Origin: an uncultured Sphingomonadaceae bacterium
Lineage (GTDB): Bacteria; Pseudomonadota; Alphaproteobacteria; Sphingomonadales; Sphingomonadaceae
Direction of reading: 5' to 3'
Assembly: GCA_947501325.1 (NCBI GenBank)
Contig: CANMVC010000001.1
Coordinates: 992,001 to 1,056,000 of the forward strand
Length of the DNA: 64,000 nucleotides
How positions within the stretch are numbered: position 1 is the first letter of the stretch; each line of letters opens with the position of its first letter. Made by a program: the position numbers and the translations under genes. The notes beneath the pieces are model-generated. The model made no database searches. It was given only the letters and a program-made list of their open reading frames with translations, and was not told the DNA's origin. Below are positions 1 through 64,000 of the stretch, in pieces.

Positions 1-1
1 C

Positions 2-766
2 AATCGCAAGCTTTCGACCGATCCGGAAGAAAATGAAACGCTCGCCAATGCGATGACGCTCATCCGTCTGCTGGTGACATTTGTATTATTCGCGATCGCA
101 TCGATCATGATCCTCGACAATCTGGGTGTCGACGTGACCGGGCTGATTGCCGGTCTCGGTGTCGGCGGTATCGCCATTGGCCTTGCGGCGCAGGGCATAT
201 TTTCCGATCTGTTCGCGGCATTATCGATCATTTTCGACAAGCCGTTCAAGCGCGGCGAAACCGTCACCTATGACACTACCACCGGCACGATTGAGAAGAT
301 CGGTCTCAAAAGCACGCGGCTGCGAGCGATCACCGGCGAAGAAGTCATTATTTCCAATACCAATTTGCTGGACAAGGAAATCGTCAATCTGACCCGACTG
401 GATCGGCGCCGGACACGTTTCGGCATTGGTGTAATATACCAGACAAAACCGGAAGATGCCCGGCGCATTCCCGATTTGCTGAAACAGATTGTCGAAGAAA
501 ATGGCGGGGTTTTCGTGCGCTCCGGCTTTGTAGGCTTTGGCGATAGTTCGATCAACTTCGAGCTCGATTTTGATATTATGAGCAGCGAATATGACCCGGT
601 CTATCAAGGCCGCCACACTATCGGCCTCGCGATATTGCAAAAGTTTAACGAGGAAGGTCTGGAGTTTGCCTATCCGACCCAGACAACCTTTACCTCAGCG
701 CCCGACGGCACGATGATCATGCCTTATCCCGAAGGCGGCTTTCCGGTGCACCTGCAAGAGGACTAG
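2..766 (+). CDS. MscS-type mechanosensitive ion channel, C-terminal part (5' end outside window)
   Basis: The reading frame is open to the left edge, so the N-terminus and first membrane helices are missing. What remains starts with a hydrophobic helix and then the Gly/Ala-rich pore helix typical of MscS (GVGGIAIGLAAQ). A soluble beta domain (FKRGETVTYDTTTGTIEKIGLKST) and a mixed alpha/beta C-terminal domain follow. MscS-family proteins open on membrane tension and release small solutes from the cytoplasm during osmotic downshock. The next gene begins about 110 bases downstream in the same direction but is functionally unrelated. Family assignment is solid; the subfamily cannot be told without the N-terminus. 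Confidence 0.88.
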   Translation, partial: NRKLSTDPEENETLANAMTLIRLLVTFVLFAIASIMILDNLGVDVTGLIAGLGVGGIAIGLAAQGIFSDLFAALSIIFDKPFKRGETVTYDTTTGTIEKIGLKSTRLRAITGEEVIISNTNLLDKEIVNLTRLDRRRTRFGIGVIYQTKPEDARRIPDLLKQIVEENGGVFVRSGFVGFGDSSINFELDFDIMSSEYDPVYQGRHTIGLAILQKFNEEGLEFAYPTQTTFTSAPDGTMIMPYPEGGFPVHLQED

Positions 767-878
767 CTTGCCGTAGCGTCAGGACCAGTAGCAAAGAAAA
801 ACCTTGTTAATTGGTCGATTAAAAGAGAGTATGCGCGCCAAATTCGACTCTAATCCATCATAATAAAGGATCAAAAAT

Positions 879-2057
879 ATGCGTGACGCAGTCATCGTTT
901 CTACCGCCCGGACCCCCATCGGACGCGCCTATAAGGGTGCCTTCAACGCCACCGCCGGTCCCACCCTTGGTTCCTATGCGGCAAAAGCAGCGGTTGAACG
1001 GGCCGGCATTGATCCAGCCACCGTCGAAGACGTGGTTTGGGGCAGCGCGCTGCAGCAAGGCTCGCAGGGCGGTAATCTGGGACGCAACGTGGCGCTGCGC
1101 TCCGGTTTTCCGATTGAAGTTCCCGGCATGACATTGGATCGCCAATGTTCGTCCGGCCTGATGGCCATTGCGACAGCATCCAAGCAAGTGACAATTGACC
1201 GGATGGACGTCGTTGTCGGTGGCGGACAGGATTCCATTTCCACGGTGCAAACCCCGGAAATGCGGATGGCACCGGATAAAGCCTTGGTTGCCATGCATGA
1301 CGATATCTACATGCCGATGTTGCAGACCGCCGAAGTCGTCGGCGAGCGCTATGGCATTTCGCGTGAAGCGTGCGACGAATATGCGCTGAAATCCCAGCAG
1401 CGCACGTCTGCGGCACAAGAAGCGGGCAAGTTTGACGATGAAATAGTCGAAGTAACCGCAACCATGGGCGTGCAGGACAAGGAAACCAAAGAGATTTCAA
1501 TGCACGAAATCACGCTCAGCAAAGATGAAGGCAATCGGCCATCGACAACGCTCGAAGGCCTGCAATCGCTGAAGCCCGTGCTCGGCGAAAACAAGATCAT
1601 CACTGCCGGCAACGCTTCACAGCTTTCCGACGGCAGTTCCGCCAGTGTTATCATGGAGGCCAGCGCCGCTGAAAAAGCCGGCCTGAACCCCTTGGGCCGC
1701 TATGTTGGCATGGCTGTAGCAGGCACCAAGCCGGATGAAATGGGCATTGGCCCGGTTTTCGCCATCCCCAAATTGCTCGAGAAATTCGACCTGAAAATGG
1801 ACGATATCGGCCTATGGGAACTGAACGAAGCCTTTGCGGTGCAGGTGCTCTATTGCCAGCAGAAGCTGGGCATTCCTGACGAGTTGTTGAACGTCAATGG
1901 CGGCTCGATCTCCATCGGACACCCCTATGGCATGACCGGCGCCCGTTGCACCGGCCACGCCCTCATCGAAGGCAAGCGGCGCGGCGCGAAATATGCCGTT
2001 GTCACCATGTGTATTGGCGGTGGCCAGGGCGCAGCCGGGCTGTTCGAAATACTCTAA
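879..2057 (+). CDS. Acetyl-CoA acyltransferase (thiolase)
   Basis: A full-length thiolase of 392 residues that should cleave 3-ketoacyl-CoA with CoA, or catalyse the reverse condensation, in the cytoplasm. The nucleophilic cysteine is Cys90 (DRQCSSGL). The C-terminal catalytic pair is His348 ([12 protein letters not shown]) and Cys378 ([11 protein letters not shown]). The NEAFA motif (ELNEAFAVQ) is also present. The ATG is preceded by AAAGGA at a good distance. No partner hydratase or dehydrogenase lies beside it, so whether it serves fatty-acid beta-oxidation or another acyl-CoA pathway is unresolved. Confidence 0.95.
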
Positions 2058-2126
2058 GCACGTTATAATCCGGGGCTGGCACCAAGATGTCGGCCCCGGT
2101 TCCATAAAAATATAAGAGGATCAATC

Positions 2127-2420
2127 ATGGCATCAGTGGGCGTAGTGGCAACCTTGACGGTAGCAGAAGGCAAAAATGCGGATTTCGAAGCAGCCTTTAC
2201 GGAATTAATGGCTGCCGTCCGGGAAAATGAGCCCGGCAATGAATTTTACTCTGTCTTCCAGTGCAAGGATAATCCGCAACAATATAAAGTGCTCGAACGC
2301 TATGTCGACCAAGCCGCATTGGACGCCCACGGCAAATCCGACCATTTCCGCGCGAGCGGTCCCAAGCTTGCGCCTTGCATGGCCGGCGCTCCGGTGATCG
2401 AATATCTCGACGGGATCTAG
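2127..2420 (+). CDS. Antibiotic biosynthesis monooxygenase (ABM) domain protein
   Basis: A 97-residue single-domain protein with the dimeric ferredoxin-like ABM pattern: an N-terminal strand (GVVATLTVAEGK), a helix (FEAAFTELMAAVRENEPG), a strand with NEFYSVFQ, then YKVLERYVDQAALDAHGKSDHFR. That last stretch is the usual E-x-Y..D..AL..H..S.HF signature. The family includes quinone-forming monooxygenases, heme-degrading enzymes and many small proteins of unknown role. An AGAGGA ribosome site precedes the ATG. It follows the thiolase by 69 bases and may be cotranscribed with it. Substrate unknown. Confidence 0.85.
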   Translation: MASVGVVATLTVAEGKNADFEAAFTELMAAVRENEPGNEFYSVFQCKDNPQQYKVLERYVDQAALDAHGKSDHFRASGPKLAPCMAGAPVIEYLDGI

Positions 2421-2510
2421 CTAAACCCGGTCTTCCGAACGGGGGAAAAAATCCGGGTATTTAAAAGCTTTGGTGGTTAATAGCGGTTCGCTTCGACCGT
2501 TACCCAAATC

Positions 2511-3692
2511 ATGGCCGATGCTAGCCTTTTCTTTCGAATATTGATGATTGTAATCCTGACGGTTTTTACGATCGTTTTTGCCGCGCTCTATGCCTATGAC
2601 CGCGATCAGAAGGCGCCCGCCTGGATAAGTCTGGCTTATTTTGTCGGCCTGACGTCCTTTTTGTTTGACCTCGGGCGATCTGTTTTTGATCCGGTAATCT
2701 CTGACATTCTTGCCAAACTGGCATTTTGGTTGCTCAGCGGGCTCTGGACCCTGAGCGTTTTCGAATATTATCAGATCAAACCACCACGAAAATTGCTAAT
2801 GATCATATTTTGTGTCGGTTTCGCATTTTTACTGTGGTTCGGCCTGCACCAACCCGACATTATACGGCGATCGATATTCTCTTCCATTACCGCCGGCATG
2901 TTATTGGCCTGCGCGCTCCCCATCCAGTGGCGGAAACGGAAAAACATGCTCGAAACCGCATGGTCTTGGGCGTTTAGTGGGCTGTGCGCGACCTATTTTC
3001 TGCGCCCCATCATCATCTATGGGCTGCTGGGTGAACGGTACACCGCCACATCCTATGTCGGGTCATCCTATGCAGCCGTTCTGCACTCCAGCAGCGCCCT
3101 CTGGGGTCTGGCCTGCGGCATCATCATGCTGCTGGTCATGGGTAACAAGCTCATCGAGAAGCATTTGCTGGCGTCGATCAAAGACCCGCTGACCGGGCTG
3201 CTGAACCGCCGCGGACTGGACACATATGTAAACAAGAATCTAGGCGGCAAAAAAAATTCTGACCGGTCGCTGATGATCCTCGACCTGGACCATTTTAAAA
3301 GGGTGAACGATAAATTTGGTCATGATGCCGGCGATCAGGTGCTGATCCGGTCCGCTGCATTGCTGCAAACGCTCACGCAAGGGCTGGGCACGATTGCCCG
3401 CATCGGCGGCGAAGAATTCGTCATTCTGCTCAACAAAATGGGCGCGAAGGACAGCCGTTTGGTCGCCGATCATCTTCGGCTATCGATTGGCATGATCACC
3501 CACCCGGAACTCCCAGAAAACAGCAAGGTAACCGCGAGCATCGGAATGGCCGCCATGTTCTCCGAAGAAAGTTTCGCGATGGCTTTGCGGCGCGCAGACC
3601 AGGCGCTGTACCAGGCCAAAAGCGAAGGCCGTAACCGTGTCATCGAGGCGATTCCAGACCGACGAAAGCCGTGGCTGCAATTGGCGACCTGA
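2511..3692 (+). CDS. Membrane-bound diguanylate cyclase (GGDEF domain)
   Basis: A 393-residue protein with about seven hydrophobic segments in residues 8-215, forming a membrane sensor region I cannot assign to a named family. A complete GGDEF domain follows. The active-site loop reads RIGGEEF with GGEEF at 299-303. The upstream DPLTGLLNRR and LDLDHFKRVNDKFGHDAGDQ motifs are intact, so cyclic-di-GMP synthesis from two GTP is expected. No RxxD inhibitory site is seen directly upstream of GGEEF. Cyclic-di-GMP usually promotes attachment and matrix production. An HD-GYP enzyme near 51.3 kb would work in the opposite direction. Confidence 0.93.
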   Translation: MADASLFFRILMIVILTVFTIVFAALYAYDRDQKAPAWISLAYFVGLTSFLFDLGRSVFDPVISDILAKLAFWLLSGLWTLSVFEYYQIKPPRKLLMIIFCVGFAFLLWFGLHQPDIIRRSIFSSITAGMLLACALPIQWRKRKNMLETAWSWAFSGLCATYFLRPIIIYGLLGERYTATSYVGSSYAAVLHSSSALWGLACGIIMLLVMGNKLIEKHLLASIKDPLTGLLNRRGLDTYVNKNLGGKKNSDRSLMILDLDHFKRVNDKFGHDAGDQVLIRSAALLQTLTQGLGTIARIGGEEFVILLNKMGAKDSRLVADHLRLSIGMITHPELPENSKVTASIGMAAMFSEESFAMALRRADQALYQAKSEGRNRVIEAIPDRRKPWLQLAT

Positions 3693-3755
3693 CCTTATCT
3701 ACTCTTTTGTATTTTTGAGTAGAACATATGAGGAACATCGGTTATATGGCCAGTT

Positions 3756-4997
3756 ATGTCAAAACTGAATCGAGCCGAAAAGCTGGCCATCCTCGCTGAT
3801 GCCGCAAAATATGATGCGTCCTGCGCGTCCAGCGGTTCGGTTAAGCGCAATAGTCTGAAAACAGGCGGGATTGGGTCGACGGGCGGCATGGGGATTTGCC
3901 ACAGCTATGCTCCGGATGGGCGATGTATCTCACTGCTCAAAATCCTGATGACAAACTATTGCATGTTCGATTGCCTCTATTGCATCAACCGGACATCCAG
4001 CAACGTGCGCCGGGCAGCGTTTACCGTGCAGGAGATTGTCGATCTCACGCTCGATTTTTACAAACGGAATTATATTGAAGGGCTGTTCTTATCGTCGGGC
4101 ATTATCCGCAGCCCGGATTATACAATGGAGCAATTGGTGGAAGTCGCACGGCGGCTGCGCAAAAACCATCGGTTTGGCGGATATATTCACTTGAAAACCA
4201 TTCCCGAGGCCGATCCTGAACTGCTCAAACAGGCGGGCCAATATAGTGATCGGCTATCCATCAATATCGAGCTGCCCAGCGACAGTTCGATTGCAAAACT
4301 GGCGCCGGAAAAAAACGGGAAAATGATCCGCCGGACAATGGCCAATTTGAATGACAAAATCAGCGATGCCAAAGCGGAGCGGAAAACATCCCGCAAAGCG
4401 CCGATGTTTGCGCCGGGTGGCCATAGTACGCAGATGATAATCGGCGCGGATGCGTCCAACGACAAAACGATATTGGACACCAGCACAGGCCTATATGGTG
4501 CATATGGTTTGAAGCGGATCTATTATTCGGCTTTCAGTCCGATTCCCGATAGCCCCACGGCGCTGCCATCAAAAGCGCCGCCGGTCATGCGGGAACATCG
4601 GCTATATCAGGCGGACTGGCTGCTGCGTTTCTATGGCTTTTCCGTCGGCGAAATTCTGGAAGGCGGCAAGGAAGGCAATCTGGATCTGACCATCGATCCA
4701 AAGCTGGCTTGGGCACTGCAAAACCGGCATCTTTTCCCGATCAATGTCAACCGGGCGGACAAGGAAAATTTGCTTCGCATACCGGGCCTCGGGGTAACCG
4801 GCACCAACAAGATATTGAAGGCCCGGCGTTTTTCCGCCCTGCGGGTCCAAGATCTCGAACAGATCTGTCAGTCGGTTAAAAAGCTGCTTCCATTTATTAC
4901 CGCGCTGGATTGGCATCCGGGAAAGGAACTGGATTCTCTGAGCCTGTATAACCGCTTCAAACCGCCCCCCAAACAACTCGACCTTTTCACGACATGA
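3756..4997 (+). CDS. Radical SAM protein of the DNA modification/repair type (TIGR03916-like)
   Basis: A 413-residue radical SAM protein with the CX3CX2C cluster motif at Cys69, Cys73 and Cys76 (CMFDCLYC). Near the C-terminus (about residues 328-360) is a helix-hairpin-helix-like segment, INVNRADKENLLRIPGLG, of a kind that contacts DNA. This combination is typical of the uncharacterised family called putative DNA modification/repair radical SAM protein. That family is habitually coded beside a DUF4130/uracil-glycosylase-like protein, exactly as here. Its stop overlaps the next start in an ATGA junction, implying translational coupling. The substrate and reaction are unknown. The start has no strong ribosome site. 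Confidence 0.85.
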   Translation: MSKLNRAEKLAILADAAKYDASCASSGSVKRNSLKTGGIGSTGGMGICHSYAPDGRCISLLKILMTNYCMFDCLYCINRTSSNVRRAAFTVQEIVDLTLDFYKRNYIEGLFLSSGIIRSPDYTMEQLVEVARRLRKNHRFGGYIHLKTIPEADPELLKQAGQYSDRLSINIELPSDSSIAKLAPEKNGKMIRRTMANLNDKISDAKAERKTSRKAPMFAPGGHSTQMIIGADASNDKTILDTSTGLYGAYGLKRIYYSAFSPIPDSPTALPSKAPPVMREHRLYQADWLLRFYGFSVGEILEGGKEGNLDLTIDPKLAWALQNRHLFPINVNRADKENLLRIPGLGVTGTNKILKARRFSALRVQDLEQICQSVKKLLPFITALDWHPGKELDSLSLYNRFKPPPKQLDLFTT

Positions 4998-6475
4998 ACC
5001 CGGGCAAATCTTGTATGCGTGATACCGTCTATGAGGTTGTTCTGTCGAGCGAGACCGATAGCAATGGCTGGCGGAAAGCCGCCCGCAAAGCCTGCGCGTC
5101 CGGTATCGCGCCGGGTCAACTCGTCTGGCGGGTGCCGGGACAGGCGGAGGCCCTGAACCTGATCCCATATGCGTCCTTGCCAGAAGTGGCTTTGGAACGG
5201 ACCATGCGGATCAACAAGGCGTTATTGAAAGAGATTGACACCGCACTGTTGCACAGTGATCCCAACCGCTTCGATCTGGCTTACCGGCTGATCTGGCGGT
5301 CGCAGGCGGAACCCAAAATTCATCAAAATCCGGCCGACCCCGATGTCAAAAAACTGTATCAGCTGACCAAGAATATCCGGCGTGATATCCACAAGATGCA
5401 TGCGTTTGTGCGTTTTCGGAAGATCGGCGAAAATGATGGCCGCGAGCAATTTGTTGCCTGGTTCGAGCCAGAACATCATATCACTGCGGCGGTTGCCCCG
5501 TTTTTTCGCAATCGCTTTGCCGGAATGGACTGGCTGATACTCACGCCCGAGTGCAGCATCGGCTGGGACGGTAAAAATCTGTCCTATGGCCCCGGCGGCA
5601 ACAAATCCGATGTTCCGGGGGAGGATTCTATCGAGGACGATTGGCGGTCCTATTATGCCAATATCTTCAACCCCGCTCGGGTAAAGGTGCAAGCCATGAA
5701 ATCGGAAATGCCGATGAAATATTGGCGCAACTTGCCCGAAGCAAGCCTGATCCCGGGTCTGTTAAAGCAGGCGGAAACCAAAACGGCGCGAATGATCGAT
5801 CAAGCCCGCGATCCTCAGACGGAATTTCCAATTTCTGCTGCTCCGCGTTCGCCCGGCCGTGTATTGCCAGCCTCCATCGCCGACTTATACCACCATCTCG
5901 AACAGCGCGCGGACGCGCCTAGTGAAGATTATTCCGCCAAGTTCATCCGCGGTGAAGGTCCAAGCCATGCGGAGCTTCTGTTTGTGGGAGAGCAGCCGGG
6001 CGATCAGGAGGATCTAAAGGATCGGGTCTTTGTCGGCCCGGCAGGTCAGATGCTCGACCGGGCGCTGGCGGACGCTAATATTCCTCGGCAGCAAGCGTTT
6101 CTGACCAATGCGGTCAAGCGATTCAAATATATCCGCCGAGGCAAACGCCGGATCCACCAAACGCCCTCTAGCGCGGAAATAGAATATTATCGCTGGTGGG
6201 TGGAACAGGAGCGGCGCCTGGTGAACCCCAAACTAACAGTCGCGCTGGGCGGAAGTGCCGCGCAATCCCTGCTCGGCAAGAAGATCACCCTATCGCAATA
6301 TCGCGGAAAAATATGGGATCAGGGCGATAACGAACGCCTGTTGATCACCGTGCATCCGTCCTATTTGCTTCGTATTCCCGATCAGGTCGGCCGGGACATT
6401 GAATATCAAAAATTTGTCCGGGATTTGCGCCTGGCCAAACGCGCCTGTGAAGAGAGCAATAGCAAAACTGTTTAG
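4994..6475 (+). CDS. DUF4130 domain fused to UdgX-like uracil-DNA glycosylase
   Basis: A 493-residue two-domain protein. Residues about 10-260 match the DUF4130 (TIGR03915-type) DNA-metabolism domain, with the stretch LTKNIRRDIHKMHAFVRFR. Residues about 300-485 form a uracil-DNA glycosylase fold: motif A GEQPGDQ at 332-338, the KRRIH loop at 384-388, and HPSYLLR at 454-460. The KRRIH loop is the hallmark of UdgX, whose His attacks the sugar and forms a stable covalent link to DNA at uracil sites. Unlike described UdgX, the four iron-sulfur cysteines appear absent: the domain has one Cys, near 485. It is coupled to the radical SAM gene by a 4-base overlap, so the two probably act in one repair pathway. 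Confidence 0.88.
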   Translation: MNPGKSCMRDTVYEVVLSSETDSNGWRKAARKACASGIAPGQLVWRVPGQAEALNLIPYASLPEVALERTMRINKALLKEIDTALLHSDPNRFDLAYRLIWRSQAEPKIHQNPADPDVKKLYQLTKNIRRDIHKMHAFVRFRKIGENDGREQFVAWFEPEHHITAAVAPFFRNRFAGMDWLILTPECSIGWDGKNLSYGPGGNKSDVPGEDSIEDDWRSYYANIFNPARVKVQAMKSEMPMKYWRNLPEASLIPGLLKQAETKTARMIDQARDPQTEFPISAAPRSPGRVLPASIADLYHHLEQRADAPSEDYSAKFIRGEGPSHAELLFVGEQPGDQEDLKDRVFVGPAGQMLDRALADANIPRQQAFLTNAVKRFKYIRRGKRRIHQTPSSAEIEYYRWWVEQERRLVNPKLTVALGGSAAQSLLGKKITLSQYRGKIWDQGDNERLLITVHPSYLLRIPDQVGRDIEYQKFVRDLRLAKRACEESNSKTV

Positions 6476-6522
6476 GCAGCACGGCTATCGGGGCCAAAGC
6501 GGATGCTAGTGTTTTTTTAAGT

Positions 6523-6551
6523 CCGTTCGTCCTGAGCCTGTCGAAGGACGG
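6523..6551. repeat. REP-type element, single arm (copy 1 of 4)
   Basis: The sequence between CCGTTCG and GAAGGACGG contains the core CTGAGCCTGTCGAAG. Its ends are partly self-complementary (CGTCC...GGACG). The same core recurs at about 57.1, 61.8 and 63.3 kb in this window, always between genes. It sits in the gap between two convergent genes. Short elements of this kind are common in sphingomonad intergenic regions. Confidence 0.75.
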
Positions 6552-6609
6552 TGTGCGCAACCGTTCCGGCATCTCGACCGGTGCTGCGACGGACTCATTA
6601 CGAACGGCT

Positions 6610-7293
6610 TTACAGCCGCCGGCCTTTCCAGACCACGCGACCGATAATATTGACCTCTTGCGGCGCGACATCGTCCCAGTCTGGATAGCGCTCATTGTCG
6701 CTACGGATCGACAATTTGCCAGACGGGCGCAGCGCGAGCCGTTTGACCAGCAGCACGTCGTCCATGCGCAGAACATATATGCCATCGCGCAGCGGGCGTT
6801 CGGCGGCGCTATGATCGACCATGATGTCATCGCCGTCACACAGCGTCGGGTCCATGGAATCGCCGTCCACCACGATCAGCGACAATTTGTCAGGATCCGT
6901 ACCGATTTGCTTCAACCATTTGGCACCGAAAGCCATGCTGTCCTGTGGTGGCTCATCATCCGCTAGCGATCCGGGACCAGCCGATGCGCCCAACTGGAGT
7001 TGCCGGATGCGCACCATATTCTGGTTCCGATGTGCCAATGCTTGCCCGGCCGCTGCCGGGTTGCTGCCACCCAAAAGCTGTTCATCAACCGCATAAAATT
7101 CGGCCAGTTTCCGACGATCCTGCTCATCCAGTTTCCGCGGTGTACCGCGCTTTATAAATTGCTGGATATAGGCCGGGTTTTTGCCGAGCATCCGCGACAA
7201 TGATGAAAAATCATCACCGTTTTTCCGGATCAACCGTTCCAGATTGGCGCGCGGATCATTGTCCGAAACAGGAAATTTCTGAGCCATGACCAA
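6610..7293 (-). CDS. S24 family peptidase/repressor (LexA/CI-like)
   Basis: A 227-residue regulator. Residues about 15-75 form an HTH-like region (SLSRMLGKNPAYIQQFIKRG). Residues about 120-227 are an S24 self-cleaving peptidase domain with the catalytic Ser146 in VDGDSMDPTL and Lys184 in VLLVKRL. Such proteins bind operators as dimers and inactivate themselves when RecA filaments form. No Ala-Gly cleavage site was pinpointed, so self-cleavage is inferred. It diverges from the small gene at 7452, and three phased inverted sites lie between them. The start could be either of two ATGs six bases apart. It is not the main LexA by layout, and a phage origin is possible but no phage genes are nearby. 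Confidence 0.87.
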   Translation of the reverse strand: MVMAQKFPVSDNDPRANLERLIRKNGDDFSSLSRMLGKNPAYIQQFIKRGTPRKLDEQDRRKLAEFYAVDEQLLGGSNPAAAGQALAHRNQNMVRIRQLQLGASAGPGSLADDEPPQDSMAFGAKWLKQIGTDPDKLSLIVVDGDSMDPTLCDGDDIMVDHSAAERPLRDGIYVLRMDDVLLVKRLALRPSGKLSIRSDNERYPDWDDVAPQEVNIIGRVVWKGRRL

Positions 7294-7321
7294 TCTTATC
7301 GCCGCTGGCCGAAAATGGCAA

Positions 7322-7374
7322 TAGGAAAATTCCTAGACATGTAGGAAATTACATTTCAGATAGGAATTTGCCTA
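7322..7374. promoter_or_regulatory. Three phased TAGGAA-type operator sites
   Basis: Three similar 14-base sites start at 7322 (TAGGAAAATTCCTA), 7342 (TAGGAAATTACATT) and 7361 (TAGGAATTTGCCTA). The first is an inverted repeat of TAGGAA around AA. The third keeps TAGG/CCTA arms, and the second is only a half-site. Spacings of 20 and 19 bases place them on the same DNA face. They fill the promoter gap between the S24 regulator and the divergent gene at 7452, which suggests cooperative binding and autoregulation by that regulator. Confidence 0.6.
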
Positions 7375-7451
7375 TCTCAATCGAGTCGGCAGATGCGCAG
7401 CAGCCCAAGCTAGCGCGCTTTGAATGGAGAATAGCTCAATGGAGAAAAGGA

Positions 7452-7640
7452 ATGCATTTGTTACGGGAAATCGAAAAATTCATGCGGGAGACAAACATGC
7501 CGTGGACCAAATTTGGGCGGCTTTCTGTGCGTGATCCGCGCTTTGTGGATGACCTGCGCAATGGACGCGAACCGGGTAAAAAAATTTCGCTGAAAGCAGA
7601 ACATTTCATGAACAAATGGAGGGATGATCATGCGTCATGA
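7452..7640 (+). CDS. Small conserved-looking protein, 62 aa, unknown function
   Basis: I chose the ATG at 7452 because GGAG lies seven bases upstream. A longer TTG start at 7368 would fall inside the operator array. The protein is mostly helical and basic (HLLREIEKFMRETNMPWTKFGRLSVRDPRFVDDLRNGREPG), with a helix-turn-helix flavour: a short helix, then the pattern T-K-F-G-R-L-S...F-V-x-D-L-R-N-G-R. It diverges from the S24 regulator and overlaps the next gene by 11 bases. It may be a small DNA-binding partner or target of the regulator; this is inference. Confidence 0.65.
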   Translation: MHLLREIEKFMRETNMPWTKFGRLSVRDPRFVDDLRNGREPGKKISLKAEHFMNKWRDDHAS

Positions 7641-7980
7641 CTCCTTAACAACGCGTCATGGCAAGAAAAAGTCCGTCAACGACATAGGACCGATATTGGT
7701 TGAACAAATTCAAAACCTGCTCGGCCTCGGTCATCAAGTGGTACTGAAGCGGGAACGGCCCTGGGCCAGCATTACCTTTTCCGGTACGCGGCATACTATC
7801 GTGATTGACGCGCCAGTGGGTTCCGACCGTGGCGCTGCCATATCCATAGGGGATAGACTGGCAGGTCATGAGTTTGACCTGCCTGGTCAATTCGTCGCGG
7901 ACCTGTTGATTGAGGACGCGGACCAGCCGGCGGGACGCCTTAAGCTGGAAATTCTGACCATTGTGGATCCGCTGGTATAA
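7630..7980 (+). CDS. Hypothetical protein, 116 aa
   Basis: The start at 7630 is preferred over the ATG at 7624 because GGAGG lies seven bases before it. The protein is soluble, with a predicted alpha/beta pattern (VEQIQNLLGLGHQVVLKRERPWASITFSGTRHTIVIDAP), no signal peptide and no known motif. It overlaps the preceding 62-residue gene and so should be in the same transcript, under the operators at 7322-7374. Function unknown. Confidence 0.65.
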   Translation: MRHDSLTTRHGKKKSVNDIGPILVEQIQNLLGLGHQVVLKRERPWASITFSGTRHTIVIDAPVGSDRGAAISIGDRLAGHEFDLPGQFVADLLIEDADQPAGRLKLEILTIVDPLV

Positions 7981-8009
7981 GGTTCCAGCGGTCCCCTCCC
8001 GCTTTCATT

Positions 8010-9101
8010 TTAGCGCTGGGCCGTCATTTTTTCCAAAGTGCCAAGCGCGGCTTTCAAGGCGACATCCATGTCTGCCTGCCGGTCATCCATAACGACCTCA
8101 GCGGGCTGCGCCACTTCCTTGAGTGGCGGCGGCGTAAATATCGTGGCCTCGCGGACATAGTCGGTGGCTGGCGCAGTTTCGCGATGGGCGACAGCCGGCT
8201 CATGACCGGCAGTTTGCGGCGTTTCAGCCGGTGCATCAGCAATGGCTGCGGGCGGCATCTCTCCGATCGCCATTGCCCGTCCCATTTCCAATTGTTTCAA
8301 ACGATTCAATCCCGCTTCCAGCCGTTCGGCAAGTTGCGCAATGTTGAGCGCTGACAGATCTTCCTGCGGCACGACCAGGTCTGGCATTGCCGCCGGGCCT
8401 GGTTCTGGTTCCACTGGCACTGCCGGGGCTTGTTGCGCGGCATCCGCGACAAAGGGATTGAGCGGCGCCGGAATGTCAGCAACTGCTGCTGATTCTTCGG
8501 TTGCTGCTGGCTCTCCTGCGTGCTCGTCTGCCGCAGGTTCTTCAAAAGGCGGGATGGTTTCGGGCAACATAGTGGCCGCTTCCGGCGGCGCAAAAATCGA
8601 GGGCCGTGCCGGCGCATCAGTTTCGTCATCGAGTTTGCGCAACTGTGGTAAATCGGCAAGATCCATGACTCTGGCCTTGTCCTTCTTCGGCTTCTTGAGA
8701 AATTTAGTCAGTGATTTGGCATCAAATTTAGGCAGCGTGAAGCGGCTTTTCTTTGCATGGACTTCCTCTTCCAAGTCCGACTCAATCGGATTAGCGGCAT
8801 TAATCTGTTCTCGAAGTGCAACGCCCATGTCAGAGCCCCCTTTGCGATTTAGAAAGAAATAGATGGCGGATGCGGACACCAAGCCGGCCATGATGGCGAT
8901 CAGACCCCGGGCGGTATTGCCGAGCGGCGGAGCCGCTGCAGGTATGATTTCCGACAGTCCTGTCGCACCGATAATGGATTCCAGATATACATGCGGCAAG
9001 GTGACGGTGACCAACGCCGCCCCAGCCCCAGCAACAAGTGCCATCATGGGCACCCGATATGCCATCAATTTTTCTTGCGTCAATTCCACGTCAATCTCCA
9101 C
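8010..9101 (-). CDS. Membrane-anchored Pro/Ala/Glu-rich protein, unknown function
   Basis: A 363-residue protein with two N-terminal hydrophobic segments (about residues 14-38 and 62-84) and then a basic stretch (KKPKKDKARV). After that comes a long, probably disordered region dominated by Pro, Ala and Glu, with a short coiled-coil-like piece (LSALNIAQLAERLEAGLNRLKQLEMGRA, written here only to show its heptads around 248-275). The tail should lie in the cytoplasm if the two helices form a hairpin. The gene begins four bases after the stop of the exosortase-type glycosyltransferase, so the two are likely coexpressed. I do not recognise a family. Confidence 0.75.
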   Translation of the reverse strand: MEIDVELTQEKLMAYRVPMMALVAGAGAALVTVTLPHVYLESIIGATGLSEIIPAAAPPLGNTARGLIAIMAGLVSASAIYFFLNRKGGSDMGVALREQINAANPIESDLEEEVHAKKSRFTLPKFDAKSLTKFLKKPKKDKARVMDLADLPQLRKLDDETDAPARPSIFAPPEAATMLPETIPPFEEPAADEHAGEPAATEESAAVADIPAPLNPFVADAAQQAPAVPVEPEPGPAAMPDLVVPQEDLSALNIAQLAERLEAGLNRLKQLEMGRAMAIGEMPPAAIADAPAETPQTAGHEPAVAHRETAPATDYVREATIFTPPPLKEVAQPAEVVMDDRQADMDVALKAALGTLEKMTAQR

Positions 9102-9105
9102 CGCC

Positions 9106-10338
9106 TCAGGCCGCTCGCCGATAGGATTTATGCGCGATCAGCCTTTGGTAAACAGGTTTGTAACGCAAAATGTTTGACGACCAGTTACGATCCGCCTCAA
9201 CAAATTTTCTCGCCGCTTCAATAGTTTGCGGCCATTGCGCGCGATTTTTCAGCAATTCGGCGAGTTTTTCAGCGATTTTTTCCGGTGATCCGGCGGGGAA
9301 TAAAGTGCCCGTTACGCCGTCGTCGATCAACTCGCGATGGCCGCCAACGTCTGATGCTGCAACTATCCGCCCCTGCGCCATGGCTTCGAGCGGTTTTAGC
9401 GGCGTCACTAATTCTGTCAGCCGCATAGATTTGCGAGGATAGACCATGACATCCATCAGGCCATAATAATGCTCGACCTCCTCGTGTGGCACGCGGCCAG
9501 CAAAGGTAATCGCAGAGGCCGCTGGCGAAAGTTCGACCTGTTGCTTGAGCGCCGCTTCCATAGGACCGCCGCCGACAAGCAGCAAATGCGCTTCCGGACA
9601 TTTATCCTGAAGCAAGGGCATGGCGGCCACGAGATCATCAAGCCCCTCATAATCATAGAAGCTGCCAATGAAGCCCAGCACAGACTTGCCCGACAAGCGC
9701 AATTCCTGCCCCAGCGATTCGTCTGGTTCCGGTGGGTTGCCGAACAGCTTCATGTCGACGCCATTGGGCGACACGGTGATTTTCTCCTTGGCGACGCCGC
9801 GGGATATCAGGTCGGTTTTCAAGCCTTCACAGATCACAGCGACTGCATCGGCGCTATTGACGACATGATTCTCCAACTGGCGCGTCAGCCAGTAGCGGGG
9901 ACTGCCTTCCCGCCCGGTGCCGTTTCCGACAGCTGCATCTTCCCAGAACGCCCGAATTTCATATAGCAGCGGCAATCCCGTTTTCTGCGCAACCCGCAAC
10001 GCCGCCAATCCATTCAGCACGGGTGAGTGAGCGTGCAGCACATCCGGCTGCCATTCGCGCACGACCTCGGTAATGCGATCCGCCAATACCGATATCTCTC
10101 GCCATTCTCGCACGGGCGAAGGCCCGTTTACGTCCGCCAGCGTCCGGAAAAAATCCAGCCCATCCGCCTGTTCGAGTGCCGCTTGGGCTTCAAAGCCATG
10201 CTGATCCTGACGAACGCCGGTAACCCCGGCGACATGCAGTCCGCTGGCTATTTGCGATTTCATGATCGCCCGGGTGCGAAAGCAATAGCCGCTGTGCAAC
10301 GGCAGGCTGTGATCCAATATGTGCAAAATCCGCGTCAT
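9106..10338 (-). CDS. Glycosyltransferase, exosortase A/PEP-CTERM-associated type
   Basis: A 410-residue GT-B glycosyltransferase (family 4-like). The N-terminus RILHILDHSLPLHSGYCFRT is the signature of the exosortase-A-associated group (TIGR04063-like). The C-terminal sugar-nucleotide domain holds GFIGSFYDYEGLDDLV and the E-x7-E region RLTELVTPLKPLEAMAQG. In related bacteria these genes belong to an exopolysaccharide locus that also makes exosortase XrtA. Here the O-glycosylation ligase lies just upstream on the opposite strand, which supports the assignment. No exosortase is visible in the window. The exact sugar is unknown. Confidence 0.88.
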   Translation of the reverse strand: MTRILHILDHSLPLHSGYCFRTRAIMKSQIASGLHVAGVTGVRQDQHGFEAQAALEQADGLDFFRTLADVNGPSPVREWREISVLADRITEVVREWQPDVLHAHSPVLNGLAALRVAQKTGLPLLYEIRAFWEDAAVGNGTGREGSPRYWLTRQLENHVVNSADAVAVICEGLKTDLISRGVAKEKITVSPNGVDMKLFGNPPEPDESLGQELRLSGKSVLGFIGSFYDYEGLDDLVAAMPLLQDKCPEAHLLLVGGGPMEAALKQQVELSPAASAITFAGRVPHEEVEHYYGLMDVMVYPRKSMRLTELVTPLKPLEAMAQGRIVAASDVGGHRELIDDGVTGTLFPAGSPEKIAEKLAELLKNRAQWPQTIEAARKFVEADRNWSSNILRYKPVYQRLIAHKSYRRAA

Positions 10339-10447
10339 GGCCCAAATCCCTGCCAGAAAAGGATTAACGTCCCGTCAACCCAAAGCCTGTATCGCACGGC
10401 AGTAATGACATGAATCCGAAGCAGGAACCGAGGCCGCCAACACCCAT

Positions 10448-10603
10448 ATGATCGATAACTTCTCCATCGCTCTGACACATGGTTTGCTGCTGATTGCGGT
10501 ATGGCGGCTGATTCATCGTCCGGATCTCGACCATGAAGACCCGCCAGAACCGGATCCAGAGCCGGAAGGCTTCCATAGGCCGCGGGGCCAGAGCGATGCG
10601 TGA
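10448..10603 (+). CDS. Small single-span membrane protein, 51 aa (unlisted gene before the ligase)
   Basis: An ATG at 10448 opens 51 codons: one hydrophobic segment (IALTHGLLLIAVWRLI, residues 7-22) followed by an acidic, Pro-rich tail (DHEDPPEPDPEPEG). The stop at 10601-10603 overlaps the ATG of the ligase at 10596 by eight bases, the pattern of translational coupling. Only weak ribosome-site bases precede it (AGGAACCGAGG, rather far). Codon use and the clean membrane-plus-acidic-tail composition argue that it is translated. It may be an accessory subunit of the polysaccharide machinery; this is inference. Confidence 0.65.
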   Translation: MIDNFSIALTHGLLLIAVWRLIHRPDLDHEDPPEPDPEPEGFHRPRGQSDA

Positions 10604-11987
10604 CCTTGTCTTTGTCGCCTATTTGCTGGCGCTCCTCTTTCTGGCGTTCAAGCGGCCGTTTATCTTCACCCTGATCTATGCCTATATCGACATTGTCGCG
10701 CCCCAGCGGTTAAGCTATTTCCTGCTCAATTCGGTGCCCTTGTCGCTGATCGTCTTCGGCATGGCCTTTCTTGGCTACCTGCTCGCCGACGACAAGAAAG
10801 ACAGCCGCTTTTCGGTGCGGCAAGGGGCAATGGTCCTGCTATTGCTCTATTGCGGCTACACCACCTTTTTCGGGGCCCTTCCCGAGGATGCTGCAGAGAA
10901 ATGGGACTGGGTGTGGAAAGCTCTGGTCTTTGCCATATTTCTCCCGCTCACCTTGCGCACCAAGCTCCGGATCGAGGCGCTGACCCTGTTCATGGTGCTC
11001 TGTGCTGCGACGCTGATCATCACTGGCGGCATCAAGACACTTGGCTCAGGCGGCGGCTATGGCGCTTTGGTGCTGCTGATTGACGATAATGCTGGCCTCT
11101 ACGAGGGCTCAATCATCTCGATGGTCGCCATTGCGATCATCCCGCTGATGCTCTGGCTGTCAAAGCACGGCACGATTTTCCCGCCCGACTGGCGGGTCAA
11201 ATATTTCACTCTGGCCCTGGTCTTTGCCGCGTTGCTGATCCCGATCGGGACACAGGCGCGCACGGGACTGGTCTGTATTGCAGTGCTGGCGGTGCTCCAA
11301 CTGCGCTTCGTCAAATATCGCTTCCTCTACGCTGGCCTTGCCGTGACTGTCGGCCTGATGGCGATCCCGTTCCTGCCGCAAAGTTTTTCCGAGCGCATGG
11401 GCACGATCCAGAATTACAAGGCTGATGAATCCGCCTCGACCCGCATAGCGGTCTGGGAGTGGACCATCGCCTATGCCAATGCCAATCCCATGGGTGGCGG
11501 GTTCAATGTCTACCGACTCAACAAGCTGCGCTACGAGCTGGCAGAGGACGAGAATGACACCCAGCAGCAGGACTATGATTACGCGCTGGAGGATGACGGC
11601 CCGATCGAAGTGGTCGATGAAGGCCGCGCCTTCCACAGCAGCTATTTCGAGATGCTGGGTGAACAGGGCTATCCCGGCCTGTCGCTATGGCTGTTCATTC
11701 ACTTGGGCGGTATCTGGCGCATGGAAGTGCTCCGCCGACGCTATCGCAAGAGCCAGAAAGAGAGCGAGGCCTGGATCGCCCCGCTTGCCATCGCGCTGGC
11801 CAATGCGCATATCATTTACATGGCCGGCTCGCTGTTCGTCGGCGTCGCCTTTCAGCCCTTTGTCTATATGCTGGTCGCGCTGCAAATCGGCCTCGATACT
11901 TATCTAAGCCGCCGCGCACAGGAAGCCAAAGCCAGCCCCATTGGTGGTCCTCTGCCAAACATCAAATGGTCACAGGCTCCGTCCTGA
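10596..11987 (+). CDS. Putative O-glycosylation ligase, exosortase A-associated (Wzy/WaaL-like)
   Basis: A polytopic inner-membrane protein of 463 residues from the ATG at 10596, starting MRDLVFVAYLLALLFLAF. An in-frame ATG 63 bases earlier would add only a basic, non-hydrophobic leader. About ten to twelve hydrophobic segments surround a large periplasmic loop near residues 305-370 (DESASTRIAVWEWTIAYA ... AFHSSYFEMLGEQGYPG). That loop is typical of O-antigen ligase/polymerase proteins of the TIGR03097 type. It should transfer or polymerise lipid-linked glycan in the periplasm. It diverges from the glycosyltransferase at 9106 and is coupled to the 51-codon gene. Confidence 0.87.
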   Translation: MRDLVFVAYLLALLFLAFKRPFIFTLIYAYIDIVAPQRLSYFLLNSVPLSLIVFGMAFLGYLLADDKKDSRFSVRQGAMVLLLLYCGYTTFFGALPEDAAEKWDWVWKALVFAIFLPLTLRTKLRIEALTLFMVLCAATLIITGGIKTLGSGGGYGALVLLIDDNAGLYEGSIISMVAIAIIPLMLWLSKHGTIFPPDWRVKYFTLALVFAALLIPIGTQARTGLVCIAVLAVLQLRFVKYRFLYAGLAVTVGLMAIPFLPQSFSERMGTIQNYKADESASTRIAVWEWTIAYANANPMGGGFNVYRLNKLRYELAEDENDTQQQDYDYALEDDGPIEVVDEGRAFHSSYFEMLGEQGYPGLSLWLFIHLGGIWRMEVLRRRYRKSQKESEAWIAPLAIALANAHIIYMAGSLFVGVAFQPFVYMLVALQIGLDTYLSRRAQEAKASPIGGPLPNIKWSQAPS

Positions 11988-12043
11988 TCCCCTGCTCCGC
12001 ACAAAGCAGATGACAGACGCTGGTCTTTCGCTACGATCCCGTC

Positions 12044-13036
12044 ATGACATCATCCGCTTCTCCTCTTTCTGTGTCCGCCACCGCCGAACGCTGGCCAGTC
12101 AACGGGTCATTCATCATCAGCCGCGGCGCCAAAACCCATGTCGATGTTGTCGTCTGCCGCGTCAGCGATGGCACCCATGAAGGAACGGGCGAAGCGACAC
12201 CGATCTACTATGAAGGCGAAACAGCCGAAAGCTGTATCGCCTCCATCGAGACATTTGCCCACGGCCATCCCGCTTTCGACCGGTTGATCCTGCTCGACCA
12301 GATGCCCCGAGGCGCGGCCCGCAACGCGCTCGACTGCGCTTTGTGGGATCTCGAATGCCGCCAAAACGGTCAGGCGCTGTGGCAGCATGCTTTCTTGCCG
12401 GAACCCGGGCCGCTGATCTCGGCCTTCACCATCTCGCTCAGCGATCCCGCCAAAATGGAGGCCGATGCCCGTGCCGCAGCCAGCACCCACAGTCTGCTCA
12501 AGCTGAAACTGTCCGGCAGCGATGATCATCAGCGTGTCGCCGCCGTCCACCGCGGCGCGCCTGATGCGCGGCTGATTGTCGATGCCAACGAAAGCTGGAA
12601 CGATCTTGACATCGCCCAGGAAGCGGCCACTCTCGCGCAATGGGGCGTTGAGCTGATCGAACAGCCGGTCAGCGCGGGGCGCGACGATCTGCTCGCCAAT
12701 GTCCGCTCGCCAATCCCGCTCTGCGCCGACGAAAGCTGCCATACCAGCGCCGACATCCCTGGCCTTGCCCCCTATTATCAGGCGATCAATATCAAGCTCG
12801 ACAAGGCCGGTGGCCTCACCGAATCCATGCGCATGGCCGATGCCGCAGAGCAGGCGGGGCTCAAACTGATGGTCGGCTGCATGCTCTCCACCTCGCTGGC
12901 CATCCGCCCGGCCTTTGCGCTGGCCCAGCGCGCGCAATGGGTCGATCTCGACGGACCGTTGCTGCTGGCCAGAGACCGGAAGCATGCGATGCAATTTGCC
13001 GGCGGCCAAATCATGCTCGGCGAGCAAAACCGGTAA
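12044..13036 (+). CDS. Dipeptide epimerase / N-acetylglutamate-racemase-like (enolase superfamily)
   Basis: A 330-residue member of the muconate-lactonising subgroup of the enolase superfamily. It has the acid/base lysine in LLKLKLSG, metal ligands in IVDANESW, LIEQPV and CADESCH, and the second catalytic lysine in INIKLDKAGG. The likely reaction is epimerisation of L-Ala-D/L-Glu during murein peptide recycling. The closely related DgcA activity (racemising N-acetyl-D-Glu) is an alternative that sequence reading cannot exclude. It lies 56 bases after the ligase on the same strand, with no obvious functional link. Confidence 0.88.
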   Translation: MTSSASPLSVSATAERWPVNGSFIISRGAKTHVDVVVCRVSDGTHEGTGEATPIYYEGETAESCIASIETFAHGHPAFDRLILLDQMPRGAARNALDCALWDLECRQNGQALWQHAFLPEPGPLISAFTISLSDPAKMEADARAAASTHSLLKLKLSGSDDHQRVAAVHRGAPDARLIVDANESWNDLDIAQEAATLAQWGVELIEQPVSAGRDDLLANVRSPIPLCADESCHTSADIPGLAPYYQAINIKLDKAGGLTESMRMADAAEQAGLKLMVGCMLSTSLAIRPAFALAQRAQWVDLDGPLLLARDRKHAMQFAGGQIMLGEQNR

Positions 13037-13130
13037 ACCGGACGCGTTTCTGGAATCTGAGTTTCTACAGTTTCGACACAGAATCACCGAAAACGCGCAC
13101 CGGCCTTCCCCCGCAACAGGGGCGTCGGAC

Positions 13131-13727
13131 TCATCCCGTTTTGCGAGGTTTGTCCTGGCTCAACTCCCACATCCAGCCGCGCGCATATTCGCTTTCCTGT
13201 TTGATATAATCCTTCGCAATCGCCTCCGCTTCGGGATCTTCAGCTGGATCATAATCTTCCCAGTCCAGTTCGCCATGCTCCACCCGATCCAATATCGCAT
13301 CCCATTTGCCCAGCGTATGTTCGCGGGCCAGCGGATGGCGCCCGATGCGGGAAGGATTGCATAATATGAACTTGGTCAGATTTTCATTGAACACGCGCTT
13401 CTCGCCAATCTGCTCGCCTTTCCAGAAAACCGGTTGCATCACGCCGTTAATCGCGCGGTCGATCGCTTCATGCGCGACTTGCCGAATCCCGTTCTCCAGC
13501 GCCGCCTCCCAAGCCAGGTCAAATGGGGTACCGACGAGCCGCGCGCGCAGCTTATAGGCGCTGTCGCGCGACATATAGACGGACTTGGCCGCCGCCGTAA
13601 CCGACCCACTGGCCGCCAGCGCTTCCAGAAAACTGCGCATCTTGGCTTTGCTCCAGCCATTATGTTGCGGGCGAACCGTGGGTTCAGGCAAAGATTCTTC
13701 GGTATAGTCGCGGGATGTGATGGTCAT
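13131..13727 (-). CDS. HTH-containing protein, unknown function
   Basis: A 198-residue protein. The ATG at 13727 is chosen because GGAG lies six bases upstream; the longer start lacks this. Residues about 28-62 resemble a LysR/resolvase-type helix-turn-helix (FLEALAASGSVTAAAKSVYMSRDSAYKLR). The remainder is helical and acidic at the C-terminus (WEDYDPAEDPEAEAIAKDYIKQE) and has no effector domain I recognise. It is probably a cytoplasmic DNA-binding protein typical of sphingomonads. It converges with the epimerase gene. Role unknown. Confidence 0.75.
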   Translation of the reverse strand: MTITSRDYTEESLPEPTVRPQHNGWSKAKMRSFLEALAASGSVTAAAKSVYMSRDSAYKLRARLVGTPFDLAWEAALENGIRQVAHEAIDRAINGVMQPVFWKGEQIGEKRVFNENLTKFILCNPSRIGRHPLAREHTLGKWDAILDRVEHGELDWEDYDPAEDPEAEAIAKDYIKQESEYARGWMWELSQDKPRKTG

Positions 13728-13855
13728 AACTATCTCCATACTTGGTTTTTCGAGACGTTATAAATAACCTATTTGGCACAATGTAGGAAAGCGTTTTTTG
13801 CCGACTATCCGCATCATATTGTCCATCATATCGCAAAGCGGACATCGGAGCGCTG

Positions 13856-14722
13856 CTATCGCGCGCCAGACACCAATGTCTGTTTCTTTTTCAGCGATGA
13901 AATCAGAAATTGCATGAGCGTCTTTATGCGCGGCGTGTTTTTCAAATCCGGATGGGTCAAGACCCAGAAATCTTGTTGGGCAACCGGAGGGTCGTCGGTC
14001 AGTCGTATTAGATTGGGTTCCGGATCAGCCATAAAGCACGCGCCCCGCCCCAAGCCCAAGCCCCGCACCAATGCCCGATGCCGTGCAGTTATATCGTCTA
14101 TCTTCAATGCAACGGGAGCAAAAGGATAGGGAGAGGCTTGGAGCCACCCAGGCCACATGCCGTCAGATAGAGGCGCAATCCAGCGAAGCTCCGATTTCGG
14201 CGTATTTTCCAGATAGTTTCGATCCGCATAATAGGTAACGCGCGTGGGGAATAATCGTCTTCCGACCAAATGGCCGGGTGGGTTTTCGGCCCCTCGAACA
14301 ACGACATCCGCTTCACTTTTGTCTAAATTGACAAAACTGTAACTGGTTTCCACAACGAGATCGATCGCTGGATATTGTTCTGCAAAGAACACAAGATCAT
14401 CTGTCAGCAAATATTGGGCGACGGCTTCGGGAAGCGACAGCCGGATAGAACCCGACAATTCCGGACTGGTCGCCCGCTGACGACGCGTTGCCGTCAATGA
14501 CAGCTGTTCCATGCGCTCGGCAACCTCCAACAGTTCGTTGCCGAGGGGGGTTGGATAATATCCACCAGGTTCCCGCTCAAACACTGTCCCAAGCCTGCTT
14601 TGTATTGCACTTAATCGCCGCGATACGGTTGTGTGCGTGATGCCCAACATGGTGGCAGCGCCTCGTACGGTTCCACAGCGCCCAATCGCCAATATTATTC
14701 GATAGTCATCCCAGTCTGTCAT
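13856..14722 (-). CDS. LysR family transcriptional regulator
   Basis: From the internal ATG at 14722 the protein begins MTDWDDYRIILAIGRCGTVRGAATMLGITHTTVSRRL, in the usual LysR register; the longer start adds an untypical leader. The winged HTH covers residues about 5-62. The substrate-binding domain covers about 90-285 (SGSIRLSLPEAVAQYLL, ADVVVRG). It diverges from the lipoprotein gene at 14826 across about 100 bases, so that gene is the probable target. No clear T-N11-A site was resolved by eye. The inducer is unknown. Confidence 0.9.
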   Translation of the reverse strand: MTDWDDYRIILAIGRCGTVRGAATMLGITHTTVSRRLSAIQSRLGTVFEREPGGYYPTPLGNELLEVAERMEQLSLTATRRQRATSPELSGSIRLSLPEAVAQYLLTDDLVFFAEQYPAIDLVVETSYSFVNLDKSEADVVVRGAENPPGHLVGRRLFPTRVTYYADRNYLENTPKSELRWIAPLSDGMWPGWLQASPYPFAPVALKIDDITARHRALVRGLGLGRGACFMADPEPNLIRLTDDPPVAQQDFWVLTHPDLKNTPRIKTLMQFLISSLKKKQTLVSGAR

Positions 14723-14825
14723 TGGAACGTTTTTGCACCATTCTCGTTCGAAATCTAGCCACGACAAGGCACAAATCCGAATTTATTGGTGCGTTATTAT
14801 TCAATATTGTCGCGAGGAAATATCA

Positions 14826-15584
14826 ATGTTCGCTAAAATTAAACTCATCTCCCTTCTGCCTTTGCTCTCTATTCCGGCCCTGCATCTTGCTTCCTGCACT
14901 ACAATCGGCGTTCCCGCCGCGCAGGCCAAATCCTCCCAGACGGTCAATCTTGCAGAGGGACAGGTTCTGCAATTAATTGCACCGGAAGCGCGGCCCGACG
15001 GGCAACAGGCAAGACAAGCCTATTATCAGTCGGCATTTCCGATAGCGGAATCGCTTGGGTACGAGAGACATGCTCAGCTCAATGTCCGGCAAAAGGTTGC
15101 GAGTGACTATGACCCCGGCGCATTCCTGTTCTTTTCTTGGCCGGGTGAAAAGGCAGCGGAGGATTTCGCACAGCATCCGGATTGGCCGACACTGAAGGCA
15201 ACAAGGCCACAGGCTTGGTCAGAACTGAAAATTTATAACAAAACGCTTGAGGACGATCTGTCGCTGGAATTTCATGCGTCCAAACATTATTCTGTCGTAA
15301 TCGCATGGTTCAATCCGGAAAAGCCTGGCGACTATGACAAATATCTGAACGGGATTGAGCCAGCAGTGGAACGTGCCGGGGGCCGGTTCATATACAAGAT
15401 GCGCAATCCGTCTTTTGAAGCCCACGCTTCTCCTTTAGAAGGCCCTGACCAGATCACCTTTGTCGAATGGGAAACCACAGACGGTTTTGCTACAGTGCAG
15501 GGCTCCGACGAATATAAGGCGCATGCCAAATATTTCGGTTCAGGGCTCAAGAAGTTTGAGTTTTACTGGCTGAAATCGCAATGA
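14826..15584 (+). CDS. Predicted lipoprotein with two DUF1330-like domains
   Basis: The ATG at 14826 follows GAGGAAA at a good distance; the longer in-frame start lacks a site and would bury the signal. The signal peptide ends in a lipobox (HLASC), so the mature protein should be lipid-anchored at that Cys. Two repeats of a dimeric ferredoxin-like fold follow, at about residues 45-135 and 145-250. The second is the clearer DUF1330 match (YDKYLNGIEPAVERAGGRF ... VEWETTDGFATVQGSDEYKA). DUF1330 proteins are normally small and cytoplasmic, so the export signal and duplication are unusual. Function unknown; likely controlled by the facing LysR protein. Confidence 0.8.
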   Translation: MFAKIKLISLLPLLSIPALHLASCTTIGVPAAQAKSSQTVNLAEGQVLQLIAPEARPDGQQARQAYYQSAFPIAESLGYERHAQLNVRQKVASDYDPGAFLFFSWPGEKAAEDFAQHPDWPTLKATRPQAWSELKIYNKTLEDDLSLEFHASKHYSVVIAWFNPEKPGDYDKYLNGIEPAVERAGGRFIYKMRNPSFEAHASPLEGPDQITFVEWETTDGFATVQGSDEYKAHAKYFGSGLKKFEFYWLKSQ

Positions 15585-15777
15585 GGTTTTGATCGCCTAC
15601 TGGAACTGGTTAACCGGTGGGGACAGATTTGGGCGTGGTGATTTGATGGGCAAAACTGCCTTGGTCAGAACGCTGGGCGACAGGTTCCTGTCTCGCACTC
15701 GCAATCACCTGTCATAGTTCACTTTCTTTACATCGCCCTGCTGACGTGCAAACCTGTTAGCGGAAAAGGAATTTGTA

Positions 15778-16728
15778 ATGGAAATGAAGCAGAAGATTCT
15801 CGTCACCCTCGGCCTGATGTCCGGACTGGCGCTATTTCCATTGCCTGCGATCGCGACGCTTACCGACCCCCGATCTGCCGACGATGATATTGTTGTGACC
15901 GGCATTGAGATTACCAAAGATGCCATTGCCGACTTTATCCAAACCACCATCGCAACACCGAAAGGCGGGAAACATCAAGGGCAACATGCCCGATTTTCCC
16001 AACCGGTTTGTCCAAAGGTTGTGGGCTTGTCCGAAGACAACCAGAAACAAGTAGAGCAGCGGATGCGCGGTGTTGCTATCGCCGCTGATATGAAAGTGGC
16101 CGAAGAAGGCTGTGCGCCCAATGTATACGTCATGGTCGTGGCCGATGGAAATGAAGCCATCGCCATGCTCCGCAAGAAAAGATCGCGACTGTTCACCAGC
16201 ATATCCCACTATGAGAGAGATCGGATCGCCAAAAGCGGTGGCCCGGCTTATGCCTGGAAGCGCATTCAAGCCGGTTCTGCGGAAACCGGCGTTTTACAAA
16301 ATTCTGATGATACAGAGTATCTCCCGACCGTAGGTGCTAAAAATGTGACGGTTCCGGTATTGCATTCCAAGGTTAAATCGAGGATCAAACAACCCACGAC
16401 ACTGGCGATGACCCATTCTTTTCTGTTGCTCGAAAAGGATGCCCTGGTGGATTTGACGACAGTGCAGATCGCCGATTATGCGGCAATGCGAACCTATATC
16501 GATACAAGGGAAGGCGAAGCCAGCAAGGCCCCCGCCTATTCCATCCTGGCGCTGTTTGATTCTGCCAAATCGGATGAAAAGCGCCCCGAATCCGCGAGTG
16601 AAATGGACCTGGCATTGCTTAGCTCTCTCTATAATTCTCCTGCAGATGTATCTGCCTCCATGCAAAGTTCCGCCATGTTGCACCGGGTTGAACAAGAACT
16701 GACCGCGGGTTTGGACGATCGACCGTAA
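15778..16728 (+). CDS. Exported hypothetical protein, 316 aa
   Basis: AAAAGGA precedes the ATG. The signal peptide (KQKILVTLGLMSGLALFPLPAIA) should be cut near residue 27, giving a periplasmic or surface protein. The mature N-terminus has DDDIVVTGIEI, resembling the TonB-box region of sphingomonad receptors, although no barrel follows. The rest is an alpha/beta domain with two conserved-looking Cys (PVCPKV, EEGCAPN) that could form a disulfide. I do not recognise a family. The 193 bases upstream hold only a 23-codon open frame and no clear signal. Confidence 0.75.
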   Translation: MEMKQKILVTLGLMSGLALFPLPAIATLTDPRSADDDIVVTGIEITKDAIADFIQTTIATPKGGKHQGQHARFSQPVCPKVVGLSEDNQKQVEQRMRGVAIAADMKVAEEGCAPNVYVMVVADGNEAIAMLRKKRSRLFTSISHYERDRIAKSGGPAYAWKRIQAGSAETGVLQNSDDTEYLPTVGAKNVTVPVLHSKVKSRIKQPTTLAMTHSFLLLEKDALVDLTTVQIADYAAMRTYIDTREGEASKAPAYSILALFDSAKSDEKRPESASEMDLALLSSLYNSPADVSASMQSSAMLHRVEQELTAGLDDRP

Positions 16729-16895
16729 AAGACTGACGCAATTTAGCTTTTAACGAGGATGATCATGTGTTGGGCCGACATGCCAGCCCATCAATTCACG
16801 AATGCTATGCCGATGGTATCGTCCATATCCTCGGCCTGATCGCCATGTTGGCGGGATGTTTGGCTCTGCTGTACAACCATCGCTCACAAAAGCCA

Positions 16896-18383
16896 TCATT
16901 CTGCTGGCGCAAAATCCGGACGCGGGTTCATATCTATTGTCTCGCCTGTCCGCTTCAGCAGGTAAAATACCAAAATCACGGCCGCCAGGCTGATTGTCAC
17001 AGGCAAACTGGCAAAGCTCATCACCGCTTCCTGATAACGCCCAATATAGGCTATGATGACACCGGCGAGTGATGCACAATTTGCTGTTAGAAGCCGTCCT
17101 TTGGTGACGGCCCGGCCATGGCGGCTGCCATAGGCCATCATCATCGCGAGCGACAGCCAGAACAGGGTGACCAGTCCCAGGGCTGGAACCACATCCAGTA
17201 GCGCCACAAACAGGGTCAGTGCCAAGGCAGTGGGTGTACCCCAGATAATAGCTGACCACGCTCCTTCCAGCCTCGGGGCGGGATTCCCCTTAGCCCGTCG
17301 TTTGGTGAAATAGATTTTCAGACCGGAAGCCACAATGACGCACAGGCCGACGCCGAATAGCATATAGGCGAGCTTCACCGGCAAACCGCCCCAGTTACCG
17401 AAATGCACATTATAGACCGAGCCGATGATTTGTTGACCGATCGTACCATCGGAAATACCGACATTCCCCTGATACTCGCCCGCTGCATCATAGGTATAAT
17501 AGTCGCCGAAGATCAGGCGATCACCATGCTCGCCGACTATTTGGGAATTTTGCCCCAAGGTTCCGGGGTCGTGCATGATAAAAAATGTCGGATCGACATC
17601 GGGGAAAGTCTCTTCAATATGCTCTATCGGCTTGGCAATTTTCGCAATATCGGATGGCGCCTCATTTGCCGCCGGTTCGCTGCCAAATATGGGAGAAAAA
17701 ACCGCCTCCGTATCGCCATCAAATCCGGTTGTCGCAATGACGAAGGCAAGGACACTCGCAACCCCCAATATCGATCCGGTGAGCGCATTGGAAAAATGGA
17801 AAGGCAGGGTCCAGACACTTAACCTGTTGTGCAGATCAACGGTTGTCAGCCGCCCTGCCCCGCGCCGGAATGTAAAGGCATCGCGGAATATCCGGGGGTG
17901 CGCCAGCACGCCGGATATCGACAACGCTATCAGCATGATTCCCAAAGCACCCACGACCGTCAGTCCCAGCGTCTGCGGCAGATGGAGATAATAGTGCAGA
18001 TCGAGCAGAAACTGGGTCCAGGGAAAGGCTTCCTCCGCCACGATTGCCCCATTTTCATCCACAAAAAATGCTTGCGTATCTGTCGTGATCACAGTCCGCG
18101 GCAAGTCCGGCCGGGGGAAGCTTATATAGAGATGGGTTGTCGGCACCTCCTCGCTTTGAAAGACATTATAGGCGGCGCGCTCGGCGGCTTCCGGGCTAAT
18201 GTTTTGCATCTCGGGCGCATAGGGCTGCTCCCAACGCTGGAGCTCGTGATTAAACACTGACAAGGTTCCGGTGACCGCCAATATGTAGATTAACCCGCCA
18301 AAAATAATGGCGATCAGGCTGTGCGCCTCCAGCGAACGCATGACCCGCAATGCTGATTTTTTCGGTTTGCCGCTATCCTGCAT
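16896..18383 (-). CDS. PepSY-associated TM protein, ferric-siderophore reductase-like
   Basis: A 495-residue inner-membrane protein. An N-terminal helix (SLIAIIFGGLIYILAVTGTL) is followed by a PepSY-type periplasmic region (ERAAYNVFQ) and further helices at about 130-165, 195-220, 340-362 and 380-480. His residues in the helices (LLDLHYYLHLP, LHNRLSVWTLPFHFSNALTG) suit heme binding, as expected for the PiuB/FoxB-like reductases. These are thought to reduce iron in imported siderophores. It is the last gene of an operon with the siderophore receptor (18981) and a small membrane protein (18394), ten bases after the latter, and should share the Fur control. Confidence 0.88.
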   Translation of the reverse strand: MQDSGKPKKSALRVMRSLEAHSLIAIIFGGLIYILAVTGTLSVFNHELQRWEQPYAPEMQNISPEAAERAAYNVFQSEEVPTTHLYISFPRPDLPRTVITTDTQAFFVDENGAIVAEEAFPWTQFLLDLHYYLHLPQTLGLTVVGALGIMLIALSISGVLAHPRIFRDAFTFRRGAGRLTTVDLHNRLSVWTLPFHFSNALTGSILGVASVLAFVIATTGFDGDTEAVFSPIFGSEPAANEAPSDIAKIAKPIEHIEETFPDVDPTFFIMHDPGTLGQNSQIVGEHGDRLIFGDYYTYDAAGEYQGNVGISDGTIGQQIIGSVYNVHFGNWGGLPVKLAYMLFGVGLCVIVASGLKIYFTKRRAKGNPAPRLEGAWSAIIWGTPTALALTLFVALLDVVPALGLVTLFWLSLAMMMAYGSRHGRAVTKGRLLTANCASLAGVIIAYIGRYQEAVMSFASLPVTISLAAVILVFYLLKRTGETIDMNPRPDFAPAE

Positions 18384-18393
18384 GATCTACACC

Positions 18394-18978
18394 TTAACTT
18401 GCCAGGGCCAAGCCGACAGCCGGAGCAATTGCCAGACCCCATATTATCAATGATTTTCGCAGCATCGTCGGTTGTGACCCAACATAAACCGCTAAACTGG
18501 CCCAAAGGATCGAGAATAGGAAAGCGATCAGGGTCAGATTAGCGCCGTGCTCCATTCCCAGCCAACGCAGCAGCAGGAACAATCCTGCGGACAGGAAGAC
18601 GGCGGCCAGGCCCGTTATCAGAAACAGCAAGACGCCATTGTAAATATGCCGTAGCCACAGCGCGGGACCCCCTTGCGGAGGTTCGCTCACCCGCTGTGGC
18701 ACCACGCGGCCTTCTCTATTGGTCCGCTTTGGCACTTGCAATGCGGTCATCCCAACCGCCAGTCCGCCGATAATCACGACGACGATGATGCCCAGGGCAA
18801 CCCCTTTGTCGGCACCGCTGGTTTGCGCCCATGCAACAAGGGAAAAAAGCACCAGTAACGACCCGGCCAGCGCCTCCCGTTGCGCCTTCAGACGCTTTTG
18901 CCAAGCCTTGCGCAGCAGAAATATCCCGCCCAAGGCCGCCGCGACGCCGACACATTGCCAAAGCAAGACGTTGCCCAT
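18394..18978 (-). CDS. Hypothetical membrane protein of the siderophore operon
   Basis: The ATG at 18978 lies two bases past the receptor stop, so translational coupling is likely; a TTG six bases earlier overlaps that stop. The 194 residues contain about five hydrophobic segments (for example LLWQCVGVAAALGGIFLLRKAW and IIVVVIIGGLAVGMTALQV) and resemble small proteins found beside PepSY reductases and TonB receptors in sphingomonads. Its role in iron uptake is inferred from position only. Confidence 0.75.
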   Translation of the reverse strand: MGNVLLWQCVGVAAALGGIFLLRKAWQKRLKAQREALAGSLLVLFSLVAWAQTSGADKGVALGIIVVVIIGGLAVGMTALQVPKRTNREGRVVPQRVSEPPQGGPALWLRHIYNGVLLFLITGLAAVFLSAGLFLLLRWLGMEHGANLTLIAFLFSILWASLAVYVGSQPTMLRKSLIIWGLAIAPAVGLALAS

Positions 18979-18980
18979 GG

Positions 18981-21125
18981 TCAAAACTTATATCCGACAC
19001 GCACAACCGCGGTGCGCTCTTCACCGACGAAACAGTCGCCGCGCGCCAGACAGGTGGAAAAATATTTCTCGTTTGTAATATTGCGGACGTTGAAAGTGAC
19101 GTCCCAGCGTTCGGTCTCATAACCCAGCAAAAAGTCGCCCAGTATGTTGCCATCGGTCACCACCCGTATCGGGCCGACGGCACCAGATCCATTGCTTTCA
19201 TTATCCCCGACATAGCGCAACCCAAAGCCGGTTTTGAAACCTTCCAGTGCGCCGGCAACTGGTTGATATTGCACCCAGGCCGATGCTTGTTCTTCGGGGA
19301 TAGAGGCAAAGGGGACACCATCTGCTGTCTCGGTATCCAAGAGGCTGCCGTTCAATTCCAGATACCAGTCGCCCAGCGTCGTCTGCGCCTGCATTTCAAA
19401 ACCTTTGACGGTGCCAACACCTTCCTGTTGGCTGTCCGGTTGATTGATCAGCGACGATGGATTGGGCAGATTGGATTCTTCAATATCGAAATAGGCCAAT
19501 GTAATATAGGTTTGTGTTCCGGGCGGCTGATATTTGATACCCACCTCCCATTGCTTGCCCTCGCGTGGTTTCAGCGGATTATTGGTAAAACCATCGGTGC
19601 CGATCACCGGCTCAAAAGACTCAGCGAAACTGACATAAGGCGAAATGCCATTTTCAAAGGCGTAAAGCGCGCCGACGCTGAACGAAACCGCATCATCCTT
19701 TTGGACATTGCCAAGGCTTTCCGTTTTGCTGTCGTCATAACGCAATCCGAAATTCAGTTTGAGATCACCGATCGACATTTGATTGTTGAGATAGAGACCG
19801 TAATCATCGGTGATCGTGTCCCCCACATCGGAGAAATTGGCATCGTCAAACAGCGCGGGTGGTACGTTGCCATATATGGGGTTGAAGATATTTATCGTTC
19901 CGAAAGCGCGCGTTGCGGGATCGCTCAGAAAAATCACTTCGTTGCCGGTTTTCACATATTGATAGGCAATACCGCCGAACAGCTCATGTTCAATCGGTCC
20001 TGTATCAAATGTCCAGCGGGCGCGCAGATCAAACGCGGCCTGTTTGGAAAAGGCGTTGCTACGATAAAATGTCCGTCCGCCATCGCCATTGGCATCGACA
20101 CGCGGAGGGCCTACTGCGCCGAGAAAATCAATATAGGATTGCCGATAGTCGACATCCGCATCTTTATATCGGAAAATGCCGTCAATCGAGAAATTGTCGG
20201 CAAAGGCGTGGCTGGCTAGCAAGCTCACCAAAGTAGAATTTGTATTATAGCGGTTAAAATCCGGATCGCCGAGATAGGTATCAAGCTCAACCCGCTCACC
20301 TGAAGCATTCACACAGACTGCCGCCGGTGTGATTGCAACATCCCCGCTGACACAGCCGGTTCCGGTCAAGGGCAGAAATTGCTGGGCTGTATCGCTGTCA
20401 CGGTCGACATATTCGAGCATCGCCGTCAGCCGGGTCTGGCCGTCGTCATAGGTTATCGACGGCATGACGATGACGGCATCGTCATTGACTAAATTAACCT
20501 GTGTATCTGAATCTCGGTAAAGGCCGACAAACCGCACAAACAGATTATCAGCAAGTTCAGCGTTCAGATCTGCGGCGGCCTGATAGCGATCAAAGGTGCC
20601 GACATCAAAGACGACTTCGCTCTGCTTGTCCGGGCCAGCCAGTTTCGACACCGCGTTGACGATGCCGCCTGGCGTGCCCTTGCCATAGAGCACCGATGCC
20701 GGGCCTTTCAAAACCTCGACTTGTTCCAGCACATATACATCGGATCGCGTATTGTTGTAAAAACCAAACAGGACTTGCTGGCCATCGCGATATTCCGCTG
20801 CGTCAAAGCCGCGCACCTGGGGAAAGTCGCCGCGTGTCGCAAAGCCAAATGTATCGCCGACAACGCCCGGGATATAGTTCAGCACGTCGTCGAGAGTGAG
20901 CGCACCCTTGTCGCGAAATTGCTCTTCTGTTTCAATAGTAACCGACCGCGCGGTCTCTACAATCGGGGTTGCTGATTTCAGCGCACCGAAATCAGAGAGT
21001 TGACCGGTAACGATGATAATATCGTCTTCATCCTGCGCATTTCTGTCATTGTCATTGCCATCCTGCGCCAAGGCAGCCGACGGCAGTGCCAAAGCTGTCG
21101 TCACCAAAAGAAGCGTCTTTATCAT
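18981..21125 (-). CDS. TonB-dependent siderophore receptor
   Basis: The start at 21125 is chosen because GAGGG precedes it and a clean signal peptide follows (IKTLLLVTTALALPSAALAQ); a longer start adds 12 residues. The mature N-terminus has a TonB box (DDIIIVTGQL). The plug (about residues 50-190) shows LDDVLNYIPGVVGDTF, PQVRGFDA and VEVLKGPASVLYGKGTPGG, typical of FhuA-like receptors. A barrel follows and ends in VVRVGYKF. It takes up a ferric siderophore across the outer membrane with TonB energy. A Fur-box-like sequence lies 60-80 bases upstream. The siderophore is unknown. Confidence 0.95.
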   Translation of the reverse strand: MIKTLLLVTTALALPSAALAQDGNDNDRNAQDEDDIIIVTGQLSDFGALKSATPIVETARSVTIETEEQFRDKGALTLDDVLNYIPGVVGDTFGFATRGDFPQVRGFDAAEYRDGQQVLFGFYNNTRSDVYVLEQVEVLKGPASVLYGKGTPGGIVNAVSKLAGPDKQSEVVFDVGTFDRYQAAADLNAELADNLFVRFVGLYRDSDTQVNLVNDDAVIVMPSITYDDGQTRLTAMLEYVDRDSDTAQQFLPLTGTGCVSGDVAITPAAVCVNASGERVELDTYLGDPDFNRYNTNSTLVSLLASHAFADNFSIDGIFRYKDADVDYRQSYIDFLGAVGPPRVDANGDGGRTFYRSNAFSKQAAFDLRARWTFDTGPIEHELFGGIAYQYVKTGNEVIFLSDPATRAFGTINIFNPIYGNVPPALFDDANFSDVGDTITDDYGLYLNNQMSIGDLKLNFGLRYDDSKTESLGNVQKDDAVSFSVGALYAFENGISPYVSFAESFEPVIGTDGFTNNPLKPREGKQWEVGIKYQPPGTQTYITLAYFDIEESNLPNPSSLINQPDSQQEGVGTVKGFEMQAQTTLGDWYLELNGSLLDTETADGVPFASIPEEQASAWVQYQPVAGALEGFKTGFGLRYVGDNESNGSGAVGPIRVVTDGNILGDFLLGYETERWDVTFNVRNITNEKYFSTCLARGDCFVGEERTAVVRVGYKF

Positions 21126-21184
21126 TTTTGGGCCCTCATTTTCCGATATGACGAGCTCCATAAATATCTATATTGCTAATGTAA

Positions 21185-21204
21185 ATAAGAATCATTATCA
21201 TTAT
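21185..21204 (-). promoter_or_regulatory. Fur box upstream of siderophore operon
   Basis: On the minus strand the sequence ATAATGATAATGATTCTTAT closely follows the Fur consensus GATAATGATAATCATTATC. It lies about 60-80 bases before the receptor start, where repression by iron-loaded Fur is expected. The opposite strand leads to the NRDE gene at 21356, which could share the site. Confidence 0.75.
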
Positions 21205-21355
21205 GACAGCAATGCAATGGACTTCTATATCGCTCATCTACCACTCTGTTTTTTTGCGAGAGGCTATGCTTTCAATTTCAGGGGCTTCCGGTTCGACATT
21301 TTAAATGATCCGAATATTGCTCGCCAAACGAGTTGTGTTCGGCAATAGAGATTCC

Positions 21356-22123
21356 ATGTGTATCGTCGCTTTTGCCTGGCAAGCCCATCCACGCTGGAAG
21401 CTGATTGCCATCGGTAACCGCGACGAAATGCACGCCCGGCCGGCGGACCCGTTGCACCGTTGGAACCAGCCAGCCCATTTGCTTGCAGGGCGCGACACGC
21501 AGGCAGGCGGGACATGGCTCGGTGTTTCGGAACAGGGTCGCCTTGCGGTTGTCACCAATCTCAGCGGATATGGCACGCCCGACAGCGGGAAGAATTCTCG
21601 CGGCGATCTTTTGAAGGATTTTCTATCCGGGCAAGGCGCTTATTCGGATTTCTCCCCGCCGGATTTTCCGGATTTCAATCCGTTCAACCTCATCACCGTG
21701 GCCGGCGACAAGGCGCTGGTGCATTCCAACCGCCCCGACCCGGTTAGCAACGCGTTGGTCCCGGGCATATATGGTCTCTCCAACGGACCGCTCGACAAGC
21801 CCTGGCCAAAATCCGGCCATCTCAAAATCTCTTTGGAAAAATGGATGGACGAAGGCGCAGAATCGCCGGAGCTTTTGCTCGAACCGCTAATGGATCAGAC
21901 AAGTCATCGTCCGCAGGCCGAAGGTGAACCGGACACTGAGGCCGAACCGGCTTTCGAACCGCAACATTCACCGATATTCATCCGTAATCCCGTTTACGGA
22001 ACCCGCTGCAGCACTGTCGTTGCGATTGATCACAACGGCGCGGGATCAATAATCGAGCGGCGTTTTGACGCGTCCGGGAAAGTCACCGGACAAACTGCCT
22101 TTCCCTTTTCCTGGCCGGTCTAA
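21356..22123 (+). CDS. NRDE family protein (TANGO2-like)
   Basis: The ATG at 21356 gives the invariant N-terminus MCIVAF with Cys at position 2 and the IGNRDE motif at about residues 20-25. Both are hallmarks of the NRDE/TANGO2 family; a longer frame start would bury Cys2. Family members adopt an Ntn-hydrolase-like fold, and the human homologue affects lipid and heme handling. The bacterial role is not settled. The stop overlaps the convergent dioxygenase stop by four bases. It faces the iron-controlled receptor operon, and a heme-related link is speculative. Confidence 0.88.
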   Translation: MCIVAFAWQAHPRWKLIAIGNRDEMHARPADPLHRWNQPAHLLAGRDTQAGGTWLGVSEQGRLAVVTNLSGYGTPDSGKNSRGDLLKDFLSGQGAYSDFSPPDFPDFNPFNLITVAGDKALVHSNRPDPVSNALVPGIYGLSNGPLDKPWPKSGHLKISLEKWMDEGAESPELLLEPLMDQTSHRPQAEGEPDTEAEPAFEPQHSPIFIRNPVYGTRCSTVVAIDHNGAGSIIERRFDASGKVTGQTAFPFSWPV

Positions 22124-23289
22124 AGCATATGGGCGGCTGCCTCGTCGCGATGCTTTTTGAGATATTTCATAAACGGGGTGCCGCCGGTTCCGACGTCGGT
22201 GGCATTGCCAGCACCGCCTTTTGACTGCTTGTTAATATAGCTTGCAGCATATTCGAGATGTCGTGTCCGGAACCGCGTCAGATTTTCCACGCACTCATTA
22301 TAGAGCGTCGTCAAATTGGGCGACCCAGCGGCCTGTATGAATGGTCGCAGCACGCTATTGGCGCGAATATCATCGATAAACTGGCGATGTTCCGGTGGGC
22401 GATAGATATGCAGCTCATCAAGATAGGTGCGCAGCGGGTCACCAGCATGATCAACGCCCAAAAAGGCATCCATCGAAGGCACAATGGACGATTGCGACCC
22501 CGTTTGCCCGCGAAACACTTGTGGCTCGTCGGCGGTTTCTGCGACGCCTTCATAGATCAGGCCACCAGCCAGCGCCGGATTGTCTTTCCACCCGTGAATC
22601 CACGGCCTGACACGATGAAAATAAATATAGGGATCGCAGCGTTCCGGCATGCGACCAAAAATAGCGTTCATATCGTCCCAAACCGCCGACATTGCCGCCA
22701 AGCCTGACTCTATCGCAGCGATATCTTCATCCCGGCACGCCTGCACCAGCCCCGGAATAGACGCCAGCATGTCCCCGGCGCGGGCTTCAATCGCGACGTG
22801 GATCAGCACGAACCATGCTTCATCCTGCCCGCCCAGAAAAGGCTGGAGCATATGGGTGTTGGACAAGTCTATCGGGCCATCCGGATCTATCCGGGCCCAA
22901 TTGTCGAGCACATAGCTGGAATAGGTCAGCAAGGGCGGCTGCCCGATAGACTGCCCCAATTGCCAGATCGGAACGGCAAGACATTGCGGCAAATGCTTCG
23001 GCGGTTCCGGCTCACCCCAGATATAGGCCTGCACGAGAAACGAATAATGCACCATCGCAACCCGCCGCTGCGCAAGACTGGCGGACGCGCAAAAATCGCT
23101 GAGATCCAGTCGCGGCAGGCGCTCGATATGCAGACGCAATGCGCCAGACGGAATTGTCTTCGGCAGCGTCATCGCCGCGTCGCGGACAGTTGCCAATTCC
23201 GGGGGCAGTTCGACTTTTTCGGGATCGAAGGACGATAAGAAACCGCGCTCTGCGGATATATCATAAGCGCTGAGATGGAAGGCTGTCAC
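22120..23289 (-). CDS. Indoleamine 2,3-dioxygenase family protein
   Basis: A 389-residue heme dioxygenase of the IDO family, all-helical. It carries the proximal heme ligand His344 in TRFRTRHLEYAASYI and the mobile-loop signature GTGGTPFMKYLKK near the C-terminus. It should open the indole ring of L-Trp (or a related indole) to N-formylkynurenine. Downstream kynurenine-pathway genes are not in the window. An Lrp-type regulator diverges from it 99 bases away and is the likely controller. Confidence 0.92.
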   Translation of the reverse strand: MTAFHLSAYDISAERGFLSSFDPEKVELPPELATVRDAAMTLPKTIPSGALRLHIERLPRLDLSDFCASASLAQRRVAMVHYSFLVQAYIWGEPEPPKHLPQCLAVPIWQLGQSIGQPPLLTYSSYVLDNWARIDPDGPIDLSNTHMLQPFLGGQDEAWFVLIHVAIEARAGDMLASIPGLVQACRDEDIAAIESGLAAMSAVWDDMNAIFGRMPERCDPYIYFHRVRPWIHGWKDNPALAGGLIYEGVAETADEPQVFRGQTGSQSSIVPSMDAFLGVDHAGDPLRTYLDELHIYRPPEHRQFIDDIRANSVLRPFIQAAGSPNLTTLYNECVENLTRFRTRHLEYAASYINKQSKGGAGNATDVGTGGTPFMKYLKKHRDEAAAHML

Positions 23290-23388
23290 ATCATGGTCCT
23301 TGCGAATATTACTGATGCCGCAATATTACCGCAAAAAGGACGCAAGGTGCTTGCTTATTAACGGCTATCGGGACATCATACGCAACTT

Positions 23389-23841
23389 ATGATCGAGATT
23401 GATGATATCAGCCGCAATATATTGCACGCGCTTGAACAAGACGGTCGACTCAGCAATATCGATCTTGCGGCCAAGGTCGGGCTATCACCATCGGCCTGTC
23501 TGCGGCGCGTGCAGGATATGGAAAGCAAAGGCCTGATCAAAGGTTATCGCGCCGTCCTCGATCCCGTGGTGCGCGGGGCTGCGATCACGATTTTCGTTAT
23601 GGTCGGGCTATCCGAACATCTGAAGAAAGATGCGCTGGCTTTTGAACAGGCGGTTGCGCGCGCGCCAGAGGTTCGCGAATGCCACAATATTACCGGGTCG
23701 GTGGAATATCTGCTGCGGGTAGAAGTGGCGGATCTGACCGCTTACAAAGCTTTTCATGCCGATGTCCTCGGGACATTGTCGCAGGTCGGCAGCATTACAT
23801 CCCATATTTGTCTGGGTTCACCGACGGACAAACGCGCCTGA
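23389..23841 (+). CDS. Lrp/AsnC family transcriptional regulator
   Basis: A 150-residue regulator. The HTH at residues about 5-58 reads ISRNILHALEQDGRLSNIDLAAKVGLSPSACLRRVQDME, followed by an AsnC-type ligand-binding domain (RAPEVRECHNITGSVEYLLRVEVADL). Such proteins usually sense an amino acid. Position opposite the indoleamine dioxygenase suggests control of tryptophan catabolism, with tryptophan or kynurenine as the possible ligand. Confidence 0.92.
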   Translation: MIEIDDISRNILHALEQDGRLSNIDLAAKVGLSPSACLRRVQDMESKGLIKGYRAVLDPVVRGAAITIFVMVGLSEHLKKDALAFEQAVARAPEVRECHNITGSVEYLLRVEVADLTAYKAFHADVLGTLSQVGSITSHICLGSPTDKRA

Positions 23842-23904
23842 GGCTCGCCATACTGGCCGGTTACTGCTTACCTACGACAATGCCCCTTGGCACCAGGCCC
23901 CACT

Positions 23905-24195
23905 TCACGCTTTCTGATATTGTTCGCGGCTGTCCTGCAAATGGGTGACCCGTAATCCCGGCATACCGGCACGCTGGATGGCTTGCTGCCAGGAGATAAA
24001 TTCCTCCAGCGACAGATTATACCGGTCACAGGCTTCGTCGGTTGTCAGCATGCCGCCATTGACCGCCGCGACGACTTCCGCTTTGCGGCGAACAACCCAT
24101 CGCGTTGTCGACCGGTTCGGCAAATCATCTTTCGTCATGGCTTCCCCTAAAGGGCCGATGACAATAGCCGGTCTTGGACGTAGATTCTCGATCAT
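23905..24195 (-). CDS. sciP: CtrA inhibitor SciP (DUF1153)
   Basis: A 96-residue protein; the start at 24195 follows AAGAGG at good spacing, five codons inside the longest frame. The sequence VIGPLGEAMTKDDLP, TRWVVRRKAEVVAAVNGG and EEFISWQQAI matches the DUF1153/SciP family throughout. In Caulobacter SciP binds CtrA and blocks its recruitment of RNA polymerase, helping separate cell-cycle stages. The gene stands alone between the Lrp regulator and a serine hydrolase. Function in this organism is inferred from the family. Confidence 0.92.
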   Translation of the reverse strand: MIENLRPRPAIVIGPLGEAMTKDDLPNRSTTRWVVRRKAEVVAAVNGGMLTTDEACDRYNLSLEEFISWQQAIQRAGMPGLRVTHLQDSREQYQKA

Positions 24196-24328
24196 ATTTA
24201 CCTCTTGCATGCCTATAGGCAGTTCTCAGCGTTTGCCCCGCAGTGAGAAAAATAGCGTCAGGGAGATAAAGCAAGATCGAACGGATAAGGTTAACGGATC
24301 GGCGCTTTGCAGAAAGATCAATCAGCGC

Positions 24329-25513
24329 CTATTCGCGTAATATGGCATAAGTGGCGTCGACGAGTGACTGGCCGCGATCATTCAGCAAAAGACCCATGCC
24401 CATTTGGTTCATGGTGTAGCTAAAGGCCAAACCATATTCGGGATCCGCAAAGCCGATCGAACCGCCCGCCCCGACATGACCAAAGGCTGATTCCCCGATA
24501 ATGGCAGACGTCTGGTCGCCACCGGGATAGGCGCGATTGTCCATGGATTTCATGAAACCCGAAGCAAAGCGGGTCGGAGCAAGCAAGGTCGCATCCACCT
24601 GTGTAGCGGTCGAAACCTGCGCCATATGTGCCAGGCGCTCGGGCGATACCAGTGTGACACCATTATGCGATCCGCCCAGCGCCAGAGGTTCGTACATGGC
24701 CACCTGCCCGCGGGCATTGGACAGACCACCTGCCCCGCCAATTTCAGCTTTATGGGCCTTCGGATCATTATGGTTCCAGCCACCGCTGTTGAGAAAAGAA
24801 AGCGCCTGAATCGATTGCGGGTCGGTGAATAGCTTCTTGGTAAACGCGCTCATCTCCACGCTTGGGTCCGGTGTCGCCAGAATAATAGGAGCGATGGGGT
24901 GAATGACATCATCGGGCAGTCCGATCCAGAAATCCGCGTCCAAAGGTCCGGCGACCTCGTCCTGAAAAAATTGGCCTAAGGACTTACCCGATACGCGCCG
25001 CACCAGCTCGCCCACAGTCCAGCCGAAACTGACCATATGATAGCCATTGCGCGTGCCCGGTTCCCAGAAAGCCTCTTCGTCCGCAAGCCGCTCAACCATA
25101 TAGTCCCAGTCTAGATAACCACCCGGCTTGACCGGTTCCCGCAGCGCCGGAACCGCGCTTTCATGATTGAGCATCATTTGCACCGTGGTCGATTCTTTGC
25201 CATTTTTGGCAAATTCGGGCCAATAATCGGAAACCAGTGCATGCAGTTTCAACAAGCCGCGATCAATCAATATATGGGCGCACAATGCGGTCGCCGCCTT
25301 GGTGCAGGAGAAAATGATCGAGATTGTATCGCGGTCCCACGGCGTGCCTGCCGCTGGATCGGCCATCCCGCCCCATAGATCAACAACCGTCTCGCCATTG
25401 ACGCTGACACATACCGATGCACCGACTTCACCCCGTTCGGCAAAGTTACGGGCGAACTCTTCCTTTATACGCTCGAATTTTGCAGTGGTCGTGCCGCCGA
25501 TATTTGCTGCCAT
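24329..25513 (-). CDS. Serine hydrolase, beta-lactamase/family VIII esterase type
   Basis: A 394-residue cytoplasmic protein with no signal peptide. The S-x-x-K nucleophile motif is SCTK at 69-72. A Tyr-containing second motif (NGYHMVSFGWTVGEL) and the late HVGAGGS stretch replacing the KTG box are also present. This is the pattern of class C-like esterases (EstB group) rather than true beta-lactamases. Likely substrates are esters; none can be named. The neighbours give no clue. Confidence 0.9.
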   Translation of the reverse strand: MAANIGGTTTAKFERIKEEFARNFAERGEVGASVCVSVNGETVVDLWGGMADPAAGTPWDRDTISIIFSCTKAATALCAHILIDRGLLKLHALVSDYWPEFAKNGKESTTVQMMLNHESAVPALREPVKPGGYLDWDYMVERLADEEAFWEPGTRNGYHMVSFGWTVGELVRRVSGKSLGQFFQDEVAGPLDADFWIGLPDDVIHPIAPIILATPDPSVEMSAFTKKLFTDPQSIQALSFLNSGGWNHNDPKAHKAEIGGAGGLSNARGQVAMYEPLALGGSHNGVTLVSPERLAHMAQVSTATQVDATLLAPTRFASGFMKSMDNRAYPGGDQTSAIIGESAFGHVGAGGSIGFADPEYGLAFSYTMNQMGMGLLLNDRGQSLVDATYAILRE

Positions 25514-25626
25514 GTTGATGATGCCCTTAGTTGTCCTGATTGACAGAGGGCTTGGATCATCTCGTCAGCTTTTACAACAGCACTATCCTGTGTTCAGCGC
25601 AAAAGCCCTTCTGGGAGGAGCATCAT

Positions 25627-25896
25627 TCAGACCACATCATTCTCTATGGCTCCGTGTTGATCATAGCCATCCACCTGCAACAATCCCTCCATCACGGCGC
25701 AAGCCACCATATGGGTGCGGTTTTTCGCCCTGAGTTTCAGGCGCACATTTTCGACGTGTCGATCCACGGTGCGCGGCGCGATATCGATATGTTGTGCCAC
25801 TTCTTTGGTTGATAGCCCCTGGGCGATAAGCTCCAGTATCTCATGCTCTCTCAGCGTGAGCACGGGACCATTGGTCAAACTCTTTTGCTGTAACAT
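25627..25896 (-). CDS. Small LuxR/GerE-type HTH regulator (paralogue 1)
   Basis: An 89-residue protein consisting of little more than a GerE HTH: LTLREHEILELIAQGLSTKEVAQHIDIAPRTVDRHV, then RLKLRAKNRTHMVACAV. No receiver or ligand domain is present. The ATG at 25896 directly follows a GTG, with GAAGG rather far upstream. By hand alignment about 46 of 63 positions are identical to the protein at 30827, which lies on the other strand about 5 kb away. It points away from the CRP/OMP operon. Its targets are unknown. Confidence 0.85.
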   Translation of the reverse strand: MLQQKSLTNGPVLTLREHEILELIAQGLSTKEVAQHIDIAPRTVDRHVENVRLKLRAKNRTHMVACAVMEGLLQVDGYDQHGAIENDVV

Positions 25897-26433
25897 CACG
25901 AGGGTCGCCTTCTAAAATATCGGACAGATTACAAAAACCTGCCGACCTATCAAATGCCCCCATTTGTTCCGGTCGCGTAGCGGCCAACGATACAGTCACT
26001 GCGTGCTTACATGTGTCGTCACACAGCGCGGTTTCGAAAAACCGACCAATTTGATTGTTGGTGGTTCCCTCCCCAACAGATCGTCGCATATTTCCCACCG
26101 CTGTAACATTGCTGTCCTGCGATGGTTAATCTTTTACTCTTATAGCACAGAATCAAGATAGGATAAAATCGTCCATCTCAACTCCTTGAATTTACGGTAG
26201 TTTACATGATCGCAGGATTCCATAGGTAAAATTACCTAGTAAAAATTCGCAGGCAGAATCGCTTGGCATTCACGGCAGGCGATTCACTGGATGGACGATT
26301 TCCGGGCAGTTGGCCTAGATAATGCTCACAAAACAAGAACAGGTCGCATCTGAGGCCGCGTGGATATTTTGGGAATATTGACGCGGATTGAACAAAAAAG
26401 GGTCGTGCTGAGGTCTTAGAGGAGACAGCACGG
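25897..26433. promoter_or_regulatory. Long regulatory gap with a TAGGTAA palindrome
   Basis: These 537 bases between two divergent regulators contain one strong sign: TAGGTAAAATTACCTA at 26223-26238, an inverted repeat of TAGGTAA around AA. The rest is AT-rich, with no convincing FNR box (TTGAT-N4-ATCAA). A minus-strand frame at 25841-26098 overlaps the GerE gene and has no ribosome site, so I treat it as chance. Confidence 0.5.
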
Positions 26434-27150
26434 ATGCAATCGCTAATCACCGCACCTGCCATGATGCAGGAGCTTCATTCTAATTTGCGCTCGACCACTT
26501 TACGGTTTCGCGCAGGGCAACTGATATTTGACGAAGGTCAGAAAGCCACCCGCTGGTACGAAGTGATCCAGGGAACGGTACGCACGTGCCGATTCCATAT
26601 GGATGGCCACCGGCATCTGACCGGATTCTTCTTCAGCGGCGACGTTTTCGGCGCTGACTATGGCACCTATGGAACGGCAGCTGAGGCGGTCACGGACGTG
26701 GTCGTGCGCTGTTACCGGGTCGGCGATATTACCGACGACTCCACGCCAAAGCCGCAACTGGACGAAGCGGTGTCGATATTGTTTCGCGCGATGTCGACGG
26801 CTCAACGCTATCTGTTCATCATGGGACACCGGACAGCGTCTGAAAGACTGGCCGCTTTTCTGCTGTGCCTGAAACAGCAGGCCAATGATGATCCCAATAT
26901 TTTTGTGCCGATGTCGCGCAGTGACATAGCCGATTTCCTCGGGCTTACCGTGCATACCGTCAGTCGGACGTTTACCGACCTGGCGCGCCGCGGCCTGATC
27001 GAGATTAATGGCCGGGACTCCGTCATCATCACCGACAATGCCGGACTGTGCCGCCTCGCGGGCGAATATCAGGACAGCATGACGGCTGATGTCGACACCG
27101 ACATCCACCCCGCAACAGATTTATGCCTCGGCGAGCTATCCGCCGCTTGA
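26434..27150 (+). CDS. CRP/FNR family transcriptional regulator (FixK-like)
   Basis: A 238-residue regulator with a cyclic-nucleotide-type beta-roll (residues about 25-120: FRAGQLIFDEGQKATRWYEVIQG, GFFFSGDVFG). A C-terminal winged HTH follows, with recognition region FLGLTVHTVSRTFTDLARRGLI. The N-terminal cysteine cluster of true FNR is absent, so direct oxygen sensing by an iron-sulfur centre is unlikely; it looks FixK-like. It is followed 33 bases later by the outer-membrane protein gene and probably controls or is cotranscribed with it. Confidence 0.92.
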   Translation: MQSLITAPAMMQELHSNLRSTTLRFRAGQLIFDEGQKATRWYEVIQGTVRTCRFHMDGHRHLTGFFFSGDVFGADYGTYGTAAEAVTDVVVRCYRVGDITDDSTPKPQLDEAVSILFRAMSTAQRYLFIMGHRTASERLAAFLLCLKQQANDDPNIFVPMSRSDIADFLGLTVHTVSRTFTDLARRGLIEINGRDSVIITDNAGLCRLAGEYQDSMTADVDTDIHPATDLCLGELSAA

Positions 27151-27183
27151 AATGCACATGCCCAGCATGTCCGGAGAAAACCC

Positions 27184-28800
27184 ATGACCAGCCATCGTTT
27201 AATCCCCCTGACCGCGTTTATCGCCCTTCCCGTCGCCACGACTTATGGCGGATCGGCTTCGGCGGCCACCGATGCCGAAACAGCAACGGACCAGGTTAGT
27301 CCCGCTCCCGCGTTGACCGCTGCCGAGGCCGAAGCAGAGTCGGCCCGGATTCTCGCGCGATTGAAAGCGGTGCAGTCACCCGTCGTGAAGCGGGCGGCAA
27401 AAACAGAAATGCCGCCAGTTATGTCGACGGCTGTGCCCGTTGAGCAGCCTTCGGCCAAGCCGCTTCTGACCATAGAGCCAGTTGCCCTGATAGAAAAAGC
27501 CGAAGAACCACCCGTGCAACAACCACCGGCAATGCAGGCATCAGCCAAAATACCCGCTGCAAAAGTCACGGATCAGGAAACGACCAATATCACCGCCGCT
27601 CTGCAGGCGATTCAATCCGAACTGTCGGAACAGAAAAAGCTGATCGCCAGCCAGAATGCGCTGATCCAGTCACAAAATGACAAGATCAAACAGCTGGAAT
27701 TGCACAATCAACTGGTACGGGCCGCTGTACCGGTCGAAACCCCTTTTGCCCTGTCGCAAATGCGCGCGGCCGGCATCCAGCCCAGCCAGGTCGAAACCGC
27801 ATCGGTACAAATAGGGACAACGCCGGATGACGAGCTGACCATGCCGGAAGGCCCGGTTGGGGAAGCACCGCCGGCTGCGAATAATATCGAACAGAAAGTC
27901 GAGGCGGTGCCTGAGGGACAGGGCGTGTTGACGCCGCGCGGACAGTTTGTGCTCGATCCGTCGATAGAATATACAAGATCATCCACCAACCGACTGGTCT
28001 TTCGCGGGATTGAGCTGATCCCCGGCATTCAAATTGGCGCGATTGAAGCCAGTGACGCGGACCGCGACACCATCATCGGAACATTTGCCATGCGCTATGG
28101 CCTGACCAACCGGCTGGAGATCGAAGGCCGGATACCCGCGCTCTATCGCAAGGACCGGATACAGGTTGTGCAGCAGCGCGACGACCAGATTACCCGCGAA
28201 ATCGGGCTGGAAGAAACCGGCATTGGCGACGCGGAAATCTCGCTGCGCTATCAGTTGAACCGGCCCAAAGCGCAAAACCCGATCTGGGTCGCCGGCCTGC
28301 GCGTCAAGACCGATACCGGCACCAGCCCCTATGAAATACCGTTTGATGAATTTGGCGTTGCAACCGGTCTGGCCACCGGCTCCGGCTTTTGGGGCGTGCA
28401 GCCCAGCCTCAGCTTCCTGCTCCCTTCCGACCCGGTCGTGATCTATGGCGGCACTGGCTATTTGTGGAATATCGAGCGTAACATCAACAAGGTCGTCGGC
28501 GATGTCCTGGTCGGCAAGGTTGATCCCGGTGATGCGATCAACGCCAGCGTCGGCTTTGGCTTTGCGCTCAATCCGCGCTTTTCCTTTTCACTCGGCTATC
28601 GCCACAATTATATTTTCTCGACGAAAACCCAGCTCGGGGACACGCTTCAGGAAAGCAACGACATTCAGGTCGGAGCGCTCAATTTCGGCATGTCCTATCG
28701 TCTCAGCCAAAAACAATCGCTGAACCTCGGCTTCCAATTTGGTGTGACCGAGGATGCACCGGATGTCAGTATCGTCGCGCGCATTCCGTTCCGCTTCTGA
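27184..28800 (+). CDS. FapF-like outer-membrane secretion barrel with coiled coil
   Basis: A 538-residue protein with a signal peptide (cut near ASA at about residue 27) and a Pro/Ala-rich linker. A heptad coiled coil at about 134-178 is rich in Gln and Leu (LQAIQSELSEQKKLIASQ). From about residue 255 a beta barrel follows, FVLDPSIEYTRSSTNRLVF through to the terminal VARIPFRF. Coiled coil plus linker plus barrel is the layout of FapF, the trimeric channel that secretes amyloid subunits in Pseudomonas. The nearby operon coding a C39 peptidase and small exported proteins (31181-33578) supports this. GGAG precedes the ATG. The FapF link is by architecture, not by database match. Confidence 0.75.
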   Translation: MTSHRLIPLTAFIALPVATTYGGSASAATDAETATDQVSPAPALTAAEAEAESARILARLKAVQSPVVKRAAKTEMPPVMSTAVPVEQPSAKPLLTIEPVALIEKAEEPPVQQPPAMQASAKIPAAKVTDQETTNITAALQAIQSELSEQKKLIASQNALIQSQNDKIKQLELHNQLVRAAVPVETPFALSQMRAAGIQPSQVETASVQIGTTPDDELTMPEGPVGEAPPAANNIEQKVEAVPEGQGVLTPRGQFVLDPSIEYTRSSTNRLVFRGIELIPGIQIGAIEASDADRDTIIGTFAMRYGLTNRLEIEGRIPALYRKDRIQVVQQRDDQITREIGLEETGIGDAEISLRYQLNRPKAQNPIWVAGLRVKTDTGTSPYEIPFDEFGVATGLATGSGFWGVQPSLSFLLPSDPVVIYGGTGYLWNIERNINKVVGDVLVGKVDPGDAINASVGFGFALNPRFSFSLGYRHNYIFSTKTQLGDTLQESNDIQVGALNFGMSYRLSQKQSLNLGFQFGVTEDAPDVSIVARIPFRF

Positions 28801-28818
28801 CGCACCGATCTTCCGACA

Positions 28819-28856
28819 AAAGGGCGGGTTTGCATCGCGAACCCGCCCTTTCGTTT
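28819..28856. terminator. Bidirectional terminator between convergent genes
   Basis: A 12-base-pair stem (AAAGGGCGGGTT pairing with AACCCGCCCTTT) around a nine-base loop ends in TCGTTT on the plus strand. It lies between the outer-membrane protein gene and the convergent hydrolase fusion. The A-rich left flank allows use in both directions. Confidence 0.8.
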
Positions 28857-30246
28857 ATGCCGGGCCCGCCTCATCCGACAGAAATTGCCGGACATGGGCG
28901 ACAAACAATTCCGAGCTATGCTCGCGCCCGAGCAAGAGATGATTGTCGGTTGGCAGCGTTACAAACTCGGCGCCGCTGATCCGGCTGGCTAGCTCTGCAC
29001 CCTTGGCAACCGGAACCCGCTGATCACCGCGCGCGTGCATCACCAGCGTCGGACATTTGACCGCGCTCAACCGGTGGCGGACATCAATATCGGCAAAGGT
29101 TTCGAGAAAACGGGCCGCGTTGGCGGGCGATACTGTTTTCCTCTGAAATTCGTCAAAGGCCGTCCGTTCGGCTTCGGTCGCGCCGGGAATGAGCGCGCGG
29201 GAAAACAGGTTGCGGTAGCTTGAGTCATCGCGTCCCCAACCGTTCGCGACCAGCGTGATCAGCGCCTCCCGCTCTGCTCTCGCTTCCACGCTGTCATCAT
29301 CCACCCGCCAACCGGATGCATAGCCGCCCCAAAGGACGAGGTGACTGACGCGGTCCGGATTGCGGGCGGCATATTCAATCGCAACGGCCGCGCCTTGCGA
29401 TATGCCGAGCAGAGGAAATCGCTCAACCCCGCTTTGTTTGACCACGCCTTCCAGATCGGTGACGAATGCATCAAAGCCGAGATTGTCGACTGCCCAGTCG
29501 GACATCCCGTTGCCGCGCTCGTCATAGCGAATGAGACAATGGTCGCGCGCCAGTTCCTGAAACAGCGGCGACCACACTTCGCTATCCCAATCCAGTTCCA
29601 GATGATTGAGCCAATTGGCAGCTTTGAGCAAAGGCGGCCCCGTTCCAATCCGGGCCCACGCGATGCGCGTTCCATCTCTCGCGCCCGCAAAACCGATTTT
29701 CTGCCGCGCCAGATGCAGCTGTCCCGGCCTGTCGAGCGGCATCCCGGCTCTGGCACCCAAATCCGGCAACAACCGCGCCCGCAGCGTTTCCGCCTCGTCG
29801 CGCATTGCGGCAAGCCACGCCTGATATTCCGGATGATCCGGCAGATCGAGTCCGGCGAGCAGAGGTTGGTCAAGCGCCGCGCGCACGTCGGCAAATTCCT
29901 CTCCCGCCAGGGCTTCATCGCGCTGCGCACGTTCGGTCAGACTGGTATAATCGATGTTAACGGCAACCGGCTCAAAGCGCACCCATTCCCGGTCAGCGAC
30001 AATGCGCTCCGCTTCCGGATCGTTGAGCAACCGCCGCAATTTCCAGATCGCCGAGCGTAGCGCCCCGCGCGGGTCATCGGGGCCTTCCCAGAACAGGTCA
30101 CACAATCTTTCGCGGTGCTGCGGCTTTCCCGTAAGTAACAGGAACACCAGCATCGCGCGCGCTTTGCGCGACGCCGGCAGTTTCACAGATTTACCAGCGC
30201 GGCGCACAGACAGGCCGCCCAGCAAACCAATTTCCAATTCATTCAT
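28855..30246 (-). CDS. Winged-helix (SARP/OmpR-type) regulator fused to alpha/beta hydrolase
   Basis: From the ATG at 30246 (GAAGG just upstream; a GTG 15 bases earlier is possible) the protein begins MNELEIGLLGGLSVRRAGKSV. Residues 2-95 look like the DNA-binding winged helix of SARP regulators (RKARAMLVFLLL, ALRSAIWKLRRLL). A short helical linker follows instead of a full BTAD domain. Residues about 185-463 are an alpha/beta hydrolase with nucleophile motif GISQGA, the acid in ARGDQRVP and His in TDNHLLLG. The fusion suggests a regulator that senses a small ester or lactone through a hydrolase-like domain. It is convergent with the barrel gene. Ligand unknown. Confidence 0.88.
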   Translation of the reverse strand: MNELEIGLLGGLSVRRAGKSVKLPASRKARAMLVFLLLTGKPQHRERLCDLFWEGPDDPRGALRSAIWKLRRLLNDPEAERIVADREWVRFEPVAVNIDYTSLTERAQRDEALAGEEFADVRAALDQPLLAGLDLPDHPEYQAWLAAMRDEAETLRARLLPDLGARAGMPLDRPGQLHLARQKIGFAGARDGTRIAWARIGTGPPLLKAANWLNHLELDWDSEVWSPLFQELARDHCLIRYDERGNGMSDWAVDNLGFDAFVTDLEGVVKQSGVERFPLLGISQGAAVAIEYAARNPDRVSHLVLWGGYASGWRVDDDSVEARAEREALITLVANGWGRDDSSYRNLFSRALIPGATEAERTAFDEFQRKTVSPANAARFLETFADIDVRHRLSAVKCPTLVMHARGDQRVPVAKGAELASRISGAEFVTLPTDNHLLLGREHSSELFVAHVRQFLSDEAGPA

Positions 30247-30826
30247 AGCACCTTCACTCACTAGCCCCGCGAGTAATCCGGCTTTTTCTGGCAGCCCGTC
30301 GTTAGAACCGCTCCCTGCAGCGGCCTCGTAATTTAATCCCGCCAGTTAAAAAAACAACGGAAATGACATGCCGATGAACATGCTGCGTAACACGCACGGG
30401 CATCAAAGGGGTGCCGCTACTTGAAGTCAGATTCAACTCCCTAACAAATAGAAGGTATCGATAATGTCACTCCCCCGAAACATGGTCAGACGACAACCAA
30501 GGCAAGGATCTCTTGCGCGCTGCCCGGCATCGCCGCCGACATCCTGAAACGCGGGATCAACGATTATGTTGATGAGAGGTAAGCAGAAGCCCTGACAAAT
30601 CTCGCGCAAAGAATTTCGATCCTGACCGCCGATGCACGGACAGCAAACTGAGTTTAATTTTATCACACGACCCTTACGACCTCCCTCGAGACGAAATAGC
30701 CTCACTATTTCCTCTTGCCTTGGGGCTGCACAATTGTGCGCCCCCCCTTTTTTGACGGCAGGCCCCCCTGTCTGCCGCCTATCCAGCGCGATGCCGCGCA
30801 AATGTCTCAGAAAGGTAATCCTATAT
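30247..30826. other. Intergenic region without a confident gene
   Basis: About 580 bases separate the divergent hydrolase fusion and the second GerE gene. A frame ending at about 30583 reads sensibly for some 30 codons (ARISCALPGIAADILKRGIN) but lacks a start codon and may be a decayed gene. Otherwise I see promoter-like AT stretches and nothing else. Confidence 0.4.
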
Positions 30827-31069
30827 ATGGCCGAACCACTCGCCCTGAATAATAAATCGATGCTCACGCGCAGGGAGCTGGAAATACTGGAATATGTCAC
30901 CCTCGGCCTGTCCGCCAAGGAAGTCGCCCGCCATATCAACATCTCGCCGCGCACGGTGGATCGGCATGTGGAATGTGCCCGCCTGAAACTGCGCGCGCGT
31001 AACCGGACACATATGGTCGCCTGCGCCGTCAAGGCCGGGTTGTTACGGATGGAACCTGCATGTGATTGA
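30827..31069 (+). CDS. Small LuxR/GerE-type HTH regulator (paralogue 2)
   Basis: From the ATG at 30827 (AAAGG upstream) the protein is 80 residues long: MLTRRELEILEYVTLGLSAKEVARHINISPRTVDRHV and RLKLRARNRTHMVACAVKAG. It is again a bare GerE domain. A longer frame start 195 bases upstream has no ribosome site. It is a close paralogue of the protein at 25627, on the opposite strand, and is convergent with the C39 operon. A role in controlling that operon is inferred from position. Confidence 0.82.
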   Translation: MAEPLALNNKSMLTRRELEILEYVTLGLSAKEVARHINISPRTVDRHVECARLKLRARNRTHMVACAVKAGLLRMEPACD

Positions 31070-31086
31070 ACATCAATTGGGTAGTC

Positions 31087-31128
31087 AAAAAAAGCGCCGC
31101 GAACCCGCGTGATGGTTCACAGCGCTTT
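31087..31128 (-). terminator. Rho-independent terminator of the C39 operon
   Basis: On the minus strand AAAGCGC and GGTTC-type arms pair across the sequence ending GCGCTTTTTTT, giving an interrupted stem followed by seven T. It lies about 50 bases past the stop of the last operon gene (31181). It also faces the end of the convergent GerE gene. Confidence 0.75.
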
Positions 31129-31180
31129 CAGTAAAGGACCGGCAGGATTGGCAACCGGTCACTTCCACCTCAGATCCGAA

Positions 31181-31774
31181 TCAGTTTCCGAGGGCCCCGA
31201 TCCCTGCTTGACCGGCAATATCTTGTAGCGCGCTGCCAATGCGGTCCATCATCAGATCGTTATTGAAACTTTCATAACCGGAAAGATTGAGCGTCGCGTC
31301 CACTTCCTGCACCGCTTCAAAGCCGTTGGCCGTGTTGATCAGCATATTCTGCACGCCATTGGTGGTCTCGTGAACGATCGCGGTTTGCCCGTTGTTGAGC
31401 AGATAGACCGGGGTATCGCCGACTTTCATACGGATATTGCCGTTGGATAATATACCGTTTTGCAGCGAAGAGACATCGACCGGGCTCAGTCCGGCAGCGG
31501 CTGTCTGGGTGGTGTGTGCGCCATCGTCGTTCAGGTTAAGCACCGTCTGCAGCAACAGCTCGCCATTAACATAGGTGCGGATATCGGCGCCGAAATTGAC
31601 ACCCAACCCGTTGACGACAAACCCGCCACGCAACTTGTCCAGATCTTCGTCCGGAACAAGTGCGGGCAGACCGACCGCCGCCGCGGGGTCAGCTTTGGCA
31701 GTCTGGGGTACTAGCATCGCGGTGAAGGACGCGATGCAGGCGACCGTGGCGAAATATCTATGTCTGTAGCTCAT
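31181..31774 (-). CDS. Exported protein with double-glycine motif (C39 cargo candidate)
   Basis: A 197-residue protein with a Sec signal peptide ending near TAKA (about residue 28). A short segment follows, then the double-glycine motif VPDEDLDKLRGG with GG at 50-51. This fits the leader consensus cut by C39 peptidases (L-S-x-x-E-L-x-x-I-x-G-G). The remaining 146 residues are rich in Asn, Gly and Leu and look strand-forming (FVVNGLGVNFGADIRTYVNG, LLLQTVLNLNDDG). It begins ten bases after the C39 peptidase gene. Likely a secreted or surface component processed by that peptidase; family not otherwise recognised. Confidence 0.78.
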   Translation of the reverse strand: MSYRHRYFATVACIASFTAMLVPQTAKADPAAAVGLPALVPDEDLDKLRGGFVVNGLGVNFGADIRTYVNGELLLQTVLNLNDDGAHTTQTAAAGLSPVDVSSLQNGILSNGNIRMKVGDTPVYLLNNGQTAIVHETTNGVQNMLINTANGFEAVQEVDATLNLSGYESFNNDLMMDRIGSALQDIAGQAGIGALGN

Positions 31775-31784
31775 GACTTATCTC

Positions 31785-32591
31785 TCATCTGACGGTACCG
31801 ACCCGCACGTCGAGAAGAAATTCCGGCGAGATCTGGTACAGGGGGGGAAGGTGATTGGTTAGATTGCCGATATCAGCCATGGCCGATACCTGATCGGTCG
31901 GCGCAGTGGACCAGGGATTCCAGTCACCGGCAAGATTATAGGCGGGCCGCTTGGTTATCGGGCCATCGACGATGGCCAAGGCAATCCCGTTCCAATATTT
32001 GTGAAAATCCTCATAGGAATATTTGTTGATGCCAAGCACGGAATCACCGACCAGCACCTGATCTTTGGTCTGGCCCTTGACCACGACAAAATGCTTGAAG
32101 CCATCAATGTCGAGAAGCACAATCACCGGGCGCTTCACCTGGATGAGCTGCCCCGGTTTCAGTTTGAACCCCTCGGCACGATAACCGATGGATTTCAGAT
32201 AATTACGCATGTCGAGCATCGAAAAGCCGACTTCCTTGATTTCCTCTTTGTCACCCAAGTCCCACATCGCCTTGAACGGCGTGCGTTCGCTTGTGGGCCG
32301 GTCATAATGATAGGTGAGCAAGGTCGCGATTGCCGCGGATCCGCAGCTGAAATCATAGCGCTGGCGAATGACGGAGCGGAACGGGATATCCCACCAGGTC
32401 ATTACGTTGACATAATAGTCTCCGCCACTTGATTCCCGTGCCAAGCGGACTTCGGCTTGCGCAATAGAGCTGCAAAACAGGCTGGCACCGGTCAGGGCCA
32501 GCAGTCCGCCCTTCAAGAAAGATTTCAAGCCGCTCTTGAAGGGCGGAAAGGCTGGGTATTGGCCATTTTTGATGGGGGGAGTGAGTGTCAT
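31785..32591 (-). CDS. Periplasmic C39 family cysteine peptidase (FapD-like)
   Basis: A 268-residue protein with an N-terminal signal (LKGGLLALTGASLFCSSIAQA, cut near residue 46) and one C39 domain. Catalytic residues are all present: Gln77 (oxyanion hole), Cys83 in YDFSCGSAAIATLL, His167 in GFKHFVVV, and Asp183 in VGDSVLG. C39 peptidases normally sit in the cytoplasm at the N-terminus of ABC exporters and cut after Gly-Gly. This one stands alone and is exported, like FapD of the Fap amyloid system. Proteins with GG motifs are coded on both sides, 14 bases before and 10 bases after, and are its probable substrates. Confidence 0.88.
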   Translation of the reverse strand: MTLTPPIKNGQYPAFPPFKSGLKSFLKGGLLALTGASLFCSSIAQAEVRLARESSGGDYYVNVMTWWDIPFRSVIRQRYDFSCGSAAIATLLTYHYDRPTSERTPFKAMWDLGDKEEIKEVGFSMLDMRNYLKSIGYRAEGFKLKPGQLIQVKRPVIVLLDIDGFKHFVVVKGQTKDQVLVGDSVLGINKYSYEDFHKYWNGIALAIVDGPITKRPAYNLAGDWNPWSTAPTDQVSAMADIGNLTNHLPPLYQISPEFLLDVRVGTVR

Positions 32592-32605
32592 GGCCGATAC
32601 CTTAC

Positions 32606-32977
32606 CTAATCGGTAATATTGATCGTCACCGCCAGGCCAGCCTGGAGTGCAGACTGTGCGCCGGTGTTGATCACAATATTACCAAGACCGTTAAAACTGG
32701 ACAGCGAGTTGTCCGACAGGTTGACATCGCCAGCAGTAAAGTCGCCGTTGATCGTATTGCCGGTATTGTCCGAGTTAAAAGTTTGTTCGTTGATCGCTAT
32801 TTGCGTGCCGCCGCGCAGCGCATTGAGCTCGTCCAGCGACATTAGCGGGGATTCAGATGGCTGCGCGGTAGTCGCGGGTGCCTGGGGCGCAGCGTTCTGA
32901 TCCGTGACCTGCGCGCTCGCATGGGAGGCGGTCATGGCCATGGGGGCTATCGTAAGAAGCCAAAAATGCTTTTTCAT
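32606..32977 (-). CDS. Exported protein with double-glycine motif and NTG-QA motif (C39 cargo candidate)
   Basis: The start at 32977 (MKKHFWLLTIAPMAM...) gives a normal signal peptide, cut near ASA at residue 22; the longer frame is Pro-rich and untypical. Then comes a disordered Ala/Pro/Gln piece and the leader-like motif MSLDELNALRGG with GG at 56-57. Cleavage there would leave 66 residues rich in Asn, Gly and Ser. The C-terminal part contains NTG at 104-106 and QA at 112-113, the same spacing as in the protein at 33078. It may be an amyloid-like nucleator or minor subunit. Identity is inferred from motifs and neighbours. Confidence 0.75.
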   Translation of the reverse strand: MKKHFWLLTIAPMAMTASHASAQVTDQNAAPQAPATTAQPSESPLMSLDELNALRGGTQIAINEQTFNSDNTGNTINGDFTAGDVNLSDNSLSSFNGLGNIVINTGAQSALQAGLAVTINITD

Positions 32978-33021
32978 CGTCTTTACTCCCGGTTGGGGAT
33001 GCGGATGTTTGGGGGATGGAG

Positions 33022-33050
33022 GGGCCGGTTCCATCGGCTGAAACCGGCCC
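33022..33050 (-). promoter_or_regulatory. Intercistronic hairpin between the first two operon genes
   Basis: GGGCCGGTT and AACCGGCCC pair as a nine-base stem around an 11-base loop. No T-run follows on either strand, so it is not a standard terminator. It sits just after the stop of the Asn-rich gene (33078). It could protect the 3' end of that gene's mRNA and raise its expression over the downstream genes. Confidence 0.55.
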
Positions 33051-33077
33051 GCCCTTCATCAAGTCAACAAGTAGCGA

Positions 33078-33578
33078 TTAATCGCCGCCACCGCCGCCGG
33101 CAGCCGCTTCACCAGCACCATCACCGAAGTTGATGGAGCCTTGTGCTGCAATGTTGGTTGCAGCCTGGTTGTTGTTGTTGACGCCGGTATTCCATGATTG
33201 GTTCAGGATACCCGCAAAAGCTGCGAAGGCATTGCCGCGAACATAGTTGTCGCCGCTGTTATAACCGACTGGAGCCGGTGTACCATCTTCACCATCCAGA
33301 TCGATGAGTTCGTCCATCTGAGAGTTGGTGTTATATGCCGTCAGCGTTTGCGTAGCGACAACAAGATCGTTGTTGTTGTTGTTGTTGCTGTTGATGTCAT
33401 CCAGCGTATTTGTTGTGCTGGCATCTTGTGCAAGATAAATATCAAGCAGATCGTTGATGACGAGCGAGTCAGCGTTGTCATAAACGTCATTGCCTTGATT
33501 TTGCTGAGCCATGGCAGGGGCGCCAACGGCCAAAGCAGCTACAGCAGCAGATGCCGCCAATACTTTAGTCATTTTCAT
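33078..33578 (-). CDS. Exported Asn-rich protein, putative amyloid-type subunit
   Basis: A 166-residue protein with a strong AAGGAGAAT ribosome site and a signal peptide cut near AMA (residue 24). By hand count about 25 of the 142 mature residues are Asn, including six in a row at 65-70. The segment at about 126-147 (NQSWNTGVNNNNQAATNI) has the NTG-x5-QA pattern shared with the protein at 32606 and is reminiscent of curlin and Fap repeats. The tail is Gly/Ala-rich and acidic. No GG leader motif is present. First gene of the C39 operon, so the probable major secreted subunit. Inference, not homology. Confidence 0.72.
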   Translation of the reverse strand: MKMTKVLAASAAVAALAVGAPAMAQQNQGNDVYDNADSLVINDLLDIYLAQDASTTNTLDDINSNNNNNNDLVVATQTLTAYNTNSQMDELIDLDGEDGTPAPVGYNSGDNYVRGNAFAAFAGILNQSWNTGVNNNNQAATNIAAQGSINFGDGAGEAAAGGGGGD

Positions 33579-33813
33579 CGATATTCTCCTTAGGGTCTAA
33601 GGCATCTCATCTTTCCCTGAACAAACAAGGAAGGGGGTAAAGAGGCCCTGTTATATGCCGCTTCATGCGACAGCCCCTTGTTAAGCCGATTCGCTTTCTC
33701 GCTTGTTGCGATTTGGCAATTGGTTAAAGATTATTTAATTTTTCCGGGAAAATCCGGCCGTTTTCGTCAAACGCGGACCTGCTCATTCTAATTGTTCATA
33801 TAACAAGATGCAC

Positions 33814-33864
33814 AAAAAACGGGGCGGGAGATGCAGATCATATGTAATCTACAGCTCACGCCCC
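33814..33864 (-). terminator. Long-stem terminator after the autotransporter gene
   Basis: On the minus strand GGGGCG ... CGCCCC closes a long imperfect hairpin with further pairs (GAG/CTC, AGAT/ATCT) around the loop TACATATG, followed by GTTTTTT. It lies about 50 bases past the autotransporter stop. The remaining bases up to 33578 form the promoter region of the Asn-rich gene and hold no gene. Confidence 0.75.
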
Positions 33865-33913
33865 GAGTTGGGTTGGTAAAATTTGGATCAGGCAGTCGCC
33901 CGAGACGGGGTTC

Positions 33914-36900
33914 TTAAAAGCCAATCCGCAGCGACAGACGCACACCAATCGAGACATGATCCCGCAATTGTTCCTCGGCGCTGACTTCGCCGGCAAAAAG
34001 CAGATTGCCGGTACCGCTCAGTAGCCGCAATCCCGCAAGCCAACCGTTGGTTCGGGTATCGGGCGACAGGGTAAACGGATCGCCATCCTTGAACCTTGCT
34101 GTGGTATTGCCGATGTCGCCGCCAATAATCTGGCGATAACCCCCTTCAATCTCGGCACGGTACCAGACGCCTTCGGGACCCGTATCACCAAAATCAATAG
34201 CTGCCGCCAAGGTCGTATTTAACGCCAGCTCGTCGCTGTCGCGATCCTCCACGATCAGGTTAAACGCATCACCGCCCTCGGTTTCGGTATAGCCGTCTTC
34301 TTTGAGGTTATAATAATCGACCGATACCGCAGGCCGCAAAGAGACCCGGCCGAGATCCATTTCATAGGCCAGACCGCCAGCGAGACTGTAGAGATCGCCA
34401 GACCAGTCTGCGACCGCGAAACGCCTCTCCGTCTCATCATCACCATCAATTTTTGATTCAAACCGACGCTGCGAGTCAAATTCAACCTTGGCATATGACC
34501 CTCTGGCAAAAGCGCGGAGGCCGCCCCAACGCGCGCGCCAATAGGCTGCAAACTCATATTGATCGCTGTCCACCTCATTGGCCGCATCGTCATCGCTGTC
34601 ATTGCTGTTGACATAGCCTAGCGATACACCGAAATTGCCGACAGCACCAGCTTCCACTTCAATACCCGCCGTCGTGCCAAGACCGGTAATGTCATAGCTA
34701 TCCGTTTGCCCACGATCCTTGGAGACTCCCCAAACCGTTTGCTGCAACCAGAAGCCCCAGCCGCCCTGATCGCTATACGGCGCCACAGGATCGGTCAGGA
34801 ACCGCGCGGTCGAGCGTGACCCTTGAGTAACCGTCGCAAACACGCCACCGGCATGTTCCGGCAGCATTTGCTGAATTGTTTCGTCAAAAGTCTCTGCCGT
34901 CGTCGCACCGAGAAAGCTGGAGGACACCGCTGCGTCATTATCGAGCACCTTGAAGATCGCGTCATATGCGCTGGTTTGTGACCGGGTGAGCTTCAGTTCC
35001 TCTGCTGTCTTGCGTTTGATATCAACCCAGACAGCACCCTCGTCATCATCGCCCGTTACACTGCTCTTGAACATATAGGCCGTAACCACGCCGTCTTGTG
35101 CGAGATTTTCACTGCCGACCAGATTATTCGCGTCGATAATCTGATAACGCCCTTCGGACTCGCTGACGCTGACCAACTGGATTTCCAGATTGGTTCCCTC
35201 GCCAAATTCGGCGGTATCCGAAACATTCAATTGCGTGAACTTGCCAGACTTGCCATCAATGGTAACGCCGATAGTGCTGTCATTCTCGGTAACGATGGAA
35301 TTGATGTCAATTGTCCCTGTTTCGGTCAGCAGCATCGAACTATCGTTCATGGCGATATCCGCCCCTGCCGCCTGACTGAGCCAACCGGTAAATTTCGCGC
35401 CTTTTTCCAGTGTCAAATCGTCTCTGCCATCACCAAAATCAATGCGACCAGTCAGCTGGCTATCTGAAATTTCAATAATATCATCGCCGGAGCCGAGCAA
35501 GACGTCGCCAATGATCGCGGCTTTGGGGGCATTCTCGCGAGAATATTGGTTAATATAGGCGCCGTTTTCGTTTTCCGACAGATCAATTGCAATGGCTTTG
35601 CCCATACCACCATTCTCGCTAATCGCACGTATGGTGCCACTATTCTCAACCGATTCCAGATTGCCCGACCGGTCAATAATCGCTCCAGCCGATCCATCCT
35701 TCGCCGCCGTAGCGCTAATCGTTCCGCTGTTCGTTATGGTATAAAGAAACGCATCTTCCACAACGATAGCGTAAACGGTCGAATCGGCAGCATCACCGCC
35801 CGACGCGCTGATCTCACCGTTATTGGTGATTTTTGGCACAAAGGCGTCGTCTTCGATGCGGAAAGCGGTGGCATTATCATCGAAGGAATCAGCACTTACC
35901 GTGCCATTGACCAAAATCCCTCCTATAATGTCCGTCGTACCGGTAATGAGCAACCCGTTGCCAGCAACGCCATCATAAATGCCTCTGCCCCGGATCGAGC
36001 CATTGATCACAACACCATGACCGTCCGCCGCGTCACCAGCGACGGGACCAATGACGGCATATTCTCTATCCGAACCGATCTGGACGGCGGCGGCTGACCC
36101 ATAGGAGGTGATCGAAGCATTGCCTTCTTTATCATCATCGATGCCGTCCTTATCTTCATCCTTGTCATCCGGATCGGTATTTCTTGGCTGGACATCAAAA
36201 ACTATTCCGCCCGAAACGTCATCATATACGATCAGCGCCGGACCACCTTGAAGCAAATCATCAGCATCCAGCTTTGACACATCACCTGGCCGCGTCGTGC
36301 TGCGGTAACCAGATGCAGTGATCGTGCTTTGAATCAACAAGGTACCATCAACTTTGCCGTTAATCGCTACACCAACCGCGTTTTCGCCGCGGACTGCGAC
36401 CGAACCGCGCACCGATACATCACCACTTACAGCAGCTGTGTCTATCCCGACACTGTTATCGCCGGTCACCGCGATCTGACCGCTGTGATTTAGCGAGCCA
36501 TCGAGCCGGTCTCCGAGATAGATTCCAGCGCTATTATTGCCTTCAATTGTTATCTTGCCGCTATTGACGATTGCACCGGTAAATCCTCCCTGTGTGGAAA
36601 TCCCAATGCGGTTTCGACCGTTTGCAAACCGACCGTCCAAATCACCATCTTCGTCGGAATCCTTGGGCGTATAATCTTCGTCGATGATGATGGAACCGCT
36701 GTTGGTGATGGTGCCGGAGGTGCCGGATTTGGCTTCGATCCCACGAGCGTCATCGGCGTCGGCAACCTGGATAGTGCCTTGATTTGTCACATCATGATCG
36801 CTGTCGATAAGCACAGCCGTGCCGCTGGTTGGCTTAATCGAACCTTTGTCGGTGATCCGGATATCATCATTGTTATCGCTCGTCGCAATCGGCGTGGTAC

Positions 36901-36991
36901 GCGCACTGTCGATCACGGTTTCGGCATGAACGGGGCCAGCGGCAATCAACAATATCGGGGTAAGACTGGTGCAGGCGAGAAGTTTATGCAT
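33914..36991 (-). CDS. Type Va autotransporter with beta-helix passenger
   Basis: A 1025-residue protein with a signal peptide (ending GPVHA near residue 23). The passenger consists of repeats of the form I-x-N-S-G-x-I (TNSGSI, VNSGKI, TNNGEI, TNSGTI, ENSGTI), which is typical of a right-handed beta helix. Two acidic insertions (PKDSDEDGDLDGR and DDKDEDKDGIDDDKEG) resemble calcium-binding thrombospondin-3-like loops. From about residue 720 the autotransporter barrel follows, ending in GVRLSLRIGF. It should display an adhesin-like passenger on the surface. It lies 152 bases downstream of the TonB receptor on the same strand. Target unknown. Confidence 0.92.
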   Translation of the reverse strand: MHKLLACTSLTPILLIAAGPVHAETVIDSARTTPIATSDNNDDIRITDKGSIKPTSGTAVLIDSDHDVTNQGTIQVADADDARGIEAKSGTSGTITNSGSIIIDEDYTPKDSDEDGDLDGRFANGRNRIGISTQGGFTGAIVNSGKITIEGNNSAGIYLGDRLDGSLNHSGQIAVTGDNSVGIDTAAVSGDVSVRGSVAVRGENAVGVAINGKVDGTLLIQSTITASGYRSTTRPGDVSKLDADDLLQGGPALIVYDDVSGGIVFDVQPRNTDPDDKDEDKDGIDDDKEGNASITSYGSAAAVQIGSDREYAVIGPVAGDAADGHGVVINGSIRGRGIYDGVAGNGLLITGTTDIIGGILVNGTVSADSFDDNATAFRIEDDAFVPKITNNGEISASGGDAADSTVYAIVVEDAFLYTITNSGTISATAAKDGSAGAIIDRSGNLESVENSGTIRAISENGGMGKAIAIDLSENENGAYINQYSRENAPKAAIIGDVLLGSGDDIIEISDSQLTGRIDFGDGRDDLTLEKGAKFTGWLSQAAGADIAMNDSSMLLTETGTIDINSIVTENDSTIGVTIDGKSGKFTQLNVSDTAEFGEGTNLEIQLVSVSESEGRYQIIDANNLVGSENLAQDGVVTAYMFKSSVTGDDDEGAVWVDIKRKTAEELKLTRSQTSAYDAIFKVLDNDAAVSSSFLGATTAETFDETIQQMLPEHAGGVFATVTQGSRSTARFLTDPVAPYSDQGGWGFWLQQTVWGVSKDRGQTDSYDITGLGTTAGIEVEAGAVGNFGVSLGYVNSNDSDDDAANEVDSDQYEFAAYWRARWGGLRAFARGSYAKVEFDSQRRFESKIDGDDETERRFAVADWSGDLYSLAGGLAYEMDLGRVSLRPAVSVDYYNLKEDGYTETEGGDAFNLIVEDRDSDELALNTTLAAAIDFGDTGPEGVWYRAEIEGGYRQIIGGDIGNTTARFKDGDPFTLSPDTRTNGWLAGLRLLSGTGNLLFAGEVSAEEQLRDHVSIGVRLSLRIGF

Positions 36992-37143
36992 GGGGGTTTG
37001 GTCCTTGTCCTGAAAATCTTGTGTTGGATATTCGACAAGACGTCACCGTCAGGAATGAACCGTAAACTGGGCCGGGATTTACCGCCTGATTTGCGATCAA
37101 TGCTTTGTAAAATATGGGTTTTAACAGAGAAAAAAGGAGTCGC

Positions 37144-39582
37144 CTAAAACTTGGCGTCAATTCCGATCCTGATGGTGCGTGGACGAAGCGGGGTAATCTG
37201 TTCACCAAAGGGCAATATGAAAGGTGATCCCAGGGCAAAGCGATTGCCTCTGGTATTAAAAATGTTCGACCCTTCCAACCAAATGGAATGGCCACCGAAA
37301 TCCAAACTCGCGGACATGCCGGTATCGACATAGTCACCCTGTTTCACACCCAGCACCGGCCCAATACCCAGCCGGGATTCACCGGTATAACGCGCCCACG
37401 CGGATAGCGAGAGATCAGCCGTTTCAGAAACCGCGCGGGTATAGCTGACCCCCAGTCGTCCGGAAAAATCAGCGACATTGGGCAAATTGTCGCTTTCGAC
37501 AACTACGGTTCCTTCTGGTAACTCATCGGCAAAATCGGAACTGCTATCGCCGACAAAAATCGTCTCTGCCGGCTCTGTGAGCTTGCTATCGGACCAGATG
37601 GCGCTGGCCTCAATCGACAGGCCAGGCAGCGGCCGCCAGTTCATCGACGCATCCACCGTCCATATCCGGCCGTTCCCGATATTCAGCGTGCCGGGCAGAC
37701 CGACATCGCCGCGAATCAGATCGGCCTGCATGTCATCCCATTGGGTATAGGCAGCCGAGATCCCGGCATCCAGCCCCGTCTCGCCGCCGCTGCTGAAGAC
37801 CAGTCCAGCCTCGATTGACGCGACTTCATCATTACGAAACCGCTCCACTTGATCATCGCTCACATCAATTCCGGCAGCGCGAAAACCCTCTTGATAGCGG
37901 AAATGCCCGGTCAGGCTATCGGCGAAGCTATATTGCAGGCCAACCGCCGGCAAGAAGGCGGTTTGGTTTCGTTTTACCGCCCCTTCTTGCGAGAAAGCCA
38001 TAAAGGACGGCGTATCCAGCGTCGTTCCCTTGATCCAGACATGGCTGATCCGCCCGCCGGCATTAACCATCAGGCGATCGGAGAGCGGCCATGTGATCTC
38101 ACCAAAAGCGGTCGCTTCGCTTGTCTCGTTTTCGAAACCTACAGCGCTGGCATTGAAAAACTCGCTCTCAATCGCGCGCCTGATCCGATAGCGGTTGTTT
38201 ATCAGGCTGGTCCCCAAAAACCAGTTGGCGCCATTGTCCAACGACCGCGACAACCGCATTTCGGATGTGAACAGACGCATGTCGCCGCGCTGGTGGAACA
38301 AACCGAGCAATTCGGGATAGAAGGGTTCAGCAGCGGGCAGGGTCAGGTCGAATGTCTCTGAGAGTTCCTGATCGACAAGATTAATCGCTGCAGTCAATTC
38401 CGTATCACCCCATATTTTACGGACGACCAATTGGCCCAAGGCAAATTGGTTTTCATAAGGCTGGGCAAACGGCGAGGCGCGATCCATCCGGTCGCCGGCG
38501 CGATCAACATATTGGGCATCTCGGGCCTCAATTTCCTGCGCTGCCGTCATGACGTCAACCGACCAACCAGCGCCGGGATCAACGCGCAGCATGAATCTGC
38601 CGCCAAGCGTGTCCATCCGGTTGACATCTCTCAACCCGCGACGCCGATCGTCGATATAGCCGCCCTGACGACCGCCATAGACCGACGCCCGGATACCCAT
38701 GGTCCCATCTATTATCGGCAGATTCACCGTTGCGTTGGCATCTGCCGAAGGATCGCCATCTTGCGTGGCGGCCAAGGCAATTGATGTTTTTCCGCTCAAC
38801 TCGTCCAGCTGCACGGCGTTTGGAATCAGCCGAATAACGCCGCCCAATGTGCCGGCGCCAAAACGCGTGCCCTGCGGTCCCTGATAGACTTCGATGGTGC
38901 TCAGATCGATCAGCCGCAAATCAGGGTCCGGGGCATTATAGTTGAGCCGCGCTTCGCCGAGATACTGGCCCGAGACAGCCTGGTTGGGGCCGTTAAAACT
39001 GGAATCCGCTATGCCACGGATAAATAAACGATTCCGGCCGGGGCCCAATTGCGTGGAACTCAAATTCGGCAATATTTCCAACAGGGCATCGGTCCCGCGG
39101 ACCTCTGCTGACGGGCTGACCTCGTCGAGCGATAAGGTCAGCCGATTGCCCGCTGCATCCGATTGAATAATGTGGCGCATCAACTGGCCGGTGACCACGA
39201 TGTCTGGATTGATGACGGGCGATGGCACCGGTTTGGCGGCTGCATATTTCTGTCTTCGCTTGTGTCGCTTGGACGGCTTTGAGGCAGGCACAATTCGCCA
39301 GTGGCGCTTGTGCACCTTTAGCGGTTTTGCCCCGCTGCCCGCCAGTAAACGAGTTAGCGCCTGGCGCGAGGTCATCCGCCCTTTAATCCTGGGCACGTGT
39401 CTCGCAGCTATGTTGGGATCGGATAGCCCGATACTGATACCTGCCTGTCTCCCAAGCACAACAATCGCAGAATCGAGACGACCTGCGGCAATATCCACTT
39501 CAACCTGACTATCGGCATACGCAGGAGCAGCAATTGCAACACTCAGCACTGCGGCCGCTACACTGCTATGGTACCGCATCAT
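37144..39582 (-). CDS. TonB-dependent receptor with N-terminal signalling (STN) domain
   Basis: An 812-residue outer-membrane receptor. The signal peptide ends near AYA (residue 23). An STN domain covers about 28-92 (VDIAAGRLDSAIVVLGRQAGISIGLSD). A Lys/Arg-rich linker leads to the TonB box region (PDIVVTGQL), a plug with IEVYQGPQGTRFGAGTLGG, and a barrel ending IRIGIDAKF. The STN domain talks to FecR through the periplasm. Its start overlaps the FecR gene end by 17 bases, so receptor, FecR and sigma factor form one signalling set. The ligand is unknown; iron chelates are common but not certain for sphingomonads. Confidence 0.93.
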   Translation of the reverse strand: MMRYHSSVAAAVLSVAIAAPAYADSQVEVDIAAGRLDSAIVVLGRQAGISIGLSDPNIAARHVPRIKGRMTSRQALTRLLAGSGAKPLKVHKRHWRIVPASKPSKRHKRRQKYAAAKPVPSPVINPDIVVTGQLMRHIIQSDAAGNRLTLSLDEVSPSAEVRGTDALLEILPNLSSTQLGPGRNRLFIRGIADSSFNGPNQAVSGQYLGEARLNYNAPDPDLRLIDLSTIEVYQGPQGTRFGAGTLGGVIRLIPNAVQLDELSGKTSIALAATQDGDPSADANATVNLPIIDGTMGIRASVYGGRQGGYIDDRRRGLRDVNRMDTLGGRFMLRVDPGAGWSVDVMTAAQEIEARDAQYVDRAGDRMDRASPFAQPYENQFALGQLVVRKIWGDTELTAAINLVDQELSETFDLTLPAAEPFYPELLGLFHQRGDMRLFTSEMRLSRSLDNGANWFLGTSLINNRYRIRRAIESEFFNASAVGFENETSEATAFGEITWPLSDRLMVNAGGRISHVWIKGTTLDTPSFMAFSQEGAVKRNQTAFLPAVGLQYSFADSLTGHFRYQEGFRAAGIDVSDDQVERFRNDEVASIEAGLVFSSGGETGLDAGISAAYTQWDDMQADLIRGDVGLPGTLNIGNGRIWTVDASMNWRPLPGLSIEASAIWSDSKLTEPAETIFVGDSSSDFADELPEGTVVVESDNLPNVADFSGRLGVSYTRAVSETADLSLSAWARYTGESRLGIGPVLGVKQGDYVDTGMSASLDFGGHSIWLEGSNIFNTRGNRFALGSPFILPFGEQITPLRPRTIRIGIDAKF

Positions 39583-40546
39583 CCCCGATCAGAATCCATC
39601 CCTTTCCTTGTTTTTTTGCCTGCACTCCCAGAACGGCCGCAATCGGCTCAATATTTTGCTGGTCACCATCATTGAGTTGAATCACGCCACTAAAGGGTCG
39701 GGCTGCGACATTTGGCGACGCTACAATATGGACGCCGAGAGTCCGGTTCAGTGCCTGTGCAACTTCGCCCAGCGTCTCTCCGGTAAAGCTGAGCCGTCCA
39801 GTACGCCAGGAGCCGACTTGTTCGATGGCGATGGTCGAAACGGTCACCCGGTTTTCCGATGCTGGCCGATAGAGACGCTTCCCTGCGGGGAGGCGGACAT
39901 TCTCCCGGCCCGGATTATAAATCACCAGGCCCTCGGAAACCGCAACATCAAGCGTATCGGCGCTGTTTATGACATTAAATTCGGTACCCGCATCGACAAG
40001 CCGAACATCAGCGGTATCAACAATAAACGGATCGGCATCATCATGCACAACCGTGAACAAGGCCTCGCCGTGATGGAGCTGCGCATAGCGCGGTTTTTGA
40101 TGATCCAGCGAAATTTTGCTGTTGCCATTAAGTGTGATCTTGCTGCCATCAGGCAACGCGACAATTTCCCGCTGGCCGGGGCCAGTCATGACATCATAAG
40201 GTTGCGGCATTTGTGTCCACACGCCAAAACTGACCACAGCGACCAATGATGCCGCTATCGCTCCGACCATCACTCGCCGACGATTAGGTTGTGCAACCGG
40301 CATCACAAACTCATCATTGGCCGGTTGCGGCAAGGGCGTAGCCTTGTCTTTTTCTGACCCGCTATTTTCAGTCAGATCGACATATTGGTCTTCAGCGCTC
40401 AATATCCGTTCATAAGCCAGATTATGTTGATCATCCGCCTCGAGCCACAGGGTAAATTCCTCCCAATCGGCAAAATCAGCCGCGCGGGTCCGGATTACCC
40501 AGGCTATCGCCTGATCCTGGATAGTGTTGTTTTTTTCAGCCATCAT
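39566..40546 (-). CDS. FecR family anti-sigma/sigma regulator
   Basis: The ATG at 40546 (or the adjacent one at 40543) follows AGGA; the longest frame adds 18 residues without support. The N-terminal cytoplasmic part (DQAIAWVIRTRAADFADWEEFTLWLEADDQHNLAYERI) is the typical FecR/DUF4880 region. One membrane helix follows at about 90-110 (VMVGAIAASLVAVVSFGVW). The periplasmic FecR domain contains TGPGQREIVALPDGSKITLNGNSKI and GEALFTVVHD. It senses the receptor STN domain and controls the partner sigma factor. Confidence 0.92.
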   Translation of the reverse strand: MMAEKNNTIQDQAIAWVIRTRAADFADWEEFTLWLEADDQHNLAYERILSAEDQYVDLTENSGSEKDKATPLPQPANDEFVMPVAQPNRRRVMVGAIAASLVAVVSFGVWTQMPQPYDVMTGPGQREIVALPDGSKITLNGNSKISLDHQKPRYAQLHHGEALFTVVHDDADPFIVDTADVRLVDAGTEFNVINSADTLDVAVSEGLVIYNPGRENVRLPAGKRLYRPASENRVTVSTIAIEQVGSWRTGRLSFTGETLGEVAQALNRTLGVHIVASPNVAARPFSGVIQLNDGDQQNIEPIAAVLGVQAKKQGKGWILIGDDAVP

Positions 40547-40606
40547 ATCTGTCCTGGAACATAGACGCCGCCATTGCGGGGATCCCGCATAGTATCGCAC
40601 GCAACA

Positions 40607-41116
40607 TCATGCATCTTCCCCGTCTTGCCATTCCACCAGCGCGCGATAAGCTTTCTGCAAATCTTTCTCGACCGCGCTCAGGCTGATCCCCATTTCTTCG
40701 GCTATCTGACGCTGACCAATCCCATCAGCACGAAATCGGCGGAACACCTGCGAGACACGTGGTCCCTCTTTGCAAAGCCTTGCCTCCACCGCCACAAGCC
40801 GCTGGCTGGCGATCAGCGCGCGATCGGGAAGAGGCAGGTCGGATGCTTCACCGGCTCCTCTGTTTATATCGCTCCATTCATGATCCCGCTGCCGCGCACG
40901 CTCATCCTTGCGGTAACGGTCGTGCATGGCATTGTTCGCAGCCCGGTAAAGATAAGGCAGCGGACTGGTGATATTGCTGTCGTCCACATCAGACAGTTTC
41001 AGCCACAGATCCTGCAAAATATCTTCGGCATTGTCGCCAGCGCCGCGCGCGTTCAAAAACCGCAACAGCGCGTCGCGATGCGCGAGGAAAACTGCCTGAA
41101 GTTTTTGATGCTCCAT
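40607..41116 (-). CDS. ECF RNA polymerase sigma factor (FecI-like)
   Basis: Starting at the ATG at 41116 gives MEHQKLQAVFLAHRDALLRFLNARG, the usual beginning of region 2; frame starts up to 41263 add an untypical leader of up to 49 residues, so the start is uncertain. Region 2 includes NAEDILQDLWLKL and YLYRAANNAMHDRYR. Region 4 has the HTH GIGQRQIAEEMGISLSAVEKDLQKAYRAL. It should direct transcription of the downstream receptor set upon signal. It sits 60 bases ahead of the FecR gene. Confidence 0.9.
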   Translation of the reverse strand: MEHQKLQAVFLAHRDALLRFLNARGAGDNAEDILQDLWLKLSDVDDSNITSPLPYLYRAANNAMHDRYRKDERARQRDHEWSDINRGAGEASDLPLPDRALIASQRLVAVEARLCKEGPRVSQVFRRFRADGIGQRQIAEEMGISLSAVEKDLQKAYRALVEWQDGEDA

Positions 41117-41394
41117 AGTTTGAAGAATCTCTGCGATTGGGGGCTCGGCGCGCTGTAATGAACGGCCGAATATCATTCTGCAAGATCCGGAAAGTGCGAA
41201 TCGCGACTCAGCCATAGCGTATTTTGCAACTGTGTCATCGTGTAAATTTACACCGAGATACACAAAGTTTCATCTGGCTTTTCAAAAAAGTCAAAAAAAT
41301 TTTACGGGTTTCGGAAAGTGATGACGTCTCAATATCGGACCCATCCCGAACCCTGCGGGTCCAATTCCTCCGAATCTTTCCCCGAAGATCGGAA

Positions 41395-41436
41395 CCCCGG
41401 GGGGAGACGGAGTTTAGTCTTCCCCCGGGTCTTTTT
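41395..41436 (+). terminator. Terminator-like hairpin upstream of a lipoprotein gene (possible attenuator)
   Basis: A strong GC stem (CCCGGGGGGAGAC pairing with GTCTTCCCCCGGG, one bulge) around a short loop is followed by TCTTTTTCG on the plus strand. No plus-strand gene ends upstream; the only plus-strand space is the roughly 130 bases of leader after 41264. It would therefore stop or regulate a leader transcript before the gene at 41466. Confidence 0.6.
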
Positions 41437-41465
41437 CGAGAATCGAGGTTTCAGGAGCACGAACA

Positions 41466-41858
41466 TTGAACCGCTTGGGCCTTTTACTGCTGTTATTCCT
41501 GCCTGCTGGTTGCACATCTCCTGTCGCTGTGGACAGTTTGATCGGACAGCGCGAGATGATATTCGTTCCGCCTATCGAGATGTACGAAACCACCAATTGC
41601 ATTGCGCTCAACCAGGTGCGCTCTACCAGGGTTATAGATCGCATTGGCATCGCCTATGAAATGCCCGACCGCAAAATCTGGCTTAATCGGCCCGAATGGG
41701 GCGCTTCCGTGCTGAAAAATGATCTTGTCATGGTCACGCAAACCGGCGGCAACCGGCTCTGCGCTGGCGATATCGTCCGCTTTGTCGATAGCTCGCCGGC
41801 CGGATATCGCGGTTCGATCGCACTGGGGCCGTTTATTAGCTATTCGGACAGCCAATAA
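41466..41858 (+). CDS. Small predicted lipoprotein, 130 aa
   Basis: The start is a TTG at 41466 with AGGAG nine bases upstream; it gives NRLGLLLLLFLPAGCTSP, a signal peptide with lipobox LPAGC. The mature part (about 115 residues) has predicted beta strands, and two later cysteines (TNCIALNQV, NRLCAGDIV) could form a disulfide. I recognise no family. A terminator-like hairpin sits 30 bases before the start, so expression may be attenuated. It is followed 20 bases later by the aldose epimerase. Confidence 0.72.
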   Translation: MNRLGLLLLLFLPAGCTSPVAVDSLIGQREMIFVPPIEMYETTNCIALNQVRSTRVIDRIGIAYEMPDRKIWLNRPEWGASVLKNDLVMVTQTGGNRLCAGDIVRFVDSSPAGYRGSIALGPFISYSDSQ

Positions 41859-41878
41859 ACGCTTATCCTATTGGGATA

Positions 41879-42712
41879 ATGATTGTGCTACATAACCAAG
41901 ACATAGTCCTGCATATAGATCCTGCGCGCGGGGGCGGGATATTGCGATTTGACTGGTGCGGAAATGTGATATTCCATCCCGTGAGAGAGAATGAAAACGG
42001 ACCGCTTGGTCTCGCCAATTTTGTGCTGGTGCCGTTTTCCAACCGCATTGCGCATGGCCGTTTTTCCTTTGGCGATATTGCCGTCACCATGCCGCCAAAC
42101 TTCCCGCCCGCATCATCGCAGCATGCTATTCATGGCCATGGCTGGATTGCCCACTGGGATGTGATTGCGCGATCAGGAGACAAGCTCCACCTGCGCTATA
42201 TCCATGATACCGACAGCTGGCCTTGGGACTATGTCTGTGATCAGGAGATTGAGCTGACCGCTGACGGCTATATTCACGAGCTGTCCATCACCAACAACAG
42301 CGCAACCAATATGCCGGCCGGCCTGGGCTTGCATCCGTATTTCCCCCGCGCCGATGCCAAATTGCACACGATATTTGATGGTTTTTGGGAAGGAACAGCG
42401 GACGGGCTCCCGACCCGTTGGGTCGACCGCACCGGATCTTATGACCTTTCGAAAGATGATCCGGTCGATACGGTTTTTACCGGTCGCAAAACAGCACTGG
42501 AGTTTGAATGGCCGACCCACCGGCTAACCATGACGCCGGATACGGAACTGCCGGAAACGCATATTTTTGCGCCCGAAGGAGAAGATTATTTCTGTGTCGA
42601 GCCGGTGAGCCATATGACCAATGCCGTAAATCGTGATGGCCTGAAGACATTGGCACCGGGCGAGCGCTGGTCAACGCAGGTCCGTTTTGCGGTAACACCA
42701 AATATCAATTGA
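41879..42712 (+). CDS. Aldose 1-epimerase family protein
   Basis: A 277-residue galactose-mutarotase-like protein with the family marks RIAHGRF (near residues 56-62), the catalytic-type histidines in QHAIHGHGW and LGLHPYFP, and late Glu in DYFCVEPVSHMTNA. It interconverts alpha and beta anomers of aldoses. It converges with eda, overlapping its end by eight bases, and plausibly supports the same sugar catabolism. Confidence 0.9.
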   Translation: MIVLHNQDIVLHIDPARGGGILRFDWCGNVIFHPVRENENGPLGLANFVLVPFSNRIAHGRFSFGDIAVTMPPNFPPASSQHAIHGHGWIAHWDVIARSGDKLHLRYIHDTDSWPWDYVCDQEIELTADGYIHELSITNNSATNMPAGLGLHPYFPRADAKLHTIFDGFWEGTADGLPTRWVDRTGSYDLSKDDPVDTVFTGRKTALEFEWPTHRLTMTPDTELPETHIFAPEGEDYFCVEPVSHMTNAVNRDGLKTLAPGERWSTQVRFAVTPNIN

Positions 42713-43322
42713 GCTGAATAGAAGAAGCGGTCCGCGCCAATTGTTTCACTAGATCGAAATCAATTGTTCCCTTGGGCACAACCCAGCTGCCGCCGACACA
42801 AAGCACTGCATCCAGAGCCAACCAATCGCCCGCCGTCTTTGGACCAATGCCGCCGGTTGGGCAGAACAGGCAATCCTTAAACGGGGCGGCTATGGCCTTC
42901 AGGGCAGCCGTCCCGCCAGAGGCTTCGGCCGGGAAAAATTTGAAATGACGCAGCCCCATGTCCATGCCGCGCATGATATCGCTGGCATTGGATATACCCG
43001 GAAGCAATGGCACATCATGTTTCAAAGCCGACTCAACCAATGCTTCCGTCAGGCCCGGTGAGACAATAAATTCCGAACCGGCATCTATCGCGGATGTCAG
43101 CTGTGCATCATTCAATACCGTTCCGGCACCGACAATCGCACCATCGACCTTTTTCATTTCGGCAATGGCTTCCAATGCACAATCCGTCCGCAATGTGACT
43201 TCCAGAATCGGCAATCCGCCAGCGACCAAAGCCTCTGCAATCGGACGCGCCGTCGCGACATCATCGATGACCAGCACAGGGATAACCGGTGCGGTACGCA
43301 TGAGTTTCTCGATCAGTTTCAA
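42705..43322 (-). CDS. eda: 2-keto-3-deoxy-6-phosphogluconate aldolase
   Basis: A 205-residue KDPG aldolase, the last Entner-Doudoroff step, splitting KDPG into pyruvate and glyceraldehyde 3-phosphate. Schiff-base Lys128 lies in RHFKFFPAE and the catalytic Glu41 in PILEVTLRT. The substrate-binding GGIGP motif is present. Its start overlaps the glk stop by four bases, and it is the last gene of zwf-pgl-edd-glk-eda. Confidence 0.97.
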   Translation of the reverse strand: MKLIEKLMRTAPVIPVLVIDDVATARPIAEALVAGGLPILEVTLRTDCALEAIAEMKKVDGAIVGAGTVLNDAQLTSAIDAGSEFIVSPGLTEALVESALKHDVPLLPGISNASDIMRGMDMGLRHFKFFPAEASGGTAALKAIAAPFKDCLFCPTGGIGPKTAGDWLALDAVLCVGGSWVVPKGTIDFDLVKQLARTASSIQLN

Positions 43323-44293
43323 AGGTCATGCTCCTGCAAAAAGGCTGATGCCGCGCCAAATAGACCCGGCTGTGGATGGTTCAGCAGCTTGACCGGAATA
43401 TTCTGCATAACCGTTTCAAAGCGGCCCTTGGCGACAAAGCGTTCACAAAACCCCGATTGCGGCAATATGTCGGCAATTCTTGCCCCGACGCCGCCGCCAA
43501 TGACCACCGCTTTCGCCCCTTGCGCCAAAGCCAGATCGCCTGTGACCGATCCCAGGCTGAGACAGAAACGGTCGAGTGCTGCGGCCGCCAGACTGTCTTT
43601 GCCCGCCAATGCCAGCTGCCATAACTCGCGGTCGCTCATGGGCGGGGCAGACCGGCCCTCCAGATCAGCCAATACCGCATGGATTGCGACCAGCCCGGGA
43701 CCGGACACAATCCGCTCGACCGACACCCGCCGATGGCGTTTCCGCAGCGTCTGCAATATCTTGTCTTCAATGCTGTCGAGCGGCGCAAAATCGATATGAC
43801 CGCCTTCGGCTTCAATGACGTGATAGTCATCTTTGGTCCGCAACAACTGTACCGTTCCCAAGCCGGTGCCGGGACCAAAAATCGATATCGGTCCGGTTGC
43901 GGGCAATGATATTTCAGGGCCGCAGCAATGCACCAGATGATCGCCATTCAGATGGGCGACGGCATGCGCGACAGCACCAAAGTCATTGATCAGTGAAAAG
44001 CGATCAAGCCCCAGTTTGGCAGGAATGGCATGGGGCCGGACAATCCACGGATTGTTGGGCAGGCGCAACAGCGACCCGCCGACCGGACCAGCAACCGCAA
44101 TCGCTCCGTCCTTGGGCAGCGCGCGGCCGATCTGGTCCGCATAGGCTTCCCAGGCCGTCTGCAGGCTGGCATGTTCGGCGCTTTTCATGACCACCTGATC
44201 GGTCAGGGCCTCGACATGATGACCATCCACCTGCGCAATCGCAAAACGCGCATGGGTGCCGCCAATATCGGCTGTCACAATCTCCCGGGTCAA
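43319..44293 (-). CDS. glk: Glucokinase
   Basis: A 324-residue glucokinase of the bacterial Glk family. It has the phosphate-binding N-terminus TADIGGTHARFAIA, the active-site region SLINDFGAVAHAV with the catalytic Asp, IFGPGTGLG, EGGHIDF, and the C-terminal VVIGGGVGARI. It phosphorylates glucose brought in by the porter coded at 48411, feeding zwf. It lies two bases after edd and overlaps eda. Confidence 0.96.
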   Translation of the reverse strand: MTREIVTADIGGTHARFAIAQVDGHHVEALTDQVVMKSAEHASLQTAWEAYADQIGRALPKDGAIAVAGPVGGSLLRLPNNPWIVRPHAIPAKLGLDRFSLINDFGAVAHAVAHLNGDHLVHCCGPEISLPATGPISIFGPGTGLGTVQLLRTKDDYHVIEAEGGHIDFAPLDSIEDKILQTLRKRHRRVSVERIVSGPGLVAIHAVLADLEGRSAPPMSDRELWQLALAGKDSLAAAALDRFCLSLGSVTGDLALAQGAKAVVIGGGVGARIADILPQSGFCERFVAKGRFETVMQNIPVKLLNHPQPGLFGAASAFLQEHDL

Positions 44294-44295
44294 AA

Positions 44296-46128
44296 CTACA
44301 ATCCCGCCTGGTTGAGCATGGCTGACGCCCCTGCTTCTGCATTGTCAGATAGATTGCGCATCAGCGCGAATAGTTCCCGGCCGGTGCCAGCAGTCTCAAC
44401 CGGTGTTTCGGCGAGAGGCCGTGCTTGCCATTCTGCTTCGTCGACCAAGGCTGTCAACTCGCCCGTCTTGGCGCAGATACGAACGATATCGCCATCCTGC
44501 AATTTTGCCAAAGGTCCGCCGTCTTTCGCCTCTGGCCAGCAGTGGATTGCCGCGGGAACCTTGCCGCTGGCCCCCGACATGCGTCCATCGGTCAGCAATG
44601 CGACCTTGTGACCGCGGTCCTGCAATACGCCCATGGGCGGGGTGAGCTTGTGCAGCTCCGGCATGCCATTGGCGCGCGGTCCCTGAAAGCGGACGACAAT
44701 GATGACATCGCGGTCCAGTTCGCCGGCATCAAAGGCGGTTTTGATATCATTTTGATCTGCAAAAACCCGGACCGGCGCTTCGACAGTCAATCGGCCGGGA
44801 TCAACGGCGCTGGTTTTTATCGCGGCGCGGCCCAGATTACCGGTCAACAATCGCATCCCGCCATCGGGCGAAAAGGGATCGGACACCGGACGGAGGATTT
44901 CGTCATTGCGGCTTTCCGATGGCGCAGCGCTCCAGCCCGCCTTGTCACCTTCCAACACCGCTTCTTTCGCATAAGCATCCATATCATTCCCCGCGACGGT
45001 CATGATATCACGATGCAAAAGGCCTGCATCGAGCAGTTCGCGGATCACGAACGCCATCCCGCCCGCCGCATGGAAATGATTCACATCGGCAGAGCCATTG
45101 GGATAGATGCGGGTCACCAGCGGCACGACCGCCGACAGCGCATCAAAATCTTCCCAGTCGATGATTATTCCGGCTGCTCTTGCAATGGCTGGCAGATGGA
45201 TCAGGTGATTGGTCGAACCGCCCGTGGCCAAAAGCCCCACCGCCGCATTCACAATCGCCTTTTCATCGACACAGCGGCCCAGCGGACGATGGTCATTTCC
45301 GGCTTTGCCGATGGCGGGCAACTGATGCACCGCCGCGCGCGTCAGTTCCTGCCGCAGCTTGGTACCCGGATTGACAAAGGCTGCGCCGGGAATATGCAGG
45401 CCCATCATTTCCATCATCATCTGATTGGAATTGGCGGTGCCATAGAAGGTGCAGGTCCCCGCGCCATGATAGCTTGCCGCTTCCGCTTCCAGAAGCTCGT
45501 CCTTGGTCGCCTTGCCTTCGGCATAAAGCTGACGCACGCGCTGCTTTTCTTTGTTGGCAAGACCTGATGGCATGGGTCCCGCAGGAACCAATATCGTCGG
45601 CAAATGGCCAAAGCGCAGGGCGCCGATCAGCAGGCCCGGCACGATCTTGTCGCAAATGCCGAGCAGCAATGTGCCCTCGAACATACCATGGCTGAGGCCG
45701 ATGGCCGTGCCCATCGCGATATTGTCGCGGCTGAACAGGCTGAGCTCCATGCCCAATTGTCCCTGCGTCACGCCATCGCACATCGCCGGAACGCCGCCTG
45801 CAACCTGAGCCGTAGCACCCGCTTCGCGCGCAAAAATCTTGATCTGTTCGGGATAACGACCATAGGGCTGATGCGCCGACAGCATGTCATTATAGGCCGT
45901 GACAATACCGATATTCATCGCCGCGCCGGAACGAATGGCCGGCTTGTCATCACCGCTGGCCGCAAAGCCGTGGGCGAGGTTGCCGCAGGACAGGTTGGGC
46001 CGGTGCACGCCCTTGTCGCCTTCGCGGTCGATCAGGTCGAGATAGGCCGCGCGCGACGCTTTGCTGCGCTCGATAATGCGGCTGGTTACCGCGTCCAGAG
46101 TGGGGTGCAGGCTTATGACTCGCTCCAA
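44296..46128 (-). CDS. edd: 6-phosphogluconate dehydratase
   Basis: A 610-residue IlvD/Edd-family dehydratase that forms KDPG from 6-phosphogluconate using an iron-sulfur cluster. Cluster cysteines are expected in [22 protein letters not shown] and [11 protein letters not shown]. Conserved regions [19 protein letters not shown] and [15 protein letters not shown] are intact. Its start overlaps pgl by 16 bases. Confidence 0.97.
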
Positions 46129-46754
46129 AAAATTGTTATCGGGCAGGAAGCGGACTTGATCAGCTTTGCAATTGGCAAATCATGCTCTTCCTTGATTGCC
46201 TGTTCCAATATAGTTTTCTTATCGGCTCCGCGCACGACAATTATCAATTCATCAGTATCGATGAGCGCCGCCATGTTGAGGCTGAGCCTTTCGAAAGGCG
46301 CCTCCGGTGGCAGCGGATCAGGCACGGTTCGGACAACCAGAGGACTGGTTTCATCACCCCGCACCGGTGCTTTCATGGTCGGGAAAAGCGAAGCAATATG
46401 CCCGTCCGCCCCCATGCCGACCCAGACAAGATCGGCGCGTCGCGGGGTCGTGCCCTCCGTCAGATCGATCAGTTTAGCGTCACTGTTCGCAAAAGCTTTG
46501 GTAAGTTTGCCATAATTGCTGGCCTGATGGTCTTTCGCGACAATCCGGTCGTCGGTGAGTATAAAGGAAAGCTTACTCCACGGCAGATCCATGGTCGATA
46601 ATTTATCGAATATCGCCACTGGCGTACTGCCACCGGGAACAGCCAATAGGCGTGCGCCACGCCGCTCGATCGCCGCAGCAAGATGCGCAGCGACCGCTGC
46701 GGTATCGGCATGGTCCGCCCAAGTGACCTTCCCGGACATCGCGGCGTCACTCAT
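46113..46754 (-). CDS. pgl: 6-phosphogluconolactonase
   Basis: A 213-residue DevB/SOL-type lactonase that hydrolyses 6-phosphogluconolactone. Conserved regions are [31 protein letters not shown] (ending the usual DER motif in a variant form), and [14 protein letters not shown]. It overlaps zwf by eight bases and edd by 16, so the genes are translated in a tight string. Confidence 0.95.
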
Positions 46755-48198
46755 GCCAGCTCACTCCATCCCGTTCGGTAAGGGCAATCGCGGCCGATGG
46801 CCCCCAGCTGCCGGCACCATAGCTTTTCGGCGCAACCGCATGATCGTTCCATATTTTCCGGATTGCATCGATCCAGGACCATTGCGCTTCGACCTCGTCG
46901 CGGCGGACGAACAGGGTCTGATCACCCTCAATCAGGTCGAGCAGCAATCGTTCATAAGCAATCCGGCGACGGGCGCTGGCAAAGGCCTGCGTCAGAGACA
47001 GGTCGAGCGGCACTTCGCGCAAGACAATGCCATCGCGGTCGAGACCCGGCTCTTTCGCCATGACTTGCAGGCGGACATATTCTTCCGGCTGCAACCGGAT
47101 GACGAGCCGGTTGGCTATTGGCTTCCCCGAGCGTTCTCCAAAAATGCTGTGTGGCACGTCCTTAAACTGGATGACGACTTCGCTCCGCCGTTCGGCCAGA
47201 CGTTTCCCGGTGCGCAGGTAAAAAGGCACGCCCTGCCAACGCCAATTGTCGACATGGGCTTTCAGCGCAACAAAGGTTTCCGTAGTCGATTGGTCGCCCA
47301 AATCGGTCAGATATCCCTCGACGGCGGCGCCATTTACCCCACCGGCTTCATATTGGCCGGTAACGACTTCCGCAGGGTCGAGCGCACGCAGCGAGCGCAG
47401 CACTTTGACTTTTTCATCGCGAATGGCGGTTGCGTCATAATTGGCTGGCGGCTCCATCGCGGTAATCGCCAAAAGCTGCAACATGTGGTTCTGCACCATG
47501 TCGCGCAAAGCGCCGGTATCATCGTAAAAGCCGTGCCGTCCTTCCAGACCGACGACTTCCGACACGGTGATCTGGACATGATCGATCCCGCCCGCATTCC
47601 AAAGCGGTTCAAACATCATGTTGGCGAAACGCAGCGCCAAAATGTTCTGCACGGTTTCCTTGCCGAGATAGTGATCAATCCGGAAAATCCTGTCTTCGGG
47701 AAACGCCGCAGCCACCGCATCGTTAATCTCGGTCGAGGACGCAAAATCATTGCCCAGCGGTTTTTCCAGCCCGATGCGGACATTGTCGCCGGCCAATCCT
47801 GCCGATTGCAGCCCCTTGATCGTCGGCTCGAACAGAAATGGTGCGGTAGACAGAAAGATCGACATGCCAGACGAAATGTCGCCAAGCTTTTCTGCCAGAC
47901 CCGCAAAGCCTTCGGTCTTGGACGCATCAAGTGGCTGATAGAAAAGGCGTTCCAGAAACTGAGCGATATCAGCCGTATTTTTGCGTTCTTCGGGAAGAAA
48001 TTCGTGCAACGCCTCGCCGATCATCTCACGATATTCTGCGTCATTCAGGCCGCTGCGTGCGGTTCCAAATATCCGTAGATCCTTGGCGATAAGACCGTCG
48101 GCATGCAACGCATAGAGCGACGGCAACAGCATGCGCCGCGCCAAGTCACCCGTGGCCCCGAAAAGAAGCAAGGTGTTAGAAGGATGGGAATTCAACAA
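46747..48198 (-). CDS. zwf: Glucose-6-phosphate dehydrogenase
   Basis: A 483-residue enzyme. The start is a TTG at 48198, required because the nucleotide-binding motif LLFGATGDLARRM begins at about residue 11 and no earlier ATG exists. The active-site signature RIDHYLGKETVQN is intact. It oxidises glucose 6-phosphate to the lactone with NAD(P)+ and is the first gene of the operon. A LacI-type operator lies about 110 bases upstream. Confidence 0.97.
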   Translation of the reverse strand: MLNSHPSNTLLLFGATGDLARRMLLPSLYALHADGLIAKDLRIFGTARSGLNDAEYREMIGEALHEFLPEERKNTADIAQFLERLFYQPLDASKTEGFAGLAEKLGDISSGMSIFLSTAPFLFEPTIKGLQSAGLAGDNVRIGLEKPLGNDFASSTEINDAVAAAFPEDRIFRIDHYLGKETVQNILALRFANMMFEPLWNAGGIDHVQITVSEVVGLEGRHGFYDDTGALRDMVQNHMLQLLAITAMEPPANYDATAIRDEKVKVLRSLRALDPAEVVTGQYEAGGVNGAAVEGYLTDLGDQSTTETFVALKAHVDNWRWQGVPFYLRTGKRLAERRSEVVIQFKDVPHSIFGERSGKPIANRLVIRLQPEEYVRLQVMAKEPGLDRDGIVLREVPLDLSLTQAFASARRRIAYERLLLDLIEGDQTLFVRRDEVEAQWSWIDAIRKIWNDHAVAPKSYGAGSWGPSAAIALTERDGVSWHE

Positions 48199-48307
48199 AT
48201 TTCTATTTTCCCTGTTGGCGACGCATTTCTTGCAGAAATGCCGCGCTCATGAAAATGCCCGTGAAACGAGATTGAAGAGCCATTTCTTTTAATCGGCATA
48301 AACATCC

Positions 48308-48321
48308 TGTCAACGTTGTCT
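48308..48321. promoter_or_regulatory. LacI-type operator upstream of zwf
   Basis: TGTCAACGTTGTCT differs by two bases from the perfect palindrome AGACAACGTTGTCT found before the sugar porter. It lies in the 212-base gap ahead of zwf and should bring the Entner-Doudoroff operon under the LacI protein at 49900. Confidence 0.7.
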
Positions 48322-48410
48322 CGCTTGCAAAAACTGCAGTTTGATGACTGAATTCGTATACAGGAGCTGCGGCCGGCACACAGGCCGCAGCTTCCGCAAT
48401 TTCGAATGGA

Positions 48411-49817
48411 TCAGCCTTCCATTTCCTCCAGTTCCTTGCCGCGGGTCTCCTTGACCATCTTGTAAACAAAGAAGACCGAGATTGCCGCGCAAAGTGCATA
48501 GAAACCATAAGCACCCGCCAAACCGATGCTGACCAGCATGATGGGAAATGCCATGGTAATGCCAAAGTTGGACATCCATTGCGCCAGGCCGCTGACCGCC
48601 AGACCAGATCCGCGGATCTGGTTCGGGAACATCTCACCCAGCATGACCCACATGACCGGGCCCCAGCTGAAGTTGAACAAGGCCGCATAGGCATTGGCAC
48701 TCATCAACGCGATCGTGCCAGCATTGTCAGACAAAACCAACTGGCCATCGACAATAGACCCGCTGGAAAAGGCGACCGCCATGATGCCTAGCGTCACTGC
48801 CATCCCGGCCGAGCCAATGATCAGCAAGGGCTTGCGACCGATCTTGTCAATCAGGGCAATGGCCGCGAGACACGCGACGATCGACAAGGATCCGCTCAAG
48901 ATGTTGATCAACAGCGCATCATTTTCGCTGAAACCAACCGCCTGCCAAAGCACCGCGCCATAGTAGAAGACGATATTGATCCCGACCAGTTGCTGGAAAG
49001 TCGCAAGGCCGATACCGACCCAGACAATTGTCCGAACCTTGCCGGTTGTCTTGTCCATCAGGTCGGCAAATTTCGGCGCATGATCATCGGCCAGAGAGGC
49101 TCTGATTTCTTTGACTTTTGAAGCAGCTGCTGCGCCGCCGAACAACCGCGTGAGCACGCCCTCTGCCTGCGCATCACGGCCCTTAACGACCAGAAAGCGA
49201 GGGCTTTCGGGAATTACCAACAGCGCCAGCAGGAAAATCGTTGCCGGGATCATTTCAATCCAGAACATCCAGCGCCATGCTTCATAACCAAGCCAGAATA
49301 TATTGGTCGACGCACCGGCGGCAGCCGCAAGCAAATAGTTCGAAAGAAAGGCAGCCGTCAGGCCAACGATGATCATGATCTGCTGAATGCTCGACAGCCT
49401 GCCGCGCATCGCGGCTGGAGTGACTTCGCTGACATAGGCGGGCGCAGTTACACTTGCCGCACCAACAGCCAATCCGCCGAGGATACGGTAGACGACAAAT
49501 TCAATCGATGATCCGGCAATACCGGACCCGAAGGCACTGATAAGAAAGAATATCGCCGCAACCAGCAAAAGATTTCGCCGCCCGAACATGTCGGACAACT
49601 TGCCTGCTGCAAAGGCACCGACCGCACAGCCGAGCAACATGGATGCGACATTGAAACCCGTACCGACACTATCGGAGTTGAACGCCGCCCTCAGGCCATC
49701 GACAGTGCCGTTAATTACCCCGCTGTCATAGCCAAACAAAAATCCGCCGAGCGTCGCAATCGACACGATCAGCGCGATGAACCCCATATTCGTCTGGTGA
49801 TTTTCATACGCCTGCAT
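48411..49817 (-). CDS. Sugar porter family MFS transporter
   Basis: A 468-residue transporter with twelve predicted helices. Sugar-porter marks are GGFLFGYDSGVINGT, GRRNLLL, PESPRFLVVKGR, FQQLVGINIVFYYG and KETRGKELEEMEG. It resembles Zymomonas Glf and XylE-type carriers that move glucose or related hexoses across the inner membrane. It lies between the LacI regulator and zwf, with operators on both sides, so the likely cargo is glucose for the Entner-Doudoroff operon. AGAGGA precedes the ATG. Confidence 0.94.
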   Translation of the reverse strand: MQAYENHQTNMGFIALIVSIATLGGFLFGYDSGVINGTVDGLRAAFNSDSVGTGFNVASMLLGCAVGAFAAGKLSDMFGRRNLLLVAAIFFLISAFGSGIAGSSIEFVVYRILGGLAVGAASVTAPAYVSEVTPAAMRGRLSSIQQIMIIVGLTAAFLSNYLLAAAAGASTNIFWLGYEAWRWMFWIEMIPATIFLLALLVIPESPRFLVVKGRDAQAEGVLTRLFGGAAAASKVKEIRASLADDHAPKFADLMDKTTGKVRTIVWVGIGLATFQQLVGINIVFYYGAVLWQAVGFSENDALLINILSGSLSIVACLAAIALIDKIGRKPLLIIGSAGMAVTLGIMAVAFSSGSIVDGQLVLSDNAGTIALMSANAYAALFNFSWGPVMWVMLGEMFPNQIRGSGLAVSGLAQWMSNFGITMAFPIMLVSIGLAGAYGFYALCAAISVFFVYKMVKETRGKELEEMEG

Positions 49818-49841
49818 GGGGTAATCCTCTTCCTATAAGAT

Positions 49842-49855
49842 AGACAACGTTGTCT
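49842..49855. promoter_or_regulatory. LacI-type operator upstream of sugar porter
   Basis: AGACAACGTTGTCT is a perfect 14-base palindrome with the central CG typical of LacI-family operators. It lies 25 bases before the porter start, between it and the LacI gene. Confidence 0.8.
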
Positions 49856-49899
49856 TTTATTATAGAGCGTTGCCGCTTGATGTATTTACGTTCTAAAAT

Positions 49900-50943
49900 C
49901 TATGCTGAAACTTCGGCTTTTGCGGGTCCGGCGGACTCGCGAATAACCAGATGATAATCGAGAAATATCGGTTTTGACCGTTCACTCGACTGGAATGTTT
50001 GATCAGTCAAAAGGCCTACCGCTTCCGAAACCAACTCGGCAATCGGCTGGTTCACCGTTGTCAGTTGTGGGCTTATCACAGCGGCGACCTGCGTATTGTC
50101 AAAACCGACTACCGAAAGGTCGTTGGGCACGTGAATGTTCCGGCGATAGGCGGCCGCAATAACTGCCGCTGCCATATCATCATTGCTAGCAAAAACAGCG
50201 CTCGGTGGATCAGGCAGATCCAGCAGCTTTTCAGCGCTCACCAGACCCGAGGCCCAAGAAAATTCACCCGGTTCAACCAGCTCGGGGGCGATTTCGAGAC
50301 CGGCATCCTGCATCGCCTTGGAATAGCCAGCATAGCGCTTGGCCGACACACTATGGTCGGGATGGCCTTTGATAAAGCCGATACGTTTATGTCCCAATGA
50401 CAACAGATGCCGGGTCATTTCTTCCGCAGCACTCTCATCGTCAATATTGATCGAAGCCTGCGTCGCTGGCGGATTGCGCGGCGCGATCAGGACGTAGCGG
50501 ATCTTTTTTTCTTCCAGCATTTTGATCAGGTCGGGATCATCGCAAAGAGGCGGCGTTACGACAACACCCACTGGCGATATATTATCAATCATCGCTTCAA
50601 TCTCGGCCAGACCATCTTCACATTCCTCCATGATCAGGTGCATGCCGGTTTTGTGGCACCGCTGCAGCGCGCCAAGATGAACGCTTTCAATATAGCTGCG
50701 GCTGGGGTTTTGGACGAGGAGGGCGATAATCTGGGGGCCGCCGACACGCAAGCTGCGCGCCGCAACGTTGAGTTTATAGTTCAACCGTTCCGCTGAATTC
50801 ATGACCAGCTGCCGGGTTTCTTCACGAACATTGCTTTCGCCGTTCAACACGCGCGACACGGTCTTGAAGGAAACGCCGGCATCTTTCGCCACGTCAATCA
50901 TGGTCGCGCGTTGTGGCAGCCTCTCGGTCGTACTATTCTCCAC
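49900..50943 (-). CDS. LacI family transcriptional regulator of sugar catabolism
   Basis: A 347-residue regulator from a GTG at 50943. The HTH reads MIDVAKDAGVSFKTVSRVLNGESNVREET, then a hinge with LNYKLNVAARSLRVG and a periplasmic-binding-like effector domain (IGFIKGHPDHSVSAKRYAGY, AVFASNDDMAAAVIAAA). It probably represses the porter and the zwf operon through GACAACGTTGTC-type sites, and itself through a site at 51019. The inducer may be a glucose catabolite such as KDPG or 6-phosphogluconate; this is inference. Confidence 0.93.
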   Translation of the reverse strand: MENSTTERLPQRATMIDVAKDAGVSFKTVSRVLNGESNVREETRQLVMNSAERLNYKLNVAARSLRVGGPQIIALLVQNPSRSYIESVHLGALQRCHKTGMHLIMEECEDGLAEIEAMIDNISPVGVVVTPPLCDDPDLIKMLEEKKIRYVLIAPRNPPATQASINIDDESAAEEMTRHLLSLGHKRIGFIKGHPDHSVSAKRYAGYSKAMQDAGLEIAPELVEPGEFSWASGLVSAEKLLDLPDPPSAVFASNDDMAAAVIAAAYRRNIHVPNDLSVVGFDNTQVAAVISPQLTTVNQPIAELVSEAVGLLTDQTFQSSERSKPIFLDYHLVIRESAGPAKAEVSA

Positions 50944-51018
50944 ACCTCATCCCTTTCGGCGAAAACCGTTCATCCTCTGGATTTTGCTAAGAATCAAATT
51001 GGCACAAGAACATAGATT

Positions 51019-51032
51019 TGACAACCTTGTCA
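51019..51032. promoter_or_regulatory. LacI-type operator upstream of the lacI-like gene
   Basis: TGACAACCTTGTCA, with arms TGACAA/TTGTCA, matches the sites before the porter and zwf except for the centre. It lies about 75 bases before the regulator start. The rest of this roughly 310-base gap holds the promoter of the HD-GYP gene and no further gene. Confidence 0.65.
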
Positions 51033-51256
51033 TTATCAAAAATCCAACTCAATGGAATGTTCACTCGCGACCATACGGGTTTCACCAGCCTCAAGATCAC
51101 GAGAGACAGGTCCATGTCGCACCAGAGACAGCAAAAAAGCCTAATCGTTGCTGAAGCGCGAGTTTCATGCCTTAAACCGAGAGATATAAGGTTAAACAAA
51201 TAGCCACCCATCCGTAAACAGAAGGCGTAATGAGCCATTCTACAGGATAGCGGCAT

Positions 51257-52549
51257 ATGCTTCGCAGGATCAAAACAAGCCAACTGGAGTTCGGGATGTT
51301 CATACATTCTCTCGAATGCTCTTGGTTTGAGCATCCTTTTTGGCGCTCACGGTTTCTTTTGACCGATGATGAACAGCTTGAGACTTTATTGTCCAGTGAC
51401 GTTGCCTGGGTGGAAATAGACGAAGCCAAGGGCAAGGGATTGTCTCAACCCGAACACGATCCACCCAGTCGAGATGTTAGTGCTGATCCGAGAGTCAAGA
51501 TAGCACCCGGTCTTTTGAGTTCTCCGTACCCAATTGAAAATCGCCCGGTCTTCCGCCCTGTTGAAAAGCACGAAATAGTACGGCTTTCCTCTCAAGAACG
51601 GGCAGCCGAAGTTCGCAGGGCTTCGTCAGCGCTCAAGCGTTCGCGAACCGAAGTCATGAATTTGTTTGCAGATGCGCGGCTCGGCAATTCTATCAAATCC
51701 GAGAAAATGGCTCCTTTAGTCGAGCGGATATCCAGTTCGGTCAACATTGACCCAACGATCATACTCAATATGGCGCGGCTCAAGAAGAAGGATGAATATA
51801 CCTATCTGCATTCTGTTGCCGTCTGCGCTCTGATGATTAATCTCGGTCGCAAAATGCGGCTACCCGAAGCACAGATTCACGATATCGGCATGGCCGGCCT
51901 TCTGCATGATGTCGGCAAGAGCTCTATTCCAGACAGCATCCTTCTCAAACCCAGTAAACTCGAAGAGACGGAATGGACCACTATCCGCAACCATCCGCAA
52001 AGGGGCCACGAAATTTTGTCAGCCTCCGAAGGAGTGTGCGACATCGCACTGGAAGTCTGCCTCAGACATCATGAAAAGATGGATGGGACCGGATATCCGG
52101 GAAAAGTGACGGCTGATAATTTGAGCGTTTTCACTCGCATGGCTGCCATTTGCGATGTTTATGACGCGATAACGTCCCAGCGCCCCTATAACGTGCCTTT
52201 ATCAGCGTCTCAAGCGCTCGCCCGGATGCAATCATTCTCGGGCCATTTCGACCAGCTGATCCTCCGCGAATTTGTCGATAGCCTTGGGATATTGCCGGTT
52301 GGAACACTGGTTAAACTTGATCGCGATGAACTGGCCGTAGTAATCGGGGAGTCGCCATCGGACTATGCGGCACCGATTGTTCGTACTTTCCATTCCCTCG
52401 AAAAAGGTGGTCCGATTACTCCCAAAGATATCGACACGGGCCGAAAACGATCGCGAAAGGTACTCACGGTGGAAGATCCCGAAGAATGTGGATTCGCCGA
52501 CTGGCCGAATATGTCGGCGCAGCTGCTAGCGGAACCCCTTAATAGCTAG
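51257..52549 (+). CDS. HD-GYP cyclic-di-GMP phosphodiesterase with DUF3391
   Basis: A 430-residue cytoplasmic protein. Residues about 1-130 form the DUF3391 region (KTSQLEFGMFIHSLECSWFEHPFW). The HD-GYP domain covers about 165-360, with metal ligands in LLHDVGKSSIPDSILLKP, IRNHPQRGHEIL and LRHHEKMDGTGYPG, the last containing the GYP triplet. It should degrade cyclic-di-GMP and so oppose the cyclase at 2511. AGGA precedes the ATG at good spacing. Confidence 0.94.
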   Translation: MLRRIKTSQLEFGMFIHSLECSWFEHPFWRSRFLLTDDEQLETLLSSDVAWVEIDEAKGKGLSQPEHDPPSRDVSADPRVKIAPGLLSSPYPIENRPVFRPVEKHEIVRLSSQERAAEVRRASSALKRSRTEVMNLFADARLGNSIKSEKMAPLVERISSSVNIDPTIILNMARLKKKDEYTYLHSVAVCALMINLGRKMRLPEAQIHDIGMAGLLHDVGKSSIPDSILLKPSKLEETEWTTIRNHPQRGHEILSASEGVCDIALEVCLRHHEKMDGTGYPGKVTADNLSVFTRMAAICDVYDAITSQRPYNVPLSASQALARMQSFSGHFDQLILREFVDSLGILPVGTLVKLDRDELAVVIGESPSDYAAPIVRTFHSLEKGGPITPKDIDTGRKRSRKVLTVEDPEECGFADWPNMSAQLLAEPLNS

Positions 52550-52721
52550 CGCTCGGTATATTCGACCCCTTTACTTTTTATCTGAAGCGACAGATTTTCG
52601 CGATTAGAAATATCTGTTTTTATTGTGACAGAGCAACATCGACGGCAGCGCTGTAACCGGTTATGCATTAGCCACGAACTATAGAAAATCATTCTGTTCA
52701 GGGGTCTAAGGGAAAACCGGC

Positions 52722-54875
52722 ATGGCGAAAAAATTACTGTTACTGGCCGTTATCTTGGCGGCGATTTTTGCTTTTTTTCACTATGATTTGGGTTCGCAGC
52801 TCACGCTTGAAAACCTGAAGGCGCAGCAGGATGCGATAGACGCGCAGTATCGGGCCAATCCGCTGCTTATCATTGGCGGATTTTTCCTGATCTATGTCGC
52901 GGTCACGGCCCTGTCCATTCCTGGTGCCGCGGTAATGACACTGGCCGCCGGCGCTCTATTTGGCGTTGTGGTCGGCACGATCGTTGTCTCCTTTGCCTCC
53001 ACCATTGGCGCGACAATTGCCTTCCTCACGTCCCGCTATCTGCTGGGCGACTGGGTCGAGAATAAATTTGGCCAGCGGCTTAAAAATATCAACGAAGGCA
53101 TCAAGCGCGACGGCGTCTTTTACCTGATCTCGATCAGACTGGTTCCGGCCTTTCCGTTTTTTGTCGTCAACCTGCTGATGGGCCTTACCAAAATGCGGGT
53201 GTGGAAATATTTCATCGCCAGTCAGATTGGCATGTTCGCTGGCACCATCGTTTATGTGAACGCGGGCACACAGCTGTCGCAAGTCGACTCGGTTGGCGGG
53301 GTCTTCTCCCTCTCGGTCATCGGTTCCTTTGTCCTGCTGGCCATATTCCCATGGATCGCCAAAGGGATTATCGGCTTTTTCAAGAACCGCAAAATCTACA
53401 AGGGCTGGACCAGACCGAAGAAATTTGACCGGAATTTGATCGTTATCGGTGCGGGTTCCGGCGGGCTGGTATCCTCGCTGATCGCGGCGACGATCAATGC
53501 CAAGGTCACACTTATCGAGTCTGGCAAGATGGGCGGCGACTGCCTCAACTATGGCTGTGTCCCTTCAAAGGCCATCATCAAAAGCGCCAAGATTGCCGAG
53601 CAGATGCAGCATGCCGATCGCTATGGCCTGACCGCCACCAAGCCGGTCATCAATTTCAAAAATGTGATCGCCCGGGTCGAAGATATTATCAAAACCATCG
53701 AGCCGCATGACAGTGTCGAGCGGTTTGAAGGCCTCGGCGTGGATGTGGTGCAAGGCTATGCCCGGCTGACCGATCCCTGGACCGTCGAGATTGAACGCAA
53801 TGACGGTGGCACCCAGACATTGACCGGCAAGGCGATTGTCCTGGCCACTGGTGCGCGCCCATTCGTTCCGCCTCTGCCCGGCTTGGCAGACACGGGCTAT
53901 CTGACCAGCGACACGCTCTGGGAAGAAATGGCGAAGCGCGAGGCTGTTCCTGAAAAAATGGTCGTGCTTGGCGGAGGCCCGATTGGTTGTGAATTGTCGC
54001 AATCCTTTGCGCGTCTGGGCAGCAATGTCACCCTGATCGAAATGGCCGACCGGGTCATGGGGATCGAGGACGAGGATGTGTCAGAGATCGCGTCCAAAGC
54101 GCTGACCGATTCCGGCGTTACCTTGTTATGCAACCATAAAGCGCTGCGTACCGAGATGCAGAACGGCACCAAAATGATCATTGTCGAGAATGACGGCGGC
54201 GAACAGGCCCTGCCCTTTGATGACTTGCTCATCGCTGTTGGTCGCGCGGCACGGCTCGAGGGCTTTGGCCTTGAAAAACTCGGCGTGGAAACCGAGCGGA
54301 CGCTGGTGACCAACGACCATCTCCAGACCACCTTCCCGCATATTTATGCCGCAGGCGATGTCGCTGGTCCCTATCAGCTAACCCATAATGCCTCTCACCA
54401 AGCCTGGTTCGCGACAGTCAATGCGCTGTTCGGCCGATTCAAGAAGTTTAAGCCGAGCTATGAATTCCTGCCTTGGACGACTTTTCTCGATCCTGAAATC
54501 GCCCATGTCGGCCTCAACGAACAGCAGGCCATCAAGGAAGGCGTGGACTATGAAGTCACCAAATATCATCTCGATGATCTCGACCGCGCCATTGCCGAAA
54601 GCGCGACCGAAGGCTTTGTCAAAGTGCTGACCCCGCCGGGCAAGGACCGGATATTGGGCGTGACCATTGTTGGTCAAAATGCCGGGGAATTGCTCACCGA
54701 ATATGTGCTGGCGATGAAGCACGGCCTGGGCCTCGGCAAAATTCTCGGCACAATCCACACCTATCCGACCATGGCGGAAGCCAATAAATTTGCCGCCGGC
54801 GAATGGCGCAAGAAGCACAAGCCGGAATGGGCGCTGAAATGGCTGGAACGCTATTTCAATTGGGCGCGTAGTTAG
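52722..54875 (+). CDS. TVP38/TMEM64 membrane domain fused to pyridine nucleotide-disulfide oxidoreductase
   Basis: A 717-residue fusion. Residues about 5-225 are a DedA/TVP38-type membrane domain, with SIRLVPAFPFFVVNLLMGLTK and several helices. Residues about 235-717 are a mercuric-reductase/dihydrolipoamide-dehydrogenase-like flavoenzyme: FAD motif VIGAGSGGLVSSL, redox disulfide Cys274 and Cys279 in GGDCLNYGCVPSK, NAD motif VLGGGPIGCELSQS, and the C-terminal HTYPTMAE pair. No N-terminal HMA domain or C-terminal vicinal Cys of true MerA is present, so mercury reduction is doubtful. It is probably a membrane-bound thiol or quinone reductase; substrate unknown. Confidence 0.93.
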   Translation: MAKKLLLLAVILAAIFAFFHYDLGSQLTLENLKAQQDAIDAQYRANPLLIIGGFFLIYVAVTALSIPGAAVMTLAAGALFGVVVGTIVVSFASTIGATIAFLTSRYLLGDWVENKFGQRLKNINEGIKRDGVFYLISIRLVPAFPFFVVNLLMGLTKMRVWKYFIASQIGMFAGTIVYVNAGTQLSQVDSVGGVFSLSVIGSFVLLAIFPWIAKGIIGFFKNRKIYKGWTRPKKFDRNLIVIGAGSGGLVSSLIAATINAKVTLIESGKMGGDCLNYGCVPSKAIIKSAKIAEQMQHADRYGLTATKPVINFKNVIARVEDIIKTIEPHDSVERFEGLGVDVVQGYARLTDPWTVEIERNDGGTQTLTGKAIVLATGARPFVPPLPGLADTGYLTSDTLWEEMAKREAVPEKMVVLGGGPIGCELSQSFARLGSNVTLIEMADRVMGIEDEDVSEIASKALTDSGVTLLCNHKALRTEMQNGTKMIIVENDGGEQALPFDDLLIAVGRAARLEGFGLEKLGVETERTLVTNDHLQTTFPHIYAAGDVAGPYQLTHNASHQAWFATVNALFGRFKKFKPSYEFLPWTTFLDPEIAHVGLNEQQAIKEGVDYEVTKYHLDDLDRAIAESATEGFVKVLTPPGKDRILGVTIVGQNAGELLTEYVLAMKHGLGLGKILGTIHTYPTMAEANKFAAGEWRKKHKPEWALKWLERYFNWARS

Positions 54876-54887
54876 TTTGGAGCGCCA

Positions 54888-54986
54888 CGAAGTTGACAAT
54901 CTTGACATAGTCCATTTGGGGTTTTCAAAAGGGACCGCAATGGGGCGAAGTTGACAACATGAACACAGTCCTTTTAGGATTTTTAA
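54888..54986. repeat. Two-copy imperfect tandem repeat, 58-base period
   Basis: CGAAGTTGACAA starts at 54888 and again at 54946. Over 41 bases each copy shares 32 positions by hand count, including AGTCC and a following T/G-rich run. It begins just past the flavoenzyme stop, in a roughly 260-base gap with no gene. Function unknown. Confidence 0.6.
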
Positions 54987-55137
54987 CGGCTCATAATAAT
55001 TTCAAAGTTCACACAAGTCACAGTGAATCGCGCCCAGAAAACAGCCGATTATGAATATTCAAAACTGAGAAAGAGCCGCATCCAAATTATCACAAGACCG
55101 GCTCTGTAGGAAAGCGGATAAGGGGCTGTCACCGCGG

Positions 55138-55743
55138 CTAATCACGAAAGCTCAGCCACGCCAAAACCGTCCGCTGCAATACGGTCACCACACATAATCC
55201 GGCGAAAATATAAGCCAGCGTCGCGAAATGCATCGGCAACAGGCACATGATCAGGAAGAAGGCGATGGTCTCACCGCCTTCCGCAATACCGGTGCTGTAA
55301 AAGAAGCTTTTCTCACCATGAGCAGTGGTTTCGGCGCCTTGCTCCCCAGCGGTGACGGCAAAGGCGAGAAAGCTGATGCCGGTAATCGTAAAGGCTGCGA
55401 CCAGCATCAAGGCCGGGAGCAAATTGGCGGGGTTCGCGATCCCGAATGCCAGCGGGATAGATACATAGAAGATGAAATCGCAGACGATATCGAGATAGCC
55501 GCCAAAGGCGGTTTTTTGTGTCGCCCGCGCAACGGCGCCGTCGAGGCCGTCCAATATCCGACCAAACACAACGAGCGCCAGCGCCCAGCCATAATGTTCC
55601 TGAGAAACGGCATAGGCGCCGCCCAAGCCAAAACCGAGACCGAGCAGCGTAATGCTATTAGCGGTGAAACCAATGCGCGCCAGCCCGCGGCCAACCGCAT
55701 TGAGCGGCGGATCGATCAGCGGCCTGATCTTGGCGTCAAACAT
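55138..55743 (-). CDS. CDP-alcohol phosphatidyltransferase family protein
   Basis: A 201-residue membrane protein with about five helices and the family active site D-G-x2-A-R-x8-G-x3-D-x3-D, seen here as DGLDGAVARATQKTAFGGYLD followed by IVCDF. It should join an alcohol head group to a CDP-activated lipid (or the reverse) at the inner membrane. The head group is unknown. It starts 12 bases after the nucleoside transporter stop and is probably cotranscribed with it. Confidence 0.9.
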   Translation of the reverse strand: MFDAKIRPLIDPPLNAVGRGLARIGFTANSITLLGLGFGLGGAYAVSQEHYGWALALVVFGRILDGLDGAVARATQKTAFGGYLDIVCDFIFYVSIPLAFGIANPANLLPALMLVAAFTITGISFLAFAVTAGEQGAETTAHGEKSFFYSTGIAEGGETIAFFLIMCLLPMHFATLAYIFAGLCVVTVLQRTVLAWLSFRD

Positions 55744-55755
55744 ATCGGCAAGACC

Positions 55756-57024
55756 CTAAACCCATGTGATAATCCCGATCACCGCGCCAGTCATCGCAGT
55801 CGCGCAATTGCCGGCAAACCAGCTTTTCATGCCCAGTCCTGCGACTTCCGCACGGCGCTCTGGACACAGTGTTCCAATGGTCGAAATAATCAAACCAACG
55901 CTGGCAAGGTTGGCGACCCCGCATAGCGCATAGGTCACAATCAGCTGCCCCTTGGCACTGAACGTGTCCGCGGGCAGCGCCGCCAGTTCCAGATAAGCGA
56001 CATATTCATTGAGAATGGCCTTGGTCCCCATCAGCGATCCTGCGGCTGCGGCCTCTTCCCACGGCACACCGATCATCCACATCAGCGGCGCGAATATCCA
56101 GCCGAATATCCGTTTCAAAGTCAGCGCTTCGCCGGACACGAATGGCAGAACCGAGAGCATCTGGTCTATCAGAGCGACAAAGGCAAAGATCACAATGATC
56201 ACCGCGATGACCGCCAGGAAGAGCTGCACGCCGTCAATCGTACCCTTGATGATCGCATCAAAGCTATTCTCATATTTGAGACCGGGTTCCTCACGGTTCA
56301 CCTTCGTATCCGACAATCCCGGTACCATCAGCCGTGCGAGCAGGATGGCTGCGGGCAAGGATATCAGCGAGGCCGAGATCATATGGCCTACCGCATTGGG
56401 GACGGTCTTTGCCAGCGTCGTCGCATAAAGCACCAGTATTGCGCCGGATATGGTGGACATGGCCAGCACCATGATCGCAAACAGTTCCGCCCGGCTCATC
56501 TTTTCAAAATAAGCGCGGACGACCAGCGGGGATTCGACCACACCGAGGAAGATGTTCGCACCGCCGCTCAGTCCCACCACGCCGCTGACGCCCAAGGTTT
56601 TTTGCAAGGCCCAGGACAGGCCTTTGACGATGATCTGCAACACGCGCCAATGCCAAAGCAGCGCCGCCAGAGCCGAGAAAACAATGACGAGCGGCAATAT
56701 CTGGAATGCAATGATCAGCGGCGGGGCAGCGCCTTCTTTCAAGACAAAGGGCAATTCCGCACCGCCTGCATAGCCAAACATATAGCTGGAACCGGCAAGT
56801 GTCGCCTGCTCGATCGCCTGTACGCCCTGATTGGCGAGGCCGATAATGTCCCAGATAAAGGGAATACGAACAATCGACACGGCCAGGATGAACTGCACCG
56901 CAATGGCTCCCGCAATCCAGCGCCAGCTTGGCCGGTCTATGCGGTTTTCAGACATGGCCCAGGCGATGGTCAGGATGAAGACTATGCCAATCAGGCCCTG
57001 AAACTGGCTTAATATTTCAAGCAA
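55756..57024 (-). CDS. Concentrative nucleoside transporter (CNT/NupC family)
   Basis: A 422-residue transporter with N-terminal helices, the Nucleos_tra2 gate region, and motifs LSGGANIFLGVVESPLVVRAYF and MGTKAILNEYVAYLELA that carry the nucleoside-binding Gln/Glu/Asn positions of the family. It imports nucleosides with a cation gradient. The CDP-alcohol transferase follows closely. Specificity cannot be read from the sequence. Confidence 0.93.
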   Translation of the reverse strand: MLEILSQFQGLIGIVFILTIAWAMSENRIDRPSWRWIAGAIAVQFILAVSIVRIPFIWDIIGLANQGVQAIEQATLAGSSYMFGYAGGAELPFVLKEGAAPPLIIAFQILPLVIVFSALAALLWHWRVLQIIVKGLSWALQKTLGVSGVVGLSGGANIFLGVVESPLVVRAYFEKMSRAELFAIMVLAMSTISGAILVLYATTLAKTVPNAVGHMISASLISLPAAILLARLMVPGLSDTKVNREEPGLKYENSFDAIIKGTIDGVQLFLAVIAVIIVIFAFVALIDQMLSVLPFVSGEALTLKRIFGWIFAPLMWMIGVPWEEAAAAGSLMGTKAILNEYVAYLELAALPADTFSAKGQLIVTYALCGVANLASVGLIISTIGTLCPERRAEVAGLGMKSWFAGNCATAMTGAVIGIITWV

Positions 57025-57127
57025 TGTCGATCTTCCCCGTGCCGATGCATTAATGCACCTTCATGGCGGAAAATTATCATAGCGCCAACCGGCTTATGCG
57101 GGACGGAGTTCTGATCGCGCGCAGTAG

Positions 57128-57199
57128 CCGTTCGCCCTGAGCCTGTCGAAGGGCATCTATGGCCTTGACGCACCCCTCGGCAGGCTCAGGGCGAACGGT
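57128..57199. repeat. REP-type element, two inverted arms (copy 2 of 4)
   Basis: CCGTTCGCCCTGAGCCTG and, inverted, CAGGCTCAGGGCGAACGG face each other across about 18 bases, forming a large cruciform-capable repeat. It lies between the nucleoside transporter start region and the SDR stop. Confidence 0.85.
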
Positions 57200-57215
57200 A
57201 TGGGGCTTGCCTTGC

Positions 57216-58010
57216 CTAGGAAGAAGCCGCCGCAACCGCTCCCATCATCAGTTCCTGATCCTTGCGGGTCGGATTGCCGCGCAGGCACAGGCCGCCATTG
57301 ACCTGCAAATTCTCACCGGTCATGAAACATTCGTCGCTGGCGAGGAAAACGGCGGCGGCCGCAATATCTTCGCTGGTGCCGATACGGCCGAGCGGGTAGC
57401 GCGCTTCGAACGATTCAACCAAGCCGGGCACCTGATCAACGCCAGCCGTCATCGGCGTGCGGGTAAGGCCTGGCGAGATGCTGTTTGCTCTAATACCCCG
57501 ATCACCAAATTCATGCGCGATGCACCGGATGATATGGTCGGTTGCCGCCTTGGTTCCCATATAGGCCGCGTGGTCGTTGAGCATGATCGTAGCCGTGGCC
57601 GAGCTGATCTGAATGATCGAACCGCCATCTTTCATCGCCTTGATCATCGCCTGATAAAATTGGAACGGGCCAACCAATTGCAAGGCTGACATCATTTCCA
57701 GCTCTTCCTTGGTATTATCCAGAAACGGTTTCAGAAAACCAAGCCCGGTGGCATTGATTGCAATGTCCACACCGCCCATTTTGCTGGTCGCGGATTCAGC
57801 CAGAGCGTTGATGTCCTCTTCTTTCGTCAAATCACAGAGCGCATAATGACCGCCCAGTTCTTCGGCGAAGCGTTTTAGCTCGTCTTCCTTGCGCCCGGCG
57901 ACGAGAACGTCCGCGCCTTCATCCCGTAATCGCTTGGCGATGACCTGCCCCATATTGCCCGCGCCAGCCGCGCCCAGCACAACCGCTTTCTTACCTTCAA
58001 GACGTCCCAT
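57216..58010 (-). CDS. Short-chain dehydrogenase/reductase
   Basis: A 264-residue SDR with an unusual glycine motif (GAAGAGNMG instead of TGxxxGIG), NATG in place of NNAG, and the catalytic Ser, Tyr and Lys in SSATATIMLNDHAAYMGTK. It should oxidise or reduce an alcohol/carbonyl with NAD(P). It precedes (on the map) the TonB receptor at 58174, separated from it by a terminator. Substrate unknown. Confidence 0.9.
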   Translation of the reverse strand: MGRLEGKKAVVLGAAGAGNMGQVIAKRLRDEGADVLVAGRKEDELKRFAEELGGHYALCDLTKEEDINALAESATSKMGGVDIAINATGLGFLKPFLDNTKEELEMMSALQLVGPFQFYQAMIKAMKDGGSIIQISSATATIMLNDHAAYMGTKAATDHIIRCIAHEFGDRGIRANSISPGLTRTPMTAGVDQVPGLVESFEARYPLGRIGTSEDIAAAAVFLASDECFMTGENLQVNGGLCLRGNPTRKDQELMMGAVAAASS

Positions 58011-58112
58011 GTTTTGCTCCTCAACCTATATGAATTTATATGGAGTCTTATTAACCGGACACTCAAGGCTCGCCACTCTCATTATGGCTATTCCCATCTG
58101 AATAAGCCGGCC

Positions 58113-58149
58113 AAAGAAAAGGCCGGGAACAGCCCCCACTGTCCCGGCC
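58113..58149 (-). terminator. Rho-independent terminator after the TonB receptor gene
   Basis: On the minus strand GGCCGGGACAG pairs with CTGTTCCCGGCC (one bulged base) around a G-rich loop, followed by TTTTCTTT. It lies 25 bases past the receptor stop at 58174. Confidence 0.85.
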
Positions 58150-58173
58150 TCTTATGATCAACGGGAGGGTCGA

Positions 58174-60690
58174 TCAGAACTTGAACGCGGCCTCTACAAA
58201 GACCTGACGGCCACGGTTTTGCGTGACGACAAGGTCATCACCGACGGGCAGGCCAAGGCCTGGAGCGGCGAGGAACGGACGACCGCCGCTGGTATTTGTC
58301 CAGATTTCGTCGGTCAGGTTCACACCGATTAATGACAATTTCCATTTGCCATCCGGATCACCAATCGAAACAGCACCATCGATCGTCACATAACTGTCCT
58401 GCTTGAGGTCCGTTAGCGAATCTTCGTTGGTGAAATAGGACCCGGTGTATTGCAGGTTACCATTTAGACCCAATTCAAGAGAATCCCCAAGCGGCACAGA
58501 GTAATCCATCGCAATGTTACCGGCGAACTTCGGTGCCCGTGCAGCTGCGCGACCATCCAAGTCTTCACCCGATGTGGTAATAAACGATTTGCTAAACTCA
58601 GCGTCCGTATAAGCTACTGCACCTGAGAAGTTCAAGCCATCCAATGGCGTCTGCCATGCAAATTCGACATCAACACCTTGAGACGTCAATTGGCTCGCAT
58701 TGAAAGTCTGGAATTGAATGGTTGTGGCATCGAAATTCTGCACCTGTAGATCATCAAATACATAGTAGAATACCGATGTATTCAACGTGATCGTACGATC
58801 AGCAAATTGCGCTTTTACGCCGACTTCGCCGCCGAGACCGGTTTCAGATTTGAACCGCAGCGCGTCCGCGACGGCTTGGCGTACGGCTGGGTCAGGGTCG
58901 CCGAAGCCAAGCAGGCTGGACGATGGCAAAGCGCTGTTATCAATGCCACCTGACTTAAAGCCCGTTTTAAACGCACCATAAATGTTGATATCAGGTGTGG
59001 CCTGATAACGGATCGAAAGCTCCGGAGAGAAATTATCATCGCTGAAATTAATCGGTCCCGAGAAGAATCCGCTGTCAATAAATGCAGGCCCCGCCGAAAG
59101 GAATGAGTGGACATAAGGAACCGAAATACGGCTGGTTTTAGTCTCATCAGTCCAACGGACACCGCCCGAAATCTGTAGTTGATCGGTCAGATCCAATGTT
59201 GCGCTAGCAAACAAAGAAACTGCTTCTGTTTTGGTATTCTGTTTCTTGAAATAATCAAATGTACTACCGGTCACTGGATCGGGAGCAATGATCGAGATAT
59301 TGATCGCCTGTTGCGAGGTATTGAAATCAATTTCACGGCTTTCGTAAAAGGCACCGACCATGAAGTTGAAAATTCCGTCAAAATCACTCGACAAGCGCAG
59401 CTCTTGGGTAAATTGTTCGGTTTTATTTTGTGGATCGCTACAACCAAAGCCTTGCGCGGAACCAGGAGTATTTACCGCAGCCAGTGCTGGCGCAATTGCA
59501 CCAACGGGTGCACCGCCAGGATTGAAAGCTGGTCCCACACCAACATATCCATAGCAGTCGAAATCAACGGCATCTAAGCTCAGATAACCTGAAACCGAGG
59601 AGATAGTAAGGGAATCAGAAACATCGAGGTCCCATTTCAGCCGGCCAAAGAAAATATCGGTTTCACCAAATGGAGCGCCGTCATACACGCCTTGACCCGG
59701 GCTACCTTCTGGAAATTGCTGAACCAATGTGGCGGAAGGATCTGCAGTTGGATAGAGACCGTCATCAATATCGCAATCTGCATTCGATGGAACGGCGATT
59801 GCACCACCCAACAAAACGATCTCATCTGCACGACCATTGGCACCACAAGAGATATCGGAATGGCCAATTGCGCCATCATTCTCGTTTTTGACATAGTTCA
59901 GCTTTAGATTTGCGCTAAAGTTGTCGAATGGATCCCACTGAACAGTCAGGCGACCAACAAAATCTTTCAATCCACGATTCTGGTTTACCGCTGGTGTACC
60001 GGGTGACAATTCCACATAATTTTCAACATTCGTATACTGACCCGCCAGTCTAACGCCTAGCGCATCACTGATGGGGCCAGAGATATAGCCACCAACCGTG
60101 GTGCCGTTTTCTTCAAATTCCTGCGAGACTTTTACACCCATTTCCCAATCCGGTGTCGGATTGGCGGAGCGGATCGCAAAAACCCCTGCAGAAGCACTTT
60201 TACCAAAGAACAGCGACTGCGGCCCTTTGAGGACGTCAATCTGTTCAACGTCGAAGAAACCGGCCTGAACAATCCGCATCGTGCTGACCTGAACACCGTC
60301 AAAGTCAAAAGCAACAGCGGAGTCAAACGCGGCAGAAATGTTCGAAGAACCCACACCGCGCAGAGAAATCTGACCACCGGAACCGGAACCGCCCACTTGC
60401 ACGTTAAGAGCGGGCACGCGGCTTACCACGTCGGCAATCTGGTCGACCTGGAATTTTTCCAGCGTATCGCCGCCAATAGCGGTCACCGTTACCGGTACTT
60501 CCTGCAATGTTTCCGTCTGCTTACGGGCAATAACCGTGATGACGTTGCTGTCGTCATCCTCGGCAGCATCCTGCGCATGGACAGGAGCAGCAGCACCGGC
60601 CAGCGCCAGACTGGCGGCAGAACCCATCAGCAATCCCCGTGCTGACTTGCTTGAAAAAATACTATTGCGGCGTTGTGATTGTGTAGTCAT
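58174..60690 (-). CDS. TonB-dependent outer-membrane receptor
   Basis: The start at 60690 follows GGAGAGA with correct spacing; a frame start 120 bases earlier has no support. A signal peptide ending PVHAQ is followed by a TonB box (SNVITVIARKQ), a plug with TLEKFQVDQIADVVSRVPALNV and IDVLKGPQSLFFGKSASAG, and a long barrel ending RQVFVEAAFKF. Sphingomonads use such receptors for many substrates besides iron. The surrounding SDRs, epoxide-hydrolase-like enzyme and acyl-CoA dehydrogenase suggest an organic, lipid-like substrate. No Fur box was seen upstream. Confidence 0.94.
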   Translation of the reverse strand: MTTQSQRRNSIFSSKSARGLLMGSAASLALAGAAAPVHAQDAAEDDDSNVITVIARKQTETLQEVPVTVTAIGGDTLEKFQVDQIADVVSRVPALNVQVGGSGSGGQISLRGVGSSNISAAFDSAVAFDFDGVQVSTMRIVQAGFFDVEQIDVLKGPQSLFFGKSASAGVFAIRSANPTPDWEMGVKVSQEFEENGTTVGGYISGPISDALGVRLAGQYTNVENYVELSPGTPAVNQNRGLKDFVGRLTVQWDPFDNFSANLKLNYVKNENDGAIGHSDISCGANGRADEIVLLGGAIAVPSNADCDIDDGLYPTADPSATLVQQFPEGSPGQGVYDGAPFGETDIFFGRLKWDLDVSDSLTISSVSGYLSLDAVDFDCYGYVGVGPAFNPGGAPVGAIAPALAAVNTPGSAQGFGCSDPQNKTEQFTQELRLSSDFDGIFNFMVGAFYESREIDFNTSQQAINISIIAPDPVTGSTFDYFKKQNTKTEAVSLFASATLDLTDQLQISGGVRWTDETKTSRISVPYVHSFLSAGPAFIDSGFFSGPINFSDDNFSPELSIRYQATPDINIYGAFKTGFKSGGIDNSALPSSSLLGFGDPDPAVRQAVADALRFKSETGLGGEVGVKAQFADRTITLNTSVFYYVFDDLQVQNFDATTIQFQTFNASQLTSQGVDVEFAWQTPLDGLNFSGAVAYTDAEFSKSFITTSGEDLDGRAAARAPKFAGNIAMDYSVPLGDSLELGLNGNLQYTGSYFTNEDSLTDLKQDSYVTIDGAVSIGDPDGKWKLSLIGVNLTDEIWTNTSGGRPFLAAPGLGLPVGDDLVVTQNRGRQVFVEAAFKF

Positions 60691-60964
60691 CATTCTCTCC
60701 CAAAAAACCCTGGTCACCGAACTGGGGTCCATCCAAAATAATCGGCGGTTTTGTCCGCCTTCATTATGGTCTGATCTTAAGCAGGAGTTTGCTGACGCTC
60801 TGCTAGCCAATTTGATAGCAAATATGCAAAACTGTGATATTCGCGCAACATTAAGAGCCGCGCGGATCCGAAATCCGCTACGGATACTAACGATAATGGG
60901 TATTGCTATGATGGGGGCAATACCCGCCTATGCTATCTAAAGTGAAGGTTTTCAGGGAGCTAAT

Positions 60965-61729
60965 ATGGGCCGTTTAGAGGGTAAAATTGCGATTGTCACA
61001 GGTGCCGGGTCTGGCCTTGGCAAAGCGATCAGCGAGACATTTGCGGCCGAAGGCGCCAAGGTGGTCGTCACCGATGTAAATGCCGAAAGCGTCGACGCCG
61101 TGGCCGCTGCCATCGGCTCCAGCGCATTGGCTTTGCATCAGGATGTTGCCGATCAAAAGCGCTGGCAGGAGGTGTTTGACGAAGCCGGAAAAGCCTTTGG
61201 AACGCCGCATATATTGGTCAATAATGCGGGCCTCGTCATTCCTGCCTCTATCGAGGATTGCACGCTGGAACAATTCCGGCTCACCAATTCGATCATGCTG
61301 GAGGGCGTTTTTCTAGGGTGTCAGACGGCGGTGCGGGCGATGAAGTCCAATGATCAGCCCAGCTCTATCATCAATCTCAGCTCGATGGCGGCGCTACAGG
61401 GCTATGCACCTTTCCTCGCATATGCGGCGGCCAAAGGCGGCGTGCGGTCGATGACCAAATCCGTGGCGCTACATTGCAAGGTCGAAAATTATCCGATCCG
61501 CTGCAACAGCCTGCATCCCGCCGGTATCGACACGCCGATGGTCCGGCAGCCTTCAGTCGGTGCCGATGGCGATGCCACACCGGCTACCGGCATGATCCCG
61601 CTGGGCGGATTGGGCCATCCCAATGATGTTGCAGAGTTATGCGTCTATCTGGCGAGCGACGCCTCGCGCTTTATGACGGCCGGGGAATATCCGGTCGACA
61701 ACGGCGCGCTCTATCAGCCCCATCAATAA
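60965..61729 (+). CDS. Short-chain dehydrogenase/reductase (hydroxysteroid-dehydrogenase-like)
   Basis: A 254-residue classical SDR: cofactor motif VTGAGSGLGKAI, VNNAGLVIPA, catalytic SSMAALQGYAPFLAYAAAKGG, and HPAGIDTPMV. CAGGGAG precedes the ATG. Its pattern is close to 3-hydroxysteroid and related alcohol dehydrogenases, but the substrate is not certain. It diverges from the TonB receptor gene with 274 bases between; no site was recognised in that gap. Confidence 0.92.
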   Translation: MGRLEGKIAIVTGAGSGLGKAISETFAAEGAKVVVTDVNAESVDAVAAAIGSSALALHQDVADQKRWQEVFDEAGKAFGTPHILVNNAGLVIPASIEDCTLEQFRLTNSIMLEGVFLGCQTAVRAMKSNDQPSSIINLSSMAALQGYAPFLAYAAAKGGVRSMTKSVALHCKVENYPIRCNSLHPAGIDTPMVRQPSVGADGDATPATGMIPLGGLGHPNDVAELCVYLASDASRFMTAGEYPVDNGALYQPHQ

Positions 61730-61762
61730 GAGTCAGCGCTTGTAAGTGGCTCCAACCCAAAC

Positions 61763-61833
61763 CCGTTCGCACTGAGCCGGTCGAAGTGCGCTTGTGGTTT
61801 CGAGCTGTCCTTCGACAAGCTCAGGACGAACGG
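61763..61833. repeat. REP-type element, two inverted arms (copy 3 of 4)
   Basis: CCGTTCGCACTGAGCC and an inverted TCCTTCGACAAGCTCAGGA arm face each other. It lies just after the SDR stop, between convergent genes. The core matches the copies at 6523, 57128 and 63337. Confidence 0.8.
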
Positions 61834-61866
61834 AAATTGGAATGATCGCGCGTCAGGTCGAGCCTA

Positions 61867-62262
61867 TCAAGGCGCCTTGCCTGCCAGAACGGCCGCCACC
61901 TGGCCCTGAAATTCGGCAAGATCAAAATAGTCGCGCCATTTGGCAATCTTGCCATTCTCAATTTCAAAGGTTCCCATCACGCGGATGGCAATCCATTGAT
62001 CTGCCATTTTGAAACGATCCGTTCGCTCGGTGAGCACCACATCACCATTGGTCGCAATGGCGTGCACATCCCATTGCGCCTCGTCAAAGTCGAAAGCGCC
62101 ACCGCCAAATAGCGCTTTGACCTCGGCTATGCCATTGCATGGCTCCATCGGGATATTATGATAGAAAATATCGTCGGCCATCGCGGCGTAGATGGAGTCA
62201 TAGTCGAGATTGTTCCAGCTTTCGATAAAGTCGAGAACGATTTTTTCAGCAGCATTGGACAT
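61867..62262 (-). CDS. Limonene-1,2-epoxide hydrolase-like protein
   Basis: A 131-residue cone-fold protein. The catalytic residues of limonene epoxide hydrolase appear conserved: Tyr34 and Asn36 in FYHNIP, Arg80 and Asp82 in TERTD, and Asp111 in WRDYFD. An intact Arg-Asp-Asp set means it may truly hydrolyse an epoxide or related ring rather than being a generic SnoaL-fold protein. It lies 11 bases after the MDR reductase gene and is probably cotranscribed with it. Confidence 0.85.
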   Translation of the reverse strand: MSNAAEKIVLDFIESWNNLDYDSIYAAMADDIFYHNIPMEPCNGIAEVKALFGGGAFDFDEAQWDVHAIATNGDVVLTERTDRFKMADQWIAIRVMGTFEIENGKIAKWRDYFDLAEFQGQVAAVLAGKAP

Positions 62263-62273
62263 GATTGAAATTC

Positions 62274-63296
62274 CTATTCTTGTGGTGAGACATCCAAAAT
62301 CATTTTGCCCTGATTACCGCCAGAGAACAGCTTCATGAAGGTATCATAGCTGTTCTCGATGCCTTTTTCGATATCCTCATCATGCTTGATTTTCCCCTCG
62401 GCCAGCCATTGTCCCATTTGCGCAATGCCTTCGGGAAAGCGCGGCGGATAGTCACGGACCAAGAAGCCTTTGATCGTCGCCTGACGCGAGATGAGATACC
62501 ACAGGTTTCGCGTGCCCACGGGCTCCGGGCTGTTATATTCGCTGATCAATCCGCACAGCACCATCCGGCCATATTCGTTGATCGATGCGATACCGGCATC
62601 CATGATTTCGCCACCAACATTTTCCCAGATCAGATCCACGCCGTCGGGCACGGCGGCGGCAATTTCTGCCTCAAGCTGCGCCTGACTCTTGCCGCGATAA
62701 TCAATCGCTGCATCAAAGCCATAATCATCGACAAGTTTCGCACATTTGTCTGCGCCGCCAGCAATACCGACCACCCGGCAGCCCTTGATCTTGCCGATCT
62801 GTCCAACCAGCGAGCCAACCGCACCCGCCGCGCCGGTGACGAGCAACGTCTCGCCCTCTTTGGGTTTGCCGTCATCGATCATGCCGAAATAGGCGGTCAT
62901 GCCGACAGCGCCCAATACGGAGAGGAAATTGGTCGGTGATGGGACCAGAGATGCGTCGACAGGGGCGGTAAAGCCGCCAGCCTGACAAACTGAATATTCC
63001 TCCATTGCGGCCAAGCCAACAACCCATTGACCTTCGGGAAAATCGGGATTTTTTGAGGCATGGACCCGGCCCACAGCACTGGCCGTCACCGCCGCGCCCA
63101 AGGCGATGGGCGGCATATAGCTTTCCGCATCACTCATCCATCCGCGCTGGGCTGGATCGAGAGAAATATAGTGATTGCGGACGAGAAACGACCCATCTTC
63201 CAGTTCCGGCAGGTCTTCTTCCACCAGTGCGAAATCGCTCGGCTTGGGTTCGCCATCAGGGCGACTTACGAGCGTGAATTTGCGGTTCTTGGTCAT
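62274..63296 (-). CDS. NADP-dependent MDR oxidoreductase (prostaglandin-reductase/CurA-like)
   Basis: A 340-residue zinc-independent medium-chain reductase. The N-terminus NHYISLDPAQRGWMSD and nucleotide motif VTGAAGAVGSLVGQIGKIKG are typical, with DYRGKSQ and ENVGGEIMD. Such enzymes reduce alpha,beta-unsaturated carbonyls. The gene heads a small operon with the epoxide-hydrolase-like gene, within a putative catabolic island. Confidence 0.92.
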   Translation of the reverse strand: MTKNRKFTLVSRPDGEPKPSDFALVEEDLPELEDGSFLVRNHYISLDPAQRGWMSDAESYMPPIALGAAVTASAVGRVHASKNPDFPEGQWVVGLAAMEEYSVCQAGGFTAPVDASLVPSPTNFLSVLGAVGMTAYFGMIDDGKPKEGETLLVTGAAGAVGSLVGQIGKIKGCRVVGIAGGADKCAKLVDDYGFDAAIDYRGKSQAQLEAEIAAAVPDGVDLIWENVGGEIMDAGIASINEYGRMVLCGLISEYNSPEPVGTRNLWYLISRQATIKGFLVRDYPPRFPEGIAQMGQWLAEGKIKHDEDIEKGIENSYDTFMKLFSGGNQGKMILDVSPQE

Positions 63297-63336
63297 TGGT
63301 TTCTATATCCCATTACTGCTTTTATTTTCAAAATCG

Positions 63337-63400
63337 CGCTCACCCTGAGCCTGTCGAAGGGTCCTATCAGCAACAGGCTTCGACAAACTCAGCATGAGCG
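63337..63400. repeat. REP-type element, two inverted arms (copy 4 of 4)
   Basis: CACCCTGAGCCTGTCGAAGG and a diverged inverted arm (GGCTTCGACAAACTCAGC) lie between the MDR reductase start and the acyl-CoA dehydrogenase stop. It shares the core of the other copies. Confidence 0.8.
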
Positions 63401-63407
63401 CATTGGT

Positions 63408-63998
63408 CTAATGTCCCTGCGCATGGGATTTCTTGATCTTCTTGGCGAGTGACCATTTGTGCACTTCGGTCGGTCCGTCATAAACACGAAAGGCGCGCAC
63501 TTCACGGAAGACCTGCTCCACCACTGTGTCTCGGCTAAGGCCAGTGCCGCCCATGACTTGCACGCATTTATCGGCAATGCGGAACAAGGCTTCGGACACT
63601 GCGACTTTCGCCATCGAGCTTTCGGTCGTGCCAATATCGCCGGTATCAAGAACCTTCGCGCACCAGTCAATCATCAGCTCCGCCTGCTTCAGATCAATCT
63701 GGTTTTCCGCCAGCATGAATCCGACGCCTTCATGATCCACCAGCGGCTTGCCAAAAGCCATCCGCTTGCAGGCATAGTCGGTTGCAATTTCCTGCGCCCG
63801 ATCGCAACATCCAAGCCAGCGCATGCAGTGGGTCAGCCGCGCTGGTGCCAGGCGAACCTGCGCATATTTGAAGCCTTCACCGCTTTCACCCAGCATCTGG
63901 TCAGCGGGCACGCGCAAGTTGTCGATATTCACCACCGAATGGCTGCCGGGCATGGAGCTGTCGATGGTATCGAGAACCCGTTCGATCGTAATCGCCGG
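63408..63998 (-). CDS. Acyl-CoA dehydrogenase, C-terminal part (5' end outside window)
   Basis: The frame is open to the right edge; 196 residues are visible. The C-terminal helical domain of the family is clear: GEGFKYAQVRLAPARLTHCMRWLG, ACKRMAFGKPL, and QVMGGTGLSRDTVVEQVFREVRAFRVYDGPTEVHK. It should remove two hydrogens alpha-beta to an acyl-CoA using FAD. The catalytic base position cannot be judged with confidence from this part. Neighbours point to degradation of a lipid-like substrate. Confidence 0.92.
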   Translation of the reverse strand, partial: PAITIERVLDTIDSSMPGSHSVVNIDNLRVPADQMLGESGEGFKYAQVRLAPARLTHCMRWLGCCDRAQEIATDYACKRMAFGKPLVDHEGVGFMLAENQIDLKQAELMIDWCAKVLDTGDIGTTESSMAKVAVSEALFRIADKCVQVMGGTGLSRDTVVEQVFREVRAFRVYDGPTEVHKWSLAKKIKKSHAQGH

Positions 63999-64000
63999 AT

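Follow-up and report, generated by a model that had tools for sequence, protein, structure and literature searches.

Among the systems described to date, those closest to the locus reported here include the Fap machinery of Pseudomonas (FapA–F), which secretes biofilm amyloid and requires the C39 protease FapD to do so. A 2017 study of Fap (PMC5557850) had already put forward, and in part demonstrated, a route leading from Sec export through a periplasmic C39 enzyme to the FapF barrel. The same study reports that a FapD C38A variant abolishes secretion, and that mass spectrometry of Pseudomonas UK4 recovered peptides throughout FapA to FapD and none in the first ~70 residues of FapE, a stretch beyond what a cut at the element described below would remove alone, with the FapF linker only possibly processed. 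The papers of 2017–2018 describe Fap proteins as being without canonical C39 sites and leave the FapD substrate undetermined, and a 2025 review lists FapE and FapF as merely "thought" to be substrates. An earlier Fap survey (PMC3792158) counted FapD and FapF relatives as non-specific matches of larger families.

The locus lies in a window of 64,000 nucleotides from an uncultured Sphingomonadaceae bacterium (contig CANMVC010000001.1, positions 992,001 to 1,056,000), and its features are given in Table 1. Four genes for exported proteins form an operon, with gaps of 14 bases between cargo 1 and the C39 gene and 10 bases between the C39 gene and cargo 2, and two genes, for an alpha/beta-hydrolase and a LuxR-type protein, lie between the operon and the barrel. 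Although the listed open reading frame of cargo 1 begins at 33034, a GGGAG lies 8 bases upstream of the ATG at 32977; counted from this ATG, the double glycine occupies residues 56–57, compared to residues 50–51 in cargo 2, leaving 66 and 146 amino acids, respectively, after it. The initial annotation had placed these genes and double glycines at the same positions, with a signal peptide on the C39 protein, cargo genes within 14 bases on either side, an Asn-rich exported protein in the operon and a barrel behind a CRP/FNR gene, all of which we recovered, with signal peptides assigned by eye and by a crude hydropathy rule. Scanning the window for Rfam families and tRNA genes gave no matches.

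Table 1 Features of the C39 and barrel locus, in positions of the window
Feature	Position	Strand	Evidence
CRP/FNR-type regulator, immediately ahead of barrel gene	26434..27150	+	Pfam HTH_Crp_2 4e-18; best NCBIfam match FixK, below cut-off
FapF-like outer-membrane barrel, N-terminal coiled coil	27184..28800	+	NCBIfam FapF (equivalog) 7.5e-40, 137 bits vs cut-off 700; alignment
Leader-like element in barrel linker, L190-S-Q-M-R-A-A-G197	27751..27774	+	
Cargo 2, exported, in FapE position	31181..31774	-	RGG kept; FapE profile match around leader only
Cargo 2 leader element, VPDEDLDKLRGG, residues 40-51	31622..31657	-	
Stand-alone exported C39 peptidase, sister group of FapD	31785..32591	-	Pfam 6.6e-20; NCBIfam FapD 5.3e-47; tree
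Cargo 1, exported, upstream of C39	32606..32977	-	longer ORF from 33034
Cargo 1 leader element, MSLDELNALRGG	32807..32842	-	
Asn-rich exported protein, candidate fibre subunit	33078..33578	-	same place in 15/15 relatives

The C39 protein is a stand-alone ORF of 268 amino acids, not fused to an ABC transporter, with an N-terminal hydrophobic stretch that ends AQA-EV by eye, and it exceeds the gathering score of Peptidase_C39 (PF03412; 71.7 bits vs 22). Its Q77, C83, H167 and D183, annotated from the start as an intact catalytic set, are identical in all 98 aligned sequences and match the corresponding Q, C, H and D in an alignment to a C39 domain of known structure, 6mpz. A Foldseek search with its structure model, which is weak (pLDDT 47.7), gave C39 peptidases as the best matches (E 1.8e-7): the respective domains of PCAT1 and ComA, and 6mpz, a double-glycine protease with leader peptide, which is tentatively in line with a protease fold. 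The NCBI equivalog cut-off for FapD is missed (159.9 bits vs 330), as are those for FilB by the C39 protein (104.5 vs 475 bits) and for FilC by the barrel (69.8 vs 630 bits). In the tree, a window-type group of 53 rows stands beside a Fap group of 30 rows, with supports of 91/97 and 90/97 that fall short of the tool's mark, and this places the window C39 in a sister clade and not inside the FapD clade. The matches to FapD and FapF, although below the curated cut-offs, support the Fap-like relationship put forward in the initial annotation.

Like Fap, the locus combines an exported C39 enzyme with a neighbouring FapF-family barrel, a protein after C39 that carries the same leader module as FapE and a repeat- or Asn-rich exported protein upstream. 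It differs in that its C39 and barrel score below the FapD and FapF cut-offs, its barrel is in a separate unit with crp, its RGG stands in place of RG[KR], and FapA, FapB and FapC are not recognised in it. No profile match to the FapB/FapC repeat proteins was found in L002–L016, the Asn-rich protein reached only 3.8% probability against FapB, and no FapA homologue was recovered, cargo 1 matching FapA with 1.6% probability and at the leader only, for which reason its assignment as FapA was rejected. Neither cargo 1 nor the Asn-rich protein has convincing homology to FapA or FapB/C; the leads to FapB are weak, from cargo 1 itself (37%) and from the distant cargo 1-type protein of L152 (0.015; 0.00047 with an iterated profile). 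The match of cargo 2 to FapE spans 38 columns around the leader and reaches 95.6% probability, falling to 1.4% once the leader is left out, and the FapE profile of the window's family matches cargo 2 of L002 with 2.7e-5; homology beyond the leader module was sought and none was found. Because the scores fall below the cut-offs and the comparisons with FapA–C gave no convincing match, filing the locus as a Fap operon was rejected.

The gene set is conserved as a unit. The order of the four-gene operon is kept in all 15 relatives fetched, a barrel is present in 14 of the 15 stretches (adjoining cargo 2 in 10 of those 14), and in 13 of 15 relatives the barrel is accompanied by an adjacent CRP/FNR homologue. 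A survey of 296 genomes from the host's order found the barrel in 41 of the 44 that have a stand-alone C39, the two lying within 3.0 kb of each other, and in one of the 252 that lack it; the 25 genomes matching the cargo 2 profile all belong to the 41 with both C39 and barrel. The conserved linkage of barrel and C39 operon that the initial annotation called for is supported. At the position of the Asn-rich protein, most of the other non-Fap loci listed encode a protein that is rich in Asn or Gly and begins with a signal-like stretch, as judged by eye.

Both exported proteins flanking the C39 carry a bacteriocin-style leader after the signal peptide, in agreement with the original reading, and they can be aligned to each other over 19 columns only, at this leader. 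RGG is found in cargo 2 of all 16 loci (window and 15 relatives) and in cargo 1 of 15, the exception being L011 with SSG, and its codons vary synonymously among the relatives; in cargo 1, the motif is only modestly more conserved than the linker (0.77 vs 0.69). The model of cargo 2 places a helix at residues 42–48, just before the GG, which we take as a hint given the mean pLDDT of 47.7. In distant loci, the gene just after C39 encodes RGG in 51 of 52 non-Fap cases, and in Fap-type loci, in which this gene is fapE, [RHT]G[KR] in 28 of 29; FapE also carries the element in all six loci fetched from eight genomes with FapD above the NCBI cut-off. The motif occurs in 75 of 80 proteins after C39, compared to 6 of the 2812 other ORFs with 120 or more amino acids and an average of 0.155 of 80 after shuffling, using a regular expression that was composed after the proteins had been seen and a comparison set that includes spurious ORFs. 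In the barrel linkers of 14 close relatives, a related element reads RGA or RGT in 12 and RAA, as in the window, in two; most barrels outside the window's family lack it.

We therefore consider it probable that this is a secretion locus, a sister to the Fap operon within the FapD/FapF superfamily, in which the C39 enzyme trims Sec-exported cargo and the barrel releases it. The double glycine itself, present in both cargo proteins of the window as initially annotated, is not strictly kept in relatives: Leu/Met at -7 and Gly at -2 vary least, and position -1 is often Arg or Lys. This is the case in 28 of 29 Fap-type FapE proteins and in 11 of another 37 proteins of the cargo 1 type, 14 of these 37 being without Gly at -1; Gly -2 is kept in all of these Arg/Lys cases, as is Leu/Met -7 in those printed, and the G and K/R states mostly track the two big groups of the C39 tree. 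As C39 enzymes normally want Gly or Ala at -1, some of the sites may be bound but not cut. The same residues would also suit a leader that acts as a docking element, with C39 holding unfolded cargo as the C39-like domains of RTX exporters do and cutting something else or only some partners. We regard this as unlikely, since the catalytic residues are never lost in the 98 sequences, the C38A variant of FapD blocks secretion (PMC5557850), and the non-Fap loci with both cargo positions read have GG in at least one of the two, except L095.

Whether the element has to do with C39 at all must also be considered, as a double glycine can be structural and cleavage of the cargo is itself something we infer; retention for the cargo fold is nevertheless improbable, given that like elements sit beside the same enzyme in proteins of no other detectable similarity, in the register of bacteriocin leaders and after linkers that vary in length. 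The leader's resemblance to XXXLSXXELXXIXGG, the form described for class II peptides (PMC12724294), could suggest a bacteriocin or signal-peptide locus. This is the least credible reading, because the C39 is unfused to an ABC transporter and is constantly partnered with an amyloid-type barrel, and the cargo proteins have signal peptides and post-GG parts of 66 and 146 amino acids.

PCAT1, ComA and the 6mpz protease share with the locus the C39 fold match of the weak model, the catalytic residues and the leader register -12/-7/-4/-2/-1, whereas the enzymes of double-glycine exporters are cytoplasmic parts of ABC transporters and the window C39 is exported and alone, its leader sitting behind a signal peptide. 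Fil, a putative pilus (FilA, the C39 FilB and the barrel FilC; NCBIfam names), likewise has a stand-alone C39 beside a FapF-like barrel, but Fil C39s fall outside the Fap and window-type clade, and the barrel, not a FapE-like protein, follows them. Four of eight Fil-type loci have an exported protein upstream of C39 with a leader-like element by eye (e.g. LDDSxLxxVTGQ); four of their C39s match FilB best, all below cut-off, and the upstream protein of L144 matches FilA (4.5e-13), also below cut-off.

From the conserved gene set, leader and catalytic residues, we infer the cleavage, the order of events and the fibre in the following route. Sec would export the Asn-rich protein, both cargo proteins, the C39 and the barrel, as their by-eye signal peptides suggest. 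In the periplasm, C39 would bind the short leader located behind the signal peptides of the two cargo proteins (hydrophobic at -12, Leu at -7, hydrophobic or Gln at -4, Arg at -3 and Gly at -2) and probably cut after RGG, removing a propeptide that may keep the cargo inactive or mark it for the barrel. By analogy with Fap, the barrel would release the mature proteins and the Asn-rich subunit, and a surface fibre may be formed or anchored. In relatives of the window's family, C39 may gate the channel through the related site that is often present in the linker joining coiled coil and barrel.

Since periplasmic C39, Sec-exported cargo and barrel were already described for Fap (PMC5557850), the novelty that the initial annotation attached to the two-step route was too wide. 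What appears to be new, as judged from sequence comparison, is a candidate recognition element, the same in the gene just after C39 across distant loci including fapE, and related elements in the upstream gene and in most barrel linkers of the window's family; the elements in FapE and in the linkers had gone unnoticed in the initial annotation. It is conceivable, albeit with somewhat less than even confidence on our part, that exported C39s and FapF-type barrels constitute a single, general class of secretion systems that uses a double-glycine-like code of its own in the periplasm. In this code, a leader trailing the Sec signal would mark the post-C39 protein (FapE in Fap), the upstream protein and, within the window's family, also the linker of the barrel, and would direct binding or cutting by FapD-type enzymes, Arg or Lys at -1 making for slow or uncut partners. 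An exported protease beside exported proteins with a likely cutting site makes the target of this kind of protease directly testable. Because the element is conserved and occupies one defined site in both FapE and the proteins that correspond to it, the question of the FapD substrate becomes a peptide assay, and the element suggests cargo for the relatives of FapD and FapF that the earlier survey counted as non-specific.

The C39 peptidase, with a Pfam C39 match of 71.7 bits (cut-off 22), is encoded between two exported proteins, cargo 1 (upstream) and cargo 2 (downstream), with gaps of 14 and 10 bases on either side. The Fap-like identity given in the initial annotation, after the Pseudomonas amyloid system (FapA–F), stood in part: the peptidase and the outer-membrane barrel match NCBIfam FapD (5.3e-47) and FapF (7.5e-40), respectively, but both stay under the curated cut-off of the model. 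An autotransporter gene adjoins the operon, as it does in two relatives (L003 and L004). The N-terminal ~220 residues of the alpha/beta hydrolase between barrel and operon match no Pfam family; this protein has close homologues in the DNA fetched from L003, L004 and L012. A small LuxR-type HTH gene is matched in the fetched stretches of 12 of 15 relatives.

Features of the C39 locus and of two related loci
Feature	Sequence	Coordinates	Strand
Asn-rich exported protein, cargo 1, C39 peptidase, cargo 2 (in this order)	window	33578 to 31181	minus
CRP/FNR gene (crp) and FapF-like barrel	window	26434-28800	plus
Alpha/beta hydrolase	window	28855-30261	
LuxR-type HTH gene	window	30632-31069	
Autotransporter	window	33914-36991	
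Cargo 1 lacking GG	L011	9554-9985	
Tandem duplication of cargo 1-C39-cargo 2	L132	6924-11370	

A genome survey, as suggested in the initial annotation, confirmed that the C39 and the barrel are linked. All 15 close relatives (L002–L016), fetched by their C39, keep the four-gene order, with a crp homologue in 13 and the barrel in 14 of the fetched stretches, the missing one (L010) being a short contig. Of the 296 genomes surveyed from the order, 55 contain a match to C39; in 44 of these (including the short, weak G006 and G107) it is stand-alone, in a frame of <400 aa, and in the other 11 it lies solely in frames of at least 500 aa. A barrel match was found in 42 genomes, namely 41 of the 44 with a stand-alone C39 (all except G006, G107 and G165), none of the 11 with large frames, and G040, where it is weak and confined to the coiled coil (Fisher 1.6e-45 for the association, kinship ignored). 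The barrel lies at most 2991 bases from the C39 in the 41 genomes, and the cargo 2 profile A5 matches 25 genomes, every one within those 41. Eighty more neighbourhoods, mostly of 16 kb, were fetched to cover most, not all, stand-alone C39 matches, and 79 contain a barrel homologue (E 0.01 or better; L149 is the exception).

The catalytic residues Q77, C83, H167 and D183, previously described as intact, are indeed invariant in 98 of 98 aligned C39 sequences (one from the window plus 97 ORFs from 95 loci). C39 domains, with 6mpz and its leader peptide among them, were the best Foldseek matches of an AlphaFold model that is itself weak (pLDDT 47.7), and hmmsearch against PDB sequences gave the same sort of proteins. 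The C39 tree contains a group of 30 Fap rows (90/97) and one of 53 rows including the window (91/97), both supports being below the tree tool's mark; the two are joined at 98/88, and rows resembling the related FilA/FilB/FilC system fall outside. By eye, the FapD-type C39s of L100 and L111, from the window's family, resemble lipoproteins (Cys after a short signal).

Following a signal peptide and linker, cargo 1 and cargo 2 carry the leaders MSLDELNALRGG and VPDEDLDKLRGG, respectively. Compared to the class IIb bacteriocin double-glycine leader, written XXXLSXXELXXIXGG (PMC12724294, 2025), cargo 1 shares the S, E, L and GG positions and has Leu in place of Ile. RGG is present in 16/16 cargo 2 and 15/16 cargo 1 proteins of the window and its relatives, the sole exception being SSG in L011 (Parasphingorhabdus marina), in which GG is naturally lost from cargo 1 and RGG is intact in cargo 2 of the same operon. 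Six synonymous codon spellings of RGG occur among 12 cargo 1 genes and five among 13 cargo 2 genes. Mean column conservation in cargo 1 is 0.69 in the linker, 0.77 across the twelve columns of the motif and 0.85 past GG; the corresponding values for cargo 2 are 0.69, 0.88 and 0.82.

Readings of the gene directly downstream of the C39 cover 81 of the 95 fetched loci, 52 of them non-Fap (49 rows of a 52-row table including L114, plus L097, L135 and L137) and 29 Fap-type. L/M-x-x-x-R-G-G occurs in 51 of the 52 non-Fap post-C39 proteins (TGK in L095), and [LM]-x-x-x-[RHT]-G-[KR] in 28 of the 29 Fap-type ones, with RGG in L114, which the tree groups with Fap and which carries FapB/C-like genes. FapD exceeds the NCBI cut-off in six of these loci (L116–L121), from eight such genomes found. 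A regular expression, composed with the post-C39 proteins already seen, matches 75 of 80 of them vs 6 among the 2812 other ORFs that are 120 aa or longer. L123 has two FapD/FapE sets, and L132 a tandem cargo 1-C39-cargo 2 duplication.

Other candidate carriers were also considered. Counting back from the candidate cut after the double glycine, the proteins encoded ahead of the C39 in another 37 non-Fap loci have Gly at -2 (37/37), Leu or Met at -7 (36/36 printed; L092, read separately, is outside the 36) and, at -1, Gly (23), Arg (10) or Lys, Ser, Gln and Met (one each); these residues were tabulated by eye and the table verified with a script. Of 24 FapA proteins from a profile search blind to the motif, 11 lie outside the window's family, and in our reading 10 of these have LSDxDFxxVxSG-like elements; in the 13 that belong to the family we found no clear leader-like element. 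The barrel linker contains L-x-x-[MLI]-R-G-[AT] in 12 of 14 close relatives and reads RAA in the window and two relatives. Of the 14 Fap-type barrels in the window's family (L100–L113), 12 have a similar element; GG and GA motifs near the FapF linker were remarked by Rouse and others (PMC5557850). Beyond these groups, L116–L121 included, the element is mostly missing; a loose pattern matches 38 of 92 barrels overall, some solely within the coiled coil. By eye and without a control, exported neighbours with a leader-like element were seen in 8 of the 14 remaining loci and not found in 5; the locus copy in L142, one of the 14, looks broken. Eight of the 14 are Fil-like, and FilB was the best match for all four Fil-like C39s scanned.

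For a C39 cut, Arg or Lys is an unusual -1 residue, which weakens the reading that C39 cuts the element. In profile comparisons with Fap proteins, no homology past the leader emerged for either cargo or for the Asn-rich protein, the strongest lead being cargo 1 with FapB (37% probability). In PMC5557850, mass spectrometry gave FapA to FapD without processing, FapE with approximately the first 70 residues lost and a FapF linker that is possibly processed.

The initial annotation suggested that the two-step route might be undescribed, which does not hold, since passage through Sec, a periplasmic C39 and a barrel is already known for Fap (PMC5557850). FapD is thought to process the N-terminus of FapE and the periplasmic part of FapF (PMC12822426, a 2025 review), FapD and FapF were stated in 2013 to be likely members of larger families (PMC3792158), and fapD-fapF pairs have been observed in five further phyla (PMC6173800). 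In searches of the open-licence literature (most subscription journals being outside its scope), no listing indicated a paper describing the sphingomonad locus or naming this leader in FapE, the supplements of the cited papers, including the FapE motif figure of PMC5557850, likewise lying outside. Because the post-C39 proteins of the Fap-type loci, including L116–L121, carry the element, it is a property of FapE too: judged by sequence, FapE shares the leader element, and we propose that C39 may bind or cut there.
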